The notes beneath the pieces are model-generated. The model worked only from the letters and a program-made list of their open reading frames with translations, was not told the origin of the DNA and did not search any database. From contig CAMNST010000001.1 in assembly GCA_946555465.1 (NCBI GenBank), positions 124,001-188,000 of the forward strand: a stretch of 64,000 nucleotides of DNA, in the 5' to 3' direction. The position numbers and the translations under genes are program-made. Shown here one piece after another: positions 1 to 64,000 of the stretch (positions are counted from its first letter, which is position 1; the number at the start of each line of letters is the position of its first letter). The stretch is from an uncultured Clostridia bacterium (GTDB taxonomy: Bacteria; Bacillota; Clostridia; Oscillospirales; Acutalibacteraceae).

Positions 1-1434
1 CACTATGTTGTTTCTCACGAAAAATGCCATCTGGAACGTCTTGATTATTATGTTAAAACATTTGCGTTTATTCTTCTTGCTGTTCATTGGTTTAATCCGC
101 TGTGCTGGGCAGCATTTTCCCTTATGACAAAAGATATGGAAATGAGTTGCGATGAAAAGGTTTTGTCTGATAATTCTGATATAAAAAGAGATTACAGTTT
201 AACGCTTTTATCCTTCGCATCAGGAAAAAGCATTTATTCCGTTACACCCCTTTGTTTTAGTGAAAAGCGTGTAAGGCAGAGAATAACAAATGCACTTGAA
301 TTTAAAAAGCCAAAAGTTGCAGTATCGGTTATTCTTGCCGTTTTATGTGTCGGTGTGATAATTTTCTGTATTGCCAATCCGCTTGTAAAAGAAGATGAAC
401 CATTGGAAGATATCATGCCTGATAACTCGGCAATAGATAATGCTTACAGTGGTGTTTTAACTTTCGGTGAAATAGAGAATCTCCTTGATACGATTATAAG
501 TTCGCCTGCTTACTCTTCTGCACCGGGTGATTATATAAATGCTCATGCCTCGGAATATAATACACTTTTAAATAATCCCACAACGATTGATTATATTTTT
601 ACGGAGTTTCTTAAAGGCGGAAATGATGATTTAAAAGGGCTGATAATGCGAAGTCTGCTTGAGGGCATCGTTGTTGAGGAACGCATAGACGGTATTTATA
701 ATACAGGGCAGGATTATTTTGATGCTTTTTATAATTATAACCTTGAACTTTATAAAAAAGAAGGTTATGAATTTATGCAGAATAACTGTTATTTTGGTTT
801 TAAACTTTTAAATATGCGCGGAGACCTTTCTTACCATAATGATGTAGCAGACAGTGATTATCTGCCAATCCTTGAAAGCACATTAAAATTTTCTGCGGAT
901 TCGGCACTTAAATCCGGAAATTTCGCGGAATCTCTTCAGTCGCTCACCGGATGTGTTTTTGAGGGTGATATCGGTTCGGGTATGTATATTTACAAATTCA
1001 CTTATGATAAAGACGTCTATTTTACATATACTCCGAATCTTGATTCTTTTACTATTTATTATAATGATAAGGTTTATACTTCGTTTTCAATTATGAGAGA
1101 GATTTCTGATTATAATAATCTTGATGTAATTGATATGCAGGAGGCAATAAATATTGCATATAAGGAAATTCAGAATCCAAAGTATAGACAGTATATTGCA
1201 TTTCCTGAGGGCGATGATGAATTTAGTAATTATGGTATTAATGATCAATATAAACCCGTTCTTTATAAAAACCATTATATGCCCGAAGGCGAATTTGTTT
1301 ATGAAAAAAATCCCGAATATGTCTGGGATATTGTTCTTACGGATAAAGAGTTTCCAAGCAGATATTTTGTATATGTCTATGTTAATGCAGTTACAGGTGC
1401 GGTATCATATGTTAATGTTCAGTTCAATGATTGA
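1..1434 (+). CDS. BlaR1/MecR1-like M56 metalloprotease sensor, 5' end cut by window
   Basis: The reading frame is open from base 1, so the start lies outside the window; 477 residues are visible. Codons 6-10 read HEKCH, an HExxH zinc protease motif, followed by a membrane segment (about codons 20-39) containing HWFNPLCW and then the MSCDEKVL stretch typical of the M56 family. A second membrane segment lies at about codons 106-125 (VAVSVILAVLCVGVIIFCIA). The remaining ~350 residues would be extracytoplasmic and end in a PepSY-like YFVYVYVNAVTGAVSYV stretch. No penicillin-binding SxxK sensor domain is evident, so this is an M56 protein with its own sensor rather than a true beta-lactam receptor. 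M56 genes usually sit downstream of a BlaI/MecI repressor gene, which would be just outside the window. Family assignment is firm; the signal sensed is unknown. Confidence 0.8.
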   Translation, partial: HYVVSHEKCHLERLDYYVKTFAFILLAVHWFNPLCWAAFSLMTKDMEMSCDEKVLSDNSDIKRDYSLTLLSFASGKSIYSVTPLCFSEKRVRQRITNALEFKKPKVAVSVILAVLCVGVIIFCIANPLVKEDEPLEDIMPDNSAIDNAYSGVLTFGEIENLLDTIISSPAYSSAPGDYINAHASEYNTLLNNPTTIDYIFTEFLKGGNDDLKGLIMRSLLEGIVVEERIDGIYNTGQDYFDAFYNYNLELYKKEGYEFMQNNCYFGFKLLNMRGDLSYHNDVADSDYLPILESTLKFSADSALKSGNFAESLQSLTGCVFEGDIGSGMYIYKFTYDKDVYFTYTPNLDSFTIYYNDKVYTSFSIMREISDYNNLDVIDMQEAINIAYKEIQNPKYRQYIAFPEGDDEFSNYGINDQYKPVLYKNHYMPEGEFVYEKNPEYVWDIVLTDKEFPSRYFVYVYVNAVTGAVSYVNVQFND

Positions 1435-1454
1435 TAAACAAATTTCTTAATAAT

Positions 1455-1495
1455 AAACGGCTGTCTCATCCTATTAACCGAGACAGCCGTTTTTA
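1455..1495. terminator. Bidirectional intrinsic terminator
   Basis: A 10 bp GC-rich stem (1458-1467 with 1480-1489, CGGCTGTCTC/GAGACAGCCG) is extended by three A-T pairs and followed by T runs on both strands. It lies between the convergent M56 and PAP2 genes and can serve both. Confidence 0.9.
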
Positions 1496-1504
1496 TATAT
1501 TTTA

Positions 1505-2341
1505 TCAAATTGATTTTTTATGTTTGCTTTTTTCATAAATATGAATAAATATCAGAACGATTGAAAAACTTACAATTCCGCCGGCTGTAACATCGCTCAG
1601 ATAGTGCGCACCCATAACAAGTCTTGTAAAAGCAACTATTGACGTATAGATGCAGGGAATAATAAAACACAGCGGATATTTTTTGTTCCATTTTTCAGAT
1701 AGAAAAGGGAAGAACATCATCATATAACTCATACCTGCACCAGCCGTGTGACCGCTTGGAAAGGATTTATTTCCGTTGATTCCGTTGATTTGGTACCAGG
1801 GCGTAAACTGCTCGTAACTTCCTGCGGCAAGTAAATCTCTGAATCTTACTCTGCCCCAAAGATATTTCAAACCTTCTATTGCTGATATCTGAACAAACAT
1901 AATTATAATTCCCCAAAATGCAATTTTTCTGATGATAGGGATGATGTTTTCGGGAATTTTGATAAAACTTATTGCATACAGAATGCAAATTCCGATGCCG
2001 ATACCGAATATAATGCTGAAAGGCATTTTGAATTGATTATTGAAAAAGTATTTTCCCAGGTAGTAACCAAGATATGCCGAACCTCCGATATTAACAATCA
2101 GTGCGAATATTTTTTGAAGCGTTTTTTCGCTTGTGTAAAACAAAACTGCACCTGCCAAAGGGCATACCATTCTTCCCGGTATTTCTCCGGTGTTTCTGAA
2201 CCAGAGAGCAATGGGATTTTCGGTGTTATTAAGCAGTATATCCAATTTTAAATCAAAAAATGCGGCAGCAATGAGGCTCAGTGTCGAGGCGACATAAAAA
2301 AAGATTATGAAAGGCTTATATTTTTTTAACAATATTATCAC
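1505..2341 (-). CDS. PAP2-family membrane phosphatase
   Basis: 278-residue polytopic membrane protein with the three phosphatase motifs of the PAP2/lipid phosphate phosphatase superfamily: K159..R166 (KYLWGRVRFR, the usual Pro after Arg is Phe), FPSGH at 194-198 and R240-x5-H246-x3-D250 (TRLVMGAHYLSD). His198 and His246 would be the catalytic pair. Members dephosphorylate lipid phosphates such as phosphatidate, phosphatidylglycerophosphate or undecaprenyl diphosphate at the outer membrane face. About five further hydrophobic segments are visible. The gene stands alone between a terminator and the divergent cysteine-synthase-like gene, so context does not fix the substrate. A role in undecaprenyl diphosphate recycling is possible, notable because the UppP homologue at 28900 lacks key residues. 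Start chosen at ATG 2341, preceded by an AGGAG ribosome-binding site. Confidence 0.85.
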   Translation of the reverse strand: MIILLKKYKPFIIFFYVASTLSLIAAAFFDLKLDILLNNTENPIALWFRNTGEIPGRMVCPLAGAVLFYTSEKTLQKIFALIVNIGGSAYLGYYLGKYFFNNQFKMPFSIIFGIGIGICILYAISFIKIPENIIPIIRKIAFWGIIIMFVQISAIEGLKYLWGRVRFRDLLAAGSYEQFTPWYQINGINGNKSFPSGHTAGAGMSYMMMFFPFLSEKWNKKYPLCFIIPCIYTSIVAFTRLVMGAHYLSDVTAGGIVSFSIVLIFIHIYEKSKHKKSI

Positions 2342-2409
2342 TCCTGTAAGTAATCTATAATTCTAGTATATCATATTAGAATAAAATAATCTATATTTAT
2401 AAATTTCTG

Positions 2410-2438
2410 TTGCCTTTTTGTTACCTTGCGTGTAAAAT
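2410..2438 (+). promoter_or_regulatory. Sigma-A-type promoter for the cysteine-synthase-like gene
   Basis: TTGCCT (2410-2415), 17 bp spacer, TAAAAT (2433-2438), followed by an AGAGAGG ribosome-binding site and ATG at 2467. Confidence 0.5.
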
Positions 2439-2466
2439 ATATTAGAATGATAAGAGAGGTAACACT

Positions 2467-3399
2467 ATGGTTTATAACAATGTGCTTGAAGCAATAGGTC
2501 ATACACCTATGATAAAATTAAATAAAATGACAAACGCTGACTGTGCCGATATTTATGTTAAATTTGAAGGTCTTAATGTCGGCGGTTCAATAAAAACAAG
2601 AACCGCTTATAATATGATTTGTGATGCTGAGGCAAAGGGGCTTATTAATGAAAATACAATTATTGTTGAACCTACCAGCGGCAACCAGGGCATAGGTCTT
2701 GCTCTTGTTGGTGCAGTTAAAGGTTATAAAACAGTTATAATTATGCCTGACTCAGTAAGCCGTGAAAGAAGAATGCTTGTTGAACATTACGGTGCTAAAG
2801 TTATTCTTATTCATGATGCCGGAAATATAGGTGACTGCATTGAAGAATGCCTTAATACCGCTCTCAGAATGAGAGAAGAGGATTCTAATGTCTATATTCC
2901 CCAGCAGTTTGAAAATCCGGCAAATCCTATGGTTCACCGCCATCATACGGGGCTTGAAATTCTTGAGCAGGTTGCAGGTCCTATTGACGGCTTTTGTTCG
3001 GGTATAGGAACAGGCGGAACGATAACCGGTATAGGTGAAGTTTTAAAAGCACAAAATCCCGATATAACAATATGGGCAGTTGAGCCCGAGAATGCTGCAA
3101 TTCTTGCCGGGGGAACTGTCGGAACGCATAATCAGATGGGTATAGGTGACGGTGTAATTCCTGAAATTCTTAACCGAAATATTTATGAAGATATTTGTAT
3201 AATTACCGATGAAGAGGCTATTAATACCTCAAAAGATTTGGCACGTCTTGAGGGATTAATGTGCGGCATCAGCAGCGGAACAAATGTTGCGGCTGCACTT
3301 AAACTTGCCAAAAAACTGGGCAGCGGAAAAACGGTTGTAACGGTTTTGCCGGATACAGCGGAACGCTATTTTTCAACTCCGCTTTTTGATAATGAATAA
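2467..3399 (+). CDS. Cysteine synthase-like PLP-dependent enzyme (fold type II)
   Basis: 310 residues, full length for the O-acetylserine sulfhydrylase/cystathionine beta-synthase family. Lys43 in NVGGSIKTR is the PLP-binding lysine; the asparagine loop reads PTSGNQGIGLA (69-79), and GIGTGGTITG near 176-185 binds the PLP phosphate. Two motifs depart from classical CysK: the usual NPGGSVKDR is NVGGSIKTR, and SGNTG is SGNQG. The latter threonine touches the substrate in CysK, so donor or acceptor specificity may differ. Likely reactions are beta-replacement on O-acetylserine, O-phosphoserine or a related amino acid, in the cytoplasm. No serine acetyltransferase gene is adjacent. The FliB-like gene follows 22 bp downstream and may be co-transcribed. 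Confidence 0.8.
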   Translation: MVYNNVLEAIGHTPMIKLNKMTNADCADIYVKFEGLNVGGSIKTRTAYNMICDAEAKGLINENTIIVEPTSGNQGIGLALVGAVKGYKTVIIMPDSVSRERRMLVEHYGAKVILIHDAGNIGDCIEECLNTALRMREEDSNVYIPQQFENPANPMVHRHHTGLEILEQVAGPIDGFCSGIGTGGTITGIGEVLKAQNPDITIWAVEPENAAILAGGTVGTHNQMGIGDGVIPEILNRNIYEDICIITDEEAINTSKDLARLEGLMCGISSGTNVAAALKLAKKLGSGKTVVTVLPDTAERYFSTPLFDNE

Positions 3400-3421
3400 G
3401 TTGTTTTTTTGAGGATATAAA

Positions 3422-4378
3422 ATGATTTTAAGAATTCCGACATTTTACAAAGATTTTAAATGCATTGCCGGCGCCTGTCCCGATTCCTGCTGTCAGGGAT
3501 GGGAGGTTGATGCCGACAGTGCCTCTCTTGAATATTATAAAACACTCAGCGGTGATATAAAAGAGCGGATAGACAGTGTGCTTGATAAAGATGAATTCGG
3601 CAATACTATTTTCAGACTTGCCGATAAAAAGCGATGTCCGTTTCTTAACCATGAAAATCTGTGCGATATGCATATTGCCATCGGTGGTGAGCATACGCCG
3701 TATACATGCCGTATGTTTCCGAGGTTTGTAAATGAGTTTGGTGCAACCCGAGAGATGAGCCTTTCCTTTTCGTGCCCCGTTGCGGCTGATATGATGTTTC
3801 ATCTTGATGAGCCGATGGATTTTTGCGATGAATTTCTTGATGAACTTCCATGCCTTAATGAAATTGATGCTCAGACCTATTTTTATCTTGTAAAAGCAAG
3901 AAAAGAAGCCTTTGAAATTATCAGGGACAGAGAAGTTCCTTTTAACAAACGACTGATAAAACTTCTTGATTTTGCTGTTGATTTGCAGAAAAATCTTGAT
4001 GATTATCTTGAGGGCGAAGACGGCACACCGTTTTTTGATGTGTTTAAAAATCCCGAACTTATCAATCCCGAGTGGACTGAAAAGGTAAATCATGCTGTTG
4101 TTAAACCTGTTTCCGATAATATGTTTAATGTTAATATAGCGTCTTATTTTATTTTCAGATATTTTCTTACTGCCGTGTTTGATTATGATGTTCTTTCAAA
4201 GGTAAAAATGGCAGTAATCGGTGTTCTGATTTCATCATATTTCGGCGAAGATGCATGGACTATGCATCTGTGGAGTAAAGAAACGGAGCATTCTCAGTAT
4301 AATATGGACAGGCTTAAAAGACTTTTAAAAGAATGCAAAGCATTATCAGTCTGCGAATTGAAAAAAAGATTATCTTAG
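3422..4378 (+). CDS. fliB: FliB-like flagellin lysine-N-methylase family protein
   Basis: 318 residues. The N-terminus has a cysteine cluster, IAGACPDSCCQGW (C14, C19, C23, C24), and a second group at C72, C81 and C96 (CPFLNHENLC ... YTCRMFPRF). This pattern is typical of the FliB family, named for lysine methylation of Salmonella flagellin; the cysteines probably hold an iron-sulfur cluster or metal. Many clostridial members occur away from flagellar genes, as here, so the real substrate may be another surface protein. The gene has its own ribosome-binding site (GAGGATA), 22 bp after the upstream PLP enzyme, and ends 20 bp before the beta-mannosidase, so the three may form one operon. Family assignment is good; substrate is unknown. 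Confidence 0.7.
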   Translation: MILRIPTFYKDFKCIAGACPDSCCQGWEVDADSASLEYYKTLSGDIKERIDSVLDKDEFGNTIFRLADKKRCPFLNHENLCDMHIAIGGEHTPYTCRMFPRFVNEFGATREMSLSFSCPVAADMMFHLDEPMDFCDEFLDELPCLNEIDAQTYFYLVKARKEAFEIIRDREVPFNKRLIKLLDFAVDLQKNLDDYLEGEDGTPFFDVFKNPELINPEWTEKVNHAVVKPVSDNMFNVNIASYFIFRYFLTAVFDYDVLSKVKMAVIGVLISSYFGEDAWTMHLWSKETEHSQYNMDRLKRLLKECKALSVCELKKRLS

Positions 4379-4398
4379 CACAAGAGAGGAAATTTTTT

Positions 4399-6942
4399 AT
4401 GAAATACAGTCTTAATGGCGCTTGGATGTTTTCCGAGGCAGGTAAAAATAACTGGAAAAATGCTTCTGTTCCGGGCTGCAATTATCTTGATCTGATGGCT
4501 TGCGGAGATATTGATGATCCGTTTTTCGGCCTCAATGAAGAAAAAGTTAATTATATAAGTGAAAAAGACTGGGAGTATAAAAAAACTTTTTCACTTGCGG
4601 ACGCTGATTTGAATTCTGATGAAATTCTGCTTAACTGCAAAATGCTTGATACCGTATGCGATATATATGTAAATAATAACTGTATCGCACATACGGATAA
4701 CTGTTTTATTTCTTATTCCTTTATGGTGAAAAAGTATCTTAAAATCGGTGAAAACGAGATAAGAATTGTTTTTTATTCACCCGTTAATTATGTGAAAAAT
4801 ATATATGATAAGGAATCTGCACCAATTAACAGCAATGGTCAGAATGGTATAGTCCATATCAGAAAGCCCCAAAGTCACTTTGGCTGGGATTGGGGACCGG
4901 TTCTTCCGCCAAGCGGTATAAGCGGTGATATAGAAATTAAATGCGTTAATTATGCAGAAATTGATTATCTGAATATAACACAGAATCATACAGACGGTTG
5001 TGTTACAGTTAATGCCAATACTCAGATTAACAAGTTTTCAGAGAAAGAAACTACTGTAAAAACAAAAATAATTTGTCCTGACGGAACTATTTATGAAAAG
5101 CAGGGTCAAAATGTTTCTTTTGATATAGATAATCCTGAACTTTGGTGGACTAAAGAATTATCTCAAAAAGAATGCCAGCCGCTTTATACAGTGGTATCTG
5201 AATTATACTGCGGTGAAGAACTTATTGATAAGTGCGAAAAGAAAATAGGTCTCAGAACCATTGAATTAAACCGTAACCGTGATGAATACGGTATAAATTT
5301 TCAGTTTGTTTTAAACGGAGTTCCTTTATTTATCAAAGGTGCAAATTATATTCCGTCAGATTCTTTTATAACCCGCTTTGACAGTCAGAAACTCAGTGCA
5401 CTTATTGATGCGGCATTATTTTCCAACATGAATTTAATCCGTGTATGGGGCGGCGGGTATTATGAAAGTGATGCATTTTATAATATGTGTGATGAGAAAG
5501 GGCTTCTTGTGTGGCAGGATTTTCAGTTTGCCTGTCAGGCATATCCTTTCTTTAAAGAAGAATTTCTTAACAATGTAAAAAATGAAATAGCATTTAATGT
5601 TAAAAGGCTTAATCATCACGCAAGTCTTGCTCTTTGGAACGGAAACAATGAAATTGAAGCAATGAGTTCTTCATGGATTTATATGAAAGACTATGTTAAA
5701 TGGACTGAAAAGTTTTTCTATAACATTCTTGAAAGCGAACTGCGAAAATATGATTTGAGTACACCGTTTATTCCGGGTTCTCCCTGCGGTGTTGACTATT
5801 CAAAAGGAATTAACAGCGACAATGTGGGTGATACGCATTTGTGGGGAGTATGGCACGGACTACAGCCTATGACTTATTACAGAAAAAGAATGACCCGTTT
5901 CTGCAGTGAATTTGGTTTTGAAAGTCTGCCTGATTATAAAACAGTTGCTGCATTTGCCGGTGACAGGGGATACTCTTTAAATGACGAAGTTTTTTCTTCT
6001 CACCAGAAGTGTGTCGGCGGAAATGACAAAATGATTTATTATATGGCAACCCGTTTTGATATGCCTGAAAAATTTGAAGACTGCATCTATCTTTCTCAGG
6101 TTACGCAGCAGGAATGCATTGCCGATGCCACCGATCATTGGCGCAGAAACAAGGGCAGATGCAACGGTGCTGTTTACTGGCAGTTCAATGACTGCTGGCC
6201 CACATGTTCCTGGTCTGGTTATGATTACTACGGAAACTATAAAGCGCTTCAGTATAAAGCAAAGCACTTTAATGCACCTTTGTGTGTATCTGTTGAAGAT
6301 ACTGAAGAATATATAAAAATATTTGTTCTTAATGATTTGAATGAATCGCAGAATGCCGAAGTTGAATATATAATTTTTGATTTTGAAAAGGGCAGCCTTG
6401 AATGCAGAAAAACATCGGCAGTGATTGATAAATTAGAAAATAAACTTATTTTTGAACTCAATACTAAAGATATTTTAAGCCGGTTCCATTCTGAAAATAC
6501 AGGTGTATGTGCAAGATTATATCAGAACGGTGAATTGATAAATCAGAAAGTTATTTTGTTTGAGAATGAGAAAAAACTCAATCTTCCCAAAGCAAAACTC
6601 AAATGCAAAATAGAGATGAATGCAAATAATCTTGATATAACGGTTTCAAGTGATAAGTTTGCGCGTTTTGTAAAATTTGAAAGCAGCCTGTCAAGTGTTC
6701 CTTTTAGTGATAACTTTTTTGATTTGCTGCCCGGTCAGTCAGTGAAAATTACAATGGCACGGGATAATTCATTAACGCTCAGAGAACAGGCAGAAAGTAT
6801 CTCCGTTAAAAGCATCTGCAACGTTAAACCCGATAAAAACAAACTTAAAAATCTTTTGCTTAAGTTTAAGGTGTTTACTTCGCCGGTAAATATCGGCAAT
6901 ATGATTTACCACGGCAGAGGACAGCAGGATTATAAATTCTAA
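4399..6942 (+). CDS. Beta-mannosidase, glycoside hydrolase family 2
   Basis: 847 residues, normal for GH2 beta-mannosidases, which release terminal beta-mannose from N-glycan cores or manno-oligosaccharides. The N-terminal jelly-roll domain includes HFGWDWGP and the immunoglobulin-like and TIM-barrel domains follow. The acid/base glutamate is E418 in WNGNNEIE and the nucleophile is E504 in CSEFGFES; CWPTCSWSGYDYYG is another family signature. No signal peptide is present, so the enzyme is cytoplasmic and acts on imported oligosaccharides. The start at ATG 4399 is chosen because AGAGAGGA lies 9 bp upstream and the protein then begins like its family (MKYSLNGAW); a longer frame from 4333 would overlap the FliB-like gene. 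Confidence 0.93.
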   Translation: MKYSLNGAWMFSEAGKNNWKNASVPGCNYLDLMACGDIDDPFFGLNEEKVNYISEKDWEYKKTFSLADADLNSDEILLNCKMLDTVCDIYVNNNCIAHTDNCFISYSFMVKKYLKIGENEIRIVFYSPVNYVKNIYDKESAPINSNGQNGIVHIRKPQSHFGWDWGPVLPPSGISGDIEIKCVNYAEIDYLNITQNHTDGCVTVNANTQINKFSEKETTVKTKIICPDGTIYEKQGQNVSFDIDNPELWWTKELSQKECQPLYTVVSELYCGEELIDKCEKKIGLRTIELNRNRDEYGINFQFVLNGVPLFIKGANYIPSDSFITRFDSQKLSALIDAALFSNMNLIRVWGGGYYESDAFYNMCDEKGLLVWQDFQFACQAYPFFKEEFLNNVKNEIAFNVKRLNHHASLALWNGNNEIEAMSSSWIYMKDYVKWTEKFFYNILESELRKYDLSTPFIPGSPCGVDYSKGINSDNVGDTHLWGVWHGLQPMTYYRKRMTRFCSEFGFESLPDYKTVAAFAGDRGYSLNDEVFSSHQKCVGGNDKMIYYMATRFDMPEKFEDCIYLSQVTQQECIADATDHWRRNKGRCNGAVYWQFNDCWPTCSWSGYDYYGNYKALQYKAKHFNAPLCVSVEDTEEYIKIFVLNDLNESQNAEVEYIIFDFEKGSLECRKTSAVIDKLENKLIFELNTKDILSRFHSENTGVCARLYQNGELINQKVILFENEKKLNLPKAKLKCKIEMNANNLDITVSSDKFARFVKFESSLSSVPFSDNFFDLLPGQSVKITMARDNSLTLREQAESISVKSICNVKPDKNKLKNLLLKFKVFTSPVNIGNMIYHGRGQQDYKF

Positions 6943-6946
6943 AATT

Positions 6947-6978
6947 AAAAGACAGAGCATTCACACTCTGTCTTTTTT
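6947..6978. terminator. Bidirectional intrinsic terminator
   Basis: Stem AAAAGACAGAG (6947-6957) pairs with the CTCTGTCTTTT that begins at 6966, followed by a T run. It separates the beta-mannosidase from the convergent alanine racemase gene. Confidence 0.9.
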
Positions 6979-6980
6979 GT

Positions 6981-8054
6981 TTATTTATAAATTCGCGGTA
7001 TTCGTGGATTAACCATCAGCGGAGAAATATCTACTGATGCGGTATCACCGATTTTTACATCACTTCCGGTAATATCAACTGCGGTATGCGAAAGGCCGAT
7101 TTCTCCTATAACACTGTACATTCTGCCGTTTATTCTGATGTATATCTGCGTTCTTTTCAAGAACTTTTTCAGTGCGGATAAAACAGAATGCAAATCAGCA
7201 GTTTCATTTTCTTTTGCAAGACCGAAACCATCATAATGACCTATGGGAACAATGGCAATTTTTGTTTCTCTTTTTGCTTTGTATTTTCCGTTATATCCTA
7301 CCGAATATCCGGCAGGAACTGTTTTGATTTCAATAACTTCAGCCTCAAGTGAACCCAGCCTGTTGAGTTTGGTTTTGTTTGTCGTTATAACTCTGCCTGT
7401 AAATGCAGAACCGATTCTGACACTGTCAAGACATACGCCCTCAACATTGAGAAGAGCGGGGGAATTGGCTGCATGAAGAATACCGATGCTTTTACCTGCT
7501 TTTTCAATCTGATGCATTGTATCTTTAAAAAGTTCAAGTTGTGCTTTGGTAAGTTGCGTGTTTGTAAAAGCAGAGGAAAAATGCGTATAAGCACCTATAA
7601 AATCAAGATTTTCATAGTTGTAGCATTTTATTGCATCTTCAACCTCACTCGGCATAAATCCATATCTGCCCATACCGGTGTCGATTTTTAAATAACACTT
7701 TGTTTTAACACCAAGTTTTTGTGATACCTTGTCCATAACCGCTGCTGCATTTAATGAACCTATGGTTGCAATACAGTTGTTTTGGGCAATGGTTTCTGCC
7801 TCGTTTTCAACTCCTGTTGAGCGCATTACAAGTATTTCTTCATTGTCAAGAACTTCTTTCAGTTCTTTAATATCATCAACTTCCGTAACGGCAAATGTTT
7901 TTATTCCGTTCTCTTTTAAAACAGCAGAGAATTCCTTTATTCCAAAACCGTATCCGTTGCCTTTAACAACACCTATAAGCGGAACCTTTGCTTTTTCCTT
8001 TATAATGCTGATATTTTCATTCAGCAGTTTTTTATCTATTATATATTTGCTCAT
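6981..8054 (-). CDS. alr: Alanine racemase family protein
   Basis: 357 residues, fold-type III PLP enzyme. Lys31 in VVKGNGYG forms the aldimine with PLP and Tyr254 in GYSVGYNGKY is the second catalytic base; R130 (GMGRYGF) and RIGSAFTG (213-220) contact the cofactor. All expected motifs are present, so the protein should racemise alanine (or another small amino acid such as serine) to supply D-amino acids for peptidoglycan. It follows the FemAB-like gene with a 13 bp gap on the same strand and probably shares its promoter at 9148-9176. A second alr copy elsewhere cannot be excluded, and the pairing with FemAB could mean a dedicated role in a cross-bridge or a special precursor. Confidence 0.85.
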   Translation of the reverse strand: MSKYIIDKKLLNENISIIKEKAKVPLIGVVKGNGYGFGIKEFSAVLKENGIKTFAVTEVDDIKELKEVLDNEEILVMRSTGVENEAETIAQNNCIATIGSLNAAAVMDKVSQKLGVKTKCYLKIDTGMGRYGFMPSEVEDAIKCYNYENLDFIGAYTHFSSAFTNTQLTKAQLELFKDTMHQIEKAGKSIGILHAANSPALLNVEGVCLDSVRIGSAFTGRVITTNKTKLNRLGSLEAEVIEIKTVPAGYSVGYNGKYKAKRETKIAIVPIGHYDGFGLAKENETADLHSVLSALKKFLKRTQIYIRINGRMYSVIGEIGLSHTAVDITGSDVKIGDTASVDISPLMVNPRIPRIYK

Positions 8055-8067
8055 TTTTGTTTACCGT

Positions 8068-9105
8068 TTATCTGATTTTTTCAAGAACTTTCGTTGCTAT
8101 GTTGTAAAGACTATATACAGGTTTGTTGATAATATAATCAAACTCACCAACGAATTCCTTCATATAACCGCCGAATCCGTGCTTAAATCTCCAAAGTCCA
8201 TAGTGAGGGTTATCAGGATTCTGACAATCACCCGATATTCCGCCGAAATCGTATACTTTACATCCGCATTCCATGCCCCACTGCATCATTGCCCACTGCA
8301 GTGCATAATTCGGATAAACATTTCTGTGAGCATTGGAGGATGCACCGTACTGGTATTTCATAACATTCTGACCCCATTTGATAGCAAGTGTTCCTGCTAT
8401 CGCTTCGCCGTTATAATATGCCATATAAAGTCTTGCATCGTCCGTCATACAGTCAAGTATCTGTTCAAAATACTGTTTCGGTCTGGTGGAAAAACCGTCA
8501 CGCTCTCCGGTTTCATTCATAATTCTGACAAAGTCGTCAAGCGCTTCTTTGCCGCATATTTTAACCTCAACGCCTTTTCTCGGTGCTTTTCTGATTCGGT
8601 TTCTGTAATCCGATTTAAAAGTGAGCATAAGTTCCTCTTCGCTGAGACCATTGTAGTCAAAACAATATACAAAACGCGGCTGTACATTTTCAAAATCCAT
8701 ACATCCCGGATTTAACTCAACAAATCCTTTTTTTATAAGGTGATTTTTAAATTCTTTGTTCTCAATAACAATCTCAGGGTCAATTTTAAGGCAGTATGCC
8801 TTGTATTCCTTACCGATTTTAAGCAGTCCGTCAAAAAGTTTATCAAATGTATCAAAATCATTTTCATCGCATACAAAGCCGCGGCAGCAATACATAAGTG
8901 AATTTTTTATAACCGGAATTGAACGGATAAGCACGCAGGCAGAACCTTTAATCTCTCCGTTTTCATCCTTAAGCATTATGCCTTCAAATTTCCATGCACT
9001 TTTAACTTTTGCCCATTTTGTTGAATGCTGAAAAAGTCCTTTCGGGTGTTTTTTTATAAAGTTTTCATATTCTTCCAGATTATCTTTATTTACTCTAACA
9101 ATCAT
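8068..9105 (-). CDS. FemAB-family aminoacyltransferase (peptidoglycan bridge formation)
   Basis: 345 residues with the duplicated GNAT-like fold of FemABX proteins. Recognisable features are the N-terminal FQHSTKWAKVK stretch, FKSDYRNRIRKAPRKGVEV in the centre, the GEAIAGTLAIKWG strand and the C-terminal YDFGGISGD followed by LWRFKHGFGG. These enzymes transfer an amino acid from aminoacyl-tRNA to the peptide stem of a peptidoglycan precursor at the cytoplasmic membrane face. The coiled-coil arm seen in staphylococcal FemA is absent, which fits the single-residue FemX-like type. It is the first gene of a two-gene operon with alanine racemase, supporting a cell-wall role. Which amino acid it adds cannot be read from the sequence. 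Confidence 0.8.
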   Translation of the reverse strand: MIVRVNKDNLEEYENFIKKHPKGLFQHSTKWAKVKSAWKFEGIMLKDENGEIKGSACVLIRSIPVIKNSLMYCCRGFVCDENDFDTFDKLFDGLLKIGKEYKAYCLKIDPEIVIENKEFKNHLIKKGFVELNPGCMDFENVQPRFVYCFDYNGLSEEELMLTFKSDYRNRIRKAPRKGVEVKICGKEALDDFVRIMNETGERDGFSTRPKQYFEQILDCMTDDARLYMAYYNGEAIAGTLAIKWGQNVMKYQYGASSNAHRNVYPNYALQWAMMQWGMECGCKVYDFGGISGDCQNPDNPHYGLWRFKHGFGGYMKEFVGEFDYIINKPVYSLYNIATKVLEKIR

Positions 9106-9144
9106 CAGTTGCTGTCTCCGATTTCAGTGAAATATTTATTATAA

Positions 9145-12401
<3,257 letters not shown>

Positions 12402-12402
<1 letters not shown>

Positions 12403-14345
12403 TGAAAAGAATATTTGCTTTTATCGGATTTGCCGATGCAGTAACTTTAATCGTGCTTAATATTGCAGGTATATCTATATGCAAATATATAATGGCAGCG
12501 GCAGCGGTACTTTTTATAATATCGCTGCTGCTGAAAAAGACAAGGCAGGCAAAGGTGCTTCCTGTTGTTTTTGGAAGTGCTTTGTTTGCCTGCTTTATTT
12601 TTATGACGGTTACATATAATACTGTTGCACCTGCCGATAATCTGAACGGCAAAACACTGAATGCTGATTTTGAAATTGTGGATATATATGAAAAGTCAGA
12701 CAGCGGAAACTATGTATATACGGTTAAAACAAAAAGTATCGCCGGCAGTGATGCACCTCAGAATATTAAAGTTGCGTTATTTTCAAAAGAAGAAATAAAT
12801 GCTGATTATTATCAAAAAGTAAGTGCCTCGCTCAAATTCTTTTCTTTTGCAGATAATGGCTTTGATTCCTACGGCAATTACGGAAAAGGAATATATATTT
12901 GTGCAAGTCTGTCGGATTATGATGTAAAAAACGAAATAAGAAAACCTGTAAATTATTATATAATAAATCTCAGGCTTAGAATAAAAGAAATACTTAATGA
13001 AAATTTCAGTGATGATGTTTCTGCACTTGCTGTGTCAATATTTACAGGTGATAAAAGCGGTCTTTCAGCCGATGTAATAAATAATTTTAAAATCTGCGGT
13101 GTTTCGCATGTAATGGCGGTTTCGGGCATACACGTTACCGTAATCTGTATGGGCATTTATTATTTTCTCAAAGCAATAGGCTGCCCGAAGAATCTGACGG
13201 TTATTGTCTCACTGTTCTTCCTTTTCATTTATATGGGTGTGGCAGATTTCAGAAAATCTGTTTTAAGAGCAGGAATAATGATGGCTGTTATACTGTTGTC
13301 ACGGTTAATAAGCAGCCAAAGTGACAGCCTTAATTCATTGGGATTTGCGGTATTTTTAATATGCCTTAATCCTTTTGCGGTAACAGATATAAGTGCCCTG
13401 CTGACGGTATGCGCTGTTTTAGGCATCACAGTCATAATGCCTGAGTTGGAAAAACTCTATACTTTTGAAAACAGGTTGCTTAAATATATTTCTGAAATCA
13501 GTTTGATTTCGGTTTCCATAACCGTTGCAACGGTTCCTGTTTTATGGATATTTTTTAAAAGTGTAAGCATTATGGGGATTGTGCTTAATATCATTTTTAT
13601 TCCGCTTTTTCAGATAGCCCTCAGTGCTGTTCTGATATTTGTGATTTTCAGTTTAGGTGGTTTTTCTGCGGGTATAAGCAAAGTTGTTGTCGATTTTTCC
13701 ATTAATTTGATGCTTGAGATAACAGCGTTTTCAGCAGAACATTTTTCATTTTTATTGCTCGATTTATCGGGTAATCTTTTCGGAATTGCAATAGCGGCCG
13801 TATTTTTGTTTATGGGAATTTATTTAATTGTTTTTAAATCAGTCAATACAAATTTACTCTCCATGTTCATAACGGTTGTCTTTGCCGTTTCAATGTGCGT
13901 TAACTATTATAATATCAATACGCAAACTTATTTATATATTGCTGAAAACGGCGGGGTGATAGTCTATAACAGAGATTGTCTTGCTGCGTTTGATGTTGAA
14001 AACAATTCAGATAAGTATGTTATCAGACAAGCACTTATCAAAGAAAAAGCCAGTATGGTTTTTGTTGACTGCAATATTTCTGATGAGTATAATGATGCTG
14101 ACGAAATAAAGGAGAATAAAGATTTTTCACTTGATATAAGTGAAGATGTTCATATTGCAAGAAAAAACAATATCACGATTGTTAATGTTTATGATAAAAT
14201 CTTTAAAATAGATGATAACTGTGTTACAATAGGTGATGAAAAGTTCTACCGTGATGTATACGGTCGGTTCGGTGAATCGGAAAATATTGTTTTAACAGTT
14301 TATGAAAACGGAAAAATGATTGAGGAGAGAAAAAACAGTGGCTAA
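12402..14345 (+). CDS. comEC: ComEC/Rec2-family DNA uptake channel, lacking the metallo-beta-lactamase domain
   Basis: 647-residue membrane protein. Residues 10-75 hold three membrane segments, about 80-190 an extracytoplasmic DUF4131-like OB domain, and 200-500 the competence channel domain with the signature VSGIHV (240-245) and about eight membrane helices. ComEC transports single-stranded DNA across the membrane. Full-length homologues of ~750-800 residues end in a metallo-beta-lactamase-like domain with an HxHxDH site; here the last ~130 residues are short, hydrophilic and carry no such motif. With the ComEA-like and ComF genes at 34173-35299 this suggests at least a relic competence system. 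Translation is coupled to lacZ upstream and holA downstream (8 bp overlap). Confidence 0.85.
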
Positions 14346-15384
14346 GATAGGCGAGACACAGTTAAAAGCACAGATAAAAAGCGGAGAATATGAAAACGCT
14401 TATCTTATATACGGTGAAGAAAGTTATCTCAAAGATTTTTACGTTAATCTTATGAGAAAAAAAATAGTTGAACCTGCTTTTGAAACTTTCAATTTTCACC
14501 AGTATGAGGGTAAAGACAGCAGTCTTGACGACATTCTTAAAGATGCGCAGATGCTTCCGATGATGGGTGGATATAATTTTGTTTTGGTAAGAGATTACCA
14601 GTTGGAAAAAAATAAAAATGATATAAAGCAGATTGAGGAATATCTGTCAGATGCTCCGGATACAACTGTTATTGTTTTTCTTTATAATGCTGTTTCACCT
14701 GATGTAAAAAGTGCTTCTTTCAAAAAAATTATTTCTGCATTTGATAAGGCAGGTGCAGTTGTTAATCTTGAGAAAAGAAGTGAATCGGATATTGTTAAAC
14801 TTCTTGTCAGCGGTGCAAAAAAACGCGGTTCTTCAATCAGTTCATCCAATGCATCCTATCTGATTTCCGTATCAGGAAACGATATGACAGTTCTTCTTAA
14901 TGAACTTGATAAACTGTCAAATTTTGCCGGCGGAGGAGAAATTACAAAAGAAATTATTGATAATATGGCAACAAAATGCCTTCAGGCGAGAGTTTATGAT
15001 TTGTCCAAAGCAGTTGTCAGCGGTAATTCAGATAATGCTTATATGTCTCTTAATAGCCTTTTTTCAATGAAAGAGGATCCGATATTGATGACCGCTGTTA
15101 TAGGCGGGGTCTATGTTGATATGTATCGTGTGAAATGTGCCAAAACGGCAGGTTATTCTTTTGATGATGTTGCAAAACATTATAATTATAAGGGACGCGA
15201 GTTTGCACTGAGAAATGCATCGCGTGACTGTGCCGCACTTACGGAAATGCAACTCAGGCAGTCTCTTGATGAGATAATTGAAACGGATGTTAAATTAAAA
15301 AGTACGGCAACTGATAAAAAACTGCTTGTTGAAGAACTTATTGCTAAATTACTGCTTATCGCGAGGGGGGTATCCTATGCTTAA
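14338..15384 (+). CDS. holA: DNA polymerase III delta subunit
   Basis: 348 residues, the expected length for HolA, which opens the sliding clamp as part of the clamp-loader complex. The N-terminal domain shows the IYGEESYLKDFYVNLM start of the AAA+-like fold, and VVNLEKRSESDIVKLL and LNELDKLSNFAGG follow as in the family. Like other delta subunits it lacks a functional Walker A. The start is taken as GTG 14338, with GAGGAGA 9 bp upstream; TTG 14320 overlaps that ribosome-binding site and is unlikely. holA next to comEC is a common firmicute arrangement, although rpsT, often present downstream, is replaced here by rnmV. Confidence 0.9.
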   Translation: MAKIGETQLKAQIKSGEYENAYLIYGEESYLKDFYVNLMRKKIVEPAFETFNFHQYEGKDSSLDDILKDAQMLPMMGGYNFVLVRDYQLEKNKNDIKQIEEYLSDAPDTTVIVFLYNAVSPDVKSASFKKIISAFDKAGAVVNLEKRSESDIVKLLVSGAKKRGSSISSSNASYLISVSGNDMTVLLNELDKLSNFAGGGEITKEIIDNMATKCLQARVYDLSKAVVSGNSDNAYMSLNSLFSMKEDPILMTAVIGGVYVDMYRVKCAKTAGYSFDDVAKHYNYKGREFALRNASRDCAALTEMQLRQSLDEIIETDVKLKSTATDKKLLVEELIAKLLLIARGVSYA

Positions 15385-15955
15385 AATCAGCGAGGCTGTT
15401 ATTGTTGAAGGCAGATATGATAAACTCAAACTTTCTGATATTCTTGATACTCTTATTATTGAAACAAACGGTTTTCATATTTATAAAGATAAAGAAAAAC
15501 TTAAATTCATAAGAAAACTCGCAGAAGAGCGGGGGATAATTGTTCTTACAGATTCTGACCACAGCGGTTTCCAGATAAGAAATTATATTTCTGCAGGTAT
15601 CCCGAAAAACAGAATTAAGCATATTTATATTCCTGACATTTACGGCAAGGAAAAGCGAAAAGATAAACCGTCAAAGGAAGGAAAACTCGGCGTTGAGGGT
15701 ATGAGCAAAGAAGTTCTTCTTGAATTATTCTCAAAAGCGGATATAAAGGTAAATGAAAAAAACATTGAAAATCCGATAACGAATTTTGATTTGTTTGATG
15801 CAGGTTTTTCAGGAAAGCCGAATGCAAAAGAAAGAAAATCACTATTATTAAAAAAACTTGATTTGCCAGAATTTCTTTCAACAAATTCTCTGCTTTCCTA
15901 TCTGAACAGTTCAATGAGCAAAGAAGAATTTTTTGATATTGCAAATAAAATATGA
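15377..15955 (+). CDS. rnmV: RNase M5-like Toprim protein
   Basis: 192 residues. The N-terminal Toprim domain has the catalytic glutamate in VIVEGRYDKLKL and the acidic DSDHSG motif (VLTDSDHSGFQIRN); KEGKLGVEGMSKE is typical of ribonuclease M5, which matures the 5' and 3' ends of 5S rRNA precursors. The start at ATG 15377 gives a normal N-terminus (MLKISEAVIVEG) and overlaps holA by 8 bp; the GAGGGGGG just upstream is the ribosome-binding site. RNase M5 is usually beside ksgA in bacilli; here it is the last gene of the lacZ-comEC-holA-rnmV run, closed by the terminator at 15958. Confidence 0.85.
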   Translation: MLKISEAVIVEGRYDKLKLSDILDTLIIETNGFHIYKDKEKLKFIRKLAEERGIIVLTDSDHSGFQIRNYISAGIPKNRIKHIYIPDIYGKEKRKDKPSKEGKLGVEGMSKEVLLELFSKADIKVNEKNIENPITNFDLFDAGFSGKPNAKERKSLLLKKLDLPEFLSTNSLLSYLNSSMSKEEFFDIANKI

Positions 15956-15957
15956 AA

Positions 15958-15997
15958 ACACAGCGGTAACTCAGTTAATAACCGCTGTGTTTTTTTA
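15958..15997. terminator. Bidirectional intrinsic terminator
   Basis: ACACAGCGGT (15958-15967) pairs with ACCGCTGTGT (15981-15990), followed by seven T. It ends the lacZ-to-rnmV run and also lies at the end of the convergent tmcAL gene. Confidence 0.9.
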
Positions 15998-17056
15998 TAG
16001 TATGATTATTTGTGATGTTTTTTCCGTTTCACACGGCAGTGACTCGCGATAACCGAGATTATATAAATCTGTGCATCTGCACTCAAGTTCAAAAAGTTTT
16101 TTTGCGTTTTCATCAAGATTTTTAATGTCTGATAACCGGCTTACAATCGGCAGAGAAGCGTTTTTTTTCATTTGAGAAAGCAATTCTTTTCCTTTTCCGT
16201 TAAATCCTAAAATACGAATATACGGAGGAGTGTAAGAATATTCTTTTGTTATTTCAAGGTATGATTTAAGTATGATGCGTCTTATTCTTGAATGTGTGTA
16301 ACGCTTTGTTTTTATATTGTCATATAACGCTTCAAGATTGGTTGAAATTTTGACAGCACGGTAAATTCTGTTTTCAAGACCTTCACTTACATCTTCAATA
16401 TTCAGAAAATCCTCTTTTTTCATGCTTCTGAGTTTTGCAAGCACTGCTTTTTCGCAGTTTTTTATAGTGCAGATATCTTCATTTGAAAGTTTTTTTCTGA
16501 TTGCAGAGGCACTGAATTTTTCATCATCAGTATCGTGTCCTTTGCCTATACGTTTTATCGCTCTGCAGGGCAGGCCGGTATGCCTTAAATATTCAATGGC
16601 AAGTATATTATTGGGGGTATCAAGCAAATCACTCTTAACCGCATTTTTTCTTGCAGATGGGTAAGATATGCCCTTTTTCAGTTCTTCTTTTATTTCTGCA
16701 TCACATTCTGTTATTTTTTCTGCAATTTCCTTAAGTGCATCAATGTTGTCACATTCTGCACCGAAAGCAATTTCATCTATTATATTTGTTGATTCAAGAA
16801 TTTTAACAGCATTTTTAGCAAAACCCTCTGCCGACATAAGTGAATAGATGCACGGCAGTTCAATAACAAGATCGGCACCGTTTTTTATTGCAGTTTCTGT
16901 TCTTTTGAATTTGTCATAAACCGCAAACTCACCGCGCTGAACAAAGTTTCCGCTCATAATGCATATTACCGCATCCGAATTCTCTTTAACCGTATCAATC
17001 AGATATTTATGCCCGCTGTGAAATGGGTTAAACTCACAAATTATACCTGTATTCAT
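15995..17056 (-). CDS. tmcAL: tRNA(Met) cytidine acetate ligase TmcAL
   Basis: 353 residues. The N-terminal nucleotidyltransferase motif is FHSGH (residues 12-16), inside ICEFNPFHSGHKYLI, followed by CIMSGNFVQRGEFA and DLVIELP, all diagnostic of the YlbM/TmcAL family. The enzyme activates acetate with ATP and acetylates the wobble cytidine of elongator tRNA-Met. Length is slightly below the usual ~400 residues. The gene is divergent from acetate kinase, a neighbour found in many Firmicutes, though AckA makes acetyl phosphate whereas TmcAL uses acetate directly. Confidence 0.9.
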   Translation of the reverse strand: MNTGIICEFNPFHSGHKYLIDTVKENSDAVICIMSGNFVQRGEFAVYDKFKRTETAIKNGADLVIELPCIYSLMSAEGFAKNAVKILESTNIIDEIAFGAECDNIDALKEIAEKITECDAEIKEELKKGISYPSARKNAVKSDLLDTPNNILAIEYLRHTGLPCRAIKRIGKGHDTDDEKFSASAIRKKLSNEDICTIKNCEKAVLAKLRSMKKEDFLNIEDVSEGLENRIYRAVKISTNLEALYDNIKTKRYTHSRIRRIILKSYLEITKEYSYTPPYIRILGFNGKGKELLSQMKKNASLPIVSRLSDIKNLDENAKKLFELECRCTDLYNLGYRESLPCETEKTSQIIIL

Positions 17057-17076
17057 AAAAATTACCTAAAAAGCCC

Positions 17077-17106
17077 TTGACATAATTATATATTATATAT
17101 TATTAT
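17077..17106 (+). promoter_or_regulatory. Promoter for ackA
   Basis: TTGACA (17077-17082), 18 bp AT-rich spacer, TATTAT (17101-17106). TATAAT at 17104 overlaps but would leave a 21 bp spacer. Confidence 0.55.
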
Positions 17107-17150
17107 AATACTAAATTAATTATATTAAATCAATATATGGGGGAAATATT

Positions 17151-18371
17151 TTGAAAATTTTAGTTATCAACTGCGGCAGTTCATCTCTCAAATATCAACT
17201 CCTTGATATGGCCGATGAATCTGTTCTTTGTAATGGTACTATTGAACGTATCGGAATGGAAATCAAAGGCGGAGAGGAAAATGTTATCGTAAAAGTTAAC
17301 GGCGAAAAGTTTACATATGATAAAGAACTTCCTACTCATACAGATGCTTTCAACGAAGTTAAATATATTCTGTCAGAAGGGGAACATAAAGTTATTCATT
17401 CATTCAGTGAAATTGATGCTATCGGTCATCGTTTTGTTCAGGGCGGCGATAAGTATACCAAGAGTGTTCTTATTGATGCCGATGTGGTAAAGGTTGTTGA
17501 AGAACTTTCACCGCTTGCACCGCTTCATAATCCTGCAAATCTTCAGGGTTATCAGGCTTGTCTTAATGTTGTTGGTCCTGACGTTCCTCAGGTTGCTGTG
17601 TTTGATACAGCATTCCACAGCACAATGCCTCCGAAAGCATATATGTATGCTGTTCCTTATGAATATTATGAAAAATACGGCGTTCGCCGTTACGGTTTCC
17701 ACGGTACTTCACATAAATTTGTATCTTACCGTGTGGCTGATAAAATGGGCAAAAATCTTAAAGATTTAAAAGTTATAACCTGTCACCTTGGTAACGGCTC
17801 TTCAATCGCTGCTGTAAAGAACGGCAAGGTTGTTGATACTTCGATGGGCTTCACTCCTCTTGACGGATTTATGATGGGTACACGTTCAGGCGGTGTAGAT
17901 CCTTCTGTTGTTACCTTTATTCAGAAAAAACTCGGTCTTACACCTGAAGAGATGGATAAGGTTCTTAATAAAGAATCGGGTGTAAACGCAATTTCAGGTA
18001 TTTCTTCAGATGACAGAGATATCTGTGCTGCTCAGAATGAGGGTAATGAAAGAGCAATTCTTGCTCACGAAATGCAGGCTTATGAAATTGCAAAATATAT
18101 CGGTTCCTACATTGCTGCAATGAATGGTGTTGATGCTATTGTATTTACCGGCGGTATCGGTGAAAACGGTTTCTGGCTCCGTTCAAAAGTATGTTCTTAT
18201 CTTGGTTATATGGGTGTTCATATCAATGAGGCACTTAATCAGAAAATTCAGAAGGGTGCTGAGGCAGAACTTACTGACCCGACTGATAAGGTAAGAGTAT
18301 TTGTTCTTGCTACTAACGAAGAACTTACTATCGCACGTGATACAGCAGAAATTGTTAAATCGTTAAAATAA
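17151..18371 (+). CDS. ackA: Acetate kinase
   Basis: 406 residues, full length. The protein starts MKILVINCGSSSLKYQL, the phosphate-binding signature of acetate kinases, which fixes the unusual TTG start at 17151; GGGGGA lies 7 bp upstream. RYGFHGTSHKFVS (catalytic His), GNGSSIAAV, GTRSGGVDPSV (catalytic Arg) and FTGGIGENG are all in place. The enzyme converts acetyl phosphate and ADP to acetate and ATP in mixed-acid fermentation. No phosphotransacetylase gene is adjacent. A small PC4-like gene follows 43 bp downstream with its own strong ribosome-binding site and may be on the same transcript. Confidence 0.96.
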   Translation: MKILVINCGSSSLKYQLLDMADESVLCNGTIERIGMEIKGGEENVIVKVNGEKFTYDKELPTHTDAFNEVKYILSEGEHKVIHSFSEIDAIGHRFVQGGDKYTKSVLIDADVVKVVEELSPLAPLHNPANLQGYQACLNVVGPDVPQVAVFDTAFHSTMPPKAYMYAVPYEYYEKYGVRRYGFHGTSHKFVSYRVADKMGKNLKDLKVITCHLGNGSSIAAVKNGKVVDTSMGFTPLDGFMMGTRSGGVDPSVVTFIQKKLGLTPEEMDKVLNKESGVNAISGISSDDRDICAAQNEGNERAILAHEMQAYEIAKYIGSYIAAMNGVDAIVFTGGIGENGFWLRSKVCSYLGYMGVHINEALNQKIQKGAEAELTDPTDKVRVFVLATNEELTIARDTAEIVKSLK

Positions 18372-18414
18372 TTCAATTATTTAACATAAAAATACATAAA
18401 AGGAGGATATTGAA

Positions 18415-18630
18415 ATGCCTGAGATTAAGTATGAAATTACTGAGCATCTTGGTGTTATCTCTGAAACAGCAAGGGGATGGACAAGGGAGGTTAATATGAT
18501 TTCCTGGAACGGCCGTGAACCCAAAATTGATGTCAGAGACTGGTCTGCAGACCATTCAAAGATGAGCAAGGGTCTTACCTTTACTCTTGATGAAGTTAAA
18601 GAACTTACTAAAATTGTTGAAAAACTTTAA
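18415..18630 (+). CDS. YdbC-like small protein with PC4 DNA-binding fold
   Basis: 71 residues, start preceded by AAGGAGG. The sequence EHLGVISETARGWTREVN followed by ISWNGREPKIDVRDWSADHSKM and KGLTFTLDEVKEL matches bacterial YdbC proteins, which share the PC4 transcription cofactor fold and bind single-stranded nucleic acid as dimers. Physiological role is not established. It sits between ackA and alaS and is followed by a hairpin at 18656. Confidence 0.8.
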   Translation: MPEIKYEITEHLGVISETARGWTREVNMISWNGREPKIDVRDWSADHSKMSKGLTFTLDEVKELTKIVEKL

Positions 18631-18655
18631 TCATCTGTTGTAAAAGTTAATTTAG

Positions 18656-18674
18656 GGGCAACATTTTGTTGCCC
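18656..18674 (+). terminator. Hairpin after the PC4-like gene, probable weak terminator
   Basis: GGGCAAC (18656-18662) pairs with GTTGCCC (18668-18674) around a five-base loop. The following bases (TTGAACTTTG) are only moderately T-rich, so read-through into alaS is possible. The rest of the alaS leader has a second small hairpin (TTCGC-TAT-GCGAA, near 18740-18752) but no T-box sequence. Confidence 0.55.
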
Positions 18675-18773
18675 TTGAACTTTGCTTGAGGCTTAACGCA
18701 TAAAAATGATAATTTAAGCGTTATCAGGATTGATATTATTTCGCTATGCGAATTCAGATAGAGGTATAAGATA

Positions 18774-21401
18774 ATGGAATGGACTTCATTAAATGATTTA
18801 AGAGAAAAATACCTTTCTTTCTTTGAAAGCAAGGGTCATCTGAGACTTCCGAGTTTTTCTCTTGTTCCAAATGGTGATAAGAGCCTTCTGCTTATAAATT
18901 CCGGTATGGCTCCTATGAAAAAATATTTTACCGGTGAGGTTACTCCTCCGCGCAAAAGAGTAACAACATGCCAAAAATGTATACGCACACCGGATATTGA
19001 ATGTGTCGGAAAAACAGCACGCCACGGAACATTTTTTGAAATGCTCGGCAACTTTTCTTTCGGTGATTATTTTAAGAAAGAGGCAACCGCCTGGGCATGG
19101 GAATTCTGTACGGATGTTCTTAAAATGCCGGTTGATAAACTTTATGTAACAATATATGAAAATGACGATGAAGCATTTGAAATATGGACAAAGCAGAATG
19201 GTGTTTCACCTGATCATATTGTAAGACTCGGCAAGGCTGATAACTTCTGGGAACACGGTTCAGGTCCGTGCGGTCCTTGTTCAGAAATTTATTTTGACCG
19301 CGGTGAAAAATATGGCTGCGGCAGTCCCGACTGTGCTCCGGGATGTGAATGCGACAGATTTACGGAATTCTGGAATAATGTGTTTACACAGTTTGATAAT
19401 GACGGAAACAATAATTATACACCGCTTGATCATCCTAATATTGATACCGGAATGGGTCTTGAGAGACTTGCTTGCATTATGCAGGGCGTTGATAATATTT
19501 TTGAGGTTGATACCGTTCAGAATATAATGAAAAAGATTTCGGAAATCGCATCCGTAACCTATCATGATAATGATAAAAACGATGTTTCGCTGCGTGTTAT
19601 TACCGACCATGTCCGTTCTTCAACATTTATGATTGGTGATGGTGTAATTCCGTCAAATAACGGCAGAGGATATGTTCTTCGCCGTCTTATCCGCCGTGCC
19701 TGCCGCCATGGCAGACTTTTAGGCGTAAACGAACCATTTCTTTATAAAGTGTGCAAAACAGTTATTAAAGAAAATGAAACCGCATATCCTGAACTTGCTG
19801 ATAAAGAAGAACTTATAACCAAAGTTCTTCTTGCTGAAGAAGAATCTTTCGGAAAAACGATTGATGCAGGTCTTGCTCTTCTTGATGAGTATATTTCAAA
19901 TACAGAGGGAACTGTTTTCTCAGGTGAAGATGCATTTAAACTTAACGATACTTACGGTTTTCCTCTTGATTTAACAAAAGATGTTCTTGAAGAAAAAGGC
20001 CTCACTGTTGATGAAGAAAAATTCAACCAACTTCTTGCTGAGCAGAAAGCAACGGCACGTGCAGCACGTAAAAATGCAGGTGCTGATGCCTGGAAAGGTG
20101 AAGCAGTTAAGATTGAAACCGATAAAACGGAATTTGTCGGTTACAGCGAATTTGAATTTGAAAGTGAAGTAGTTGCTTTAATTAACTCTGACGGCGAACT
20201 TACCGAACATCTCGGTGCAGGTGAAAACGGTACTGTTGTTATCGGCAAAACTCCATTTTATGCTTTATCCGGCGGTCAGGTTGGTGACAGCGGTGAAATT
20301 AAGTGTAATGACGGCTGCTTTGCTGTTGATGATACCTCAAAGAATGGTGACGGTATCTATCTCCATTCAGGTTTTGTTTCAGACGGTGTTATCAGTGTAG
20401 GCGATAAAGTAAGTGCAGTGATTAATAAAGAACGCCGTGAAGCAATTATGCGAAATCATACTGCTGCACACCTTCTTCAGGCTGCACTTCGTGAAGTTCT
20501 CGGAACGCATGTAGAGCAGGCTGGTCAGTTGGTTAATGAAAAAGAAGTTCGTTTTGACTTTACGCATTTCAATCCGATGACTGATGAGGAACTTGAAAAG
20601 GTTGAAGAGATTGTTAATAAATTCATTATGGATGCCCAAACAGTTACCATGCAGGAAATGCCTATTGATGAGGCAAAGAAAATGGGTGCAATGATGCTTT
20701 TTGGCGAAAAGTATGGTGATATCGTCCGTGTTGTTAAAGCAGGTGACTTCTCAACAGAATTCTGCGGCGGCACGCATGTATCAAACAGCGGTAAACTCGG
20801 TCTTTTCAAAATTGTTTCCGAGTCATCTGTTGCGGCAGGTGTAAGAAGAATTACTGCTCTTACAGGAACAGGTCTTATTGCTTATCTTAACAGGAATGAG
20901 GAAACTGTTAAGTCTGTGGCAGCAGTTCTTAAAACAAGTGACAGCGAAATTGAACAGCGTGTTTCAAGCGTTATTCTTGAAAATAAAGAAAAAGACAAAG
21001 AGATTCAGAAATTCAATGCAGAACTTACAAAGTTAAAGAGTGCGGATATGTTCTCAAAACCTATTGATATTGACGGTCTTGAACTTTATATCGCGAAGGT
21101 TGAATCGACAACTCCTGACGCACTTCGCTCTATGGGTGATGATTTGAAGTCAAAGGGCGATAATGTAATTGCTCTTCTTGCCGGTGTTAACGGAGGTAAA
21201 GCAAATCTTGTTGCTGTATGCGGCAAAAATGCAATTTCAAGAGGTGTAAAAGCAGGTGATCTTGTTCGTGAAATTGCTAAAATTGCAGGCGGCGGAGGCG
21301 GCGGACGTCCCGATTCTGCAATGGCAGGTGCAAAAGATTTATCAAAACTCGATGATGCGGTTTCTGCTGTTGAAGAAACAGTAAGATTAATGATTAAATG
21401 A
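18774..21401 (+). CDS. alaS: Alanyl-tRNA synthetase
   Basis: 875 residues, full length. The class II catalytic core starts with LREKYLSFFESKGH and contains TTCQKCIRT, ARHGTFFEMLGNFSFGDYF and GMGLERLACIMQG. The editing domain has the zinc motifs HTAAHLL and CGGTHVSNSG, and the C-terminal DHHA1 domain ends with a Gly-rich AGGGGGGRPDSAMAG. It charges tRNA-Ala and deacylates Ser- and Gly-tRNA-Ala. The ribosome-binding site is AGAGGT before ATG 18774. HIT and phosphoribosyltransferase genes follow closely (10 bp gap, then a 4 bp overlap), forming one operon. Confidence 0.97.
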   Translation: MEWTSLNDLREKYLSFFESKGHLRLPSFSLVPNGDKSLLLINSGMAPMKKYFTGEVTPPRKRVTTCQKCIRTPDIECVGKTARHGTFFEMLGNFSFGDYFKKEATAWAWEFCTDVLKMPVDKLYVTIYENDDEAFEIWTKQNGVSPDHIVRLGKADNFWEHGSGPCGPCSEIYFDRGEKYGCGSPDCAPGCECDRFTEFWNNVFTQFDNDGNNNYTPLDHPNIDTGMGLERLACIMQGVDNIFEVDTVQNIMKKISEIASVTYHDNDKNDVSLRVITDHVRSSTFMIGDGVIPSNNGRGYVLRRLIRRACRHGRLLGVNEPFLYKVCKTVIKENETAYPELADKEELITKVLLAEEESFGKTIDAGLALLDEYISNTEGTVFSGEDAFKLNDTYGFPLDLTKDVLEEKGLTVDEEKFNQLLAEQKATARAARKNAGADAWKGEAVKIETDKTEFVGYSEFEFESEVVALINSDGELTEHLGAGENGTVVIGKTPFYALSGGQVGDSGEIKCNDGCFAVDDTSKNGDGIYLHSGFVSDGVISVGDKVSAVINKERREAIMRNHTAAHLLQAALREVLGTHVEQAGQLVNEKEVRFDFTHFNPMTDEELEKVEEIVNKFIMDAQTVTMQEMPIDEAKKMGAMMLFGEKYGDIVRVVKAGDFSTEFCGGTHVSNSGKLGLFKIVSESSVAAGVRRITALTGTGLIAYLNRNEETVKSVAAVLKTSDSEIEQRVSSVILENKEKDKEIQKFNAELTKLKSADMFSKPIDIDGLELYIAKVESTTPDALRSMGDDLKSKGDNVIALLAGVNGGKANLVAVCGKNAISRGVKAGDLVREIAKIAGGGGGGRPDSAMAGAKDLSKLDDAVSAVEETVRLMIK

Positions 21402-21411
21402 GGTTTTTGAA

Positions 21412-21744
21412 ATGTGTTTGTTTTGTGAAATAATTGCAGGAAATATTCCGTCAACTAAAGTTTATGAAGACGATATGATTCTTGCGTTTAAGGATATTAA
21501 TCCGGTTGCTCCGGTTCACATCATTGTTATTCCTAAAGAACATATGGAAAACGCAAATTCTGTTAATGATGAAAACAGCAAATATATTGCTCACATTTTT
21601 GAAAAAATTCCCGAGATTGCAAAATCTCAGGGAATTGAATCATACAGAATTATCAATAACTGCGGCGAAGATGCAGGTCAGACTGTTATGCACCTTCATT
21701 TCCATTTAATCGGCGGAACAAAATTAGGAGAAAAAATACTATGA
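21412..21744 (+). CDS. HIT-family nucleotide hydrolase (HinT-like)
   Basis: 110 residues with the histidine triad HLHFHL near the C-terminus, CLFC at the N-terminus and the family stretch VAPVHIIVIPKEH. HinT proteins hydrolyse adenosine phosphoramidates and aminoacyl-adenylates, a plausible link to the upstream alanyl-tRNA synthetase. The stop overlaps the start of the next gene by 4 bp (ATGA). Confidence 0.92.
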   Translation: MCLFCEIIAGNIPSTKVYEDDMILAFKDINPVAPVHIIVIPKEHMENANSVNDENSKYIAHIFEKIPEIAKSQGIESYRIINNCGEDAGQTVMHLHFHLIGGTKLGEKIL

Positions 21745-22283
21745 GTCAGGAATTCTATACGCTGAAAATTGCGGGTCTTGAACGAAAATTACAAAAATTT
21801 CCTGTATCAGATACTCTGGATATTGCAGCATTTATTCTCTTCGGTGATGTTGAACTTACCGAAGCATGTGCCAAAGCACTCCTTGAAAAGTGCCCTGATT
21901 TTGACTATATCGTTACCCCTGAGGCTAAATCCATTCCGCTTGCTTACGAGATGAGCAGAATTTCAGGAAAAAAATATATTGTTGCCCGAAAAGGTGTTAA
22001 AGTGTATATGGATAACCCGATTTCATACACGGTTACCAGCATCACAACACAGAAAGAGCAGACACTTTATCTCGGTCATGAAGACGGAGATTTGCTGAAA
22101 GATAAAAAAGTTTTGATTCTTGATGATGTTATTTCAACAGGTGAAAGTTTAAAATCCGTTATCGGTCTTGTTGAAGCCTTTGAGGGAAATATAGTTGCTT
22201 GCTGTGCGCCTCTTGCTGAGGGTGACTCAGCAGAGAGAGATGATATTATTTTTCTTGAAAAACTTCCTTTATTTTTTAAATAA
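21741..22283 (+). CDS. Phosphoribosyltransferase family protein (Apt/Xpt-like)
   Basis: 180 residues. The PRPP-binding loop is VLILDDVISTGESLKSV, typical of type I phosphoribosyltransferases, and YIVARKG with the VTSITTQKEQTLYLG segment resembles adenine/xanthine phosphoribosyltransferases. The base it uses is not decided by the sequence; purine salvage is the best guess. It overlaps the HIT gene by 4 bp and ends just before the long hairpin at 22301. Confidence 0.8.
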   Translation: MSQEFYTLKIAGLERKLQKFPVSDTLDIAAFILFGDVELTEACAKALLEKCPDFDYIVTPEAKSIPLAYEMSRISGKKYIVARKGVKVYMDNPISYTVTSITTQKEQTLYLGHEDGDLLKDKKVLILDDVISTGESLKSVIGLVEAFEGNIVACCAPLAEGDSAERDDIIFLEKLPLFFK

Positions 22284-22300
22284 TAGCATTTAAAGAATTT

Positions 22301-22345
22301 CACCCGAAAGTATGGTTATAATACTTTCGGGTGATTTTATTGTTT
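22301..22345 (+). terminator. Long hairpin: terminator that also covers the ldh ribosome-binding site
   Basis: Perfect 13 bp stem CACCCGAAAGTAT (22301-22313) with ATACTTTCGGGTG (22321-22333), 7-base loop, followed by ATTTTATTGTTT. The GGTGAT (22330-22335) that best fits the ldh ribosome-binding site lies partly in the 3' arm. Confidence 0.8.
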
Positions 22346-23278
22346 AATGACAGAAAAAAAGTTGTTATTGTTGGTGTGGGTATGGTTGGAATGAGTTATG
22401 CTTATGCTCTTTTAAATCAGAATATCTGCGATGAACTTGTGCTTATAGATATTGATAAAGAACGTGCAAAAGGTGAAGCGGCCGACTTAAGCCATGGCCT
22501 ACCGTTTGCGCCAAGTTCAATGAAGATTTACTCGGGAGATTATGATGATTGTTCAGATGCTGATTTAACAGTCATTTGTGCCGGAGCAGCACAGGAAGAA
22601 GGAGAATCGCGCAGAGATTTGCTCAGAAGGAATTATGAGATTTTAAAAACAATCGTCAATCCCATTGTCTCAAGCGGATTCAACGGTGTATTTCTTGTTG
22701 CGTCAAATCCTGTTGATGTAATTACTCAGATGGTTTATAATCTTTCCGGCTTTCCGTCGGGCAGAGTTATAGGTTCGGGAACCACACTTGATTCAGCAAG
22801 ACTCAGGCATATGATGAGTGATTATTTTAAAGTGAATCCGAGAAACGTCCATGCGTATGTTATCGGCGAACATGGTGATTCGGAATTTGTTGCATGGAGC
22901 AATGCTGCCATATCCGTTAATTCTCTGAGTGATATAACCAGTAATAATCCGCAGATAAAAGAGGATATGGAAAAAATAGCGGTTGATGTAAAAGAATCTG
23001 CATATGAAATTATCAAAGCAAAACGTGCAACATATTATGGCATCGGAATGGTTCTCGCACGCCTTACAAGAGCAATTCTGTTTGATGAAAATTCTATTTT
23101 TACTGTTTCAACTTACCTTAAAGGTGAGTATGGCAGAAAAGGTATTTATCTCGGTGTTCCTTCGGTAGTAAACAGAAACGGTGTTCGTGAAGTTTTAGAG
23201 ATGAAACTCAATGATGAAGAAAAAGAAAAGTTTGAAATATGCTGCAATGTAATTGAAGAAATGTTAGGCAATGAGTAG
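22340..23278 (+). CDS. ldh: L-lactate dehydrogenase
   Basis: About 312 residues, NAD-dependent. The Rossmann motif is VVIVGVGMVGMSYA; the substrate-specificity glutamine is in GAAQEEGESRRD (Gln marks lactate rather than malate dehydrogenase), catalytic Asp/Arg lie in LDSARLRHMM and His in IGEHGDSEF. It reduces pyruvate to L-lactate and regenerates NAD+. There is no ATG; TTG 22340 is chosen because GGTGAT is correctly spaced upstream, while GTG 22331 lies inside the hairpin arm. The residues used for allosteric fructose-1,6-bisphosphate control were not checked. No Rex operator or obvious promoter was found in the short upstream gap. Confidence 0.92.
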   Translation: MFNDRKKVVIVGVGMVGMSYAYALLNQNICDELVLIDIDKERAKGEAADLSHGLPFAPSSMKIYSGDYDDCSDADLTVICAGAAQEEGESRRDLLRRNYEILKTIVNPIVSSGFNGVFLVASNPVDVITQMVYNLSGFPSGRVIGSGTTLDSARLRHMMSDYFKVNPRNVHAYVIGEHGDSEFVAWSNAAISVNSLSDITSNNPQIKEDMEKIAVDVKESAYEIIKAKRATYYGIGMVLARLTRAILFDENSIFTVSTYLKGEYGRKGIYLGVPSVVNRNGVREVLEMKLNDEEKEKFEICCNVIEEMLGNE

Positions 23279-23281
23279 AAA

Positions 23282-23314
23282 AAAGGTGATTTCCATAATT
23301 CGGAAATCACCTTT
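23282..23314. terminator. Bidirectional intrinsic terminator
   Basis: 13 bp stem AAAGGTGATTTCC (23282-23294) with GGAAATCACCTTT (23302-23314) between convergent ldh and the unknown gene at 23323. Confidence 0.9.
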
Positions 23315-23322
23315 AATTTTCA

Positions 23323-24003
23323 TTAGTCGCTTATTACATATGTACCATCCTGCATTACGCAGACAGAGTTGCCGCCAAATTTATAAAAACGTTTTATGGT
23401 ATTGTTAAAGTTAAGATAATCGCTTACGGTGTAATTTGTTCCGTCAATTTTTCTTACTTTGTTTCCGTCACAGCAGACATACAAATCTCCGTTATCATAT
23501 GAAATATGGCTTGGTTTTATAAAAGTGGCTGCATCTATTCCGCCGATTCTTAAATCAAGTTTCATATTCTGGCAGGAATATCGTATAACGCAGTTTTCAT
23601 CAGTACATACACTCCAAAAATATTTCCCTTCAGGCGCAAGGCATTTAATAGGCTTTTCGTGATAGTCAAAAGCACCGTTCCATTCAAGTTCACCCTCACG
23701 GTTGAATATTCCTGCTTCACCATTAGGGTAAATTATAAGAACTCTTCTGTCATAAAGAATAGATGCATCGCACTGAACAAAATTAGGAATAATTTCACTT
23801 ATTCTTTTAAAATTTGAGCCGAACTTTTTTAACAGATATGCATTTTTTGTTAAAACATCAATGCTTTTTTCCTCAAAATTTATAACAGAATACTGCACCT
23901 TATACTGATTTGGATTGGTAAGCGGAAGTTTCTCAACAATGATTGCAGAGTTATCATTATATTTTATAACATCAACAATTTCTTTTGTACTCATAAGTTC
24001 CAA
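23323..24003 (-). CDS. Unknown protein, possible WD/beta-propeller-like repeats
   Basis: About 226 residues, not recognised. It is rich in short beta-strand-like repeats with a turn and aromatic residue (for example VLIIYPNGEAGIFNREGELEWNG, shown here only to residue class; KYFWSVCTDENCVIRYS; ISYDNGDLYVCCDG), as in small propeller proteins. No signal peptide or membrane segment. TTG 24003 is a plausible start because AGGAGG lies 8 bp upstream, inside the last codons (GAG GAG GAA) of rex; ATG 23994 is the alternative. It is the last gene of the acn-idh-rex run. Confidence 0.55.
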   Translation of the reverse strand: MELMSTKEIVDVIKYNDNSAIIVEKLPLTNPNQYKVQYSVINFEEKSIDVLTKNAYLLKKFGSNFKRISEIIPNFVQCDASILYDRRVLIIYPNGEAGIFNREGELEWNGAFDYHEKPIKCLAPEGKYFWSVCTDENCVIRYSCQNMKLDLRIGGIDAATFIKPSHISYDNGDLYVCCDGNKVRKIDGTNYTVSDYLNFNNTIKRFYKFGGNSVCVMQDGTYVISD

Positions 24004-24006
24004 TAG

Positions 24007-24654
24007 TTATTCCTCCTCAGCAAAAGAAGTGTTGGTAAGGTAACCGAGTGTGAGAAGACTGTCGGTTAAATGAACGTTTTCTACAAGAACATCAGGATGT
24101 GCCATTGAAATATCAAAGTTTGAAAAATTCCAGAAACTTTTTATTCCTAATTTAACAAGCAGATCCGTTATTTCTCTCATATCGTTTGACGGAATGCAGG
24201 TAACCGCGCAAACGGGCTCATTGTCGATGCAGAAATTTTCAATATAATTGATGTTTCTCACAGGAATTCCTTTAATCATATTGCCGCAGAGCGCCTCATT
24301 TTTATCAAAAATTCCTATAAGTTTGAATCCGCTGTTTTTTCCGAAGATTTTATTTGTAACTGCTTTTCCGAGATTGCCTGCACCGATAAGGATTGTTTTT
24401 ATTTCTTTATTTACACAAAGAATTTCACCTATCTTTGAATGCAGTTCGGGAACGTTGTAACCATAACCCTGCTGACCAAAGCCGCCGAAACAGTTGAAGT
24501 CGTGACGTATCTGTGAAGCAGTAAGCCCCATTCTTGCCGCAAGTTCTTTTGAACTTATGCGAACAATGCCGTTTTCTTTAAGTGATTGCAGAAAGCGGTA
24601 ATAACGGGGGAGTCTTTTTATTACGGATATGGAAATGTCATCTTTTGCTGCCAT
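24007..24654 (-). CDS. rex: Redox-sensing transcriptional repressor Rex
   Basis: 215 residues. N-terminal winged helix (about 10-60, SVIKRLPRYYRFLQ, SKELAARMGLTASQIRHDF) and a Rossmann domain with GAGNLG at 91-96 that binds NAD(H). Rex represses fermentation genes when NADH is low and leaves DNA when NADH rises. A near-consensus operator for it occurs at 38521-38538. The gene lies 27 bp downstream of isocitrate dehydrogenase and just upstream of the unknown gene at 23323. The three-glutamate C-terminus is produced by the ribosome-binding site of that gene. Confidence 0.95.
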   Translation of the reverse strand: MAAKDDISISVIKRLPRYYRFLQSLKENGIVRISSKELAARMGLTASQIRHDFNCFGGFGQQGYGYNVPELHSKIGEILCVNKEIKTILIGAGNLGKAVTNKIFGKNSGFKLIGIFDKNEALCGNMIKGIPVRNINYIENFCIDNEPVCAVTCIPSNDMREITDLLVKLGIKSFWNFSNFDISMAHPDVLVENVHLTDSLLTLGYLTNTSFAEEE

Positions 24655-24681
24655 TTTCTTTATCCTCCACCTTAATAAAGA

Positions 24682-25857
24682 TTATTTTGTCATTTCGGTA
24701 ATTGTTTCCATTACATAATCGCCGAATTCACTGCAGGTGCATCCTGTATCTCTGCCAGTAATAGTAAGTTTCTTTTCTTCAAACATACATTTGTCAAGTG
24801 CGCTTTCAAGTGCATTTGCTTCTTTCTGATAACCGATGTGTGAAAGGAGCATAACAGATGCACGAAGCATTGAGCAAGGATCAGCATACTGACCTCTTCC
24901 TTCGGTAATCATACGCGGAGCAGAGCCGTGAATAGCCTCAAACATAGCATATTTTTTACCGATGTTTGCTGAACCTGCTGTTCCTACACCGCCCTGAAAT
25001 TCGGCCGCTTCATCAGTGATGATATCTCCGTAAAGGTTAGGAAGAACAAATACCTTGAAGTCGCGTCTTCTCATAGGGTCAATAAGTTTTGCTGTTGTAA
25101 TATCAACATACCAGTCATCTGTAACAATATCAGGATATTCTTCGCCGATTTTCTGTGCAGTTTTAAGGAATTTGCCGTCTGTGGTTTTAATGATATTTGC
25201 TTTGGTAATGATTGAAACTTTGCCTTTGTTGTTTTTCTTTGCATATTCATAAGCAAGGCGTGCAATTCTTTCGCAGCCTTCCTGTGTTGCAACAGTAAAG
25301 TCAACAGCAAGATCGTCTGTAATATTAACCCCGTGAGAACCTACAGCATATCCGCCTTCGGTATTTTCTCTGAAGAAAGTCCAGTCAATTCCTTCTTCAG
25401 GAACTTTTACAGGTCTCATATTTGCAAAAAGGTCAAGTTCCTTTCTCATTGCAACGTTTGCCGATTCAACATTCGGCCATGGGTCACCGGCACGCGGAGT
25501 TGTTGTTGGGCCTTTAAGAATAACATGGCATGATTTGAGTTCTTCAAGAACGTCGTCAGGAATTGCCTTGTTGCATGCGGCACGGTTTTCGATTGTAAGG
25601 CCATCAATTTCCTTGAATTTTACTTTGCCTTTTGCAACTTCGTCTTTTAAAAGAAAAGCAAGAACTCTTTCACTTTCCTTTGTGATAACAGGACCGATTC
25701 CGTCACCGCCGCAAATTCCGATTACGATTGTGTCAAGAGCCTCATAATCGGTAAAATCTTTATCTTCTTTAATTTTTTTAGCACGTGCAAGTTGAGTTTC
25801 CATAAGTGAACGGAATTTTTCAACTGCCTCATCAATCATTTTTGCTTCGTCTGACAT
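24682..25857 (-). CDS. NAD-type isocitrate dehydrogenase (isocitrate/isopropylmalate family)
   Basis: 391 residues. Family motifs are GGDGIGPVIT, the substrate-binding RKELDLFANMRPVK and the Asp metal ligands in NLYGDIITDEAAEFQGG; ANIGKKYAMFEAIHGSAP follows. SANVAMRKELDLFAN fits isocitrate better than isopropylmalate, and the adjacent aconitase makes isocitrate dehydrogenase the natural reading. It oxidises isocitrate to 2-oxoglutarate for glutamate synthesis. About 50 N-terminal residues precede the catalytic fold. The gene is 21 bp downstream of aconitase. No citrate synthase gene is in the window. Confidence 0.85.
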   Translation of the reverse strand: MSDEAKMIDEAVEKFRSLMETQLARAKKIKEDKDFTDYEALDTIVIGICGGDGIGPVITKESERVLAFLLKDEVAKGKVKFKEIDGLTIENRAACNKAIPDDVLEELKSCHVILKGPTTTPRAGDPWPNVESANVAMRKELDLFANMRPVKVPEEGIDWTFFRENTEGGYAVGSHGVNITDDLAVDFTVATQEGCERIARLAYEYAKKNNKGKVSIITKANIIKTTDGKFLKTAQKIGEEYPDIVTDDWYVDITTAKLIDPMRRRDFKVFVLPNLYGDIITDEAAEFQGGVGTAGSANIGKKYAMFEAIHGSAPRMITEGRGQYADPCSMLRASVMLLSHIGYQKEANALESALDKCMFEEKKLTITGRDTGCTCSEFGDYVMETITEMTK

Positions 25858-25878
25858 ATGTTTTTTACTCCTTGAAAT

Positions 25879-27816
25879 TTATTTGTTGCTTTCTCTTGTG
25901 TAGTCAAGAAGACCGCCGCAAACGAGCATAGCCCTCTGTCTGTCTGAAAGGTGAGAAGAATCAAGTTCATATTCTTCACCTTTGGTAATATTTTTAAGTA
26001 CAACTGTAAGATTGTTTTCTATTGCATTTTTTATGTTAGGAAGTGCAAGTTCATCCATCTGGTCAATTTTGTCATAATCTTCTTCATTTTTAAAAGTGAA
26101 GGGAAGAATACCCGCATTCACAAGGTTTGCAACGTGAATACGTGCAAATGACTTTGTAACAACTGCCTTAACTCCGAGATAAAGCGGAACAAGAGCAGCG
26201 TGTTCTCTTGATGAACCCTGACCGTAGTTTGAACCGCCGATTATAATGCCTTTGCCTTCTGCTTTGATTCTTTCAGGGAAAGTTTCGTCACATACTGCAA
26301 AACAGTATTGAGAAAGGTGAGGAATATTTGAACGGTAAGGAAGAATTTTTGCACCCGCAGGCATAATATGGTCGGTTGTAATGTTGTCACCGACTTTAAG
26401 AATAGCCTTTGCAGTGATTTCTTCGGGAAGAGGAGCGGTTTCAGGAAAAGGCTTAATGTTTGGTCCTCTGAGAACTTCAACATCTTTTGCCTCTTCCGGT
26501 GTAGCCGGTGCTTCAATCATATTGTCGTTAACAATAAATTTTTCAGGCATTTCAACAACAGGGGCGTCACCAAGTTCTCTTGGATCGGTAAGATAACCGG
26601 TAAGTGCTGATGCAGCAGCAACTTCAGGAGAAACAAGGTAGATGCCGGCATCCTTTGTACCGGAACGGCCCTCAAAGTTACGGTTGAATGTTCTGAGTGA
26701 AACACCTGCAGAATTAGGTGACTGTCCCATACCGATACAAGGTCCGCATGCAGATTCAAGAATTCTTGCACCTGCATTAATCATATCTGAAAGTGCACCG
26801 TTAAGAGCAAGCATATTAAGAACCTGCTTTGAACCGGGAGCAATACAAAGTGAAACGGATGGGTCAACGGTTTTGCCTTTAAGAATAGCAGCAACTTTCA
26901 TCATATCAACAAATGAAGAGTTTGTGCATGATCCGATAGCAACCTGGTCAACTTTAATTCTTCCAATTTCGTCAGTTGTTTTAACTTTATCAGGCATATG
27001 CGGACAGGCAGCCATCGGTTCAAGTGAACAAAGATCGATATCGATAACCTCGTCATAGACTGCGTCTGCATCGGGCTGAATTTCTACCCAATCATTTTCA
27101 CGGCCCTGTGCCTTAAGAAATGCAAGGGTAATTTCATCTGAAGGGAAGATGGATGTTGTTGCACCAAGTTCAGCACCCATATTTGTAATTGTTGCTCTTT
27201 CGGGAACGGTGAGGGTTTTTACACCTTCGCCGCCATATTCAATAATTTTCCCTACGCCGCCTTTAACGCTCATAATTCTGAGAACTTCAAGAATAACATC
27301 TTTTGCGGAAACCCATGGTTTAAGATATCCTGTAAGGTTAATTCTTGTCATTTTCGGCATTGGAATATAATATGTGCCGCCCCCCATTGCAACAGCAACA
27401 TCAAGACCGCCGGAACCCATTGCAAGCATGCCGATACCGCCGCCTGTAGGTGTATGGCTGTCAGAACCGATTAATGTTTTTCCGGGAATACCGAAACGCT
27501 CTAAATGTACCTGATGGCAGATACCATTTCCGGGACGGCTGAAATAAATGCCGTGCTTTTTTGTAACTGACTGAATATAGCGATGATCATCCGCATTCTC
27601 AAAGCCTGTCTGGAGAGTGTTGTGGTCAATATATGCAACTGATTTCTCTGTTTTTACTCGGTCAACGCCCATAGCCTCAAATTCAAGGTAAGCCATTGTA
27701 CCTGTTGCATCCTGCGTGAGAGTCTGGTCAATTCTGAGTCCGATTTCCGTGCCGGGAATCATTTCGCCCTCAACAAGATGGGATTTAATTAATTTTTGTG
27801 CTAAAGTAAGTCCCAT
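25879..27816 (-). CDS. Aconitate hydratase
   Basis: 645 residues, the shorter clostridial/mitochondrial-like aconitase form. The cubane cluster cysteines are in GSCTNSSFVDMM (about residue 295) and ACGPCIGMGQ (about 355 and 358); the C-terminal swivel domain contains GGSNYGQGSSREHAAL. It converts citrate to isocitrate and feeds the isocitrate dehydrogenase next to it. Start ATG 27816 is preceded by AGGAGG. The promoter is at 27860-27888. Members of this size can also be homoaconitase or isopropylmalate isomerase large subunits, but those lack the fused swivel domain. Confidence 0.92.
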   Translation of the reverse strand: MGLTLAQKLIKSHLVEGEMIPGTEIGLRIDQTLTQDATGTMAYLEFEAMGVDRVKTEKSVAYIDHNTLQTGFENADDHRYIQSVTKKHGIYFSRPGNGICHQVHLERFGIPGKTLIGSDSHTPTGGGIGMLAMGSGGLDVAVAMGGGTYYIPMPKMTRINLTGYLKPWVSAKDVILEVLRIMSVKGGVGKIIEYGGEGVKTLTVPERATITNMGAELGATTSIFPSDEITLAFLKAQGRENDWVEIQPDADAVYDEVIDIDLCSLEPMAACPHMPDKVKTTDEIGRIKVDQVAIGSCTNSSFVDMMKVAAILKGKTVDPSVSLCIAPGSKQVLNMLALNGALSDMINAGARILESACGPCIGMGQSPNSAGVSLRTFNRNFEGRSGTKDAGIYLVSPEVAAASALTGYLTDPRELGDAPVVEMPEKFIVNDNMIEAPATPEEAKDVEVLRGPNIKPFPETAPLPEEITAKAILKVGDNITTDHIMPAGAKILPYRSNIPHLSQYCFAVCDETFPERIKAEGKGIIIGGSNYGQGSSREHAALVPLYLGVKAVVTKSFARIHVANLVNAGILPFTFKNEEDYDKIDQMDELALPNIKNAIENNLTVVLKNITKGEEYELDSSHLSDRQRAMLVCGGLLDYTRESNK

Positions 27817-27859
27817 TGATAAAAAATCCTCCTAATTGTTTATAATTTTATCAAACTAT

Positions 27860-27888
27860 ATTTTATTACAAATTGTCTCTTGTGTCAA
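27860..27888 (-). promoter_or_regulatory. Promoter for aconitase-idh-rex run
   Basis: On the minus strand TTGACA (27888-27883), 17 bp spacer, TAAAAT (27865-27860). The remainder of the 212 bp divergent intergenic region is AT-rich with no recognised operator. Confidence 0.65.
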
Positions 27889-27949
27889 TTACAATTATGT
27901 TACAATATCTAAATAAAATATATAATATAAATTATTATATAATGTCTTA

Positions 27950-27978
27950 TTGAAAAAAAAGTGCCGGTATGATAGAAT
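27950..27978 (+). promoter_or_regulatory. Promoter for tepA operon
   Basis: TTGAAA (27950-27955), 17 bp spacer, TAGAAT (27973-27978), upstream of the gene at 28030, whose ribosome-binding site is GAGGTG. Confidence 0.6.
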
Positions 27979-28029
27979 ATTATATTATGTTATATGTTTT
28001 TGGGCATAAATAACTATTGAGGTGTATTT

Positions 28030-28761
28030 ATGAACCAAAATGAAACAAAGAATAATAATATATTAAATGAAACAAGCAGTGATGATAATCAGCAGGATCA
28101 GACCGAAGTCAGCAACGCTTCAGATTTTGAAACAGGCTCTATAACGGTTTCTATGGATGGCCATTTTATTCACTGTCTTACCATTATCGGGCAGATAGAA
28201 GGTCATTATATTCTGCCCAGTCAGAATAAAACAACAAAATATGAACATGTTATTCCGCAACTTGTTGCAATAGAAGAAAGCAAAGAGATTGAAGGACTTT
28301 TAATTATTCTGAATACAGTAGGCGGAGATGTTGAAGCGGGACTTGCCATTGCAGAACTTCTTTCAACCATGAAAACGCCGACGGCTTCGCTTGTGCTCGG
28401 CGGCGGTCATTCCATCGGGGTTCCGCTTGCAGTAAGTTGCAAAAAGAGTTTTATTGTTCCCAGTGCAACAATGACCGTTCACCCTGTCAGAATGAACGGG
28501 CTTGTTCTCGGTGTTCCCCAGACATTGTCATATTTTGAAAAAATGCAGGACAGAATTGTAAATTTTGTTGCTTCCAACTCAAAAATATCTTCAGAAGATT
28601 TCAGAAAACTTATGTTGAAAACAGGCGAACTCGTTATGGATGTAGGTACTGTTCTTGACGGCGAAGGTGCGGTGGAAACAGGTCTTATTGATGAACTCGG
28701 CGGTTTGTCTGATGCTCTTGATTTCCTGAACGATATGATTGAAAAAGGTGACGGCAGATGA
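28030..28761 (+). CDS. tepA: ClpP-class serine protease, TepA family
   Basis: 243 residues. A low-complexity N-terminus (1-35) is followed by a ClpP/crotonase fold. The nucleophile is S128 in [11 protein letters not shown] and the likely histidine is H151 in [24 protein letters not shown] is the substrate-binding strand. TepA (translocation-enhancing protein) is a cytoplasmic ClpP relative linked in Bacillus to protein export and spore signalling, and its gene commonly sits just before ylzJ and ftsK/spoIIIE, as here. The stop overlaps the start of the next small ORF (ATGA). Confidence 0.85.
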
Positions 28762-28994
28762 TTCACTCTATTATTTCCGAGTACGATATTTTCTTTTCTC
28801 CTGTTTGTTCTGTAAATAAAATTCGTTCAAGTAACCCGTATGACTATATTAAATGCGGTTATCATCTTGATAACGCGTCTATGTTCGGAGGTAAAAACGA
28901 TGTCGATTTTAACGGCAATTTTTCAAGCAATAGGACAAGCGCTTACATGGATATTTCCAATATCAGAAAGCGGTCACAGCGCAATTTTCCATAA
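28758..28994 (+). CDS. Small ORF, YlzJ-like by position, overlapping uppP
   Basis: 78 residues. The start overlaps the tepA stop by 4 bp, a mark of real coupling. The first ~45 residues ([13 protein letters not shown] ... [17 protein letters not shown]) loosely resemble the short YlzJ-like proteins that follow tepA in many Firmicutes. The last ~32 residues overlap the start of uppP in another frame and look like antisense-free filler, so the gene may have been extended by loss of its original stop. Function unknown. Similarity to YlzJ is from memory and weak. Confidence 0.4.
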
Positions 28995-29757
28995 TTTTGC
29001 CGGAAGATATACAAACGCCTGTTCTCAACTGACGGGTGTGATACATATCGGTATTGCTTTAGGTATAATTATTACATTCTATAAACTGTTTTTTAAACTG
29101 TTTAAAAACTTTTTTGACGGATGGAATGATTTGTTTCACAAAAGGCTTGATGTGAAAAATTCTTCTTCTGTCAGAAAGTTTGAATATATGACAATAGCGT
29201 CTTTTGTGCCGCTGATTTTATATATTATTCCTGCAGGCAAATACACAAATCTGTTTTCGCTTATTCACAGCACATCATATGACAACAATCTTCTTATTGA
29301 AGGAATTTGTATTCTTTTAACAGGTGTTCTCATTGCAGTTGCAGCAAAGAGAATGAATGTAAAAGTTAATCCGCTTCCGCAGATTTTTCAGGCATTGCTG
29401 CTTGGTTTTGCAGTTTTGTTTGCATTAGCGCTTCCGGGTGGGTCTGTTGTCGGTGCTGTACTGTGTATCGGCATTTTAACGGGTATGAGTTATAAAATAT
29501 CTTTCAGATATTCAATGGTAATGTCGGTTATGCTGCTTCTTGTTTCAGGTGTTATAGAACTGTGTGTTGCGGTTACACCTGTAAGTATTGTTTCTGCTGT
29601 TATAGCAGTTATCATTTCGGCAGCGTGTACATATCTGTTTATAAAGTTATTTAGTTATATTATAAAAAAAGGTCTTTTAAAATACGTTGCATGGTATGAT
29701 GTCGCCTTAGGCGGTATATGCCTTGTAACCGGATTATTTCAGATTATTGCAAAATAG
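28900..29757 (+). CDS. Divergent undecaprenyl-diphosphatase (UppP/BacA) homologue
   Basis: 285 residues, eight or so membrane segments, start ATG 28900 with CGGAGGT 8 bp upstream. The first BacA signature is recognisable ([18 protein letters not shown]), with the conserved His kept, but the two catalytic glutamates of the E-x3-E motif are Gln and Trp. The second signature PG-T-SRSG is PGGSVVG, so the catalytic arginine is missing too. The protein therefore belongs to the BacA fold family but probably does not hydrolyse undecaprenyl diphosphate in the standard way. It may act as a lipid flippase-like or regulatory paralogue. It lies between the tepA cluster and ftsK. Confidence 0.75.
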   Translation: MSILTAIFQAIGQALTWIFPISESGHSAIFHNFAGRYTNACSQLTGVIHIGIALGIIITFYKLFFKLFKNFFDGWNDLFHKRLDVKNSSSVRKFEYMTIASFVPLILYIIPAGKYTNLFSLIHSTSYDNNLLIEGICILLTGVLIAVAAKRMNVKVNPLPQIFQALLLGFAVLFALALPGGSVVGAVLCIGILTGMSYKISFRYSMVMSVMLLLVSGVIELCVAVTPVSIVSAVIAVIISAACTYLFIKLFSYIIKKGLLKYVAWYDVALGGICLVTGLFQIIAK

Positions 29758-29765
29758 AGGTTATT

Positions 29766-32282
29766 ATGGCTGATAAAAAGAAAAAAAATGCAAATACAAA
29801 AACCAGGCAGAATACAAAGCCTTCTCCCAAAATGCCTGCCGAAGAAAATAACGATATTACCAGAATTGCAGGGGTTATCGTTTTTGCCGTTTCGGTTTTG
29901 CTGTTTTTTATTGCAGTTGTTTCGGGTGCAGGTGTGTGGAATATTTTACATAATGTTTATGTCGGTATTTTCGGCATTCTTTCAGCATGTGCATTTCCGC
30001 TTATAATTATTGTTGTTTTGTTTATTTACACACTCGGCAATGCTAAAAGTTCGCAGATTATTGCCAAATCTGTTGAAACTTTTGTTCTTGTTCTGATTTT
30101 TGCAGCGGCAATTCACGTCTTCAAAAACAACATCGGTGATGATTTTAAAACCGTAATTATTGAAAGTTATAAAAATGCGCCTATTGAATTTAACGGAGGT
30201 TTTCTCGGTGCAGTTTTCGGCTGGCTTCTTCTTTCAATGGGAAAAGCACCTGCTGTTATCATCTGTATTATTCTTATTTTTATTGATTTTATGCTGCTCA
30301 CAGGTGCAACTATTGCCCAGTTTTTCGCCGGTGCGGCTAAGCCTGCCAAGGTAACTTATGAAAAAGTTGCTCCTGCAATAAGTGACAGAATCGAACGCAG
30401 AAGGATGAGCAAAGAAAATATTGATGTTCCGCTTGATGTTGATCCTCCTTCAGATGAAGAAGAAAAGCCAAAAAAGAAACGTGCAAAGAAAAAGTCACTT
30501 TCAGAAGAAGAAAACGGCGAAAAAGTCAGCAAAGATATTATTGATGAAATAAATGCAATAACAGAGAAAAACAGAAAAGAAAGACAGAAAAAAACTGAAG
30601 AAAAAGAAAAATCAATAGATGAGATTGTTAAGAATGCTTCAGAAGAAAACCCACAGGAGAAACCTGCTAAGAATACTGAAGAATTTACCGTTTCAAAAGA
30701 GGCTATGGAATCGGCAGTCAATGATTATAGATTGCCTGATGTTGAATTGCTTAAAGAGGGAACCAAGAAATCAACAAAAGATATCAGCGGTGAGTTAAAA
30801 GAAAATGCGCAGAGACTTATTGAAACGCTTCACTCATTCAATGTTGATGCTACTATTACAGATATTTCACGCGGTCCTACCGTTACAAGATATGAACTCA
30901 AGCCTGCTGCAGGTATCAGAATTTCAAAAATAACAAATCTTGCCGACGATATTGCGCTTAACCTTGCTGCCACTCATGTAAGAATAGAAGCACCTATTCC
31001 GGGTAAAGCGGCAGTGGGTATTGAAGTTCCCAATACAATCAAGAATTCCGTAAGTATGAGAGAACTTATTGACACGCCTGAATTTGCCGAACAGTCTTCA
31101 AAACTTTCTGCCGGTTTGGGTAAAGATATCGGCGGTAAATGTGTATTCTGTGATATTGCCAAAATGCCTCATCTTCTTATTGCGGGCACAACCGGTTCCG
31201 GTAAATCGGTATGTATGAACTCTATTATTGTATCAATCCTTTACAGGGCAAAACCTGATGAAGTTAAGTTTCTTATGATTGACCCTAAGCAGGTAGAATT
31301 TTCTAAATATGCAAATATCCCGCACCTTCTTGTTCCTGTTGTATCAGATCCAAGAAAGGCGGCAGGTGCTCTCGGCTGGGCAGTTTCTGAAATGCTTCAG
31401 CGTTATCAGAAGTTTTCTCAGACGGGTGTTCGTGACATTGCAGGATATAATAAATATGTTAAAAAGCACGAAGATATGGAACCGATGCCGAAAATCTGTA
31501 TTTTTATTGACGAACTTGCAGATCTTATGATGGCGGCACCAAAAGAGGTTGAAGATTCTATATGCCGTCTTGCCCAGATGGCGCGTGCTGCCGGTATGCA
31601 TCTTGTTATTGCTACCCAAAGACCTTCAGTTGATGTTATTACAGGTTTAATCAAAGCCAATATTTCATCACGTATTGCACTTACTGTTTCCTCACAGATT
31701 GACTCAAGAACAATTCTTGATTCAGGCGGTGCTGAAAAACTTCTCGGCAGAGGCGATATGCTTTATTCACCTATCGGCGCATCAAAACCTCTTCGTGTGC
31801 AGGGTTGCTTTATTTCAGATGAAGAAGTTGAGAGCCTGTGTGATTTCGTTAAAAATCAGGGCGAAAGTCAGTATGATGCTTCAATTCAGAAAGAAATTGA
31901 AGCAAAGGCTGTTCAGGATAAAAAAACTTCGCCGTTTGAAAGTGATGACGATGGTGAACAACTTGATGCCTTATTTGAAAAGGCGGTTGATGTTGTTCTT
32001 GAAACAGGAACAGCATCAACATCATTCCTTCAGCGTAAACTTTCGGTTGGTTACGCAAGAGGTGCAAAGATAATTGACCAACTTCAGGAAAAAGGAATTA
32101 TCGGTCCTTCAAACGGTTCAAAGCCACGTGAAATTCTTATTTCAAGACAGCAGTGGATTGAAATGCAGGCAAATTCATCAAACAGTGAGTTTACTGCTGA
32201 AAATACAGAGCAAATGACTTTTGAAGAAGAGGAATTTGATGATGTGCCTCCTTTTGATTATGAGGAAGATTCTGAAGAGTAG
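29766..32282 (+). CDS. ftsK: DNA translocase FtsK/SpoIIIE
   Basis: 838 residues. Four membrane segments lie between about 35 and 200, followed by a charged Lys/Glu-rich linker (205-310), then the motor: Walker A GTTGSGKS near 474-481, Walker B IFIDELADLM near 578, and a C-terminal winged-helix gamma domain (FLQRKLSVGYARGAKIID) that reads the DNA orientation signal. It pumps chromosomal DNA through the division or sporulation septum. Start ATG 29766 chosen because it gives a typical hydrophilic N-terminus and has GAGG upstream; a start at 29718 would lie within uppP. Confidence 0.95.
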   Translation: MADKKKKNANTKTRQNTKPSPKMPAEENNDITRIAGVIVFAVSVLLFFIAVVSGAGVWNILHNVYVGIFGILSACAFPLIIIVVLFIYTLGNAKSSQIIAKSVETFVLVLIFAAAIHVFKNNIGDDFKTVIIESYKNAPIEFNGGFLGAVFGWLLLSMGKAPAVIICIILIFIDFMLLTGATIAQFFAGAAKPAKVTYEKVAPAISDRIERRRMSKENIDVPLDVDPPSDEEEKPKKKRAKKKSLSEEENGEKVSKDIIDEINAITEKNRKERQKKTEEKEKSIDEIVKNASEENPQEKPAKNTEEFTVSKEAMESAVNDYRLPDVELLKEGTKKSTKDISGELKENAQRLIETLHSFNVDATITDISRGPTVTRYELKPAAGIRISKITNLADDIALNLAATHVRIEAPIPGKAAVGIEVPNTIKNSVSMRELIDTPEFAEQSSKLSAGLGKDIGGKCVFCDIAKMPHLLIAGTTGSGKSVCMNSIIVSILYRAKPDEVKFLMIDPKQVEFSKYANIPHLLVPVVSDPRKAAGALGWAVSEMLQRYQKFSQTGVRDIAGYNKYVKKHEDMEPMPKICIFIDELADLMMAAPKEVEDSICRLAQMARAAGMHLVIATQRPSVDVITGLIKANISSRIALTVSSQIDSRTILDSGGAEKLLGRGDMLYSPIGASKPLRVQGCFISDEEVESLCDFVKNQGESQYDASIQKEIEAKAVQDKKTSPFESDDDGEQLDALFEKAVDVVLETGTASTSFLQRKLSVGYARGAKIIDQLQEKGIIGPSNGSKPREILISRQQWIEMQANSSNSEFTAENTEQMTFEEEEFDDVPPFDYEEDSEE

Positions 32283-32292
32283 AGGATAAAAG

Positions 32293-34176
32293 ATGAACGA
32301 TTTTCTTCCTATTAATAAAAAAGATATGATAAGCAGAGGGTGGGACAGTGTTGATTTTATCTATGTAACAGGTGACTGTTACGTAGATCATCCCTCCTTT
32401 GGTGCTGCTATAATAACAAGAGTTCTTGAAAATGAGGGTTTTAAAGTTGCGGTTCTCAGTCAGCCTGACTGGATGAATTCAGATGATTTTACACAGTTCG
32501 GAAAGCCGAAACTCGGTTTTTTTGTAACGAGCGGCAATATTGATTCAATGGTTGCTCATTATACCGCAGCAAAAAGAAAAAGGCACGATGATGCTTACAC
32601 AGCAGGCGGAGTTGCCGGAAAAAGACCCGACAGAGCCGTTATTGTTTATTCAAATATAATAAAAAAACTTTATCCCGATTCACCTGTAATTATCGGCGGA
32701 CTTGAAGCATCTTTGCGCCGTTTTGCACATTATGATTACTGGGATGATAAAATCAGACCAAGTATTCTTATTGAGTCAGGGGCTGATTTGCTCTCTTTCG
32801 GTATGGGTGAAAAACAGACTGCTGAAATTGCCCATAGACTGAATAATGGTGAAGATATCAGCAATATGAGGGATATTAAAGGTACTTGTTATGTGTGTCC
32901 GTCATTTGAAACACCTTACACTGGTGTTGAATGTCCATCATATGAAAATGTCTGTTCAAGCAAAAAAGAATACGCTAAATCCTGCCGCATTCAACAGGAT
33001 GAGCAGGATCATATAAGAGGACGCCTGATTAAACAAAAACACGGCAAACTTATGCTGGTTCAGAATGCACCCATGCCGCCGCTTACTCAGAAAGAACTTG
33101 ACAGGGTATATGCTCTGCCTTATATGAGAGCATATCATCCGTCTTATGAAAAATTCGGCGGTGTTCCGGGTATAAGAGAAGTTGAGTTTTCCATTACCCA
33201 TAACAGGGGATGCTTTGGTGCCTGCAATTTCTGTTCTATTGCATTTCATCAGGGCAGATATGTTACTTCACGTTCAAAGAAAAGTTTGCTTGCCGAGGCA
33301 GAGAAACTTACTCATATGCCAAACTTTAAAGGCTATGTTCACGATGTCGGCGGTCCTACCGCCAATTTCAGAAAGCCGTCATGTGAGTTTCAAAATGAAC
33401 ATGGTCTTTGTAAAGGCAAAAAGTGTCTTGCTCCCAAGCCGTGTCCTAATCTCGTGGTTGACCACAGTGAGTATCTTGATATACTTAAAAGTATCAGGCA
33501 GATTAACGGAATTAAAAAGGTGTTTATCCGCAGCGGTATAAGATACGATTACCTTTTGGAAGATAAGAATGATGCGTTTTTCAGAGAACTTGTTGAAAAT
33601 CATGTTTCAGGACAACTTAAAGTTGCACCTGAGCATTGTTCGGCATCGGTGCTTGATAAAATGGGAAAACCCCATATTGAGGCTTATATTAAATTTTCAC
33701 GCAGATATTTTCAGTATACCGATGAAGTGAATAAAGAACAGTACTTGGTGCCTTATCTTATGTCGTCTCATCCCGGTTCAACCCTTGAAGATGCTGTTGA
33801 ACTTGCATTATTTTTAAAGAAGAATCATATCAGGCCTGAACAGGTTCAGGATTTTTATCCAACTCCCGGAACAATCTCAACCTGTATGTTCTACACAGGG
33901 CTGGACCCGTATACCATGGAAGAAGTGTATGTTGCAAAAACGGAGCATGATAAGGCTCTTCAAAGGGCATTGCTCCAGTATTTCAATCCCAAAAACCAGC
34001 GTCTTGTTGAGGAAGCACTTAAAAGGGTCAGAAGGTATGATTTAATTGGTTATGACAATAAATGCCTTATTAAACCATCAGGCAGTGAAAGAGTAAAAAA
34101 ACCACTTTCTGGTAATTTAGAAAGAAAAAACAGTAATTATAATCGTAACAGCAGAAGTAAAGGAAAAAGAAGATGA
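32293..34176 (+). CDS. YgiQ-family radical SAM protein
   Basis: 627 residues. The radical SAM cluster motif is CFGACNFC at about residues 307-314, preceded by an N-terminal B12-binding-like UPF0313 domain (DFIYVTGDCYVDHPSFG, IIGGLEASLRRFAHYDYWDD) and followed by a C-terminal DUF3362 region (YDLIGYDNKCLIKP). YgiQ proteins are widespread but have no settled substrate. The C-terminal tail is basic and Asn/Ser-rich. It begins 10 bp after ftsK and overlaps the next gene by 4 bp, so it is part of the tepA-to-comF operon. Confidence 0.9.
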   Translation: MNDFLPINKKDMISRGWDSVDFIYVTGDCYVDHPSFGAAIITRVLENEGFKVAVLSQPDWMNSDDFTQFGKPKLGFFVTSGNIDSMVAHYTAAKRKRHDDAYTAGGVAGKRPDRAVIVYSNIIKKLYPDSPVIIGGLEASLRRFAHYDYWDDKIRPSILIESGADLLSFGMGEKQTAEIAHRLNNGEDISNMRDIKGTCYVCPSFETPYTGVECPSYENVCSSKKEYAKSCRIQQDEQDHIRGRLIKQKHGKLMLVQNAPMPPLTQKELDRVYALPYMRAYHPSYEKFGGVPGIREVEFSITHNRGCFGACNFCSIAFHQGRYVTSRSKKSLLAEAEKLTHMPNFKGYVHDVGGPTANFRKPSCEFQNEHGLCKGKKCLAPKPCPNLVVDHSEYLDILKSIRQINGIKKVFIRSGIRYDYLLEDKNDAFFRELVENHVSGQLKVAPEHCSASVLDKMGKPHIEAYIKFSRRYFQYTDEVNKEQYLVPYLMSSHPGSTLEDAVELALFLKKNHIRPEQVQDFYPTPGTISTCMFYTGLDPYTMEEVYVAKTEHDKALQRALLQYFNPKNQRLVEEALKRVRRYDLIGYDNKCLIKPSGSERVKKPLSGNLERKNSNYNRNSRSKGKRR

Positions 34177-34589
34177 GCGATTCCAAAAGACAGAGTTTGA
34201 TAATGACAGGTATAGGTCTTATTATTTTATCTGCTGTTTTTATCTATTTTTCTTTTTCCCAGCCAAGAGTTTTGCTCAGCAGTGAAAGCACAGCCGAAGC
34301 AGTTTCATCAGTCAGTTATGAATCACAGTCAACAGAGATGGATACGCAGTATGATGTCAAATCCGGTGAAAGTGCTGATGAAAATATTGGTGTTTCGTTT
34401 CCGATTAACATAAATACATGCACGGCTCAGGAACTTACTGCTGTTGAAGGTATAGGTGAATCAAGAGCAGAATCCATTATTCAGTACAGAGAATATCTCG
34501 GCGGTTATACAAGTGTTGATCAGATTAAAAATATTAAAGGAATAGGGGAGGGACTTTATGAAAAAGTTTTTCCTTATCTTACGGTATGA
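34173..34589 (+). CDS. ComEA-like helix-hairpin-helix protein
   Basis: 138 residues. One N-terminal membrane segment (about 10-27), a Ser/Thr/Glu linker and a C-terminal pair of helix-hairpin-helix motifs (INTCTAQELTAVEGIG, IKNIKGIGEGLYEKV). This is the layout of ComEA, the membrane-anchored double-strand DNA receptor for transformation. It overlaps both neighbours by 4 bp and precedes comF, so two competence-type genes sit together while comEC is 20 kb away. Confidence 0.8.
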   Translation: MSDSKRQSLIMTGIGLIILSAVFIYFSFSQPRVLLSSESTAEAVSSVSYESQSTEMDTQYDVKSGESADENIGVSFPININTCTAQELTAVEGIGESRAESIIQYREYLGGYTSVDQIKNIKGIGEGLYEKVFPYLTV

Positions 34590-35299
34590 ATGTTCTGAAA
34601 AATGCATTAAAGAAAATCTCCTATGTCCTGTTTCCAAAAAGATGTGAATTATGCGGACAGATAATAGAGATTGACGATTCTGTTTGTGAAGACTGCAAAA
34701 ATCCACCATTGATAAAACCACCGCTTTGCACGCATTGCGGTGCAGCCAAAGATGATTGTATCTGCAAAAAACATAAAAATGAATATAAGAAAATAGTTGC
34801 ACCGTATTACTATAAAGACAGTATTGTAACAGCAATACACCGCTTTAAAAATTCGGATATGACTTTTCTTGCAGAACGTTTTTCAAAAGATATCTGCAAG
34901 TATATTGAAGAAAATTGCAGTGATATAACTTTTGACTTTGTAACTTTTGTTCCGCTGAGATATTTAAAAGAAAAGCGCCGCGGTTACAATCAGTCCGAAA
35001 TTCTTGCAAAGAGAATTGCAGATTATTTTGATTTAGAGGTTGTTGCTTGTCTTAAAAAGGTGAGATATACAGGGGTACAGCACAAAAAATCTGCAAGCAA
35101 ACGCAGAGCCGATATTTTTGGTGCTTATGATGTTGATAAAAAATACATCGGTAATGTCGAAGGCAAAACAATTCTTCTTATAGATGATGTAAAAACAACA
35201 GGTTCAACATTAAATGAATGTGCTAAAATGCTTAAAATATACGGCGCCGATTTGGTCTGCTGTGCATCAGTTGCAGTTACAAACAGAAGAAAAAAATAA
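34586..35299 (+). CDS. comFC: ComF-family phosphoribosyltransferase-like protein
   Basis: 237 residues. N-terminal zinc-binding cysteines (RCELCG, CEDC, CTHCG, CIC), then KEKRRGYNQSEILAKRI and the PRPP-loop ILLIDDVKTTGSTLNEC, the standard ComFC/GntX layout. ComFC is needed for transformation in naturally competent bacteria and is thought to couple DNA uptake with the helicase ComFA; no comFA is present here. Last gene of the operon, followed by a terminator. Confidence 0.88.
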   Translation: MNVLKNALKKISYVLFPKRCELCGQIIEIDDSVCEDCKNPPLIKPPLCTHCGAAKDDCICKKHKNEYKKIVAPYYYKDSIVTAIHRFKNSDMTFLAERFSKDICKYIEENCSDITFDFVTFVPLRYLKEKRRGYNQSEILAKRIADYFDLEVVACLKKVRYTGVQHKKSASKRRADIFGAYDVDKKYIGNVEGKTILLIDDVKTTGSTLNECAKMLKIYGADLVCCASVAVTNRRKK

Positions 35300-35333
35300 A
35301 ACGTTCATCGCAGAAATGCTTTGAACGTTTTTG
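35298..35333 (+). terminator. Intrinsic terminator after comF
   Basis: AAAACGTTCA (35298-35307) pairs with TGAACGTTTT (35322-35331), followed by TG and further T-rich sequence. Confidence 0.75.
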
Positions 35334-35345
35334 TTATGTTAACGA

Positions 35346-36084
35346 TTAGTGACCGTGAGGTTTGCGCAGAATAAGATTTTTTTCTGTTTTCAGATCGGCA
35401 TAAAGCAAATTGCCGAGTACAATGCCAAGCGGAATAAGTGCAGCCCATATGGCTCTGCCCATTATTCTTTTGCAAAGAAGTGCCGATACAATTCCGCCAA
35501 GAACAAATGCAATCAGCATTATAAGGTGGTTTATCGCTCTTTTAATAAATTTTTTGTTTGGATGACCTTTTAATCCCTTGAAAAGCCATACGCCGATTTG
35601 CCGCACATGATTGGTGCAGAAGGTAGTGGCCATCGGCACTCCCTGTGCCTGTCTGAAAGTGTTATACTGCATCGAGCAGATAAAGTTGATTGCAACCTGC
35701 GAAATCTGATATGGTGCGCTTTCCGGCACAAAGCCGAGAAGCAGAACAATTATCATTTCAAGAAAAATCAAAAGTGTATCCCATCTGATAAATTTAAGTT
35801 TTTTTATCGGCACAGGCAATGCTTCACTTACTATTGCACCAAGAAGATATGCTCCCATTGGTATCAGATAATATGCTGCCTGTGACCATTTACCCTGACC
35901 TATTGCCATTGCAAACATAAACAAAGTTTGCTGTCTGGGCGTTGCAGAATACGCCCCCACGCAGTAAAAATGTGAATACTCCATAAAAACCAGCAACAAA
36001 CATAAGTGTCTGAAATACCCATTTTTTTTCGCATTCAAGATATGTTTCATCCTGCCTTAAAATGCCTGAATCTGAATTTACCAT
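35346..36084 (-). pseudogene. YoaK-type DUF1275 membrane protein gene with a frameshift
   Basis: The gene is split between two frames. From ATG 36084 (GAGGAG at 36096-36091, 6 bp upstream) the first frame encodes the family N-terminus LMFVAGFYGVFTFLLRGGVF and CNAQTANFV, then meets a stop at 35890. The family continues in the next frame as MFAMAIGQGKWSQAAYYLIP and on to 35346, including SMQYNTFRQAQGVPMATTF and the C-terminal membrane helices. The shift lies near 35915-35930 and needs one base removed (or two added). The second frame has no ribosome-binding site of its own. DUF1275 proteins are six-helix membrane proteins of unknown function. It is either a recent pseudogene, a sequencing error, or, less likely, programmed frameshifting. 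Confidence 0.8.
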
Positions 36085-36165
36085 TTTTGTCTCCTCAAAT
36101 CAAACAGTATGCTTAGAAAATTATATTACTTGTAATTTCATTTTTCAAGTTATTTATTTCATTAT

Positions 36166-36194
36166 TTGACTTTATATAAAAATATAACTATAAT
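36166..36194 (+). promoter_or_regulatory. Strong promoter for acyltransferase gene
   Basis: TTGACT (36166-36171), 17 bp spacer, consensus TATAAT (36189-36194). Confidence 0.75.
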
Positions 36195-36222
36195 GTATCT
36201 AGTTTGTTTGAGAGGATATGTT

Positions 36223-37221
36223 ATGGAAAAAGTAAAAAATCGTATTGATTGGGCTGATATCTCTAAAGGAATAGGAATACTTCTGGTTGTTTTTGCTCAT
36301 CTGCAAATCCCGGGTGTTGTTTTAAAATTTGTTTTTTCTTTTCATATGCCGCTTTTTGTGCTTATCAGCGGTTATTTTTTCAGACCGGAAAAGTTATCAG
36401 CCAATATAAAAAAATTATTATGTTGCTATTTCAGTCTCGGGCTGATTACTTCACTTATTTATATGTTCTATAATAAGTATTCTATTTTGTGGTTTTTCAA
36501 AAATTTAGTCAGAATGCTGCTCGGAGGGTCTGCAACTCACTACAGAATTGGTGCTGCACCGGCATTGTGGTTTATTACAGCGCTAATAGTTATTGAACTT
36601 ATTGCTTATCTGACGGATAAAATTCCATATTCGTTAATACCTGTTTCAGTTATCTGTATAGCGGCGGCTATGATTCTTATCAGGTTTGATTTTTCTGATT
36701 ATATTCCGTTTAATATTGTGCCGGCTCTCTTTCTTTTTCCGTTTTACAGTGCAGGAATTTTACTTAAAAAGAATAAAGTCAGTGATGTGTTCAATAAAAT
36801 TCAGAACAGCGGATTTATTATAAAATTTGTTATCTGCATAATTCTTGCTGCTGCAACTTTCATAATAAGCCATTACAACAATCTGGTAAATATTTTCAGA
36901 TGTGATTACGGAAATTCCATAATCCTCTATTATCTTGCCGGTTTTGCAGGTAGTTTTATGATTATTATATTCAGTATGATTTTGTCAAAATTAAAAACTA
37001 TAAATCTGTTAAAATGGTTTGGGAAAAATACAGTTGTCATTATGGGTATTCATCAGTTACTCATATTAGTTGCCGATGCATATTTTAGCACTTTTTCAGG
37101 ATATAAACATTATATAGCAATAATTGCTGAATTTTTCCTGATCATGCTTTTATCTTCACTTATAACAGTGATTATTAATAAATTTGCGCCATTCCTGTTG
37201 GGAAAACAAATAAAATCATAA
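36223..37221 (+). CDS. Acyltransferase 3 family membrane protein
   Basis: 332 residues, about ten membrane segments. The N-terminus reads RIDWADISKGIGILLVVFAH and SFHMPLFVLISGYFF, the acyltransferase-3 signature. These proteins add O-acetyl or other acyl groups to surface polysaccharides, peptidoglycan or small molecules, with the His after LVVFA as likely catalytic residue. Start ATG 36223 has AGAGGA 7 bp upstream; the earlier in-frame start at 36166 would lie on the promoter. The gene stands alone. Confidence 0.85.
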   Translation: MEKVKNRIDWADISKGIGILLVVFAHLQIPGVVLKFVFSFHMPLFVLISGYFFRPEKLSANIKKLLCCYFSLGLITSLIYMFYNKYSILWFFKNLVRMLLGGSATHYRIGAAPALWFITALIVIELIAYLTDKIPYSLIPVSVICIAAAMILIRFDFSDYIPFNIVPALFLFPFYSAGILLKKNKVSDVFNKIQNSGFIIKFVICIILAAATFIISHYNNLVNIFRCDYGNSIILYYLAGFAGSFMIIIFSMILSKLKTINLLKWFGKNTVVIMGIHQLLILVADAYFSTFSGYKHYIAIIAEFFLIMLLSSLITVIINKFAPFLLGKQIKS

Positions 37222-37248
37222 AAAAATGAGTGCCTTTAAAGGCACTCA
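37221..37248 (-). terminator. Terminator of tRNA-Leu(UAG)
   Basis: Perfect palindrome TGAGTGCC-TTTAAA-GGCACTCA (37227-37248) with a run of T on the minus strand (37226-37221), directly after the tRNA gene. It touches the stop codon of the plus-strand acyltransferase gene. Confidence 0.85.
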
Positions 37249-37251
37249 CAG

Positions 37252-37334
37252 TGGTGCGGGTAACAGGACTTGAACCTGCACGGTCTCCCACAAGATCCTA
37301 AATCTTGCGTGTCTGCCAATTCCACCATACCCGC
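37252..37334 (-). tRNA. tRNA-Leu (anticodon UAG), CCA encoded
   Basis: Minus strand: acceptor stem GCGGGTA pairs with TACCCGC, discriminator A and encoded CCA at 37254-37252. The anticodon stem-loop is CAAGA-TTTAGGA-TCTTG, anticodon TAG. A long variable arm (class II tRNA) and the GGTTCAAGTCC T-arm are present. It lies alone with its own terminator. Confidence 0.95.
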
Positions 37335-37436
37335 ATATGAACTTTACATATTCTATCACTAATCTTTAATTTTTTCAATACTTTTATAACATTTTTTATT
37401 TGGATTCATAGTATAAAAAGGTTGTTATAACCGATA

Positions 37437-37464
37437 AATTCAGATAGTATTTAATATCTGAATT
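37437..37464. repeat. 10 bp perfect inverted repeat in intergenic region
   Basis: AATTCAGATA (37437-37446) and TATCTGAATT (37455-37464) with an 8-base centre. The 37335-37545 gap holds no gene that I can support. The repeat could be an operator, a small-RNA fold or an element remnant. Confidence 0.4.
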
Positions 37465-37540
37465 CGTGCATATATGTGCATTTATCTGATGCTATCAGGT
37501 AATATTAACATTTTTAGCGTGCTGTCGTAAGAATACGGCA

Positions 37541-37577
37541 AAAATAAACCCCTTACTTTCAATAGGTAAGGGGTTTT
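37541..37577 (-). terminator. Intrinsic terminator of the E2-like gene
   Basis: AAACCCCTTAC (37546-37556) pairs with GTAAGGGGTTT (37566-37576). On the minus strand the stem follows the stop of the E2-like gene and leads into TATTTTT. Confidence 0.85.
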
Positions 37578-37581
37578 GATT

Positions 37582-38505
37582 TTATTTCCAGTCTTGAATA
37601 ACAGATGGATTTTCAATTATTTCGTCAAGTTTTCTCATAAACGGAACAACGTCGCCATAATCAAGCGCTCTGTGGTCAATGGCTATTGTTATCGGCATAA
37701 TGAGTCTGGTTTCAATTTTATCGGCACCGTTTTCATCTTCAACAACAGCAGGTCTTTTCTGTGCCGCATTAATGGCAAAAGCAGTTGTCTGAGGCGGTAT
37801 AATCTCAAGCAGTGCACAGCAGCCTTTCTGTTCACGGTAAATTGAACCGAGATTTGAAATTGTTGTTGTACCTTGTTCAATATCGTGCTTGGTTAAACGG
37901 TCGGTAACAGGAATTGAGTAATACTCTTTCTTAGCCTTGCCTGTAAGGGTTTTAACCTTATGCTTACCTGTTTTTGAACCATAGAGTCTGCGGATTGCCT
38001 GAAGAATTTTTCCTTCCTTAAGACCTGTAAGAGTATTATCAAGAGATACTTCAAACATTACTTCGTTCATATCCGAACCCTTAGCACGTCTCGCTGTATC
38101 GTTAATAGCATCAGTCATCTGACTGAGTGTTTTATTACCCATATCGTGCATATTAACTGTCATCATTTCACCGCTCGGCAAAATCATAGGCATTGAAATA
38201 TCAATATGGTCAAAATATTTAAGACATCCTCTTACAAGTTTTCTGTTGAAAACAAGATGCGTGTTCATTTTAGGGGCTGCTTTTAATCCTTCGCAGAGTA
38301 TTTTAAGCATTACAGTGTTAATTGTAATTTTTTTAGATTTATCAGTACAGCCTTCATTAAGTTTTTTGCATTCTTTGAAAAGTTCTGTAACGTCTGCTTC
38401 ATATGTCATTGTTGCGTGGGGAATGGTTTCCCAACTTTCGGATGTCATATTTGAAACAATTTTTCTTGCAATGCCAAAGTGTTCTTCTTTATATAGTGAC
38501 ATCAA
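37582..38505 (-). CDS. Stand-alone 2-oxoacid dehydrogenase acyltransferase (E2) catalytic domain
   Basis: 307 residues, corresponding only to the C-terminal catalytic domain of dihydrolipoamide acyltransferases. IPHATMTYEADVT at the start, ISMPMILPSGEMMTV, GTTTISNLGSI and the active-site IAIDHRALDYGDVVPFM (His near residue 280) are clear. The usual HxxxDG motif has Tyr in place of the Gly after Asp. There is no lipoyl domain and no E1/E3-binding domain, and no E1 or E3 genes nearby, so it cannot act as a normal dehydrogenase core; it may use CoA thioesters directly, like the related chloramphenicol acetyltransferase fold. The promoter carries a predicted Rex operator, linking it to redox-controlled fermentation. 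The ribosome-binding site is AAGGAG. Confidence 0.8.
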   Translation of the reverse strand: MMSLYKEEHFGIARKIVSNMTSESWETIPHATMTYEADVTELFKECKKLNEGCTDKSKKITINTVMLKILCEGLKAAPKMNTHLVFNRKLVRGCLKYFDHIDISMPMILPSGEMMTVNMHDMGNKTLSQMTDAINDTARRAKGSDMNEVMFEVSLDNTLTGLKEGKILQAIRRLYGSKTGKHKVKTLTGKAKKEYYSIPVTDRLTKHDIEQGTTTISNLGSIYREQKGCCALLEIIPPQTTAFAINAAQKRPAVVEDENGADKIETRLIMPITIAIDHRALDYGDVVPFMRKLDEIIENPSVIQDWK

Positions 38506-38520
38506 ATTCTCCTTTTTATT

Positions 38521-38538
38521 TTGTTATAGTTTTAACAA
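38521..38538 (-). promoter_or_regulatory. Predicted Rex operator
   Basis: TTGTTATAGTTTTAACAA fits the Rex consensus TTGTTAA-N4-TTAACAA at 13 of 14 defined bases. It starts 5 bp downstream of the -10 box (38543-38548) and so covers the expected transcription start of the E2-like gene. Rex itself is encoded at 24007-24654. Confidence 0.75.
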
Positions 38539-38542
38539 ATAG

Positions 38543-38571
38543 ATTTTAGCACATCAATGTGCGCAAGTCAA
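38543..38571 (-). promoter_or_regulatory. Promoter for the E2-like gene
   Basis: On the minus strand TTGACT (38571-38566), 17 bp spacer, TAAAAT (38548-38543). The spacer contains a second small inverted repeat, GCACAT-CA-ATGTGC (38549-38562). Confidence 0.7.
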
Positions 38572-38600
38572 TATTAAACAGATTAATATCAGACTGTCTA

Positions 38601-40004
38601 TTACGCTTCTTCGATACGTTTTGATAAAAGATTTTTTATCTGCATTTTAACATCGTCAACGTGTTCTTTAACATCTTTTAATTGTTCTTTGAGTTCATCT
38701 TTGCTAAAAGGCTCTTCATTAAATCGTTTTATGTATTCAATAATAAGATGTGCTCTGAATTTGGGGTGGGCAATGGATATAAGTGCCTTTGCTCTTTCCT
38801 TGAGGGTTTTTCCTTTTAACTGGGCAATTCCGAATTCCGTTACAATGTAATTAACATCGTTTCTCGGCGTTGTAATTGCACTGCCCTCGGTAATAAGCGG
38901 AACAATTCTTGAAATCATGCCTTTTTTTGCAGTAGACGGCATTGCGATAATTGAGCGGCCTCCTTTGCTCATTGTTGCACCTCGTACAAAGTCAACCTGG
39001 CCGCCGACTGCAGAAAATTGATTAAGACCTACGGTATCCGAAACAACCTGACCCAGAAGGTCTACCTGCAGACAGGAGTTTATTGAAACCATATTATCAT
39101 TTTTTGCAATTTCTATAGGATTATTTACATAGTCAATAGGGTGCAGTTCCACTGACGGATTATTATTTATATAATCATTTAATTTTTTAGAACCAAAGGC
39201 AGCACCTATAACGGTTCTTCCCATATGAGTCTGTTTCTTTTTATTGTTGATGATTCCTGCTTCAAGCAGATCAACAACACCGTCACCGACAAGTTCACTG
39301 TGAAGACCGAGATCTTTTTTATCCCATAACTGTGCACAGACAGCGTTTGGAATACCTCCTATTCCGAGTTGAAGGCAGTCTCCGTCATTAATAAGAGAAG
39401 CGCAGTTGATGCCGATTTTCATTTCATTTTCACTGATTTCAACACCTTTTATCTCAGGAAGCGGCTGATCGATTTCAACAAAATAGGTAAAATCTCTTAC
39501 ATGTTTGATACTGTTTCCGAAAGTTCGGGGCATATGTTTATTTACCTGGGCAATAACAACTTCGCAGTAGTCGGTTGTTCCTCTTGTATAATCAACTGTT
39601 GTGCCGAACGAAACATAGCCGTGTTCGTCAGGAGGTGAAACCATTACGATTGAAACTCTGGGGCATATGTAATTTTTTAATACATCCGGAATTTCATAGA
39701 AATGCGAAGTTGTAAAGTCACTGGTGCCGTTTGAAATTGCTTTTCTGTTGCTATGTGAGGCAAAAAGACAGTTCAGTTTGAAGTGCCCCTTCATTTCGGG
39801 TCTGCACCAAGGGGAATCACCAAGGGTAAGCATATTGATTATTTCGACATTGTTATAGTCCTTATAGTTGTCAATTAGTGCTTGAAGTATTCCGAAAGGT
39901 TCGCCGCAGGCAAAGCCTGTAACTACCTTGTCATTGTCATGTATCGACTTGATTGCCTCTTCTGCTGTTACAAGTTTACTCTCGTAAATTTCCTTCCAAG
40001 TCAT
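38601..40004 (-). CDS. Acetyl-CoA hydrolase/CoA-transferase family, butyryl- or 4-hydroxybutyrate-CoA:acetate type
   Basis: 467 residues. The protein closely follows the pattern of clostridial 4-hydroxybutyrate CoA-transferase: MTWKEIY..., IVMVSPPDEHGYVSFG, LQLGIGGIPNAV, catalytic glutamate near residue 237 in GLHSELVGDGVV, and FSAVGGQVDFVRGA near the C-terminus. Such enzymes move CoA between butyryl-CoA (or 4-hydroxybutyryl-CoA) and acetate, the last step of butyrate formation in many gut Clostridia. The exact acid cannot be told from sequence. Start ATG 40004 is chosen over 40046 because GGAGAG lies just upstream. The E2-like gene follows on the same strand, with its own Rex-controlled promoter in between. 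Confidence 0.85.
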   Translation of the reverse strand: MTWKEIYESKLVTAEEAIKSIHDNDKVVTGFACGEPFGILQALIDNYKDYNNVEIINMLTLGDSPWCRPEMKGHFKLNCLFASHSNRKAISNGTSDFTTSHFYEIPDVLKNYICPRVSIVMVSPPDEHGYVSFGTTVDYTRGTTDYCEVVIAQVNKHMPRTFGNSIKHVRDFTYFVEIDQPLPEIKGVEISENEMKIGINCASLINDGDCLQLGIGGIPNAVCAQLWDKKDLGLHSELVGDGVVDLLEAGIINNKKKQTHMGRTVIGAAFGSKKLNDYINNNPSVELHPIDYVNNPIEIAKNDNMVSINSCLQVDLLGQVVSDTVGLNQFSAVGGQVDFVRGATMSKGGRSIIAMPSTAKKGMISRIVPLITEGSAITTPRNDVNYIVTEFGIAQLKGKTLKERAKALISIAHPKFRAHLIIEYIKRFNEEPFSKDELKEQLKDVKEHVDDVKMQIKNLLSKRIEEA

Positions 40005-40031
40005 ATTATTCTCTCCTGTTTTATACAAAAA

Positions 40032-40045
40032 TGTGCAAATGCACA
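40032..40045. promoter_or_regulatory. Inverted repeat in the CoA-transferase leader, candidate operator
   Basis: TGTGCA-AA-TGCACA lies between the -10 box (40051) and the start codon (40004) of the CoA-transferase gene, a usual place for a repressor site. Confidence 0.35.
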
Positions 40046-40050
40046 AATAT

Positions 40051-40080
40051 ATAATACATTAAAATTGGCATAATTGTCAA
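40051..40080 (-). promoter_or_regulatory. Promoter for the CoA-transferase gene
   Basis: On the minus strand TTGACA (40080-40075), 18 bp spacer, TATTAT (40056-40051). Confidence 0.65.
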
Positions 40081-40087
40081 TAAATTA

Positions 40088-40117
40088 TTGGACTATTGTT
40101 TCAATATATAGTATAAT
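40088..40117 (+). promoter_or_regulatory. Promoter for the beta-helix protein and pfk
   Basis: TTGGAC (40088-40093), 18 bp spacer, TATAAT (40112-40117); GAGGTGAT at 40124-40131 is the ribosome-binding site. Confidence 0.6.
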
Positions 40118-40134
40118 ACTTCAGAGGTGATGAT

Positions 40135-41628
40135 ATGATACTTAATATTACTGATTTCTGCAAAGCGGAAAACGCAACGCAGGGTGTTATAAATGCTATT
40201 GAAAAAATGCAAAGCGGAGATACCTTGTTTTTTGAAAAAAACGAATATCATTTTTATAAAGACTTTTCTCAGCACAGGCTTTATCATATGACGAATACGG
40301 ATTCATTTGTGAAACCTGAAAAATATTTTGCGGTGCTTATTGAGAAAAAAGAAAATATAACCATTGACGGCGGTGGTTCGGTCTTTGTTATTCATGGTGA
40401 TATGTGTGCCTTTGCTGCTGTAAAATCGAGTAATTTGGTTTTAAAAAATTTTACGGTCAGATATAATTCGCCTACGAATTTTGAACTGACTGTGCTGAAA
40501 AAAACAGCACGCAAAATTGTATATTCAATACCTAAAAATTCATCATACAGTGTTAAATTTAACCAAGTAAAATTTTTTGAAAAAAGTCCTTTCAGCGGAA
40601 AGAATTATTATTTGGTAAAAAACAATAATGAATGTTATTGTAACGTAATTCACAGAGGCAACGAGGTTTTCAGAACAATTCTGTCACCGCTGAAAACAGC
40701 ATATTCCGTGAAAAAAACAGGTGACAATCAAATTGAGTGCAAATATTTAATACCGCCTAAATTTGAAGTAGGGGATACCGTTGCAATGTCGAGAAACAGA
40801 TGCCGTGATAGTTGCGGTCTTTTCTTCTGGGAATGCAAAAACGTTTCAAGTGAAAATATTACTGTAAACTATATGCACGGTTTCGGATGGCTGTCACAGA
40901 TGTGTGAAAATCTCAGTTTTGAAAAGATTAATTTTGAACCTTACGGTGAATATAAAGTTTCTTCTTTTGCGGACTGTATTCATATTTGCGGCTGTAAAGG
41001 TGAAGTAAAAATTAATAACTGCTTTTTCACGCATCCGCATGATGACGGTATTAATATTCATGGTGCTTTCCTGCGTCTTGAAAATCAGATATCATCAAAA
41101 AAAGCATTGTTCAGATTTGTTCATAAACAGCAGGGCGGCTACAGTGCCTTTTATAAAGGCGATAAGGTTAAGTTGTACTATGTAAATAATCTGCAGGAAC
41201 TTGACGGAATCTTTACTGTAAAATCTGCTTCGGATAATATTAATGATAAAACTGTTGTTCTTGAATTTGAAGAGGAATTACCTGTTCTTAAAAAGAAGTC
41301 TGTTGTTATTGAAAACATTACATACAATCCTAAAGTTACGATATCGAATTGTTTATTTAAAGCAATTCCTACAAGAGGAATTTTATGCACGACAGACCGA
41401 CCGTCGGAAATATATTCAAATGTTTTTGAAAGTCTTAAAATGCCCGATATATATATTTCGTGCGACTGCAGCAACTGGTATGAATCAGGACCCTGCAAAA
41501 ATATGAAAATCTACAAAAATAAGTTTTCTCAGACGAATCCGGTTGTTCTTGAGCCGATTTGCAAGTTTAAACCGGTAGATAACGTGCATGAAAATATAGA
41601 AATTTTTGATAATGAACAGATAGGATAA
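40135..41628 (+). CDS. Right-handed beta-helix protein, GH110 alpha-1,3-galactosidase-like
   Basis: 497 residues without a signal peptide. The sequence has repeated beta-helix coils (NITIDGGGSVFVIHG, NLVLKNFTVRYN) and the segments HGFGWLSQMCENLSFEKINF, FADCIHICGCKGEVKINNC and HPHDDGINIHGAF (Asp pair near 303-304). These resemble the conserved regions of family GH110 enzymes, which remove alpha-1,3-linked galactose such as the blood-group B epitope. Known GH110 enzymes are ~600 residues and often secreted, so this is a shorter, intracellular form and the activity is not certain; another beta-helix hydrolase is possible. It ends 3 bp before pfk, which probably shares its transcript. Confidence 0.6.
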   Translation: MILNITDFCKAENATQGVINAIEKMQSGDTLFFEKNEYHFYKDFSQHRLYHMTNTDSFVKPEKYFAVLIEKKENITIDGGGSVFVIHGDMCAFAAVKSSNLVLKNFTVRYNSPTNFELTVLKKTARKIVYSIPKNSSYSVKFNQVKFFEKSPFSGKNYYLVKNNNECYCNVIHRGNEVFRTILSPLKTAYSVKKTGDNQIECKYLIPPKFEVGDTVAMSRNRCRDSCGLFFWECKNVSSENITVNYMHGFGWLSQMCENLSFEKINFEPYGEYKVSSFADCIHICGCKGEVKINNCFFTHPHDDGINIHGAFLRLENQISSKKALFRFVHKQQGGYSAFYKGDKVKLYYVNNLQELDGIFTVKSASDNINDKTVVLEFEEELPVLKKKSVVIENITYNPKVTISNCLFKAIPTRGILCTTDRPSEIYSNVFESLKMPDIYISCDCSNWYESGPCKNMKIYKNKFSQTNPVVLEPICKFKPVDNVHENIEIFDNEQIG

Positions 41629-41631
41629 TTT

Positions 41632-42876
41632 ATGAAGAAAAATATGCTAATCGGTCAGTCCGGCGGACCGACCGCAGTAATTAATTCAAGCCTTGCAGGT
41701 GCTATTGATTTTGCTTTTAAACAGGAAAATATCGGCACCGTATACGGAATGATTAACGGTATACAGGGCGTTTTTGAAGATAATTTAATTAACCTTACCG
41801 AAAAATTTGCAGATAAGCCTTATGAACTTAACAGACTTAAACTTACACCTGCTATGTATCTTGGGTCATGCAGATATAAAATAAAAAACACAGATGAAGA
41901 ATTTGCCAAAATAATATCGGCATTTGAAAAATACGATATCGGCTACTTTTTCTATATCGGCGGAAATGATTCAATGGATACAGTAAAAAAACTTTCCGAT
42001 TATACGGTTTCTCATGGTATAGATGTTAAAGTTATCGGTATACCCAAAACGATAGATAACGATTTAAACGGTATTGACCATTCACCCGGCTTTGGCAGTG
42101 CTGCAAAATATATTGCCTCAGCCGTAAGAGAAGTGGCTTATGATACCAGTATTTACAGTGTTAAAAGTGTGCATATAATTGAGGCAATGGGCAGAAATGC
42201 AGGTTGGCTTACAGCAGCGTCTGCTCTTGCACGCCATGGTGATACAATAGCGCCGCACCTTATTTACCTTCCCGAAATACCATTTTCCGTTGAACAGTTT
42301 CTGGAAGATGTTAAGGAAAAACTTGAACAATATAATTCTGTTATAGTTGTTGTGAGTGAAGGTATTAAAGATACAAATGGTGAATATATCTGTTCAAGAG
42401 GAGAAAGCAAGGATAAATTCGGTCATGTAATGCTCAGCGGAACAGGCAATTTTCTTAAAACTGTAGTTGAAGAGAATATTGGCTGCAAAGTGCGTGCCCT
42501 TGAACCAAGTGTTCTTCAGAGAAGTGCAGGTCATATTTCCTCACTGACTGATGTTGAAGAAGCATTCAACCTTGGTGTTTTTGCTGTTAAAGCAGCGCTT
42601 TCAGGCAAAACAGGTGTGTTTTCAACGCTCAGAAGAACTTCAAATCTTCCATATACTGTGGAATACACGACTGAGGATGTTACCGTTGTTGCTAATGCGG
42701 AGAAAACCGTTCCGAGAAGTTGGATTAACGAGGCGGGTAATGATGTTACTGATGAAATGATAGAATATCTTAATCCGCTTATTGAAGGTGTTGTGCAGAC
42801 ACCGTACAGAAACGGGCTTCCTGATTATATCGATGTAAGTCACCTTGATATTAAAAAACAGCGTTATACAAACTAA
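41632..42876 (+). CDS. pfp: 6-phosphofructokinase, probably pyrophosphate-dependent
   Basis: 414 residues. The N-terminal GQSGGPTAVINSS and GRNAGWL motifs place it in the PFK family. The two residues that separate donors are D113 in YIGGNDSMDT (Gly in ATP-PFK) and K139 in PKTIDNDL (Gly in ATP-PFK PGTIDND), both of the PPi type. It phosphorylates fructose 6-phosphate using pyrophosphate, saving ATP in anaerobic glycolysis, and is reversible. It follows the beta-helix gene with a 3 bp gap. Confidence 0.85.
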   Translation: MKKNMLIGQSGGPTAVINSSLAGAIDFAFKQENIGTVYGMINGIQGVFEDNLINLTEKFADKPYELNRLKLTPAMYLGSCRYKIKNTDEEFAKIISAFEKYDIGYFFYIGGNDSMDTVKKLSDYTVSHGIDVKVIGIPKTIDNDLNGIDHSPGFGSAAKYIASAVREVAYDTSIYSVKSVHIIEAMGRNAGWLTAASALARHGDTIAPHLIYLPEIPFSVEQFLEDVKEKLEQYNSVIVVVSEGIKDTNGEYICSRGESKDKFGHVMLSGTGNFLKTVVEENIGCKVRALEPSVLQRSAGHISSLTDVEEAFNLGVFAVKAALSGKTGVFSTLRRTSNLPYTVEYTTEDVTVVANAEKTVPRSWINEAGNDVTDEMIEYLNPLIEGVVQTPYRNGLPDYIDVSHLDIKKQRYTN

Positions 42877-42878
42877 TA

Positions 42879-42918
42879 AAAACTCCTGTAATTTTTATAT
42901 GTTACAGGAGTTTTCTTT
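42879..42918. terminator. Bidirectional intrinsic terminator
   Basis: 13 bp stem AAAACTCCTGTAA (42879-42891) with TTACAGGAGTTTT (42902-42914), between convergent pfp and the SCIFF maturase gene. Confidence 0.9.
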
Positions 42919-42922
42919 CTTA

Positions 42923-44314
42923 TTAATATTTAACATTTAAATTTTCTTCTGCTTCGGCAACTTTCAGCATAATTGCACATTCAATTCTTTTTTTGTGAAG
43001 TTCGCAGCCGAAGTCATAAATACCATTAACACTGCCGGTTGTATGATAAGCATTTGCTGCACAACCGCCGGAACAATAAAGTTTTGCAAAACAGTCTTTG
43101 CATTCTTTATGGGAATATACATTGCATTTTTCAAACTGTTCAAGCACTTCACTGTGTGTGATTCCGTTCCAAATATCTCCTAAAAGGAATTTTTCATCTC
43201 CCACAAACTGGTGACAGGGATACAGTTCACCGCTTGGTGTTACTGCCATATATTCTGTTCCCACGCCGCATCCGGAAACTCTTTTCACTATACATGGTCC
43301 ATTTTCCAAATCTATCATATAGTGATAAAAAGTGAACCCATTGCCTTTTCTGTATCGATTAAGCATCTCGTCAGCAAGAATCTGATACTGTTCTTTAAGA
43401 ATCGGCAAATCTTTATCCTGAAGTGCATAAGGTTCATTTTTATCTGCAACAACAGGTTCAATAGACAGTTCTTTAAAACCAAGATCTGCCATATGGATTA
43501 CATCACTTGCAAAGTCAAGATTTTTATTTGTATATGTACCTCTCATATAATAATCCTGCTGTCCGCGTGATTGTGCAAATTTTTTAAATTTGTCAACAAT
43601 TAAATCGTATGAACCTTTGCCGTTTAATGAAACTCTCATTTCATCATTGGTGATTTTTCTGCCGTCGAGTGATAAAACAACATTGCTCATCTCTTTATTG
43701 CAGAAGTCAATAACATCATCATTTATAAGAATGCCGTTGGTTGTTAAGGTGAATCGGAAATTTTTGTCAAACTTCTTTTCAAGTTCTCTGCCATATGCAA
43801 CGAGTTCTTTGCATACCTGCCAGTTAAGAAGCGGTTCTCCTCCGAAAAAATCCACTTCAAGATTTCGTCTTGTTCCGCTTTGCTCAATAAGAAAATCAAG
43901 TGCCCTTTTGCCTGTCTCAAGGCTCATTATACCTTTCGGACCATCATATTCACCTTTACCTGCAAAGCAGTATTTACAGGCAAGATTGCAGTCGTGGGCA
44001 ACATGAAGGCATATTGCTTTTAAAACACCTTGTCTTTTTTTGAACTGTGAGGCAACTTCTTCAAAAGTATCCTCTGCAAAAAGCCTTCCATCTGAAATCA
44101 GATTTTCAATATCTTCAAAGCAAAGTTCAATTTCTTCTTCGGTAACATCATCCTGATTTCTATACTTTTCAAGAATAATTTCTTTTATCTCATCTTTGTT
44201 TTTTTCTTTATACATATTAATAATATCATAAGTTGCCTCGTCAACAGAGTGTACACATCCGCTGTTTTGGTCAATTATAATATTATATCCGTTCATTTTA
44301 TAAGCGTGAATCAT
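42923..44314 (-). CDS. scfB: SCIFF peptide maturase, radical SAM/SPASM
   Basis: 463 residues. An N-terminal RiPP recognition-like region (1-95) is followed by the radical SAM motif C109-x3-C113-x2-C116 (CNLACKYC), VDFFGGEPLLNW and a C-terminal cysteine-rich SPASM domain (CGVGTEYMAV, LYPCHQF, CKDCFAKLYCSGGC). It forms thioether bonds between Cys and a nearby residue in the SCIFF precursor encoded immediately upstream at 44367-44513. The pair is almost universal in Clostridia and its product has no known function. A terminator-like hairpin at 44337-44357 separates the two genes. Confidence 0.95.
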   Translation of the reverse strand: MIHAYKMNGYNIIIDQNSGCVHSVDEATYDIINMYKEKNKDEIKEIILEKYRNQDDVTEEEIELCFEDIENLISDGRLFAEDTFEEVASQFKKRQGVLKAICLHVAHDCNLACKYCFAGKGEYDGPKGIMSLETGKRALDFLIEQSGTRRNLEVDFFGGEPLLNWQVCKELVAYGRELEKKFDKNFRFTLTTNGILINDDVIDFCNKEMSNVVLSLDGRKITNDEMRVSLNGKGSYDLIVDKFKKFAQSRGQQDYYMRGTYTNKNLDFASDVIHMADLGFKELSIEPVVADKNEPYALQDKDLPILKEQYQILADEMLNRYRKGNGFTFYHYMIDLENGPCIVKRVSGCGVGTEYMAVTPSGELYPCHQFVGDEKFLLGDIWNGITHSEVLEQFEKCNVYSHKECKDCFAKLYCSGGCAANAYHTTGSVNGIYDFGCELHKKRIECAIMLKVAEAEENLNVKY

Positions 44315-44325
44315 ATTTTACTCCA

Positions 44326-44357
44326 AAGAAAAATTAAAGGTAGGGTAACCCTACCTT
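44326..44357 (-). terminator. Attenuator-like hairpin between scfA and scfB
   Basis: AAGGTAGGG (44337-44345) pairs with CCCTACCTT (44349-44357) around a 3-base loop. On the minus strand it is followed by TAATTTTT. Partial termination here would give much more precursor than enzyme. Confidence 0.65.
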
Positions 44358-44366
44358 AATTTGTTA

Positions 44367-44513
44367 TTACTTCTTTAAACTCTCACATTTCTGGTTAGCA
44401 ACTGAGCAAGAAGTTTTGCTTGCTGACTGGCAAGATGTCTGGCATTCACCGCAACCGCCTTTTTTTGCTGACTGACAAAGGTTACGTGAACTAAGTGTGT
44501 TAATTCTTTTCAT
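44367..44513 (-). CDS. scfA: SCIFF ribosomal peptide precursor (six Cys in forty-five)
   Basis: 48 residues, MKRINTLSSRNLCQSAKK followed by GGCGECQTSCQSASKTSC and SVANQKCESLKK. The six cysteines are at 13, 21, 24, 28, 36 and 43, matching the SCIFF family, whose members start almost invariably with MK-hydrophobic-N-T and have a Cys-Gln-Thr-Ser-Cys core. It is the substrate of the radical SAM enzyme next to it, which installs a thioether link. An AGAGGTG ribosome-binding site precedes ATG 44513. Confidence 0.95.
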   Translation of the reverse strand: MKRINTLSSRNLCQSAKKGGCGECQTSCQSASKTSCSVANQKCESLKK

Positions 44514-44547
44514 CAAGAACACCTCTTTCTTATTAAATTACTATGTT

Positions 44548-44576
44548 ATTTTACATTATTGCTCTCTCTTTGTCAA
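44548..44576 (-). promoter_or_regulatory. Promoter for scfA-scfB
   Basis: On the minus strand TTGACA (44576-44571), 17 bp spacer, TAAAAT (44553-44548). The -35 box lies in the last codons of the upstream decarboxylase gene. Confidence 0.7.
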
Positions 44577-45869
44577 TATGCTTTCGGGTAATGAATTGCT
44601 GTCTGATATCAAATTAACGCCGCATTTGTGCATTTCATAAATCAGATTAATCATTTCACCGCTTATTTCCTCACCGGGAACAATGATGGGTATTCCGGGC
44701 GGGTAAGCATATACATATTCTGCGCATATCTTTTCCGCAGACTCTGGCAGTTTCAGCAAAACGGTTTCTTTTATATCTGAAGACTTAAAATGTTTTTTCG
44801 GAATAGTTGTTTTTGTGTTATATATGCATCTGCTTTCAGAGTGTTCAATGTTTTTTAAAGCGTTTAAAAGCATATTGAAACCGTTTTCAGTATCACATAC
44901 AGTGCTTATCAGTATAATATAATTAAGTGTTGCGCCCTCAACTTCTATAAGATATTTATCTCTTAAAATTTGTGCAAATTCAACTCCGCTCAATCCATCA
45001 CAGGCTAATACGATTCTTGAAATATCATCATTTTTTAAAATCCTAATATAAGATAATTTTTCAATTTCACTGTAAAAATTATTAAGGCGTTTTTTGAAAT
45101 CGGCAAAATCATGGTTACAATTTTTTAAAAAATCAACGCATCTATCTACGGAGGAAAGCAAAACATAACTCGGTGAACTTGTTTCATAAATATCCATGTA
45201 CATTTTAACTTTTTCAGTAAAATTTTCATTATTGATATGCACAACAGCCGTCTGAGTGAGGGACGGCAGCGTTTTGTGCAAAGATTGAACAACGATGTCC
45301 GCCTCTGCTCGCTGCGGCAAAAAATCCGCAAACCCAAAATGAGCACCGTGGGCAGAGTCTATGATAAGGGGTATGCTGCAATTTATTCTGCTGACAAAAC
45401 CTTCATAAGTAGGGGAGGTAATTACCACTGCGCAGGCATCGGGATTCTTGTTTACCGCTCTGTCAATGCTCTGCTGGCTGATACTTGTATATATAGCAAA
45501 TTCATTATTAAATTCAGGTTCAATATAATAAACATCAAGTTCATTAATGAAACATGCGTTATAAACTGATTTGTGGCAGTTTCTTGCAATGATGATTTTA
45601 TCACCTTTATTGCTTACAGCAGATATTGCCGAAAGAATGCCGCAGGTTGAACCATTTACCGATATTATACTTCTCTTGCTTTTGAATAAATCTGATATTT
45701 CATATTCCATATTTTTCAGCACTTCTTCAGGATTATGCAGATTATCAAATCCGGCAATTTCAGTTATATCAATGTCGCCGGCAGGAATATTATAGGATGC
45801 ATTTCTTTTATGTCCTGGCATATGAAAAGGATATGTTTTAATATTTTTAAGTTCGTTACTTAACTTCAA
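44556..45869 (-). CDS. Orn/Lys/Arg decarboxylase family protein (fold type I)
   Basis: 437 residues. PLP lysine K199 in SLHKTLPSLTQT, D172 in IIDSAHGAHFGF and the N-terminal FHMPGHKR are hallmarks of this family, which decarboxylates lysine, arginine or ornithine to cadaverine, agmatine or putrescine. The protein has no N-terminal wing domain and is a little shorter than the ~480-residue Bacillus SpeA type. AYPPGIPIIVPGEEIS near the C-terminus is conserved. It overlaps the upstream DUF998-like membrane protein gene by 14 bp; the link between them is not known. Substrate cannot be read from sequence. Confidence 0.85.
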   Translation of the reverse strand: MKLSNELKNIKTYPFHMPGHKRNASYNIPAGDIDITEIAGFDNLHNPEEVLKNMEYEISDLFKSKRSIISVNGSTCGILSAISAVSNKGDKIIIARNCHKSVYNACFINELDVYYIEPEFNNEFAIYTSISQQSIDRAVNKNPDACAVVITSPTYEGFVSRINCSIPLIIDSAHGAHFGFADFLPQRAEADIVVQSLHKTLPSLTQTAVVHINNENFTEKVKMYMDIYETSSPSYVLLSSVDRCVDFLKNCNHDFADFKKRLNNFYSEIEKLSYIRILKNDDISRIVLACDGLSGVEFAQILRDKYLIEVEGATLNYIILISTVCDTENGFNMLLNALKNIEHSESRCIYNTKTTIPKKHFKSSDIKETVLLKLPESAEKICAEYVYAYPPGIPIIVPGEEISGEMINLIYEMHKCGVNLISDSNSLPESILTKREQ

Positions 45870-46395
45870 TTTTCACTTTCTCCTTTTTCAGATTATGAAT
45901 ACAAAGCATAATATATCCTGATAAAATCGGCATAAGTTCAATCAATGCCGTTTCTTTATAAATAATAAGAAGTATTAAATCCGTTATTAATACAGCGCCG
46001 CTAATGACTGTAAACATATAATTTTTATTCAGTAAAAACAAAAGAAAAACTGTTATTCCCATTACTGCAGAAAAGGTCAGCGATCCTGCGCAGTGAAGAA
46101 CATACTCCGTATGCTTGTTGTAGTCAAAATCAAAGCATATCGTTAAAATCATTCCTGCTATTGAGATGATAAGCAGTATAATATAAAAACGATATTTTGT
46201 TTTCATAAAACCTATAATAATATTGTATGTAAGTGCAACAACTGTCAGTAATCCCCATATGGCGAATAATACCGGATGTTCAAGCCCGATTTTTGATAAT
46301 GCACCGCTGTTTGAATGAAAACCGCCCAGTGAAGCATAGCCAAGTGAATATATTCCTGCAATGAGGCAGGTAACTATACAGATAATTTTTTTCAT
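45856..46395 (-). CDS. DUF998-like six-helix membrane protein
   Basis: 179 residues with about six hydrophobic segments, starting with a helix that could be read as a signal anchor (IICIVTCLIAGIYSLGYASLGG). The layout and length resemble DUF998 proteins, whose function is unknown. It overlaps the decarboxylase gene by 14 bp and shares its promoter at 46433-46460. A role in amine or amino acid handling would be a guess. Confidence 0.6.
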   Translation of the reverse strand: MKKIICIVTCLIAGIYSLGYASLGGFHSNSGALSKIGLEHPVLFAIWGLLTVVALTYNIIIGFMKTKYRFYIILLIISIAGMILTICFDFDYNKHTEYVLHCAGSLTFSAVMGITVFLLFLLNKNYMFTVISGAVLITDLILLIIYKETALIELMPILSGYIMLCIHNLKKEKVKIEVK

Positions 46396-46432
46396 AAATG
46401 TTCATCATTTTCTTAAAAATTTTATCGTAATA

Positions 46433-46460
46433 ATTATATCACATTTAATTGACTTTTCAA
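46433..46460 (-). promoter_or_regulatory. Promoter for DUF998-like/decarboxylase operon
   Basis: On the minus strand TTGAAA (46460-46455), 16 bp spacer, TATAAT (46438-46433). It overlaps the divergent tRNA promoter. Confidence 0.6.
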
Positions 46461-46477
46461 GTTTGTTGTGGTATTAT
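46449..46477 (+). promoter_or_regulatory. Promoter for tRNA-Leu(CAG)
   Basis: TTGACT (46449-46454), 17 bp spacer, TATTAT (46472-46477), leaving a leader of about 75 bases before the tRNA. Confidence 0.6.
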
Positions 46478-46558
46478 TCATATGTTCTGATAAGAAATGA
46501 ATAATATTTTTCCTGTTTCGGCAGAATGTTTTTATTTCTTAATAAAGGAAATCTGTAT

Positions 46559-46645
46559 GCAGAAGTGGCGGAATCGGCAGACGCGCTAGATTCAGGTTCT
46601 AGTGAATGCAAATTCATGAGGGTTCAAGTCCCTTCTTCTGCACCA
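46559..46645 (+). tRNA. tRNA-Leu (anticodon CAG), CCA encoded
   Basis: Acceptor stem GCAGAAG pairs with CTTCTGC, discriminator A, encoded CCA at 46643-46645. The anticodon stem-loop CTAGA-TTCAGGT-TCTAG gives CAG. A long variable arm (TGAATGCAAATTCA) and the GGTTCAAGTCC T-arm are present. Confidence 0.95.
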
Positions 46646-46648
46646 AAT

Positions 46649-46690
46649 AAGACAACCGATTTTGATACAAGGTCGGTTGTCTTTCATTTT
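46649..46690 (+). terminator. Terminator of tRNA-Leu(CAG)
   Basis: AAGACAACCGA (46649-46659) pairs with TCGGTTGTCTT (46673-46683), followed by T-rich sequence. Confidence 0.8.
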
Positions 46691-46728
46691 ACCCAAAAAC
46701 CCTGATTTTAAGGGCTTTTTTCTTTGAA

Positions 46729-46757
46729 TTGAAGAATTTACAATTTCATGGTATAAT
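46729..46757 (+). promoter_or_regulatory. Promoter for VOC-family gene
   Basis: TTGAAG (46729-46734), 17 bp spacer, consensus TATAAT (46752-46757); the ribosome-binding site GGAGG precedes ATG 46802. Confidence 0.65.
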
Positions 46758-46801
46758 CTTTTAAATTTGAAATAATAAACTGTAATTTAACGGAGGTATT
46801 T

Positions 46802-47155
46802 ATGAGGATTGGCGAAGTAACTTTATTGACGAACAATGTACGAAGGCTTGCAACCTTTTATAAAGAATTATTTGAAATTGAAAACGATAGTGAAGATGAA
46901 ACCCATCAGTTCCTTATTTCTGAAGAAACCACACTTACAGTTTATAACGATGGGTCAATAAAAAATAATCAGAATCAGAATATATGCTTGGCATTTACTG
47001 TAGATGACATTGAAAAAGCGTATAAAAAAGTATTGTCTATGGATGCCAGAATTATCGAAAAGCCAATCAAACGACCTTGGGGTGCAATTAACATGAGTTT
47101 TTATGACCCTGACAATAACATGATTTTCTTTAGGAGTTTTCCAAAAAACAGATAA
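46802..47155 (+). CDS. VOC-superfamily (glyoxalase/bleomycin-resistance-like) protein
   Basis: 117 residues. The start LLTNNVRRLATFYKELF and the end INMSFYDPDNNMIFF are the two beta-alpha-beta-beta-beta modules of the vicinal oxygen chelate fold. Members bind metal and act as glyoxalases, dioxygenases or drug-binding proteins; this one is too generic to assign. It stands alone between a tRNA and a damaged AraC gene. Confidence 0.75.
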   Translation: MRIGEVTLLTNNVRRLATFYKELFEIENDSEDETHQFLISEETTLTVYNDGSIKNNQNQNICLAFTVDDIEKAYKKVLSMDARIIEKPIKRPWGAINMSFYDPDNNMIFFRSFPKNR

Positions 47156-47305
47156 ATTCCGGTTTTTCGCATTAAATAACAGAATTATATTTGCCTCTTT
47201 TTACTCAGTGTGTCTTAGTATCAATTTCGGTGGTCTTTGCTACAAAAGAGCAAGTCTTAATGCTCCTATGGGGTTAACATTATGATAACTTCTTATTAAA
47301 CATTC

Positions 47306-47977
47306 TCAGTATTTTCTATATTCCATTGGTGTGCAGCCGACTGTCTTTTTAAACTGGCGGTTGAAGTTTGAAAGATTGTTAAAACCGCATTCCGATGAGA
47401 TCTGCGTAATGGCTTTATTAGTGTTTTGCAGTGCCTCACAGGCAAATTTTATTCTTAACTGGATAATATATTCCATTGCACCTATGCCGAAATACTGCTT
47501 AAAGCGGTTCATAAAATAACTTTTGCTTAAATGTGAAATTTCGGAGAGTTTGTCAATCGTAATATCTTCTTTATAGTGTTCTGCAATGTACTGAACGGCA
47601 GGATTCAGACAATCATCATCAGCACATACGGCGAATGCACTTTTGGTGATTTCGCCGTTGCTGCTCAATATCCATAACAATCTTAACAGTTCGCTTTTCA
47701 GCAGCAAATCATATTGCGCCGAGTTTGTTTTTACACAGTTAAAAATAGATTCAGTGCATTTTTTTATTTCATTATAATATGGCTTGTTACTTGTGATATG
47801 CGGTGTTATTTCCAAATTTCCGTTAATAATCGGTCTGATAAATGTTGCTATACTTCGGTCATCACCGGATAAACCAAGCATTTCAGTGCTGAAAACCAAA
47901 GCATTGTGTGTATCTTCAAAATTCTTATTGTAAAAATTATTCCATTCCAGCGAACTTGTTGACGACTGCTTTATTTG
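47306..47977 (-). pseudogene. AraC-family regulator, 5'-truncated
   Basis: The C-terminal two-HTH DNA-binding domain is intact (ITIDKLSEISHLSKSYFMNRF, ITQISSECGFNNLSNFNRQF, TPMEYRKY). The reading frame is open upstream only to a stop at 47978-47980. It includes part of the cupin sensor domain (EWNNFYNKNFEDTHNALVFS) but lacks its first ~80 residues. No start codon in this stretch has a ribosome-binding site; TTG 47899 and others are poor candidates. A normal member has ~280 residues. It is probably a pseudogene left upstream of, and divergent from, the fucose operon, which it may once have controlled. Confidence 0.6.
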
Positions 47978-48021
47978 TTATAAAATTTTGTAAATATTAT
48001 ACATAAACAGAAAAAATTATA

Positions 48022-48050
48022 TTTAATTTTTATTCAACATATGTTATAAT
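48022..48050 (+). promoter_or_regulatory. Promoter of the L-fucose operon
   Basis: Weak -35 TTTAAT (48022-48027), 17 bp spacer, consensus TATAAT (48045-48050). A palindrome AACATATGTT (48036-48045) touches the -10 box. A weak -35 with a palindrome suggests an activator or repressor. GGAGGG follows before ATG 48070. Confidence 0.5.
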
Positions 48051-48069
48051 GTTTCGCGGAGGGATAAAA

Positions 48070-48780
48070 ATGGCTAATATTGATGAACAAAAAGAAATAA
48101 TATGTGATATTTGTCACAAAATGTGGCAACTGGGCTGGGTTGCCGCAAACGACGGAAATGTAAGTGTTAAGTTGGATGACGGAACAATTCTTGCAACTCC
48201 TACAGGAATGAGCAAATCTTTTATTACACCTGAAAAACTTATTCGTATTGATAGTGAAGGTAATGTACTTGAAGCCGCTGAAGGTCTTCGTCCGTCAAGT
48301 GAAATAAAAATGCACCTTCGCTGCTACGATAAACGCAGTGACGTTAAAAGTGTTATACATGCGCACCCGCCGGGAGCAACAGGTTTTGCTGTGGCTCATA
48401 AGGCTATGGATATGTATAATATGATTGAAGATGTGGCAGTTATAGGTTCTGTACCTCTTACACCTTACGGTACGCCGTCAACAACGGAAGTTCCTGATTC
48501 TATTGAACCTTATCTTGAGGAACATGATGTTATGCTGCTTGAAAATCATGGAGCACTTGCTGTGGGCAGTGATCCCGTGACTGCATTTTATCGAATGGAA
48601 AGTCTTGAACTCTGGGCTAAAATAACAATTAACGCTGTTATTCTTGGCGGAAGTTATGATATCAGCAGAGATAATATTCAAAAACTTATTGATTTAAGAG
48701 GTTATTATCAGGTTACAGGAAGACACCCCGGTTATAAAACCTTTAACCCTGATGATGAAATTCTTCATAAAAAAGACTGA
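48070..48780 (+). CDS. fucA: Class II aldolase, L-fuculose-1-phosphate aldolase
   Basis: 236 residues. Zinc ligands and catalytic residues are in HAHPPGATGFA and ENHGALAVG; ANDGNVSVKL and TPTGMSK bind the substrate phosphate. It splits L-fuculose 1-phosphate into dihydroxyacetone phosphate and L-lactaldehyde. The role follows from the operon: mutarotase, kinase and L-fucose isomerase lie downstream. Start ATG 48070 has GGAGGG 6 bp upstream. No lactaldehyde reductase or microcompartment genes are within the operon, so the fate of lactaldehyde is not shown here. Confidence 0.88.
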   Translation: MANIDEQKEIICDICHKMWQLGWVAANDGNVSVKLDDGTILATPTGMSKSFITPEKLIRIDSEGNVLEAAEGLRPSSEIKMHLRCYDKRSDVKSVIHAHPPGATGFAVAHKAMDMYNMIEDVAVIGSVPLTPYGTPSTTEVPDSIEPYLEEHDVMLLENHGALAVGSDPVTAFYRMESLELWAKITINAVILGGSYDISRDNIQKLIDLRGYYQVTGRHPGYKTFNPDDEILHKKD

Positions 48781-48869
48781 TTAAAATTACACGCAATGCA
48801 CCTTATATGGCTACAGTAAGGTGTTGGTTTGATGAAACTGTTTGTAGCCGGAAAGGCTATGGAAATGTT

Positions 48870-49310
48870 ATGTTAAAAGGAATTTCTCCTTTAATTTCAC
48901 CTGAACTTTTAAAAGCACTATGCGAAATGGGTCATGGCGATGAACTTGTTATCGCCGACGGTAATTTTCCTTGCGAAAGTGTTGGCAAAAACGCAGTTGT
49001 AATTCGTGCCGACGGTCACGGAACTGCTGAAATTTTAGAAGCAGTATTGAAACTCATTCCTCTTGATACATATACTGAAAAACCTGCAGCACTGATGGAA
49101 GTCGTTAAAGGTGACAGTTGTCCTGAACCTGCAATATGGAAAATATATGATGATATACTCAATAAGTATGAACCCGAAAATCACTCTGTTGAAATGATGG
49201 AAAGATTTGCATTTTATGAACGTGCAAAAAAGGCTTATCTCATCATCGCAACAGGTGAAACAGCAATTTACGCCAATGTTTTGCTTAAGAAAGGAGTTGT
49301 TGCACCGTGA
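48870..49310 (+). CDS. fucU: L-fucose mutarotase FucU
   Basis: 146 residues. MLKGISPLISPELLKALCEMGHGDEL is the family N-terminus (only the first part quoted to position), VIADGNFP holds the sugar-binding Asp, and YERAKKAYLIIATGE the C-terminal part. It interconverts alpha- and beta-L-fucose. ATG 48870 is chosen because it matches the family start; an earlier in-frame ATG at 48807 would add 21 residues unlike FucU and has no ribosome-binding site. The stop overlaps the kinase start by 4 bp (GTGA). Confidence 0.88.
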   Translation: MLKGISPLISPELLKALCEMGHGDELVIADGNFPCESVGKNAVVIRADGHGTAEILEAVLKLIPLDTYTEKPAALMEVVKGDSCPEPAIWKIYDDILNKYEPENHSVEMMERFAFYERAKKAYLIIATGETAIYANVLLKKGVVAP

Positions 49311-50719
49311 GCAAAGTTCTTGCCTTTGACTTTGGTGCTTCAACCGGAAGAGCAATTAAAGCAGAGTTAAGTGACGGTAAATTGACTTATAGTGAAGTGC
49401 ATAGATTTGAAAACATACCTGTTTATGAAAACGGTCATCTTTGCTGGAATTTTCCTTATCTTCTTGCCGAAGTAAAGAAAGCAATAGAAAAATGCAGCGA
49501 TGTTGATTCGCTTGCATTTGATACCTGGGGTGTCGATTACGGTTTGCTTGATAAAAACGATAAACTTATCGGACTGCCTGTAAACTATCGTGATACACGA
49601 ACGAACGGCATGACAGACGAAGTTTTTAAATCAATATCACCATTTGAACTTTATAAGGCAACAGGCAATCAGATCATGCCTATAAATACGCTTTTTCAGT
49701 TAAAAGCAGAAACCGTGAAAAATGCAAAAACACTTCTGTTTATGCCTGATCTTTTTGTATGGTCGTTATGCGGTAATAAATCATCCGAAAAAACGATTGC
49801 TTCTACGTCACAGATGTATGATTTCTCAAGCGGCAAATGGAATGATAATGCCGTTAAAATTTCGGAAATGGATTCTGTTGTTTTTCAGCAACTTACTGAC
49901 AGTTCAACCGTTGCAGGCGAGTATAAAGGCATAAAGGTAATTAAGGTTGCCGGTCATGACACACAGTGTGCAGTTGCAGCAATGCCGTGTGAGGAAAATA
50001 GTGAATGTGCATTTTTGTCATGCGGAACATGGTCTTTGATAGGATGTGAATGCGACAATGCTATTCTTACAGAAAAAAGTATGAAAGATGAACTATCAAA
50101 CGAACTTGGTGCGAACGGCAAAATTAATTACCTTAAAAATATCAGCGGTCTCTGGCTTATTCAGGAAATTCGCAGAAACTTCAGAGAAGAAGGAAAAGAT
50201 TATTCCTTTAATGATATGGAGATGCTGGCAAGGAGAGAGGAGCCTTTTGCTTGTTTTATTGATCCTGACGCACCTGAATTTGCAACTCCGGGCTCTGTGC
50301 CTCAAAAGATTCGTGATTTCTGCAAAAAAACAAATCAGCATGTGCCTGATAATGACGGTGCTTTGATTCGCTGCATTTATGAGAGTCTTGCAATGAAATA
50401 TAAATTTGCTGTTAATCAGATTGAAGAAAACACTGATAAAAAGTTCTGCGTTCTTCATCTTCTCGGCGGCGGCACAAAAGACAGTTTTCTTTGTCAGATG
50501 ACTGCCGACAGTCTTGGAATTCCCGTAATTGCAGGGCCTGTTGAAGCAACAGCACTCGGAAATATACTGCTTCAGTTTATCGCTCTTGGTGATATAAAAA
50601 ACATTGAAGAGGGCAGAAAACTGATAAGAAAACAGGAAAATGTTAAGAAATATATTCCTGAAAATTTTGAAAACTGGAAAAATTCATACAGAAAATTCTG
50701 TAAATCAGTTAATATATAA
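49307..50719 (+). CDS. FGGY-family sugar kinase, L-fuculokinase by context (rhamnulokinase-like)
   Basis: 470 residues, GTG start at 49307 with AAGGAG upstream. The nucleotide-binding DFGASTGRAI, FDTWGVDYGLL, CGTWSLIG and LGGGTKDSFLCQM are rhamnulokinase-like motifs. The neighbours are all for fucose, so the substrate is most likely L-fuculose, giving L-fuculose 1-phosphate. Many gut Clostridia and Bacteroides use such a rhamnulokinase-type enzyme for both sugars. Confidence 0.85.
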   Translation: MSKVLAFDFGASTGRAIKAELSDGKLTYSEVHRFENIPVYENGHLCWNFPYLLAEVKKAIEKCSDVDSLAFDTWGVDYGLLDKNDKLIGLPVNYRDTRTNGMTDEVFKSISPFELYKATGNQIMPINTLFQLKAETVKNAKTLLFMPDLFVWSLCGNKSSEKTIASTSQMYDFSSGKWNDNAVKISEMDSVVFQQLTDSSTVAGEYKGIKVIKVAGHDTQCAVAAMPCEENSECAFLSCGTWSLIGCECDNAILTEKSMKDELSNELGANGKINYLKNISGLWLIQEIRRNFREEGKDYSFNDMEMLARREEPFACFIDPDAPEFATPGSVPQKIRDFCKKTNQHVPDNDGALIRCIYESLAMKYKFAVNQIEENTDKKFCVLHLLGGGTKDSFLCQMTADSLGIPVIAGPVEATALGNILLQFIALGDIKNIEEGRKLIRKQENVKKYIPENFENWKNSYRKFCKSVNI

Positions 50720-50732
50720 AGAGAGGTAAATT

Positions 50733-52517
50733 ATGAATTATCCAAAAATCGGCATAAGACCAACTATTGACGGACGCTGGGGCGGAGTAAGAGAGAGCCT
50801 TGAAGTTCAGACAATGGGAATGGCAAAATCAGCAAAAGAACTTATTGAATCCAATCTGTTTTATCCTGACGGAACACCTGTTCAGTGTGTTATCAGTGAT
50901 ACAACTATCGGCGGCGGAGCAGAAGCTGCAAAATGTGCTGAGCAGTTTGCAAATGAAAATGTAGTTGCAACGCTTTCTGTAACACCCTGCTGGTGTTACG
51001 GCTCTGAAACTTTTGATATGGATCCGCAGACAATTAAAGCAGTATGGGGTTTTAACGGCACAGAACGTCCGGGCGCCGTATATCTCGCAGCAGTTATGGC
51101 TGCATTTGCACAGAAAGGGCTTCCGGCATTCTCAATTTACGGTCATGATGTGCAGGATATGACTGATACAAGTGTTCCTGCTGACGTGGCGGAAAAGATT
51201 TTGCGTTTTGCAAAGGCTTCTGTTGCAGTAGGCTGGATGAAAAATAAATCGTATGTAAATCTCGGCGGTGTGGCTATGGGTATAGCCGGTTCATACTGTA
51301 ATGCCGATATGTTTCAGAAATATTTTGGCATACGTGCCGAGTGGGTTGATATGACCGAAATTGTACGCCGTATTACGCTTGAAATTTATGACCATGATGA
51401 ATATGACAAAGCACTTGCTTGGGTAAAGGAAAACTGCAAAGAAGGTTTTGATCTCAATGCCGGCAAGCAATTACCGGAAATTATAACAAAGTCAAAAGTT
51501 GTTCCCGCAGATAAAGACTGGGAATTTGTAACGAAAATGACTATGGTTATGCGTGATATTCTTTACGGCAATAAAAAACTCGACGAAATGGGCTGGCACG
51601 AAGAAGCGCTCGGCAAAAATGCAGTTGCCGGTGGATTCCAGGGTCAGAGAAACTGGACAGACTGGCTTCCGAATGCCGACTTTACCGAAGCAATTATGGC
51701 TTCAACGTTTGACTGGAACGGTGCAAAAATGCCAACGCCGTTTGCAACGGAAAATGATACCCTCAATGGTGTTTCAATGATGCTTGGCACTCTTGTTTCG
51801 CATACAGCACCTTGTTTCCACGATGTACGTACTTACTGGAGTCCTGATGCCTGTGAAAGAGTAACAGGTGTTCGCCCTGACGGTGCTGCTAAAGACGGAT
51901 TTATTCACCTGATCAATTCAGGCGCAACTGCTCTTGACGGCAGCGGTGCTGCTAAAAATGACAATGGCGAAGGCTGTATGAAACCATTCTGGGAAATGAC
52001 ACAGGAGGATATCAAATCCTGTCTTGATGCAACAGATTGGTGCAGAGCAAATTATGAATATTTCCGTGGCGGCGGATATTCAAGTCATTTCCGCTGTCAC
52101 GCTCAGATGCCTGTTACAATGCTCAGAGTTAATGTTGTTGACGGAATTGGTCCTGTTATGCAGATTGCCGAAGGTTACACTGTTGATTTGCCTGATGAAA
52201 TTCATAATACGATTGACAAGAGAACGGATCCTTCATGGCCCACAACATGGTTTGCACCAATACTTACAGGAAAGGGTGCATTTACCGACGTTTACAGTGT
52301 TATGGCAAACTGGGGTGCTAATCACGGCGTTACTGTTTACGGTCACGTGGGCGCAGATTTAATTACTTTAGCATCCATGCTTCGCATTCCTGTTAATATG
52401 CACAATGTATCGGAAGAAAAAATATTCCGTCCCCATGCTTGGTCCGCATTCGGAACAGACAATAAAGAGTCGGCAGATTACCGTGCATGCAAAAATTACG
52501 GACCTCTTTACAAATAA
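50733..52517 (+). CDS. fucI: L-fucose isomerase
   Basis: 594 residues, full length, with an AGAGAGG ribosome-binding site. [19 protein letters not shown] at the N-terminus and the C-terminal HCRCHAQ-like segment ([18 protein letters not shown]) are signatures of FucI, a manganese enzyme that converts L-fucose to L-fuculose. The [18 protein letters not shown] end is also conserved. It is the last gene of the fucA-fucU-kinase-fucI operon; no transporter or intact regulator gene is attached. Confidence 0.95.
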
Positions 52518-52539
52518 TTCAACTAATATATTGCCTAAA

Positions 52540-52580
52540 CAGTCGGTCAGATTCAGAATTTTGACCGGCTGTTATTTTTT
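52540..52580 (+). terminator. Terminator of the fucose operon
   Basis: CAGTCGGTCA (52540-52549) pairs with TGACCGGCTG (52562-52571, one G-T pair), followed by a run of T. Confidence 0.85.
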
Positions 52581-52638
52581 GCAGAATATAAAGAAAATGT
52601 TAATTTTATATATATATTGTACTTTTTGACAAAAAGTC

Positions 52639-52666
52639 TTGAAAAAATACATAAATAATGTATAAT
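52639..52666 (+). promoter_or_regulatory. Promoter of the dlt-like cassette
   Basis: TTGAAA (52639-52644), 16 bp spacer, TATAAT (52661-52666). A TTGACA at 52626 is too far upstream for this -10 box. Confidence 0.55.
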
Positions 52667-52716
52667 ATATTTAGTAAAACTATCTATATAAATTAGAAAA
52701 AGAAACTTGGTTTTTT

Positions 52717-54231
52717 ATGAAAAATGTACTTGAATATTTAGAAAATACTGCGGCTGTTTACAGTGATAAAACTGCGGTAATCTGCAATGACAAAAGTATG
52801 AACTGGAGCAGTCTGCTTCTGACTGCAAAAAAAATCGGCTCCGCTGTTGCAGCAAAAAGTGAAGTGCGTATGCCGATTCCGGTTTTAATGGAAAAGGGCA
52901 TTGAAACACTTGCCTCATTCTTCGGAATTGCATATGCAGGCTGTTTTTATGTACTTGTTAATCCACAGTTGCCAAAAAGCAGAATAGAGCAGATTTTGTC
53001 TGTTCTCGGTTCAAAGTTTATTGTTACAGATAATGATAATCGTGCACTTGCCGAAGATGTTGCAGCAAGCAGTGAATTATTATTGATTGATGATTTAATC
53101 AGCAGTGAAATTTCAGAGTCGCTTCTTGACTCTGTAAGAAAACAGTCTCTTGATGTTGATCCGCTTTATGCAAATTTCACTTCGGGTTCAACCGGTGTTC
53201 CGAAAGGTGTTCTTGTATCACACAGAAGTGTTATTGATTTTATTGATATATTTGACGAAACTTTTTCAATCAGTGAAAATGATGTTATTGCCAATCAGGC
53301 TCCTTTTGATTTTGATGTTTCGGTTAAAGATATTTATTCTTCAATAAAAACGGGTGCAACACTTGTTTTGGTTCCGAAAGAACTTTTCTCAGCACCGATT
53401 CAACTGCTCGATTATCTGTGTGAAAACAAAATCACAACAATGATATGGGCGGTTTCCGCACTATGTCTTATAACAACTTTCCACGCTCTTGATTATAAAG
53501 TTCCCGAAACCGTAAATAAGATTTTGTTCAGCGGTGAAGTTATGCCTATGAAACATCTTAAAGAGTGGCAGAAACATCTTAAAGATGCGATGTTTGTAAA
53601 TCTTTACGGTCCTACTGAAGTAACTTGCAACTGCACGTATCATATAGTTGATAACAACTGTGATTATGAAAACGGAATCCCTATCGGACAAGCATTCAGA
53701 AACAGAGAAGTTTTCCTGCTTGACGAAAATAATAAGAGGGTTGTCGGTGAAAATATTACCGGTGAAATATGTGTAAAAGCAACAAGCCTTGCACTTGGAT
53801 ATTATAATAACCCTGAGCAGACAAATAAAAGTTTTGTTCAGAATCCGCTCAACGATAAATATATTGACATTATTTACCGTACCGGTGACCTTGGTAAATA
53901 TGACAGTGACGGAAATTTTGTTTTTCAGGGCAGAAAAGATTTCCAGATAAAGCATATGGGTCACCGAATTGAAATTGAAGAAATTGAAAAGGCAATGGAA
54001 TCATGTGATGAAGTTGAACGTGCATGCTGTGTGTTTGATGAACGAAAGAGCAAATTGTACGGCTTTTATATCGGCAATATTGATAAAAAAGAACTTCATA
54101 AACGTATGAAAGAAACGCTGCCGATATTTATGATACCGGGTGCTTTACGAAATGTTTCTGAAATGCCTCTTACCAAAAATGGTAAGATTGACAGAAAAAA
54201 ATTGCTTGAAACGGCAGGAGGCAGAAGATAA
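52717..54231 (+). CDS. AMP-forming amino acid ligase (DltA/NRPS A-domain-like)
   Basis: 504 residues, the size of DltA. Adenylation core motifs are FTSGSTGVPKGVLVSHRSV (A3), NLYGPTEVTCNCTYH (A5), YRTGDLGKYDSDGNFVFQGR (A7) and PLTKNGKIDRKKL with the catalytic Lys (A10). It should adenylate an amino acid and load it on the carrier protein at 55423. DltA uses D-alanine, but the binding-pocket code here could not be assigned and the presence of a PLP decarboxylase in the operon argues for another substrate. It overlaps the next gene by one base (TAATG). Confidence 0.85.
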   Translation: MKNVLEYLENTAAVYSDKTAVICNDKSMNWSSLLLTAKKIGSAVAAKSEVRMPIPVLMEKGIETLASFFGIAYAGCFYVLVNPQLPKSRIEQILSVLGSKFIVTDNDNRALAEDVAASSELLLIDDLISSEISESLLDSVRKQSLDVDPLYANFTSGSTGVPKGVLVSHRSVIDFIDIFDETFSISENDVIANQAPFDFDVSVKDIYSSIKTGATLVLVPKELFSAPIQLLDYLCENKITTMIWAVSALCLITTFHALDYKVPETVNKILFSGEVMPMKHLKEWQKHLKDAMFVNLYGPTEVTCNCTYHIVDNNCDYENGIPIGQAFRNREVFLLDENNKRVVGENITGEICVKATSLALGYYNNPEQTNKSFVQNPLNDKYIDIIYRTGDLGKYDSDGNFVFQGRKDFQIKHMGHRIEIEEIEKAMESCDEVERACCVFDERKSKLYGFYIGNIDKKELHKRMKETLPIFMIPGALRNVSEMPLTKNGKIDRKKLLETAGGRR

Positions 54232-55400
54232 TGCAGTATGAAAGTATTTTAAAAAATTTTAAGACACCTTTTTATGCATTTGATATACCGACACTTCGCA
54301 AGAGAATAGATTATATCAAATCATCAATTCCGAAGGGTGTAGATCTCTGTTATGCCGTAAAAGCAAATACTTTTATTATAAAAGAAGCCGAAAAATACGT
54401 TGAAAGGCTCGAGGTTTGCTCTCCGGGAGAGTTTGAAGTGTGTGAACATCTCAATACTCCGATGGAAAAAATCGTGGTTTCAGGTGTTTACAAAACGCCT
54501 GAATTTATTGAACGTATTATAAGCACTTATGATAATATTGGAATTTACACTGCTGAATCCTTAACTCAGTATGAACTTCTTAAAAAACTTGCTGAAAAAT
54601 ATAACAGAAAATTAAATGTTCTTATTCGTGTTACAAGCAAAAATCAATTCGGTGTTTCTGAAAATGATTTATTTGAAATGATTCAAGATAATAAAGGCTC
54701 AGAACACTTAACAATAATTGGTATTCAGTACTTCTCATCCACACAGAGAACTTCCCTAAAGAAATTCAGAAGAGAATTTGAATATCTTAACGATTTGATT
54801 TTAAGACTGAAAACCGATTATTCGTTTGATGTCAGAGAACTTGAATACGGAACAGGTTTTCCCGTATTTTATTTTCAATCTGATGAATTTGATGAGAAGA
54901 GTTATTTTGAAGAATTCAGCACGATGCTGAAAACACTGCCTGATAATATTAAAATAACCCTTGAAGTTGGCAGAAGTATTGCTGCTTCCTGCGGTTACTA
55001 TTTCACCAGTGTTGTTGACCGGAAAATAAATAAAGTAGGTAATTTTGCTATTGTTGACGGCGGTATAAATCATCTTGTATATTTTGGTCAGTCAATGGCT
55101 ATGAAAATTCCTCATATTGACCATTATCCCGAAAGGGAAGAGAACGTTACCGAAGAGTGGAATATTTGCGGTTCACTCTGCACGGTGAATGATATCATAG
55201 TAAAGTCATTGCCTCTTTCCGATTTAAAAATAAATGATGTGCTTGTGTTTAAAAATACGGGTGCTTATTGTATGTGCGAGGGAATATCGCTTTTCCTCAG
55301 CAGGGAACTGCCGGGTGTTGTTATTGTTAATGACGATGAGCAGTATACGCTTGTAAGAGATCATTTCAAAACAAGCAGTTTAAACAGTCCAAATTATTAA
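54231..55400 (+). CDS. Fold type III PLP decarboxylase (Orn/DAP/Arg family 2), BtrK-like by context
   Basis: 389 residues. K44 in LCYAVKANTF binds PLP, E245-S249 (EVGRS) is the cofactor phosphate motif, and C313-G-S-L-C317-T-V-N-D321 is the active-site cysteine/aspartate segment found in bacterial decarboxylases of this family. DAP decarboxylase LysA normally has CESGD here, so this is not LysA. In butirosin synthesis BtrK of this family decarboxylates a glutamyl group held on carrier protein BtrI; exosortase-associated clusters also pair this family with an AMP ligase and a carrier. The position between ligase and carrier suggests the same type of reaction. The actual substrate is unknown. 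Confidence 0.8.
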   Translation: MQYESILKNFKTPFYAFDIPTLRKRIDYIKSSIPKGVDLCYAVKANTFIIKEAEKYVERLEVCSPGEFEVCEHLNTPMEKIVVSGVYKTPEFIERIISTYDNIGIYTAESLTQYELLKKLAEKYNRKLNVLIRVTSKNQFGVSENDLFEMIQDNKGSEHLTIIGIQYFSSTQRTSLKKFRREFEYLNDLILRLKTDYSFDVRELEYGTGFPVFYFQSDEFDEKSYFEEFSTMLKTLPDNIKITLEVGRSIAASCGYYFTSVVDRKINKVGNFAIVDGGINHLVYFGQSMAMKIPHIDHYPEREENVTEEWNICGSLCTVNDIIVKSLPLSDLKINDVLVFKNTGAYCMCEGISLFLSRELPGVVIVNDDEQYTLVRDHFKTSSLNSPNY

Positions 55401-55422
55401 GTATATATAAGGAGTATTAATT

Positions 55423-55656
55423 ATGGAAACTTTAATCGAAATCTTGGAAGAAATTCAGCCGGAAGTTGATTATGAGACTTGTACTGATCTTATTGACGGT
55501 CATCGTCTTGACAGCCTTTCAATTCTTTCTCTTATTGCAGAAATTGAAGATGAATTTGACATTACAATTCCAACAGTTGAAATTGCACCTAAAAACTTCA
55601 ACAGTGCCGAGGCTATGTGGAAACTTATTACACGCCTTCAGGAGGAAGACGACTAA
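55423..55656 (+). CDS. Acyl/peptidyl carrier protein (DltC-like)
   Basis: 77 residues. S31 in GHRLDSLSILSLI is the phosphopantetheine attachment serine; the four-helix carrier pattern and acidic composition are clear. The usual DSL motif is present. It would carry the aminoacyl group between the ligase, the PLP enzyme and the MBOAT. The stop overlaps the MBOAT start by one base (TAATG). Confidence 0.9.
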   Translation: METLIEILEEIQPEVDYETCTDLIDGHRLDSLSILSLIAEIEDEFDITIPTVEIAPKNFNSAEAMWKLITRLQEEDD

Positions 55657-57245
55657 TGTCTTATTTCAGCCCCATTTATTTTGCTTTTTTTCTGCCGATA
55701 GTTGCTCTGCTGTACAGCGTTGTGCCAAAGAAAGCGAAACCTTATGTTCTTCTTGGTTCAAGTTACACATTCTTTTGGATGCTCAGCGGAAAACTTTTGG
55801 CATATCTTCTCTTCTCAACTGTATCAATTCATCACTTCGGTTTATGGCTTGATAAAATACAGACAGAGAAGAAAGCAGCAGTAAAATTGCTGCCGAGGGA
55901 AGAGCGAAAACCACTGAAGATGAAATATGATAAACGCCAGAACGGTATTCTCGCTCTGGCTGTAATTGTTCATATAGGTCTTTTGCTGGTGCTCAAATAT
56001 TCGCCTTTCTTTGCCGTTAATGTTAATAATCTTCTTGAAGCACTGAAATTTGATTTCAGAATGACTGAGCCGAATTTTATGATTCCCATCGGCATATCAT
56101 TCTATACACTTCAGGGTGTTTCATATATGACTGATGTTCGCAGAAGAGTTATAAAAGCAGATACAAATTTGCCCAGACTTGCTCTGTTTATGGGTTTTTT
56201 CCCTCAGATTATGGAAGGCCCGATTGTAAGATATAATGATACTGCCGTTTCGCTTTTTGAAGGCAAAAAGATTGAATACAAAAACTTTGTTTTCGGTGTG
56301 GAGCGAATCGCTTACGGTATGCTCAAAAAAATTGTTGTTGCAGACCGTCTGAACGATTTTGTTACTTCGGTATTTGACAATTATCAAAAATATGACGGCG
56401 GAATTATTGCGCTTGTTGCCATTGCTTATACCTGTCAGTTATATATGGACTTTTCGGGTGCGATGGATGTTGTTATCGGTTCTGCTGAAATATTCGGTGT
56501 TACATTGCCTGAAAACTTCCGTCAGCCGTTCTTCTCCAAAAGCATTTCAGATTTTTGGTCAAGATGGCATATTACACTTGGCACCTGGTTTAAAGACTAT
56601 ATTTTCTATCCGCTTTCACTTTCTAAGGGTCTTAAAAAGGTAACCGCTTTCGGAAGAAAACACCTCGGCAATCATTTTGGTCCTCTTCTTGCAGGTTCTA
56701 TAGCACTTTTCTGTGTATGGTTATGCAATGGCTTGTGGCATGGTTCTGCGTGGATGTATATATTCTTCGGAATGTATCACTTTGTATTGATACTCTCTGC
56801 CAATATTTGTGAGCCGATGTTCAAAAAAATTGCCGATGTTTTACATATCGACAGAAATCACGGTCCTTATGTAATTTTCAGAATGGTAAAAACTTCAATA
56901 CTTGTTGCTATCGGTGAACTCTTTTTCAGAGCACATGGCCTTGCCGAAGGATTGAAGATGTTCAAAAAGATATTTACTGATTTTACATTCTCAGGTATTA
57001 CCTCAGGAAAAGTTGATAAAGCAGGGCTTGACATCTGCGATTTTGCAATCGTAATGGTAGTTGTGCTTATTGTATTTATTATCGGTATTTTAAGAGAAAA
57101 GGGTATTGCAGTAAGAGAAGAACTCAGCAAAAAGAATATCGTTATACGCTGGGTTATCCTGCTTGCTTTAATTTTCTTTGTTATTATTTTTGGTGCCTAC
57201 GGAGCAGGCTATACTCCTGTTGAGCCAATGTATGCTGATTTTTAG
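55656..57245 (+). CDS. MBOAT membrane acyltransferase (DltB/AlgI-like)
   Basis: 529 residues, about eleven membrane segments. The family signatures are PIGISFYTLQGVSYMTDVRR, FPQIMEGPIVRY, YMDFSGAMDVVIG, PENFRQPFFSKSISDFWSRW and the catalytic H362 in NGLWHGSAWMY. DltB takes D-alanine from the carrier protein to teichoic acid across the membrane; AlgI and PatA homologues O-acetylate polysaccharides. In this operon it should transfer the carrier-bound aminoacyl group to an extracytoplasmic polymer. Longer than DltB (~400) and similar to AlgI-type. Start ATG 55656. Confidence 0.9.
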   Translation: MSYFSPIYFAFFLPIVALLYSVVPKKAKPYVLLGSSYTFFWMLSGKLLAYLLFSTVSIHHFGLWLDKIQTEKKAAVKLLPREERKPLKMKYDKRQNGILALAVIVHIGLLLVLKYSPFFAVNVNNLLEALKFDFRMTEPNFMIPIGISFYTLQGVSYMTDVRRRVIKADTNLPRLALFMGFFPQIMEGPIVRYNDTAVSLFEGKKIEYKNFVFGVERIAYGMLKKIVVADRLNDFVTSVFDNYQKYDGGIIALVAIAYTCQLYMDFSGAMDVVIGSAEIFGVTLPENFRQPFFSKSISDFWSRWHITLGTWFKDYIFYPLSLSKGLKKVTAFGRKHLGNHFGPLLAGSIALFCVWLCNGLWHGSAWMYIFFGMYHFVLILSANICEPMFKKIADVLHIDRNHGPYVIFRMVKTSILVAIGELFFRAHGLAEGLKMFKKIFTDFTFSGITSGKVDKAGLDICDFAIVMVVVLIVFIIGILREKGIAVREELSKKNIVIRWVILLALIFFVIIFGAYGAGYTPVEPMYADF

Positions 57246-57257
57246 GGGGTAGTATTT

Positions 57258-58214
57258 GTGACAGAAAAATTTAAATATGCAAAAATCGTTTCATTTACCG
57301 CTGTTGTAATGGCACTGATTATTTTGCTTTCGGCTGTTATAACTCCTAACGGCACAAGTGCAGGAGTCAGCAAATATGAAAAATCTAAACTGTGGGCAAT
57401 GGATGAAAGAGAAAATTCTATTGATGCTTTCTTTCTTGGTGACAGTGAAGTTTACAGTTCTGTTTCTCCTATGGAATTGTGGGATAAATATGGTTATGCC
57501 ACATATTCATGCAGCCACGGTGCAATAAAGAGTTACGAGTGTTACGATCTTCTTGAATCAATGCTTTCAAAGCAGAATCCGAAAATTGTATTTATTGAAG
57601 TGAATTTCCTTTATCGTAATTATGATAATGCTGATATGATTTATCATAAAATCAGTGAAAAACTGCCTCTTTTCAAATATCACGATGTTTGGAAAAGTTA
57701 TATAAATCCGAATCAGGAATATGAAAATCTTGACAATTATAGTTACAAGGGTTATTTGTTAAACAAGAAAACCCAAGCTGCTAAAAAGAAAACGTATATG
57801 GTTGAGACTGATTCAGTTCAGGATATCAAAAAAAATAATCTTGATTATTTTGATAAAATGTATAATCTTTGCAAAGAAAAAAACATTGAAGTTGTTCTTT
57901 TCTCAGCCCCCAGCAAAAAGAACTGGAACTATAAAAAACATAACGGCATTGTTAAGTTAGCAGATAAATATAAACTGGAATATCTTGATTTGAACCTTGT
58001 TGAACTTGATATTAACTGGTCAAAAGACACACGTGATAAAGGTGATCATGTTAATCACAAAGGTGCTATAAAGGTTACTGAATATCTTGGCAGTTATTTA
58101 TCAGAAAAGGGCATTCTTGAAGATCACCGCGGTGACGTTTCCTATGATGACTGGAATGAACTCTTAACGAAGTACAGAGAAAAGGAAAAAGAAAAGAGTA
58201 AAAGCAAAAAATAA
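57258..58214 (+). CDS. Membrane-anchored SGNH/DltD-like protein
   Basis: 318 residues, GTG start at 57258 with GGGGGT upstream. One N-terminal membrane anchor (about 9-28) and an extracytoplasmic domain with the SGNH blocks: G61-D62-S63 in FFLGDSEVYSS and a C-terminal D-x2-H in DKGDHVNHKGA. DltD and AlgJ/AlgX-like proteins of this type work beside MBOATs in moving acyl groups onto the final polymer. The C-terminal tail is highly charged (Lys/Glu). Last gene of the cassette, followed by a strong terminator. Confidence 0.85.
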   Translation: MTEKFKYAKIVSFTAVVMALIILLSAVITPNGTSAGVSKYEKSKLWAMDERENSIDAFFLGDSEVYSSVSPMELWDKYGYATYSCSHGAIKSYECYDLLESMLSKQNPKIVFIEVNFLYRNYDNADMIYHKISEKLPLFKYHDVWKSYINPNQEYENLDNYSYKGYLLNKKTQAAKKKTYMVETDSVQDIKKNNLDYFDKMYNLCKEKNIEVVLFSAPSKKNWNYKKHNGIVKLADKYKLEYLDLNLVELDINWSKDTRDKGDHVNHKGAIKVTEYLGSYLSEKGILEDHRGDVSYDDWNELLTKYREKEKEKSKSKK

Positions 58215-58223
58215 TATTTGCAT

Positions 58224-58258
58224 AAAAAAGACCTTACTAAAACAGTAAGGTCTTTTTT
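58224..58258. terminator. Strong bidirectional terminator
   Basis: 15 bp stem AAAAAAGACCTTACT (58224-58238) with AGTAAGGTCTTTTTT (58244-58258), between the dlt-like cassette and convergent proC. Confidence 0.93.
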
Positions 58259-58263
58259 CAATA

Positions 58264-59061
58264 TTAAAGTCTTTTATCTTTTTCAAGTGATTTGTCAACT
58301 GCATTATGAACTGCATTTTCAAAACCGTCTGCCTGAAGAGACATAACACCTTCAATAGTTGTTCCGCCGGGTGAGCACACATTATCAATTAATTTCCACG
58401 GATGTTCATCGCTTTCAAGTATCATCTTTGCACTCCCGTAAACAGTCTGTGCGGCAATTTTTATTGCATCATCCTTTTTCATTCCGTTTTTGACACCTGC
58501 TCTTGCAAGGGCATCGATAAACATATATGAAAATGCAGGAGCACAGCCACCGAGAACACCGAAAAGCGGAAATGCACTTTCATCGAGAGCCATACATTTT
58601 CCGAATGAAGAAAGAATTTTTTCTACTGCTTTTTTATCTTCATCTGTTACTTTGTCATTATAACAGTAAGCAGAGATTGCTTCACCGACTTTGGCGTTGA
58701 TATTTGGCATAACACGAATGATTCTCTGTTCAGAACTAAGATTGCTTTCAAGAAATTCAATGGTTTTGCCTGCAGCAATAGAAACGATAAGCGGGTTGCT
58801 TGCTTTAAGTTCATCCTGAATTTCTTGAAGCACGCTGCTTATAACATTTGGCTTAACCGAAAGGAAAAGTATGTCGCATTTCTCTGTAACTGCACCTGCA
58901 GTGGCACATACATTTATATTGTATTTTTCTTTTACTGTATTTGTTGCCTTTGAAAAGATATCAAAAACAAAAATGTTTTCATTTTTTTCGCAGTTGTTGT
59001 CAATAATTCCATTAATGATTGCACCTGCCATGTTTCCGCAGCCGATAAATCCTATTTTCAT
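58264..59061 (-). CDS. proC: Pyrroline-5-carboxylate reductase
   Basis: 265 residues. The NAD(P)-binding GFIGCGNMAGAII start, LFLSVKPNVI and the C-terminal SPGGTTIEGVMSLQADGF signature identify ProC, which makes proline from pyrroline-5-carboxylate with NAD(P)H. It stands alone; proA and proB are not in the window. Confidence 0.95.
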   Translation of the reverse strand: MKIGFIGCGNMAGAIINGIIDNNCEKNENIFVFDIFSKATNTVKEKYNINVCATAGAVTEKCDILFLSVKPNVISSVLQEIQDELKASNPLIVSIAAGKTIEFLESNLSSEQRIIRVMPNINAKVGEAISAYCYNDKVTDEDKKAVEKILSSFGKCMALDESAFPLFGVLGGCAPAFSYMFIDALARAGVKNGMKKDDAIKIAAQTVYGSAKMILESDEHPWKLIDNVCSPGGTTIEGVMSLQADGFENAVHNAVDKSLEKDKRL

Positions 59062-59127
59062 AATAATGAACTTCCTTATTAATATTATTTTTCAGTAAAA
59101 TAATAATATCACTTAAAGGAAGAAAAA

Positions 59128-59385
59128 TCAATTATTTTTAAGTTTGCTGTACTTTTCTTTTGTGGCAAGACCACCCCTTATATGTCTTTCGGCTTTGTTC
59201 TTTTCAAGAACTTCTTTTACTTCGCTGCACAGAAGCGGGTTTATTACGGACAGCCTTTTTGTTACATCGTTATGTACGGTAGATTTGCTGATGCCGAATA
59301 CGGCGGCTGCCTGCCTTACAGTTGCGTTTGTTTCAACAATATAATGTCCTAAGTCAATGCATCGTTTTTCAACATTACCAATCAA
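59128..59385 (-). CDS. spoIIID: Sporulation transcription regulator SpoIIID
   Basis: 85 residues from TTG 59385, which has AGGAAGGTG 6 bp upstream and gives a family-like N-terminus (IGNVEKRCIDLGHYIVE). An open frame continues 16 codons further to 59433 but without a ribosome-binding site. The HTH is TVRQAAAVFGISKSTVHNDV, then RLSVINPLL and NKAERHIRGGLATKEKY, all typical of SpoIIID. It controls mother-cell genes during sporulation, so the organism is, or descends from, a spore former. Confidence 0.93.
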   Translation of the reverse strand: MIGNVEKRCIDLGHYIVETNATVRQAAAVFGISKSTVHNDVTKRLSVINPLLCSEVKEVLEKNKAERHIRGGLATKEKYSKLKNN

Positions 59386-59446
59386 GTTTTTCACCTTCCT
59401 CGGTAATGTATATGAACATATGACTGAATTCATTCTGAAAATATTA

Positions 59447-59478
59447 AAAAGAGTTATACATTTCTGTATAACTCTTTT
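59447..59478 (-). terminator. Intrinsic terminator of the membrane protein gene at 59500
   Basis: 14 bp stem AAAAGAGTTATACA (59447-59460) with TGTATAACTCTTTT (59465-59478), loop TTTC. On the minus strand it is followed by a T-rich stretch. Confidence 0.85.
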
Positions 59479-59499
59479 GCTTTGTATTTATGTGGGGTT

Positions 59500-60009
59500 T
59501 TATTTATCTTCTGTTGCGGATTCGCTGTTGCCTTCGGCAAGATTTCCCAAAAGATCAGACAGTGTTGACTGGTTGAGCTCATCAACCTTCTCAAATACGC
59601 TTTCTTCCTTTTCATCAGGAACTGCACCGTCTTCTTCAGCAAGAGTAAGTTTTAATTCTTTTTCATTAACGCTGAATTTGTAAACAAGATCTTTTGATGT
59701 TGACGGACTGTGAAGAATAAGTTTTCTGCCGTCAATTTCATATTCACCTGAAATATTCGCTGTCAGAATATATGAGTCATAAGTTCCGTCTTCGTAGAAA
59801 ACAAAAGCAATTACGCCTTTGGCATCTGTCTTCTGCCATTTGCCGACAATCTGATTGGTATTTTTTGTAAAAATACTTTTTGTTGCTTCAACAGGGGTTT
59901 GGTTTGTTGAAATACAGTAAGCACCTCCTGCAATAAGAAGTGCAAGTATTACAGCAACAACAGAAACTATTATTTTTTGAATTTTTGAAAGCCGCTGAAT
60001 TTTAGCCAA
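59500..60009 (-). CDS. Membrane-anchored small extracytoplasmic protein, unknown
   Basis: 169 residues. A basic N-terminus and one membrane segment (IIVSVVAVILALLIAGGAY, about 13-32) precede a small beta-rich domain: IVGKWQKTDAKGVIAFVFYE, DGTYDSYILTANISGEYEID, KLILHS. This resembles the lipocalin-like DUF5640-type domains (GKW ... DGTY ... GxYxI) common in Clostridia. The tail is acidic and low complexity. Function unknown. It ends the prs operon, 1 bp after the prs stop. Confidence 0.7.
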   Translation of the reverse strand: MAKIQRLSKIQKIIVSVVAVILALLIAGGAYCISTNQTPVEATKSIFTKNTNQIVGKWQKTDAKGVIAFVFYEDGTYDSYILTANISGEYEIDGRKLILHSPSTSKDLVYKFSVNEKELKLTLAEEDGAVPDEKEESVFEKVDELNQSTLSDLLGNLAEGNSESATEDK

Positions 60010-60010
60010 A

Positions 60011-61195
60011 TTATTCAGCCTCCTTTAAGCCTTTTTTGATTAATATTTCTTTTATCTTCTGTGCAGAATCGAGAAGACTTGAAACAGACATATCGTGATT
60101 AAGTGTGTCAATAAAATATGCGGTATATTTTGAAAGTTCAACGCTGACATACCATTCTCTGCTGAGGAGTTCGGGAGTTTGATAAACACCGTTTGTTGTA
60201 AACACTCTGTCAAATACTCCGTCATTGTATGCTTTGTCAAACACATCAAGACCATTGCAGAATAAACCGAATGTTGTGCACACAAATATTCTTGCGCAGC
60301 CAAGACATTTAAGTTTGCTTGCAACCTCGAGCATGGATTCACCTGAGGAAATCATATCGTCAACAATGATGATATCTTTGCCTTTTACTGAATCACCAAG
60401 ATACTGATGCTCAACAATAGGGTTGCGGCCGTTTACAATTCTTGTATAGTCACGTCTTTTGTAGAACATTCCGAGATTTACACCAAGTTGTGTTGCAAAG
60501 TAGATACATCTCTGCATTGCACCTTCATCAGGTGAAATAATCATAAGATGATTTTTGTCAACCTTAAGGTCTTCAACATTATTTACAAGCGCTTTAATCA
60601 TCTGATATGTAGGCATTACATTCTCAAAAGATTCATCAGGAATAGAGTTCTGAACTCTCTGATCATGAGCATCAAATGTAATAATATTGTCTACACCCAA
60701 GTCAACAAGTTCCTGAAGAGCCATAGCACAGTCAAGTGACTCTCTGCTGCTTCTTTTGTGCTGTCTGCCTTCATAAAGCATCGGCATAATAACCGAAACT
60801 CTTTTTGGTTTTGAAGAAAGAGCGTGAATAACTCTTTTTAAATCGGCAAAATGATCATCCGGTGATTTTGGAACAGTCATACCGTACATATTATATGTGC
60901 AACTGTAATTAAATACATCTGCAATAATATATATGTCGTAACCTCTGACAGATTCCTCAATAACACCTTTGCCTTCACCGCTGCCGAATCTCGGAACAGA
61001 TACATTAATTTTGTAACTGTCACGCTGATAACCGTAAAATGCTATTGTTTCTGCATGCTCCTGTGCCTGTGTTTTTCTCCATTTAACAAGATACTTGTCA
61101 ATCTTGTCCGTAAGTTCTTCACATCCGGGCATTCCTATAATGCCCAATGGACCGATTGGAATTGAATTAATGTTTAACGCTTGCTGTCTTGCCAT
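60011..61195 (-). CDS. prs: Ribose-phosphate pyrophosphokinase (long clostridial form)
   Basis: 394 residues, about 75 longer than the typical PrsA. DIYIIADVFNYS and MPMLYEGRQHKR hold the ATP-binding region, FDAHDQRVQNSIP is the conserved divalent-metal/ribose segment, and DIIIVDDMISSGESM is the PRPP loop. Extra sequence is found in the N-terminal third. It makes PRPP for nucleotides, histidine and tryptophan. This extended form is known as a separate Prs group in Firmicutes; whether it is regulated by ADP like the standard type cannot be read here. Confidence 0.88.
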   Translation of the reverse strand: MARQQALNINSIPIGPLGIIGMPGCEELTDKIDKYLVKWRKTQAQEHAETIAFYGYQRDSYKINVSVPRFGSGEGKGVIEESVRGYDIYIIADVFNYSCTYNMYGMTVPKSPDDHFADLKRVIHALSSKPKRVSVIMPMLYEGRQHKRSSRESLDCAMALQELVDLGVDNIITFDAHDQRVQNSIPDESFENVMPTYQMIKALVNNVEDLKVDKNHLMIISPDEGAMQRCIYFATQLGVNLGMFYKRRDYTRIVNGRNPIVEHQYLGDSVKGKDIIIVDDMISSGESMLEVASKLKCLGCARIFVCTTFGLFCNGLDVFDKAYNDGVFDRVFTTNGVYQTPELLSREWYVSVELSKYTAYFIDTLNHDMSVSSLLDSAQKIKEILIKKGLKEAE

Positions 61196-61230
61196 AGTTT
61201 TAAGAAACTCCTCTCAAATTTTACACGCAT

Positions 61231-61260
61231 ATTCTACAACATATTGCTTATTATTGTAAA
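61231..61260 (-). promoter_or_regulatory. Promoter of prs
   Basis: On the minus strand TTTACA (61260-61255), 18 bp spacer, TAGAAT (61236-61231); the ribosome-binding site GAGAGGAG precedes the ATG. Confidence 0.55.
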
Positions 61261-61291
61261 CACTATTTTTTTAAATTTAACAGATTTGTAA

Positions 61292-64000
61292 TTAATAAGA
61301 TGAAACAGATTCATCATTCATCTCATTTTTCTTTTTTACAGTGTATGCAATATATCCGCAAATTCCTGCAATACTTGCTGCAGAAATAATGATGCCAATG
61401 TATAAGCCTCTTGGTGTGTAACTATATGTTACGGTGTGTTCTCCCGCTTTGATTACAGTGGTAAGAAGGGCATTTCCGGTTTCAAACGTCTCCGCTTCCT
61501 CACCGTCAATAAGCACTTTCCATCCTTTATCAAATGGTATGGAAGAATATAAATAACTGTCTTCTTCGGCCGAAACCGTTCCTTCAATCTTCGTATTATT
61601 AAAAGATGTAATCTGAAGGGAACTGTTATTTAGTTTTCTCCATCCTGCCGAAAGAATATCCTCATCAACTGAATACGCATATATTTCGGCATAGGTTTCC
61701 AGCGTGTCAATACCGCCGCAGTCAAGTGACAAAGTAAGTTCTTCTCCTGCTGTCACGTATCCTAAGTCGAGAATATAAGGTTCGTCTATTGATTGTGTTA
61801 ACGTACCGGTGTCGGCACAGTTTACTTCAAGATTCTTTATATCGGGTGACGTTACATATAAATAAATGTTGCCGTCTTTTACAGGAGTAAATGTTATGTC
61901 AACATATCCATATTGGCTGTCATCATCTTCTTTTGAAAACCAGTATGTTCCGTTGCCATTGACTTTGTCACCAAGCATTCCGTCAAACGCAGTGTCTGTA
62001 TATTCAACTTCTTTAAAAACATCATTATATCCCGTTGAAAGGGCAAAGAAATCATTTTGCAAATCAAACGGATTACCTTCTTCAGTATCCCATTTATCTA
62101 TATTATTGCTAACGCAGTATGAAATAGGAAGAAAGTATTTGTTTTCGTAAACATCCGTATTACCGTTTTCTGTTGTAAATTTATAATTAAACAGATGATC
62201 TGACGGAACACTGCCGGTGTCATAATGCATAAGATATTTAATTGCAAACATCATGTTATATACCGGAGTCTGCGTATTATAGGTGTAACTGTTTATTCTG
62301 TTGCCGAACATACCGAGGCTGTACTGCAGACGAGAGTAATTTTCATAAGCCATCGACGAGAAAACCGACATTCCGTTATATCCGTAATAAGAAGGATCCA
62401 TACGGGTATCAAGATAACAGAGTTCTTCACGGTAAAAGCCGTCATCTTCCTCTCTGATTTTGCTGATTGCCTCGCTGTATTGCTTATAATTTGCTTTATA
62501 GTCTGAATTATCCTGCGTTATCAGGATTGATGCTGTATCGGAAATAAGAACTTCGCTGAAAACGATAACAAGCGCTGTTACGCCGATAACCAGTTTATCA
62601 AATTTGCCTTTTCGGTAGATGTAAAGAAAACCGCACCATATAATTATAAACGCAATGCTGATATAGATTGTTGATTCAAGCATTTTTTCGGTTGACATTT
62701 TCTGAGCAACACAGATGAAAAATACCCATGCCATACCAACATAACATATATCTTTGATGCTGATTGATTTGAATTTATCAATGCACTTGAATCCTGCAGT
62801 GAGAAGCAGAAAAGAGTACATATATGAAAATCTGAACGGTAAATCGTTAGGGAAATGAAAAGCGTGCCAGATAAAGTTAAAACAGTTATTATTGAAACTT
62901 ACAAGAAAAAACAGAAGCATAATAATATAAACTGCTTTTTCTCTGAGCCTTATATCTTTATTAATGACAAAGAGGGGAATAAGAATAACTGCAAGCATTC
63001 CCGAATATACATTCGGAAGAACATCATTGCCGCTGCTTCGTATCGTTGTTTCAAGCCCTGCCAGATGTGAAGTTAAGAAGTCAAATATATTGAAATAGGA
63101 TTCAAATGTTGACGGGAAGGAATCAGATGTGGCGGAACAGGAACGAAGAATAAAGAATACGGGAACAAGAACTGCTGCACACATTCCTGCCGCCGCAATA
63201 CTTCCGGCCGCAAATTTTACACCGCGGTTGAAGAATTTGTTGTTATAAAGCGCCCTGAAAGAATATTTCTTTTTAAATGATGCATCGGGGTTGATAACTT
63301 CTCCCGGTTTCATATTGATGATGTAATAACCAAGAAAATATACAACCGCAAAGATACAGGTCATAAAGCCCATATAGTAGGTGGAATAAAAGAGCAGAAC
63401 AAGAGAAATGACGTAGGTTTTTATTTTGCCTTCATTTATTATTCTTTCAATTCCGAGAGCAATAACAGGCAGAAGAATCATTCCGTCGAGCCACATAACA
63501 TTCCAGTAATATGCCAGGAAATAGGCACTGAAGGCATACATAACACCAAAAGATGCTGTGATGTAATTATGCTTATCAAGTGATTTTTTCAGATATAAAG
63601 AAAATGTTACAGAACTGAGAATACACTTGAGTGAAACCAAAAAAGATATCGCAAAAGAAATATCTTCTTTATCAAATAAAAAAATTACGGCAGACAAAGG
63701 ACTTGCAAGATAGTTGAAATAATTTCCGAGAAAACTGCTTCCGCCGCCCGAAGTCCATGAATAAAGAAAACTCTGATGGTTTACAACTCTGTCATATAAC
63801 TCGGCAAAAAGCGGTCCGTACTGATGATATAAATCCATTCGCATAACAGTTGAATCGCCGAAAGGAAACACCGTATATATCAGGTAAATTATTGTTATGC
63901 ACACTGCAGTAAGTCCTGCCGATGCAATCACAAATCTGTTTACAAAAAATCTGAGATATATTTTTGAATATTTTATTTCCTTTGCCTCATAGTTACAGTC
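61292..64000 (-). CDS. YfhO-family membrane protein, 5' end outside window
   Basis: The frame is open to the last base of the window (23 codons beyond GTG 63931), so the true start is outside and 902 residues are visible. About twelve membrane segments in the N-terminal half, with YHQYGPLFAELYDRVVN and FLYSWTSGGGSSFLGNYFNY near the start, followed by a large extracytoplasmic domain and a final membrane helix before a basic tail. These are features of YfhO proteins, GT-C-like glycosyltransferases proposed to decorate lipoteichoic acid or other surface polymers. Its substrate here is unknown. A link to the dlt-like cassette 3 kb away is possible but not shown. Confidence 0.85.
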   Translation of the reverse strand, partial: DCNYEAKEIKYSKIYLRFFVNRFVIASAGLTAVCITIIYLIYTVFPFGDSTVMRMDLYHQYGPLFAELYDRVVNHQSFLYSWTSGGGSSFLGNYFNYLASPLSAVIFLFDKEDISFAISFLVSLKCILSSVTFSLYLKKSLDKHNYITASFGVMYAFSAYFLAYYWNVMWLDGMILLPVIALGIERIINEGKIKTYVISLVLLFYSTYYMGFMTCIFAVVYFLGYYIINMKPGEVINPDASFKKKYSFRALYNNKFFNRGVKFAAGSIAAAGMCAAVLVPVFFILRSCSATSDSFPSTFESYFNIFDFLTSHLAGLETTIRSSGNDVLPNVYSGMLAVILIPLFVINKDIRLREKAVYIIMLLFFLVSFNNNCFNFIWHAFHFPNDLPFRFSYMYSFLLLTAGFKCIDKFKSISIKDICYVGMAWVFFICVAQKMSTEKMLESTIYISIAFIIIWCGFLYIYRKGKFDKLVIGVTALVIVFSEVLISDTASILITQDNSDYKANYKQYSEAISKIREEDDGFYREELCYLDTRMDPSYYGYNGMSVFSSMAYENYSRLQYSLGMFGNRINSYTYNTQTPVYNMMFAIKYLMHYDTGSVPSDHLFNYKFTTENGNTDVYENKYFLPISYCVSNNIDKWDTEEGNPFDLQNDFFALSTGYNDVFKEVEYTDTAFDGMLGDKVNGNGTYWFSKEDDDSQYGYVDITFTPVKDGNIYLYVTSPDIKNLEVNCADTGTLTQSIDEPYILDLGYVTAGEELTLSLDCGGIDTLETYAEIYAYSVDEDILSAGWRKLNNSSLQITSFNNTKIEGTVSAEEDSYLYSSIPFDKGWKVLIDGEEAETFETGNALLTTVIKAGEHTVTYSYTPRGLYIGIIISAASIAGICGYIAYTVKKKNEMNDESVSSY

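What the first reader, a model, noticed from the sequence alone, without database searches (positions are those of the whole stretch)
52717..58214. Five-gene dlt-like cassette with a PLP decarboxylase: candidate new surface aminoacylation system
The sequence shows AMP ligase, fold-III PLP decarboxylase, carrier protein, MBOAT and SGNH/DltD-like genes in one tight operon (1 bp overlaps at 54231 and 55656, one promoter, one strong terminator). Known Dlt systems have ligase, MBOAT, carrier and DltD but no PLP enzyme. Known BtrI/J/K-type and exosortase-associated sets have ligase, PLP decarboxylase and carrier but no MBOAT/DltD. Combining them suggests a carrier-bound amino acid is decarboxylated (for example glutamyl to a GABA-type group) and then moved by the MBOAT onto a teichoic acid, glycolipid or polysaccharide. 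The outcome would be a positively charged surface modification different from D-alanine. Substrate and polymer are inference.
Basis: partly seen in the sequence, partly recalled or inferred. Interest (0 to 1): 0.85.

Follow-up and report, generated by a model that had tools for sequence, protein, structure and literature searches.

The report
Dlt-like surface-decoration operon with decarboxylase
A five-gene set found in gut Clostridia and other bacteria looks like a machine that loads an acidic amino acid on a carrier protein, removes its free carboxyl group, and attaches the remaining positively charged group to a cell-surface polymer, a likely but untested alternative to the well-known D-alanine decoration.

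Summary
Observation confirmed. Window 52717-58214 (+) holds ligase, fold-III PLP decarboxylase, carrier protein, MBOAT and SGNH protein in one tight run ending in a strong terminator. The set is conserved: of 50 related loci, 5 lose genes to a contig end; 36 of the other 45 keep the exact order, 6 are rearranged or divergent, 3 lack MBOAT and SGNH. The decarboxylase is not LysA: it forms its own clade and lacks two LysA residues that read the distal end of diaminopimelate, as do BtrK and one exosortase-type enzyme. The ligase pocket DVKSLSLCNK (40 of 48 exact) differs from DltA-like ligases. The MBOAT ends in a fused acyl-shuttle motif with a Tyr in 46 of 46 rows, where Dlt uses a separate DltX. 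Best reading: Asp or Glu is loaded by its side-chain carboxyl, decarboxylated on the carrier to beta-alanyl or GABA, and passed by MBOAT and SGNH to an extracytoplasmic polymer. Substrate and polymer are inferred.

The parts
52639..52666 (+). candidate sigma-70 promoter (TTGAAA-16-TATAAT)
   Evidence: consensus scan only; 30 matches in region against 20.7 expected
52717..54231 (+). ligase (A-domain) gene, 504 aa; pocket DVKSLSLCNK; Asp200, Lys204, Asn305, Lys490 invariant
   Evidence: Pfam PF00501/PF13193; NCBIfam AA-adenyl-dom 321 bits, DltA models below cut-off; pocket in 48 ligases
54231..55400 (+). fold-III PLP decarboxylase gene, 389 aa; Lys44, Cys317, Asp321, Tyr284, Thr318
55423..55656 (+). 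carrier protein gene, 77 aa; phosphopantetheine Ser31 (DSL)
   Evidence: Pfam PF00550; Ser31 in 48 of 48
55656..57245 (+). MBOAT gene, 529 aa; His362; C-terminal shuttle motif PMYADF with Tyr526
   Evidence: Pfam PF03062; TIGR04091 153 bits, cut-off 375; PDB DltB E 6.5e-23; C-termini; motif meaning from PMC12148441
57258..58214 (+). SGNH protein gene with N-terminal helix, 318 aa; Ser63, His264 (catalytic roles assigned by motif only)
   Evidence: alignment; conservation; model; fold matches
58224..58258 (+). intrinsic terminator (15-pair hairpin with T run)
   Evidence: fold z -8.0

Best explanation
The operon is a Dlt-like polymer acylation system with a decarboxylation step built in. (1) The ligase activates an acidic amino acid by its side-chain carboxyl (beta of Asp, or gamma of Glu), with Asp200 on the amine and Lys204 on the free alpha-carboxylate, and loads it on Ser31-phosphopantetheine of the carrier protein. 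(2) The BtrK/VinO-like PLP enzyme removes the alpha-carboxylate of the carrier-bound residue, leaving beta-alanyl or gamma-aminobutyryl thioester with a free primary amine. (3) The MBOAT takes the group from the carrier and passes it across the membrane to Tyr526 of its own C-terminal shuttle motif. (4) The SGNH protein takes it on Ser63 and esterifies a hydroxyl of an extracytoplasmic glycopolymer. The result is a positively charged ester on the surface that does the job of D-alanine. Gene content, conservation, pocket constancy, loss of the LysA residues and presence of the shuttle Tyr are shown from sequence. Substrate, order of steps, polymer and physiological role are inferred.
For: Same five-gene order in 36 of 45 loci that lose no gene to a contig end; 6 more hold all or nearly all five in changed order or with a divergent SGNH. 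Ligase pocket exactly DVKSLSLCNK in 40 of 48, the other 8 with conservative exchanges; Asp200, Lys204, Asn305 in 48 of 48. A conserved pocket Lys suggests that the loaded acid still bears its second carboxylate, so decarboxylation follows loading (inference). PLP clade separate from LysA (UFBoot/SH-aLRT 100/100 and 100/97). LysA's distal-amine Glu is Thr/Ser in 50 of 50 cassette enzymes and a distal-carboxylate Arg is Tyr in 50 of 50, while 21 of 21 LysA-side sequences keep both; BtrK and the exosortase-type L085 lack both too. In T. maritima LysA the E315T change lost most DAP activity (PMC8277567). Precedent: VinN loads 3-methylaspartate on VinL, VinO then decarboxylates it on the carrier; FlvN takes Asp; the A-domain Asp contacts the beta-amine (PMC11284099). 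Shuttle Tyr in 46 of 46 MBOAT rows that reach the C-terminus. Response regulator and sensor kinase within 4 kb upstream in 10 of 36 cassette loci, 0 of 32 LysA loci, a common setting for envelope-defence genes (recalled).
Against: No biochemical data. Pocket codes were read by aligning motifs to recalled GrsA numbering; Lys at that position also occurs in A-domains that activate Glu by its alpha-carboxyl (recalled), a product no PLP enzyme of this kind could decarboxylate. TIGR03099, lysA, DltA, DltB and DltC models all score below their curated cut-offs. BtrK and LysA rows are tied in the structural comparison and the trees are unrooted, so closeness to BtrK rests on residues; one of these, the aromatic residue in place of the PLP-stacking His, also occurs in 3 of 21 LysA-side rows. 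The shuttle motif begins with Pro in 41 of 46 rows, not the Phe of FXYXXF. Three loci have ligase, decarboxylase and carrier but no MBOAT or SGNH, so polymer ester transfer is not the only use of the loaded carrier. The window's own cassette has no regulator pair beside it, and 26 of 36 loci have none.
Confidence: 0.68

Rival explanations
1. The PLP enzyme works on a free amino acid first and the ligase loads its product (beta-alanine, GABA or another amino acid) on the carrier; the rest of the pathway is as above.
For: Incednine IdnL3 decarboxylates free beta-glutamate to the acid that is then loaded (PMC11284099, passage).
Against: A Lys conserved in 48 of 48 ligase pockets has no partner in beta-alanine or GABA (inference). 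LysA residues that recognise a free distal group are gone.
Confidence: 0.13
2. The carrier-bound substrate is meso-diaminopimelate activated at its L-centre and decarboxylated to lysyl-carrier, so the surface group is lysine.
For: The fold is that of LysA; the ligase keeps the alpha-amine Asp.
Against: Two DAP-recognition residues are lost in 50 of 50 cassette enzymes (role of the residues from PMC8277567). If the L-centre is the thioester, its own contacts could differ, so this is not a full exclusion.
Confidence: 0.07
3. An ordinary Dlt system for D-alanine with a LysA-type decarboxylase that merely sits in the operon.
For: Ligase, carrier and MBOAT are related to DltA, DltC and DltB, and the fifth protein has an SGNH fold.
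Against: The ligase pocket is constant and unlike DltA-like ligases of the same order (DVVSLCTVLK, DLLSICTVLK), with Ser where these have Cys; fused shuttle motif instead of DltX; PLP enzyme next to the ligase in locus after locus, though loci were chosen by the PLP enzyme.
Confidence: 0.05
4. The five genes make or modify a secreted small molecule or glycolipid, not a cell-wall polymer.
For: Ligase-PLP-carrier trios serve natural-product pathways (vicenistatin; butirosin, PDB name); no polymer genes adjoin the window's cassette.
Against: No synthase or exporter in the operon; described MBOAT-SGNH pairs act on envelope polymers (PMC12148441); regulator pairs upstream in 10 of 36 loci; L077-L079 and L081 sit among polysaccharide-type genes (partly by eye).
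Confidence: 0.07

Closest known systems
Dlt D-alanylation pathway (DltA, DltC, DltB, DltX, DltD)
   Same: carrier-fed MBOAT and SGNH transfer; homologous ligase, carrier and MBOAT
   Different: adds a PLP decarboxylase; different ligase pocket; shuttle Tyr is fused to the MBOAT, no DltX; models score below cut-offs
Vicenistatin/fluvirucin starter module (VinN/FlvN, VinL, VinO)
   Same: A-domain ligase loads (methyl)aspartate on a lone carrier, PLP enzyme decarboxylates it there (from PMC11284099)
   Different: product goes to a polyketide synthase; no MBOAT or SGNH; Vin and Flv sequences were not compared here
Butirosin BtrI/BtrJ/BtrK
   Same: PLP enzyme closest in PDB by sequence; a decarboxylase of L-glutamyl-carrier by its PDB name
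   Different: antibiotic side chain; no MBOAT; BtrJ is of another ligase type (recalled)
Exosortase A-associated ligase/decarboxylase/carrier (TIGR03098, TIGR03099)
   Same: same three enzyme kinds; the one decarboxylase compared (L085, 425 of 478 bits) shares the lost LysA residues
   Different: no MBOAT/SGNH match at that one locus; the window's enzyme scores far below the cut-off
PatA/PatB and AlgI-type MBOAT-SGNH O-acetyltransferases
   Same: shuttle Tyr motif fused to MBOAT C-terminus; SGNH partner
   Different: use acetyl-CoA and no dedicated ligase or carrier protein (PMC12148441)

Membership tests
Dlt D-alanylation system | DltA/DltB/DltC models over curated cut-off | tested here: not met
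   275 of 559.85 (TIGR01734), 153 of 375 (TIGR04091), 16.8 of 52.35 (TIGR01688) bits; but 0 of 295 genomes of the order reach the DltA cut-off
Dlt D-alanylation system | DltA-like pocket | tested here: not met
   DVKSLSLCNK against DVVSLCTVLK, DLLSICTVLK and DLATYCASAK of DltA-like ligases in the same order
Dlt D-alanylation system | separate DltX with FXYXXF | tested here: not met
   motif fused to MBOAT; a DltX-like ORF ending FVYNEF lies in a DltA-like locus (L151:3172-3354, -), no credible one in the window operon
Dlt D-alanylation system | transfer of D-Ala to teichoic acid | not testable with these tools
   needs biochemistry
MBOAT-SGNH polymer acyltransferases | MBOAT His, shuttle Tyr and SGNH Ser/His | tested here: met
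   His362 and Tyr526; Ser63 in 46 of 48 with Cys in 2, His264 in 47 of 48 with 1 gap; SGNH fold
Carrier-protein-bound amino acid decarboxylases (BtrK/VinO/TIGR03099 kind) | catalytic Lys and Cys-x3-Asp kept, LysA distal-site residues lost | tested here: met
   (compared with BtrK and L085 only)
Carrier-protein-bound amino acid decarboxylases (BtrK/VinO/TIGR03099 kind) | TIGR03099 cut-off | tested here: not met
   148 of 478.45 bits
Carrier-protein-bound amino acid decarboxylases (BtrK/VinO/TIGR03099 kind) | activity on aminoacyl-carrier | not testable with these tools
   needs biochemistry
LysA diaminopimelate decarboxylase | lysA cut-off, DAP-binding Arg and Glu, place in LysA clade | tested here: not met
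   175 of 297.9 bits; residues; trees
Exosortase A-associated set | exosortase and PEP-CTERM genes in the genome | not tested
   only model scores compared

The most novel reading that the evidence does not exclude
A widespread, unrecognised pathway by which gut Clostridia and some Erysipelotrichia, Coriobacteriia and Treponema display beta-alanine or GABA as an ester on surface glycopolymers, made by decarboxylation on the carrier protein. It would be one of a family of dlt-like cassettes that differ in the acyl group (the same genus holds a sister cassette whose ligase lacks the amine-binding Asp), and a carrier-fed MBOAT with its own shuttle Tyr that breaks the described split between carrier-plus-DltX and CoA-plus-fused-motif systems.
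Probability: 0.5. Interest if true: 0.86.

Novelty: new variant of a known kind. Interest (0 to 1): 0.72.

Why it matters
D-alanine esters tune surface charge and resistance to cationic peptides in Gram-positive bacteria (recalled). In this order only 16 of 295 genomes have a DltA-like ligase at E 1e-100 or better. A second, chemically distinct amine ester would change what is looked for in their envelopes; if it is GABA or beta-alanine, it would also put a host-active or beta-amino acid on the surface of gut bacteria. The shuttle Tyr and the pocket Lys give simple handles, and two record titles name strains without a metagenome mark (Agathobaculum sp. Marseille-P7918, Lacrimispora algidixylanolytica SPL73), so the question is directly testable.

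Tried and rejected
Chance neighbourhood: rejected by the conserved order. LysA or ordinary DAP decarboxylase: rejected. D-alanine ligase: pocket differs. Mutual exclusion with DltA as support: 13 of 295 genomes have the cassette enzyme (E 1e-60), 16 of 295 a DltA-like ligase (E 1e-100), none both, but about 0.7 is expected by chance, so it proves nothing. Structural ranking as proof of BtrK kinship: BtrK and LysA rows tie. A sequence profile of the SGNH protein against PDB gave nothing useful; no DltD row was seen among the 50 rows listed in each. Teichoic acid by LtaS: the sole PF00884 match is a sulfatase with SGSH_C. A 74-aa ORF at 52405-52629 ending in YIYCTF matched the shuttle pattern; it starts inside the fucose isomerase gene out of frame and was dismissed as chance. 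Pocket of the exosortase-type ligase at L085: one poorly aligned sequence, not used. Literature: the listings (0 papers; 0; 1; 1; 20 of 32 listed; 6; 8) show no title or abstract start that describes this gene set; open-licence PMC only, and of these papers I read passages of PMC12148441 alone. Rows dropped before counts: the LysA-side set of 21 was 10 hits from relatives and 11 of the loci L086-L120, picked by me; three deep-branching rows (L004, L017, L030) may be other decarboxylases and were left out, which used 39 of 73 rows. One search counted L024 twice (22 for 21); one search corrects it. Ligases: 48 = window plus 47 of 50 loci (L039, L082, L084 cut). Decarboxylases: 50 = window plus 49 (L082 is in two frames). 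MBOAT: 47 rows, of which one is a piece of L041's two-frame copy that does not reach the C-terminus; it was left in pieces, as was the ligase of L133. The regulator-pair models were built from cassette loci, which favours finding them there, and the 32 control loci come from other phyla.
Full report

CONSERVATION. In 60 relatives, own genome included, 7 carry a close copy of the PLP enzyme (48-100% identity, over 400 bits); the others score under 75 bits or not at all, so the gap is clean. The 6 others carry all five genes (in L039 the ligase runs off the contig). A scan of genome contigs with the seven-sequence alignment gave 44 further copies (L041-L084, 38-55% identity), then enzymes at 24-28% (row and locus limits were reached, so more may exist). 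Titles name Clostridia, Traorella and Thomasclavelia, Eggerthellaceae, Coriobacteriaceae, Atopobiaceae and Treponema (class names Erysipelotrichia and Coriobacteriia recalled); most are metagenome-assembled, so single odd placements (Treponema, Acetobacterium wieringae) could be binning errors. Of the 50 loci, 5 lose genes to a contig end (L058, L065, L072, L082, L084). Of the other 45, 36 keep ligase-PLP-carrier-MBOAT-SGNH in order (30 plain, 4 with a second SGNH gene, 1 with an extra MBOAT upstream, 1 with the MBOAT in two frames), 6 are rearranged or divergent (L055, L067, L071, L073, L075, L081; SGNH only 35-36 bits in the last two), and 3 lack MBOAT and SGNH (L077-L079). Loci were chosen by the PLP enzyme, so these counts say what goes with it, not how often dlt-like sets have it. 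In the order, 13 of 295 genomes (9 of 148 genera) have the PLP enzyme at E 1e-60.

THE LIGASE. Ten pocket positions were read by aligning the A-domain motifs to GrsA numbering (recalled). The code is DVKSLSLCNK in 40 of 48 ligases, the rest differing by V/L, S/A or L/M exchanges; Asp200, Lys204 and Asn305 are in all 48. Three DltA-like ligases of the order read DVVSLCTVLK, DLLSICTVLK and DLATYCASAK; 13 ligases of a sister set in the same genus read SMTSLALDIK or close to it. Asp200 should bind an amine and Lys204, one helix turn on, a carboxylate (inference). A PLP enzyme of this kind decarboxylates a residue with free alpha-amine and alpha-carboxylate, so the thioester must be on the side chain: beta-Asp or gamma-Glu, or a longer homologue. 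The closest described chemistry is VinN/VinL/VinO, where 3-methylaspartate must be loaded before VinO decarboxylates it, and FlvN, which takes Asp; in this ligase group the conserved Asp contacts the beta-amine (PMC11284099, passages and section 5). That favours Asp slightly; I give about 0.45 to beta-alanyl, 0.3 to GABA.

MBOAT AND SGNH. PMC12148441 (abstract and passages) says that in Dlt the acyl group goes from DltC by DltB to a Tyr in DltX (FXYXXF), then to DltD; [quoted passage not shown] Here the MBOAT ends PMYADF; 46 of 46 rows that reach the C-terminus have the Tyr, 41 begin the motif with Pro, 4 with Phe, 1 with Leu; the end residue is Phe in 43 and Tyr in 3. The one DltB-like protein compared (L151, 377 aa, beside a DltA-like ligase) lacks the motif, and a DltX-like ORF ending FVYNEF lies at the end of that gene run (L151:3172-3354). 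So this system has a carrier and a fused shuttle at once, as do the three sister cassettes fetched (LLYANF, LIYANF).

CONTEXT. A response regulator (OmpR type where checked) and histidine kinase lie within 4 kb upstream in 10 of 36 cassette loci with 3 kb or more upstream, against 0 of 32 LysA loci. Pfam confirmed 9 of 10 proteins sent, from 6 of these loci; the tenth is a VTT-domain protein between pair and ligase in L054, where the pair is on the other strand. The control loci come from other phyla and the models from cassette loci, so the contrast is indicative. The window's own locus has no such pair. Its genome has one MBOAT, no DltA-like ligase besides the cassette's at E 1e-30, one more AMP-binding protein of another kind, four PF04464 matches and one PF00884 match, a sulfatase. 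In L077-L079 (two titled Lachnospiraceae, one Clostridiaceae) the ligase, PLP enzyme and carrier, with nearly the same pocket, sit among polysaccharide-type genes (DegT aminotransferase and hexapeptide transferase by Pfam on one protein each, others by eye), which suggests that the loading module is separable from the MBOAT-SGNH export module.

VERDICT. In seven searches of an open-licence library no listed title or abstract start described the set.

Noticed in passing
L148:4597-9219, L149:2379-6518, L150:2395-6834: Sister four-gene dlt-like cassette (ligase, carrier, MBOAT with fused shuttle Tyr, SGNH) without PLP enzyme in the same genus; ligase pocket SMTSLALDIK or close to it has Ser for the amine-binding Asp, so the acyl group is probably not an alpha-amino acid.
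   Followed up: partly
L077:6317-13190, L078:3055-9616, L079:753-6897: Ligase, decarboxylase and carrier with nearly the same pocket in polysaccharide-type clusters (titled Lachnospiraceae, Lachnospiraceae, Clostridiaceae) with a DegT-type aminotransferase and hexapeptide-type transferase but no MBOAT.
   Followed up: partly
L048, L050, L051, L058, L061, L065, L074, L076, L080 upstream of ligase; L054 on the other strand: Response regulator and histidine kinase next to the cassette.
   Followed up: partly
L152:4692-6505: Third ligase type (pocket DAPSMCLYAK) with a carrier protein, by eye inside a polysaccharide/ABC-transporter cluster.
   Followed up: no
L036, L037, L038, L039: Two SGNH genes in tandem after the MBOAT, perhaps two acceptor polymers.
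   Followed up: no
L081:9393-12320: Treponema-titled contig with MBOAT and a divergent SGNH gene on the opposite strand next to ligase, decarboxylase and carrier, by eye in a cluster of sugar genes.
   Followed up: no
L153:2968-6432, L154:4033-8533: Window genome: CDP-glycerol glycerophosphotransferase genes, one fused to a glycosyltransferase (1155 aa), possible source of the acceptor polymer.
   Followed up: no
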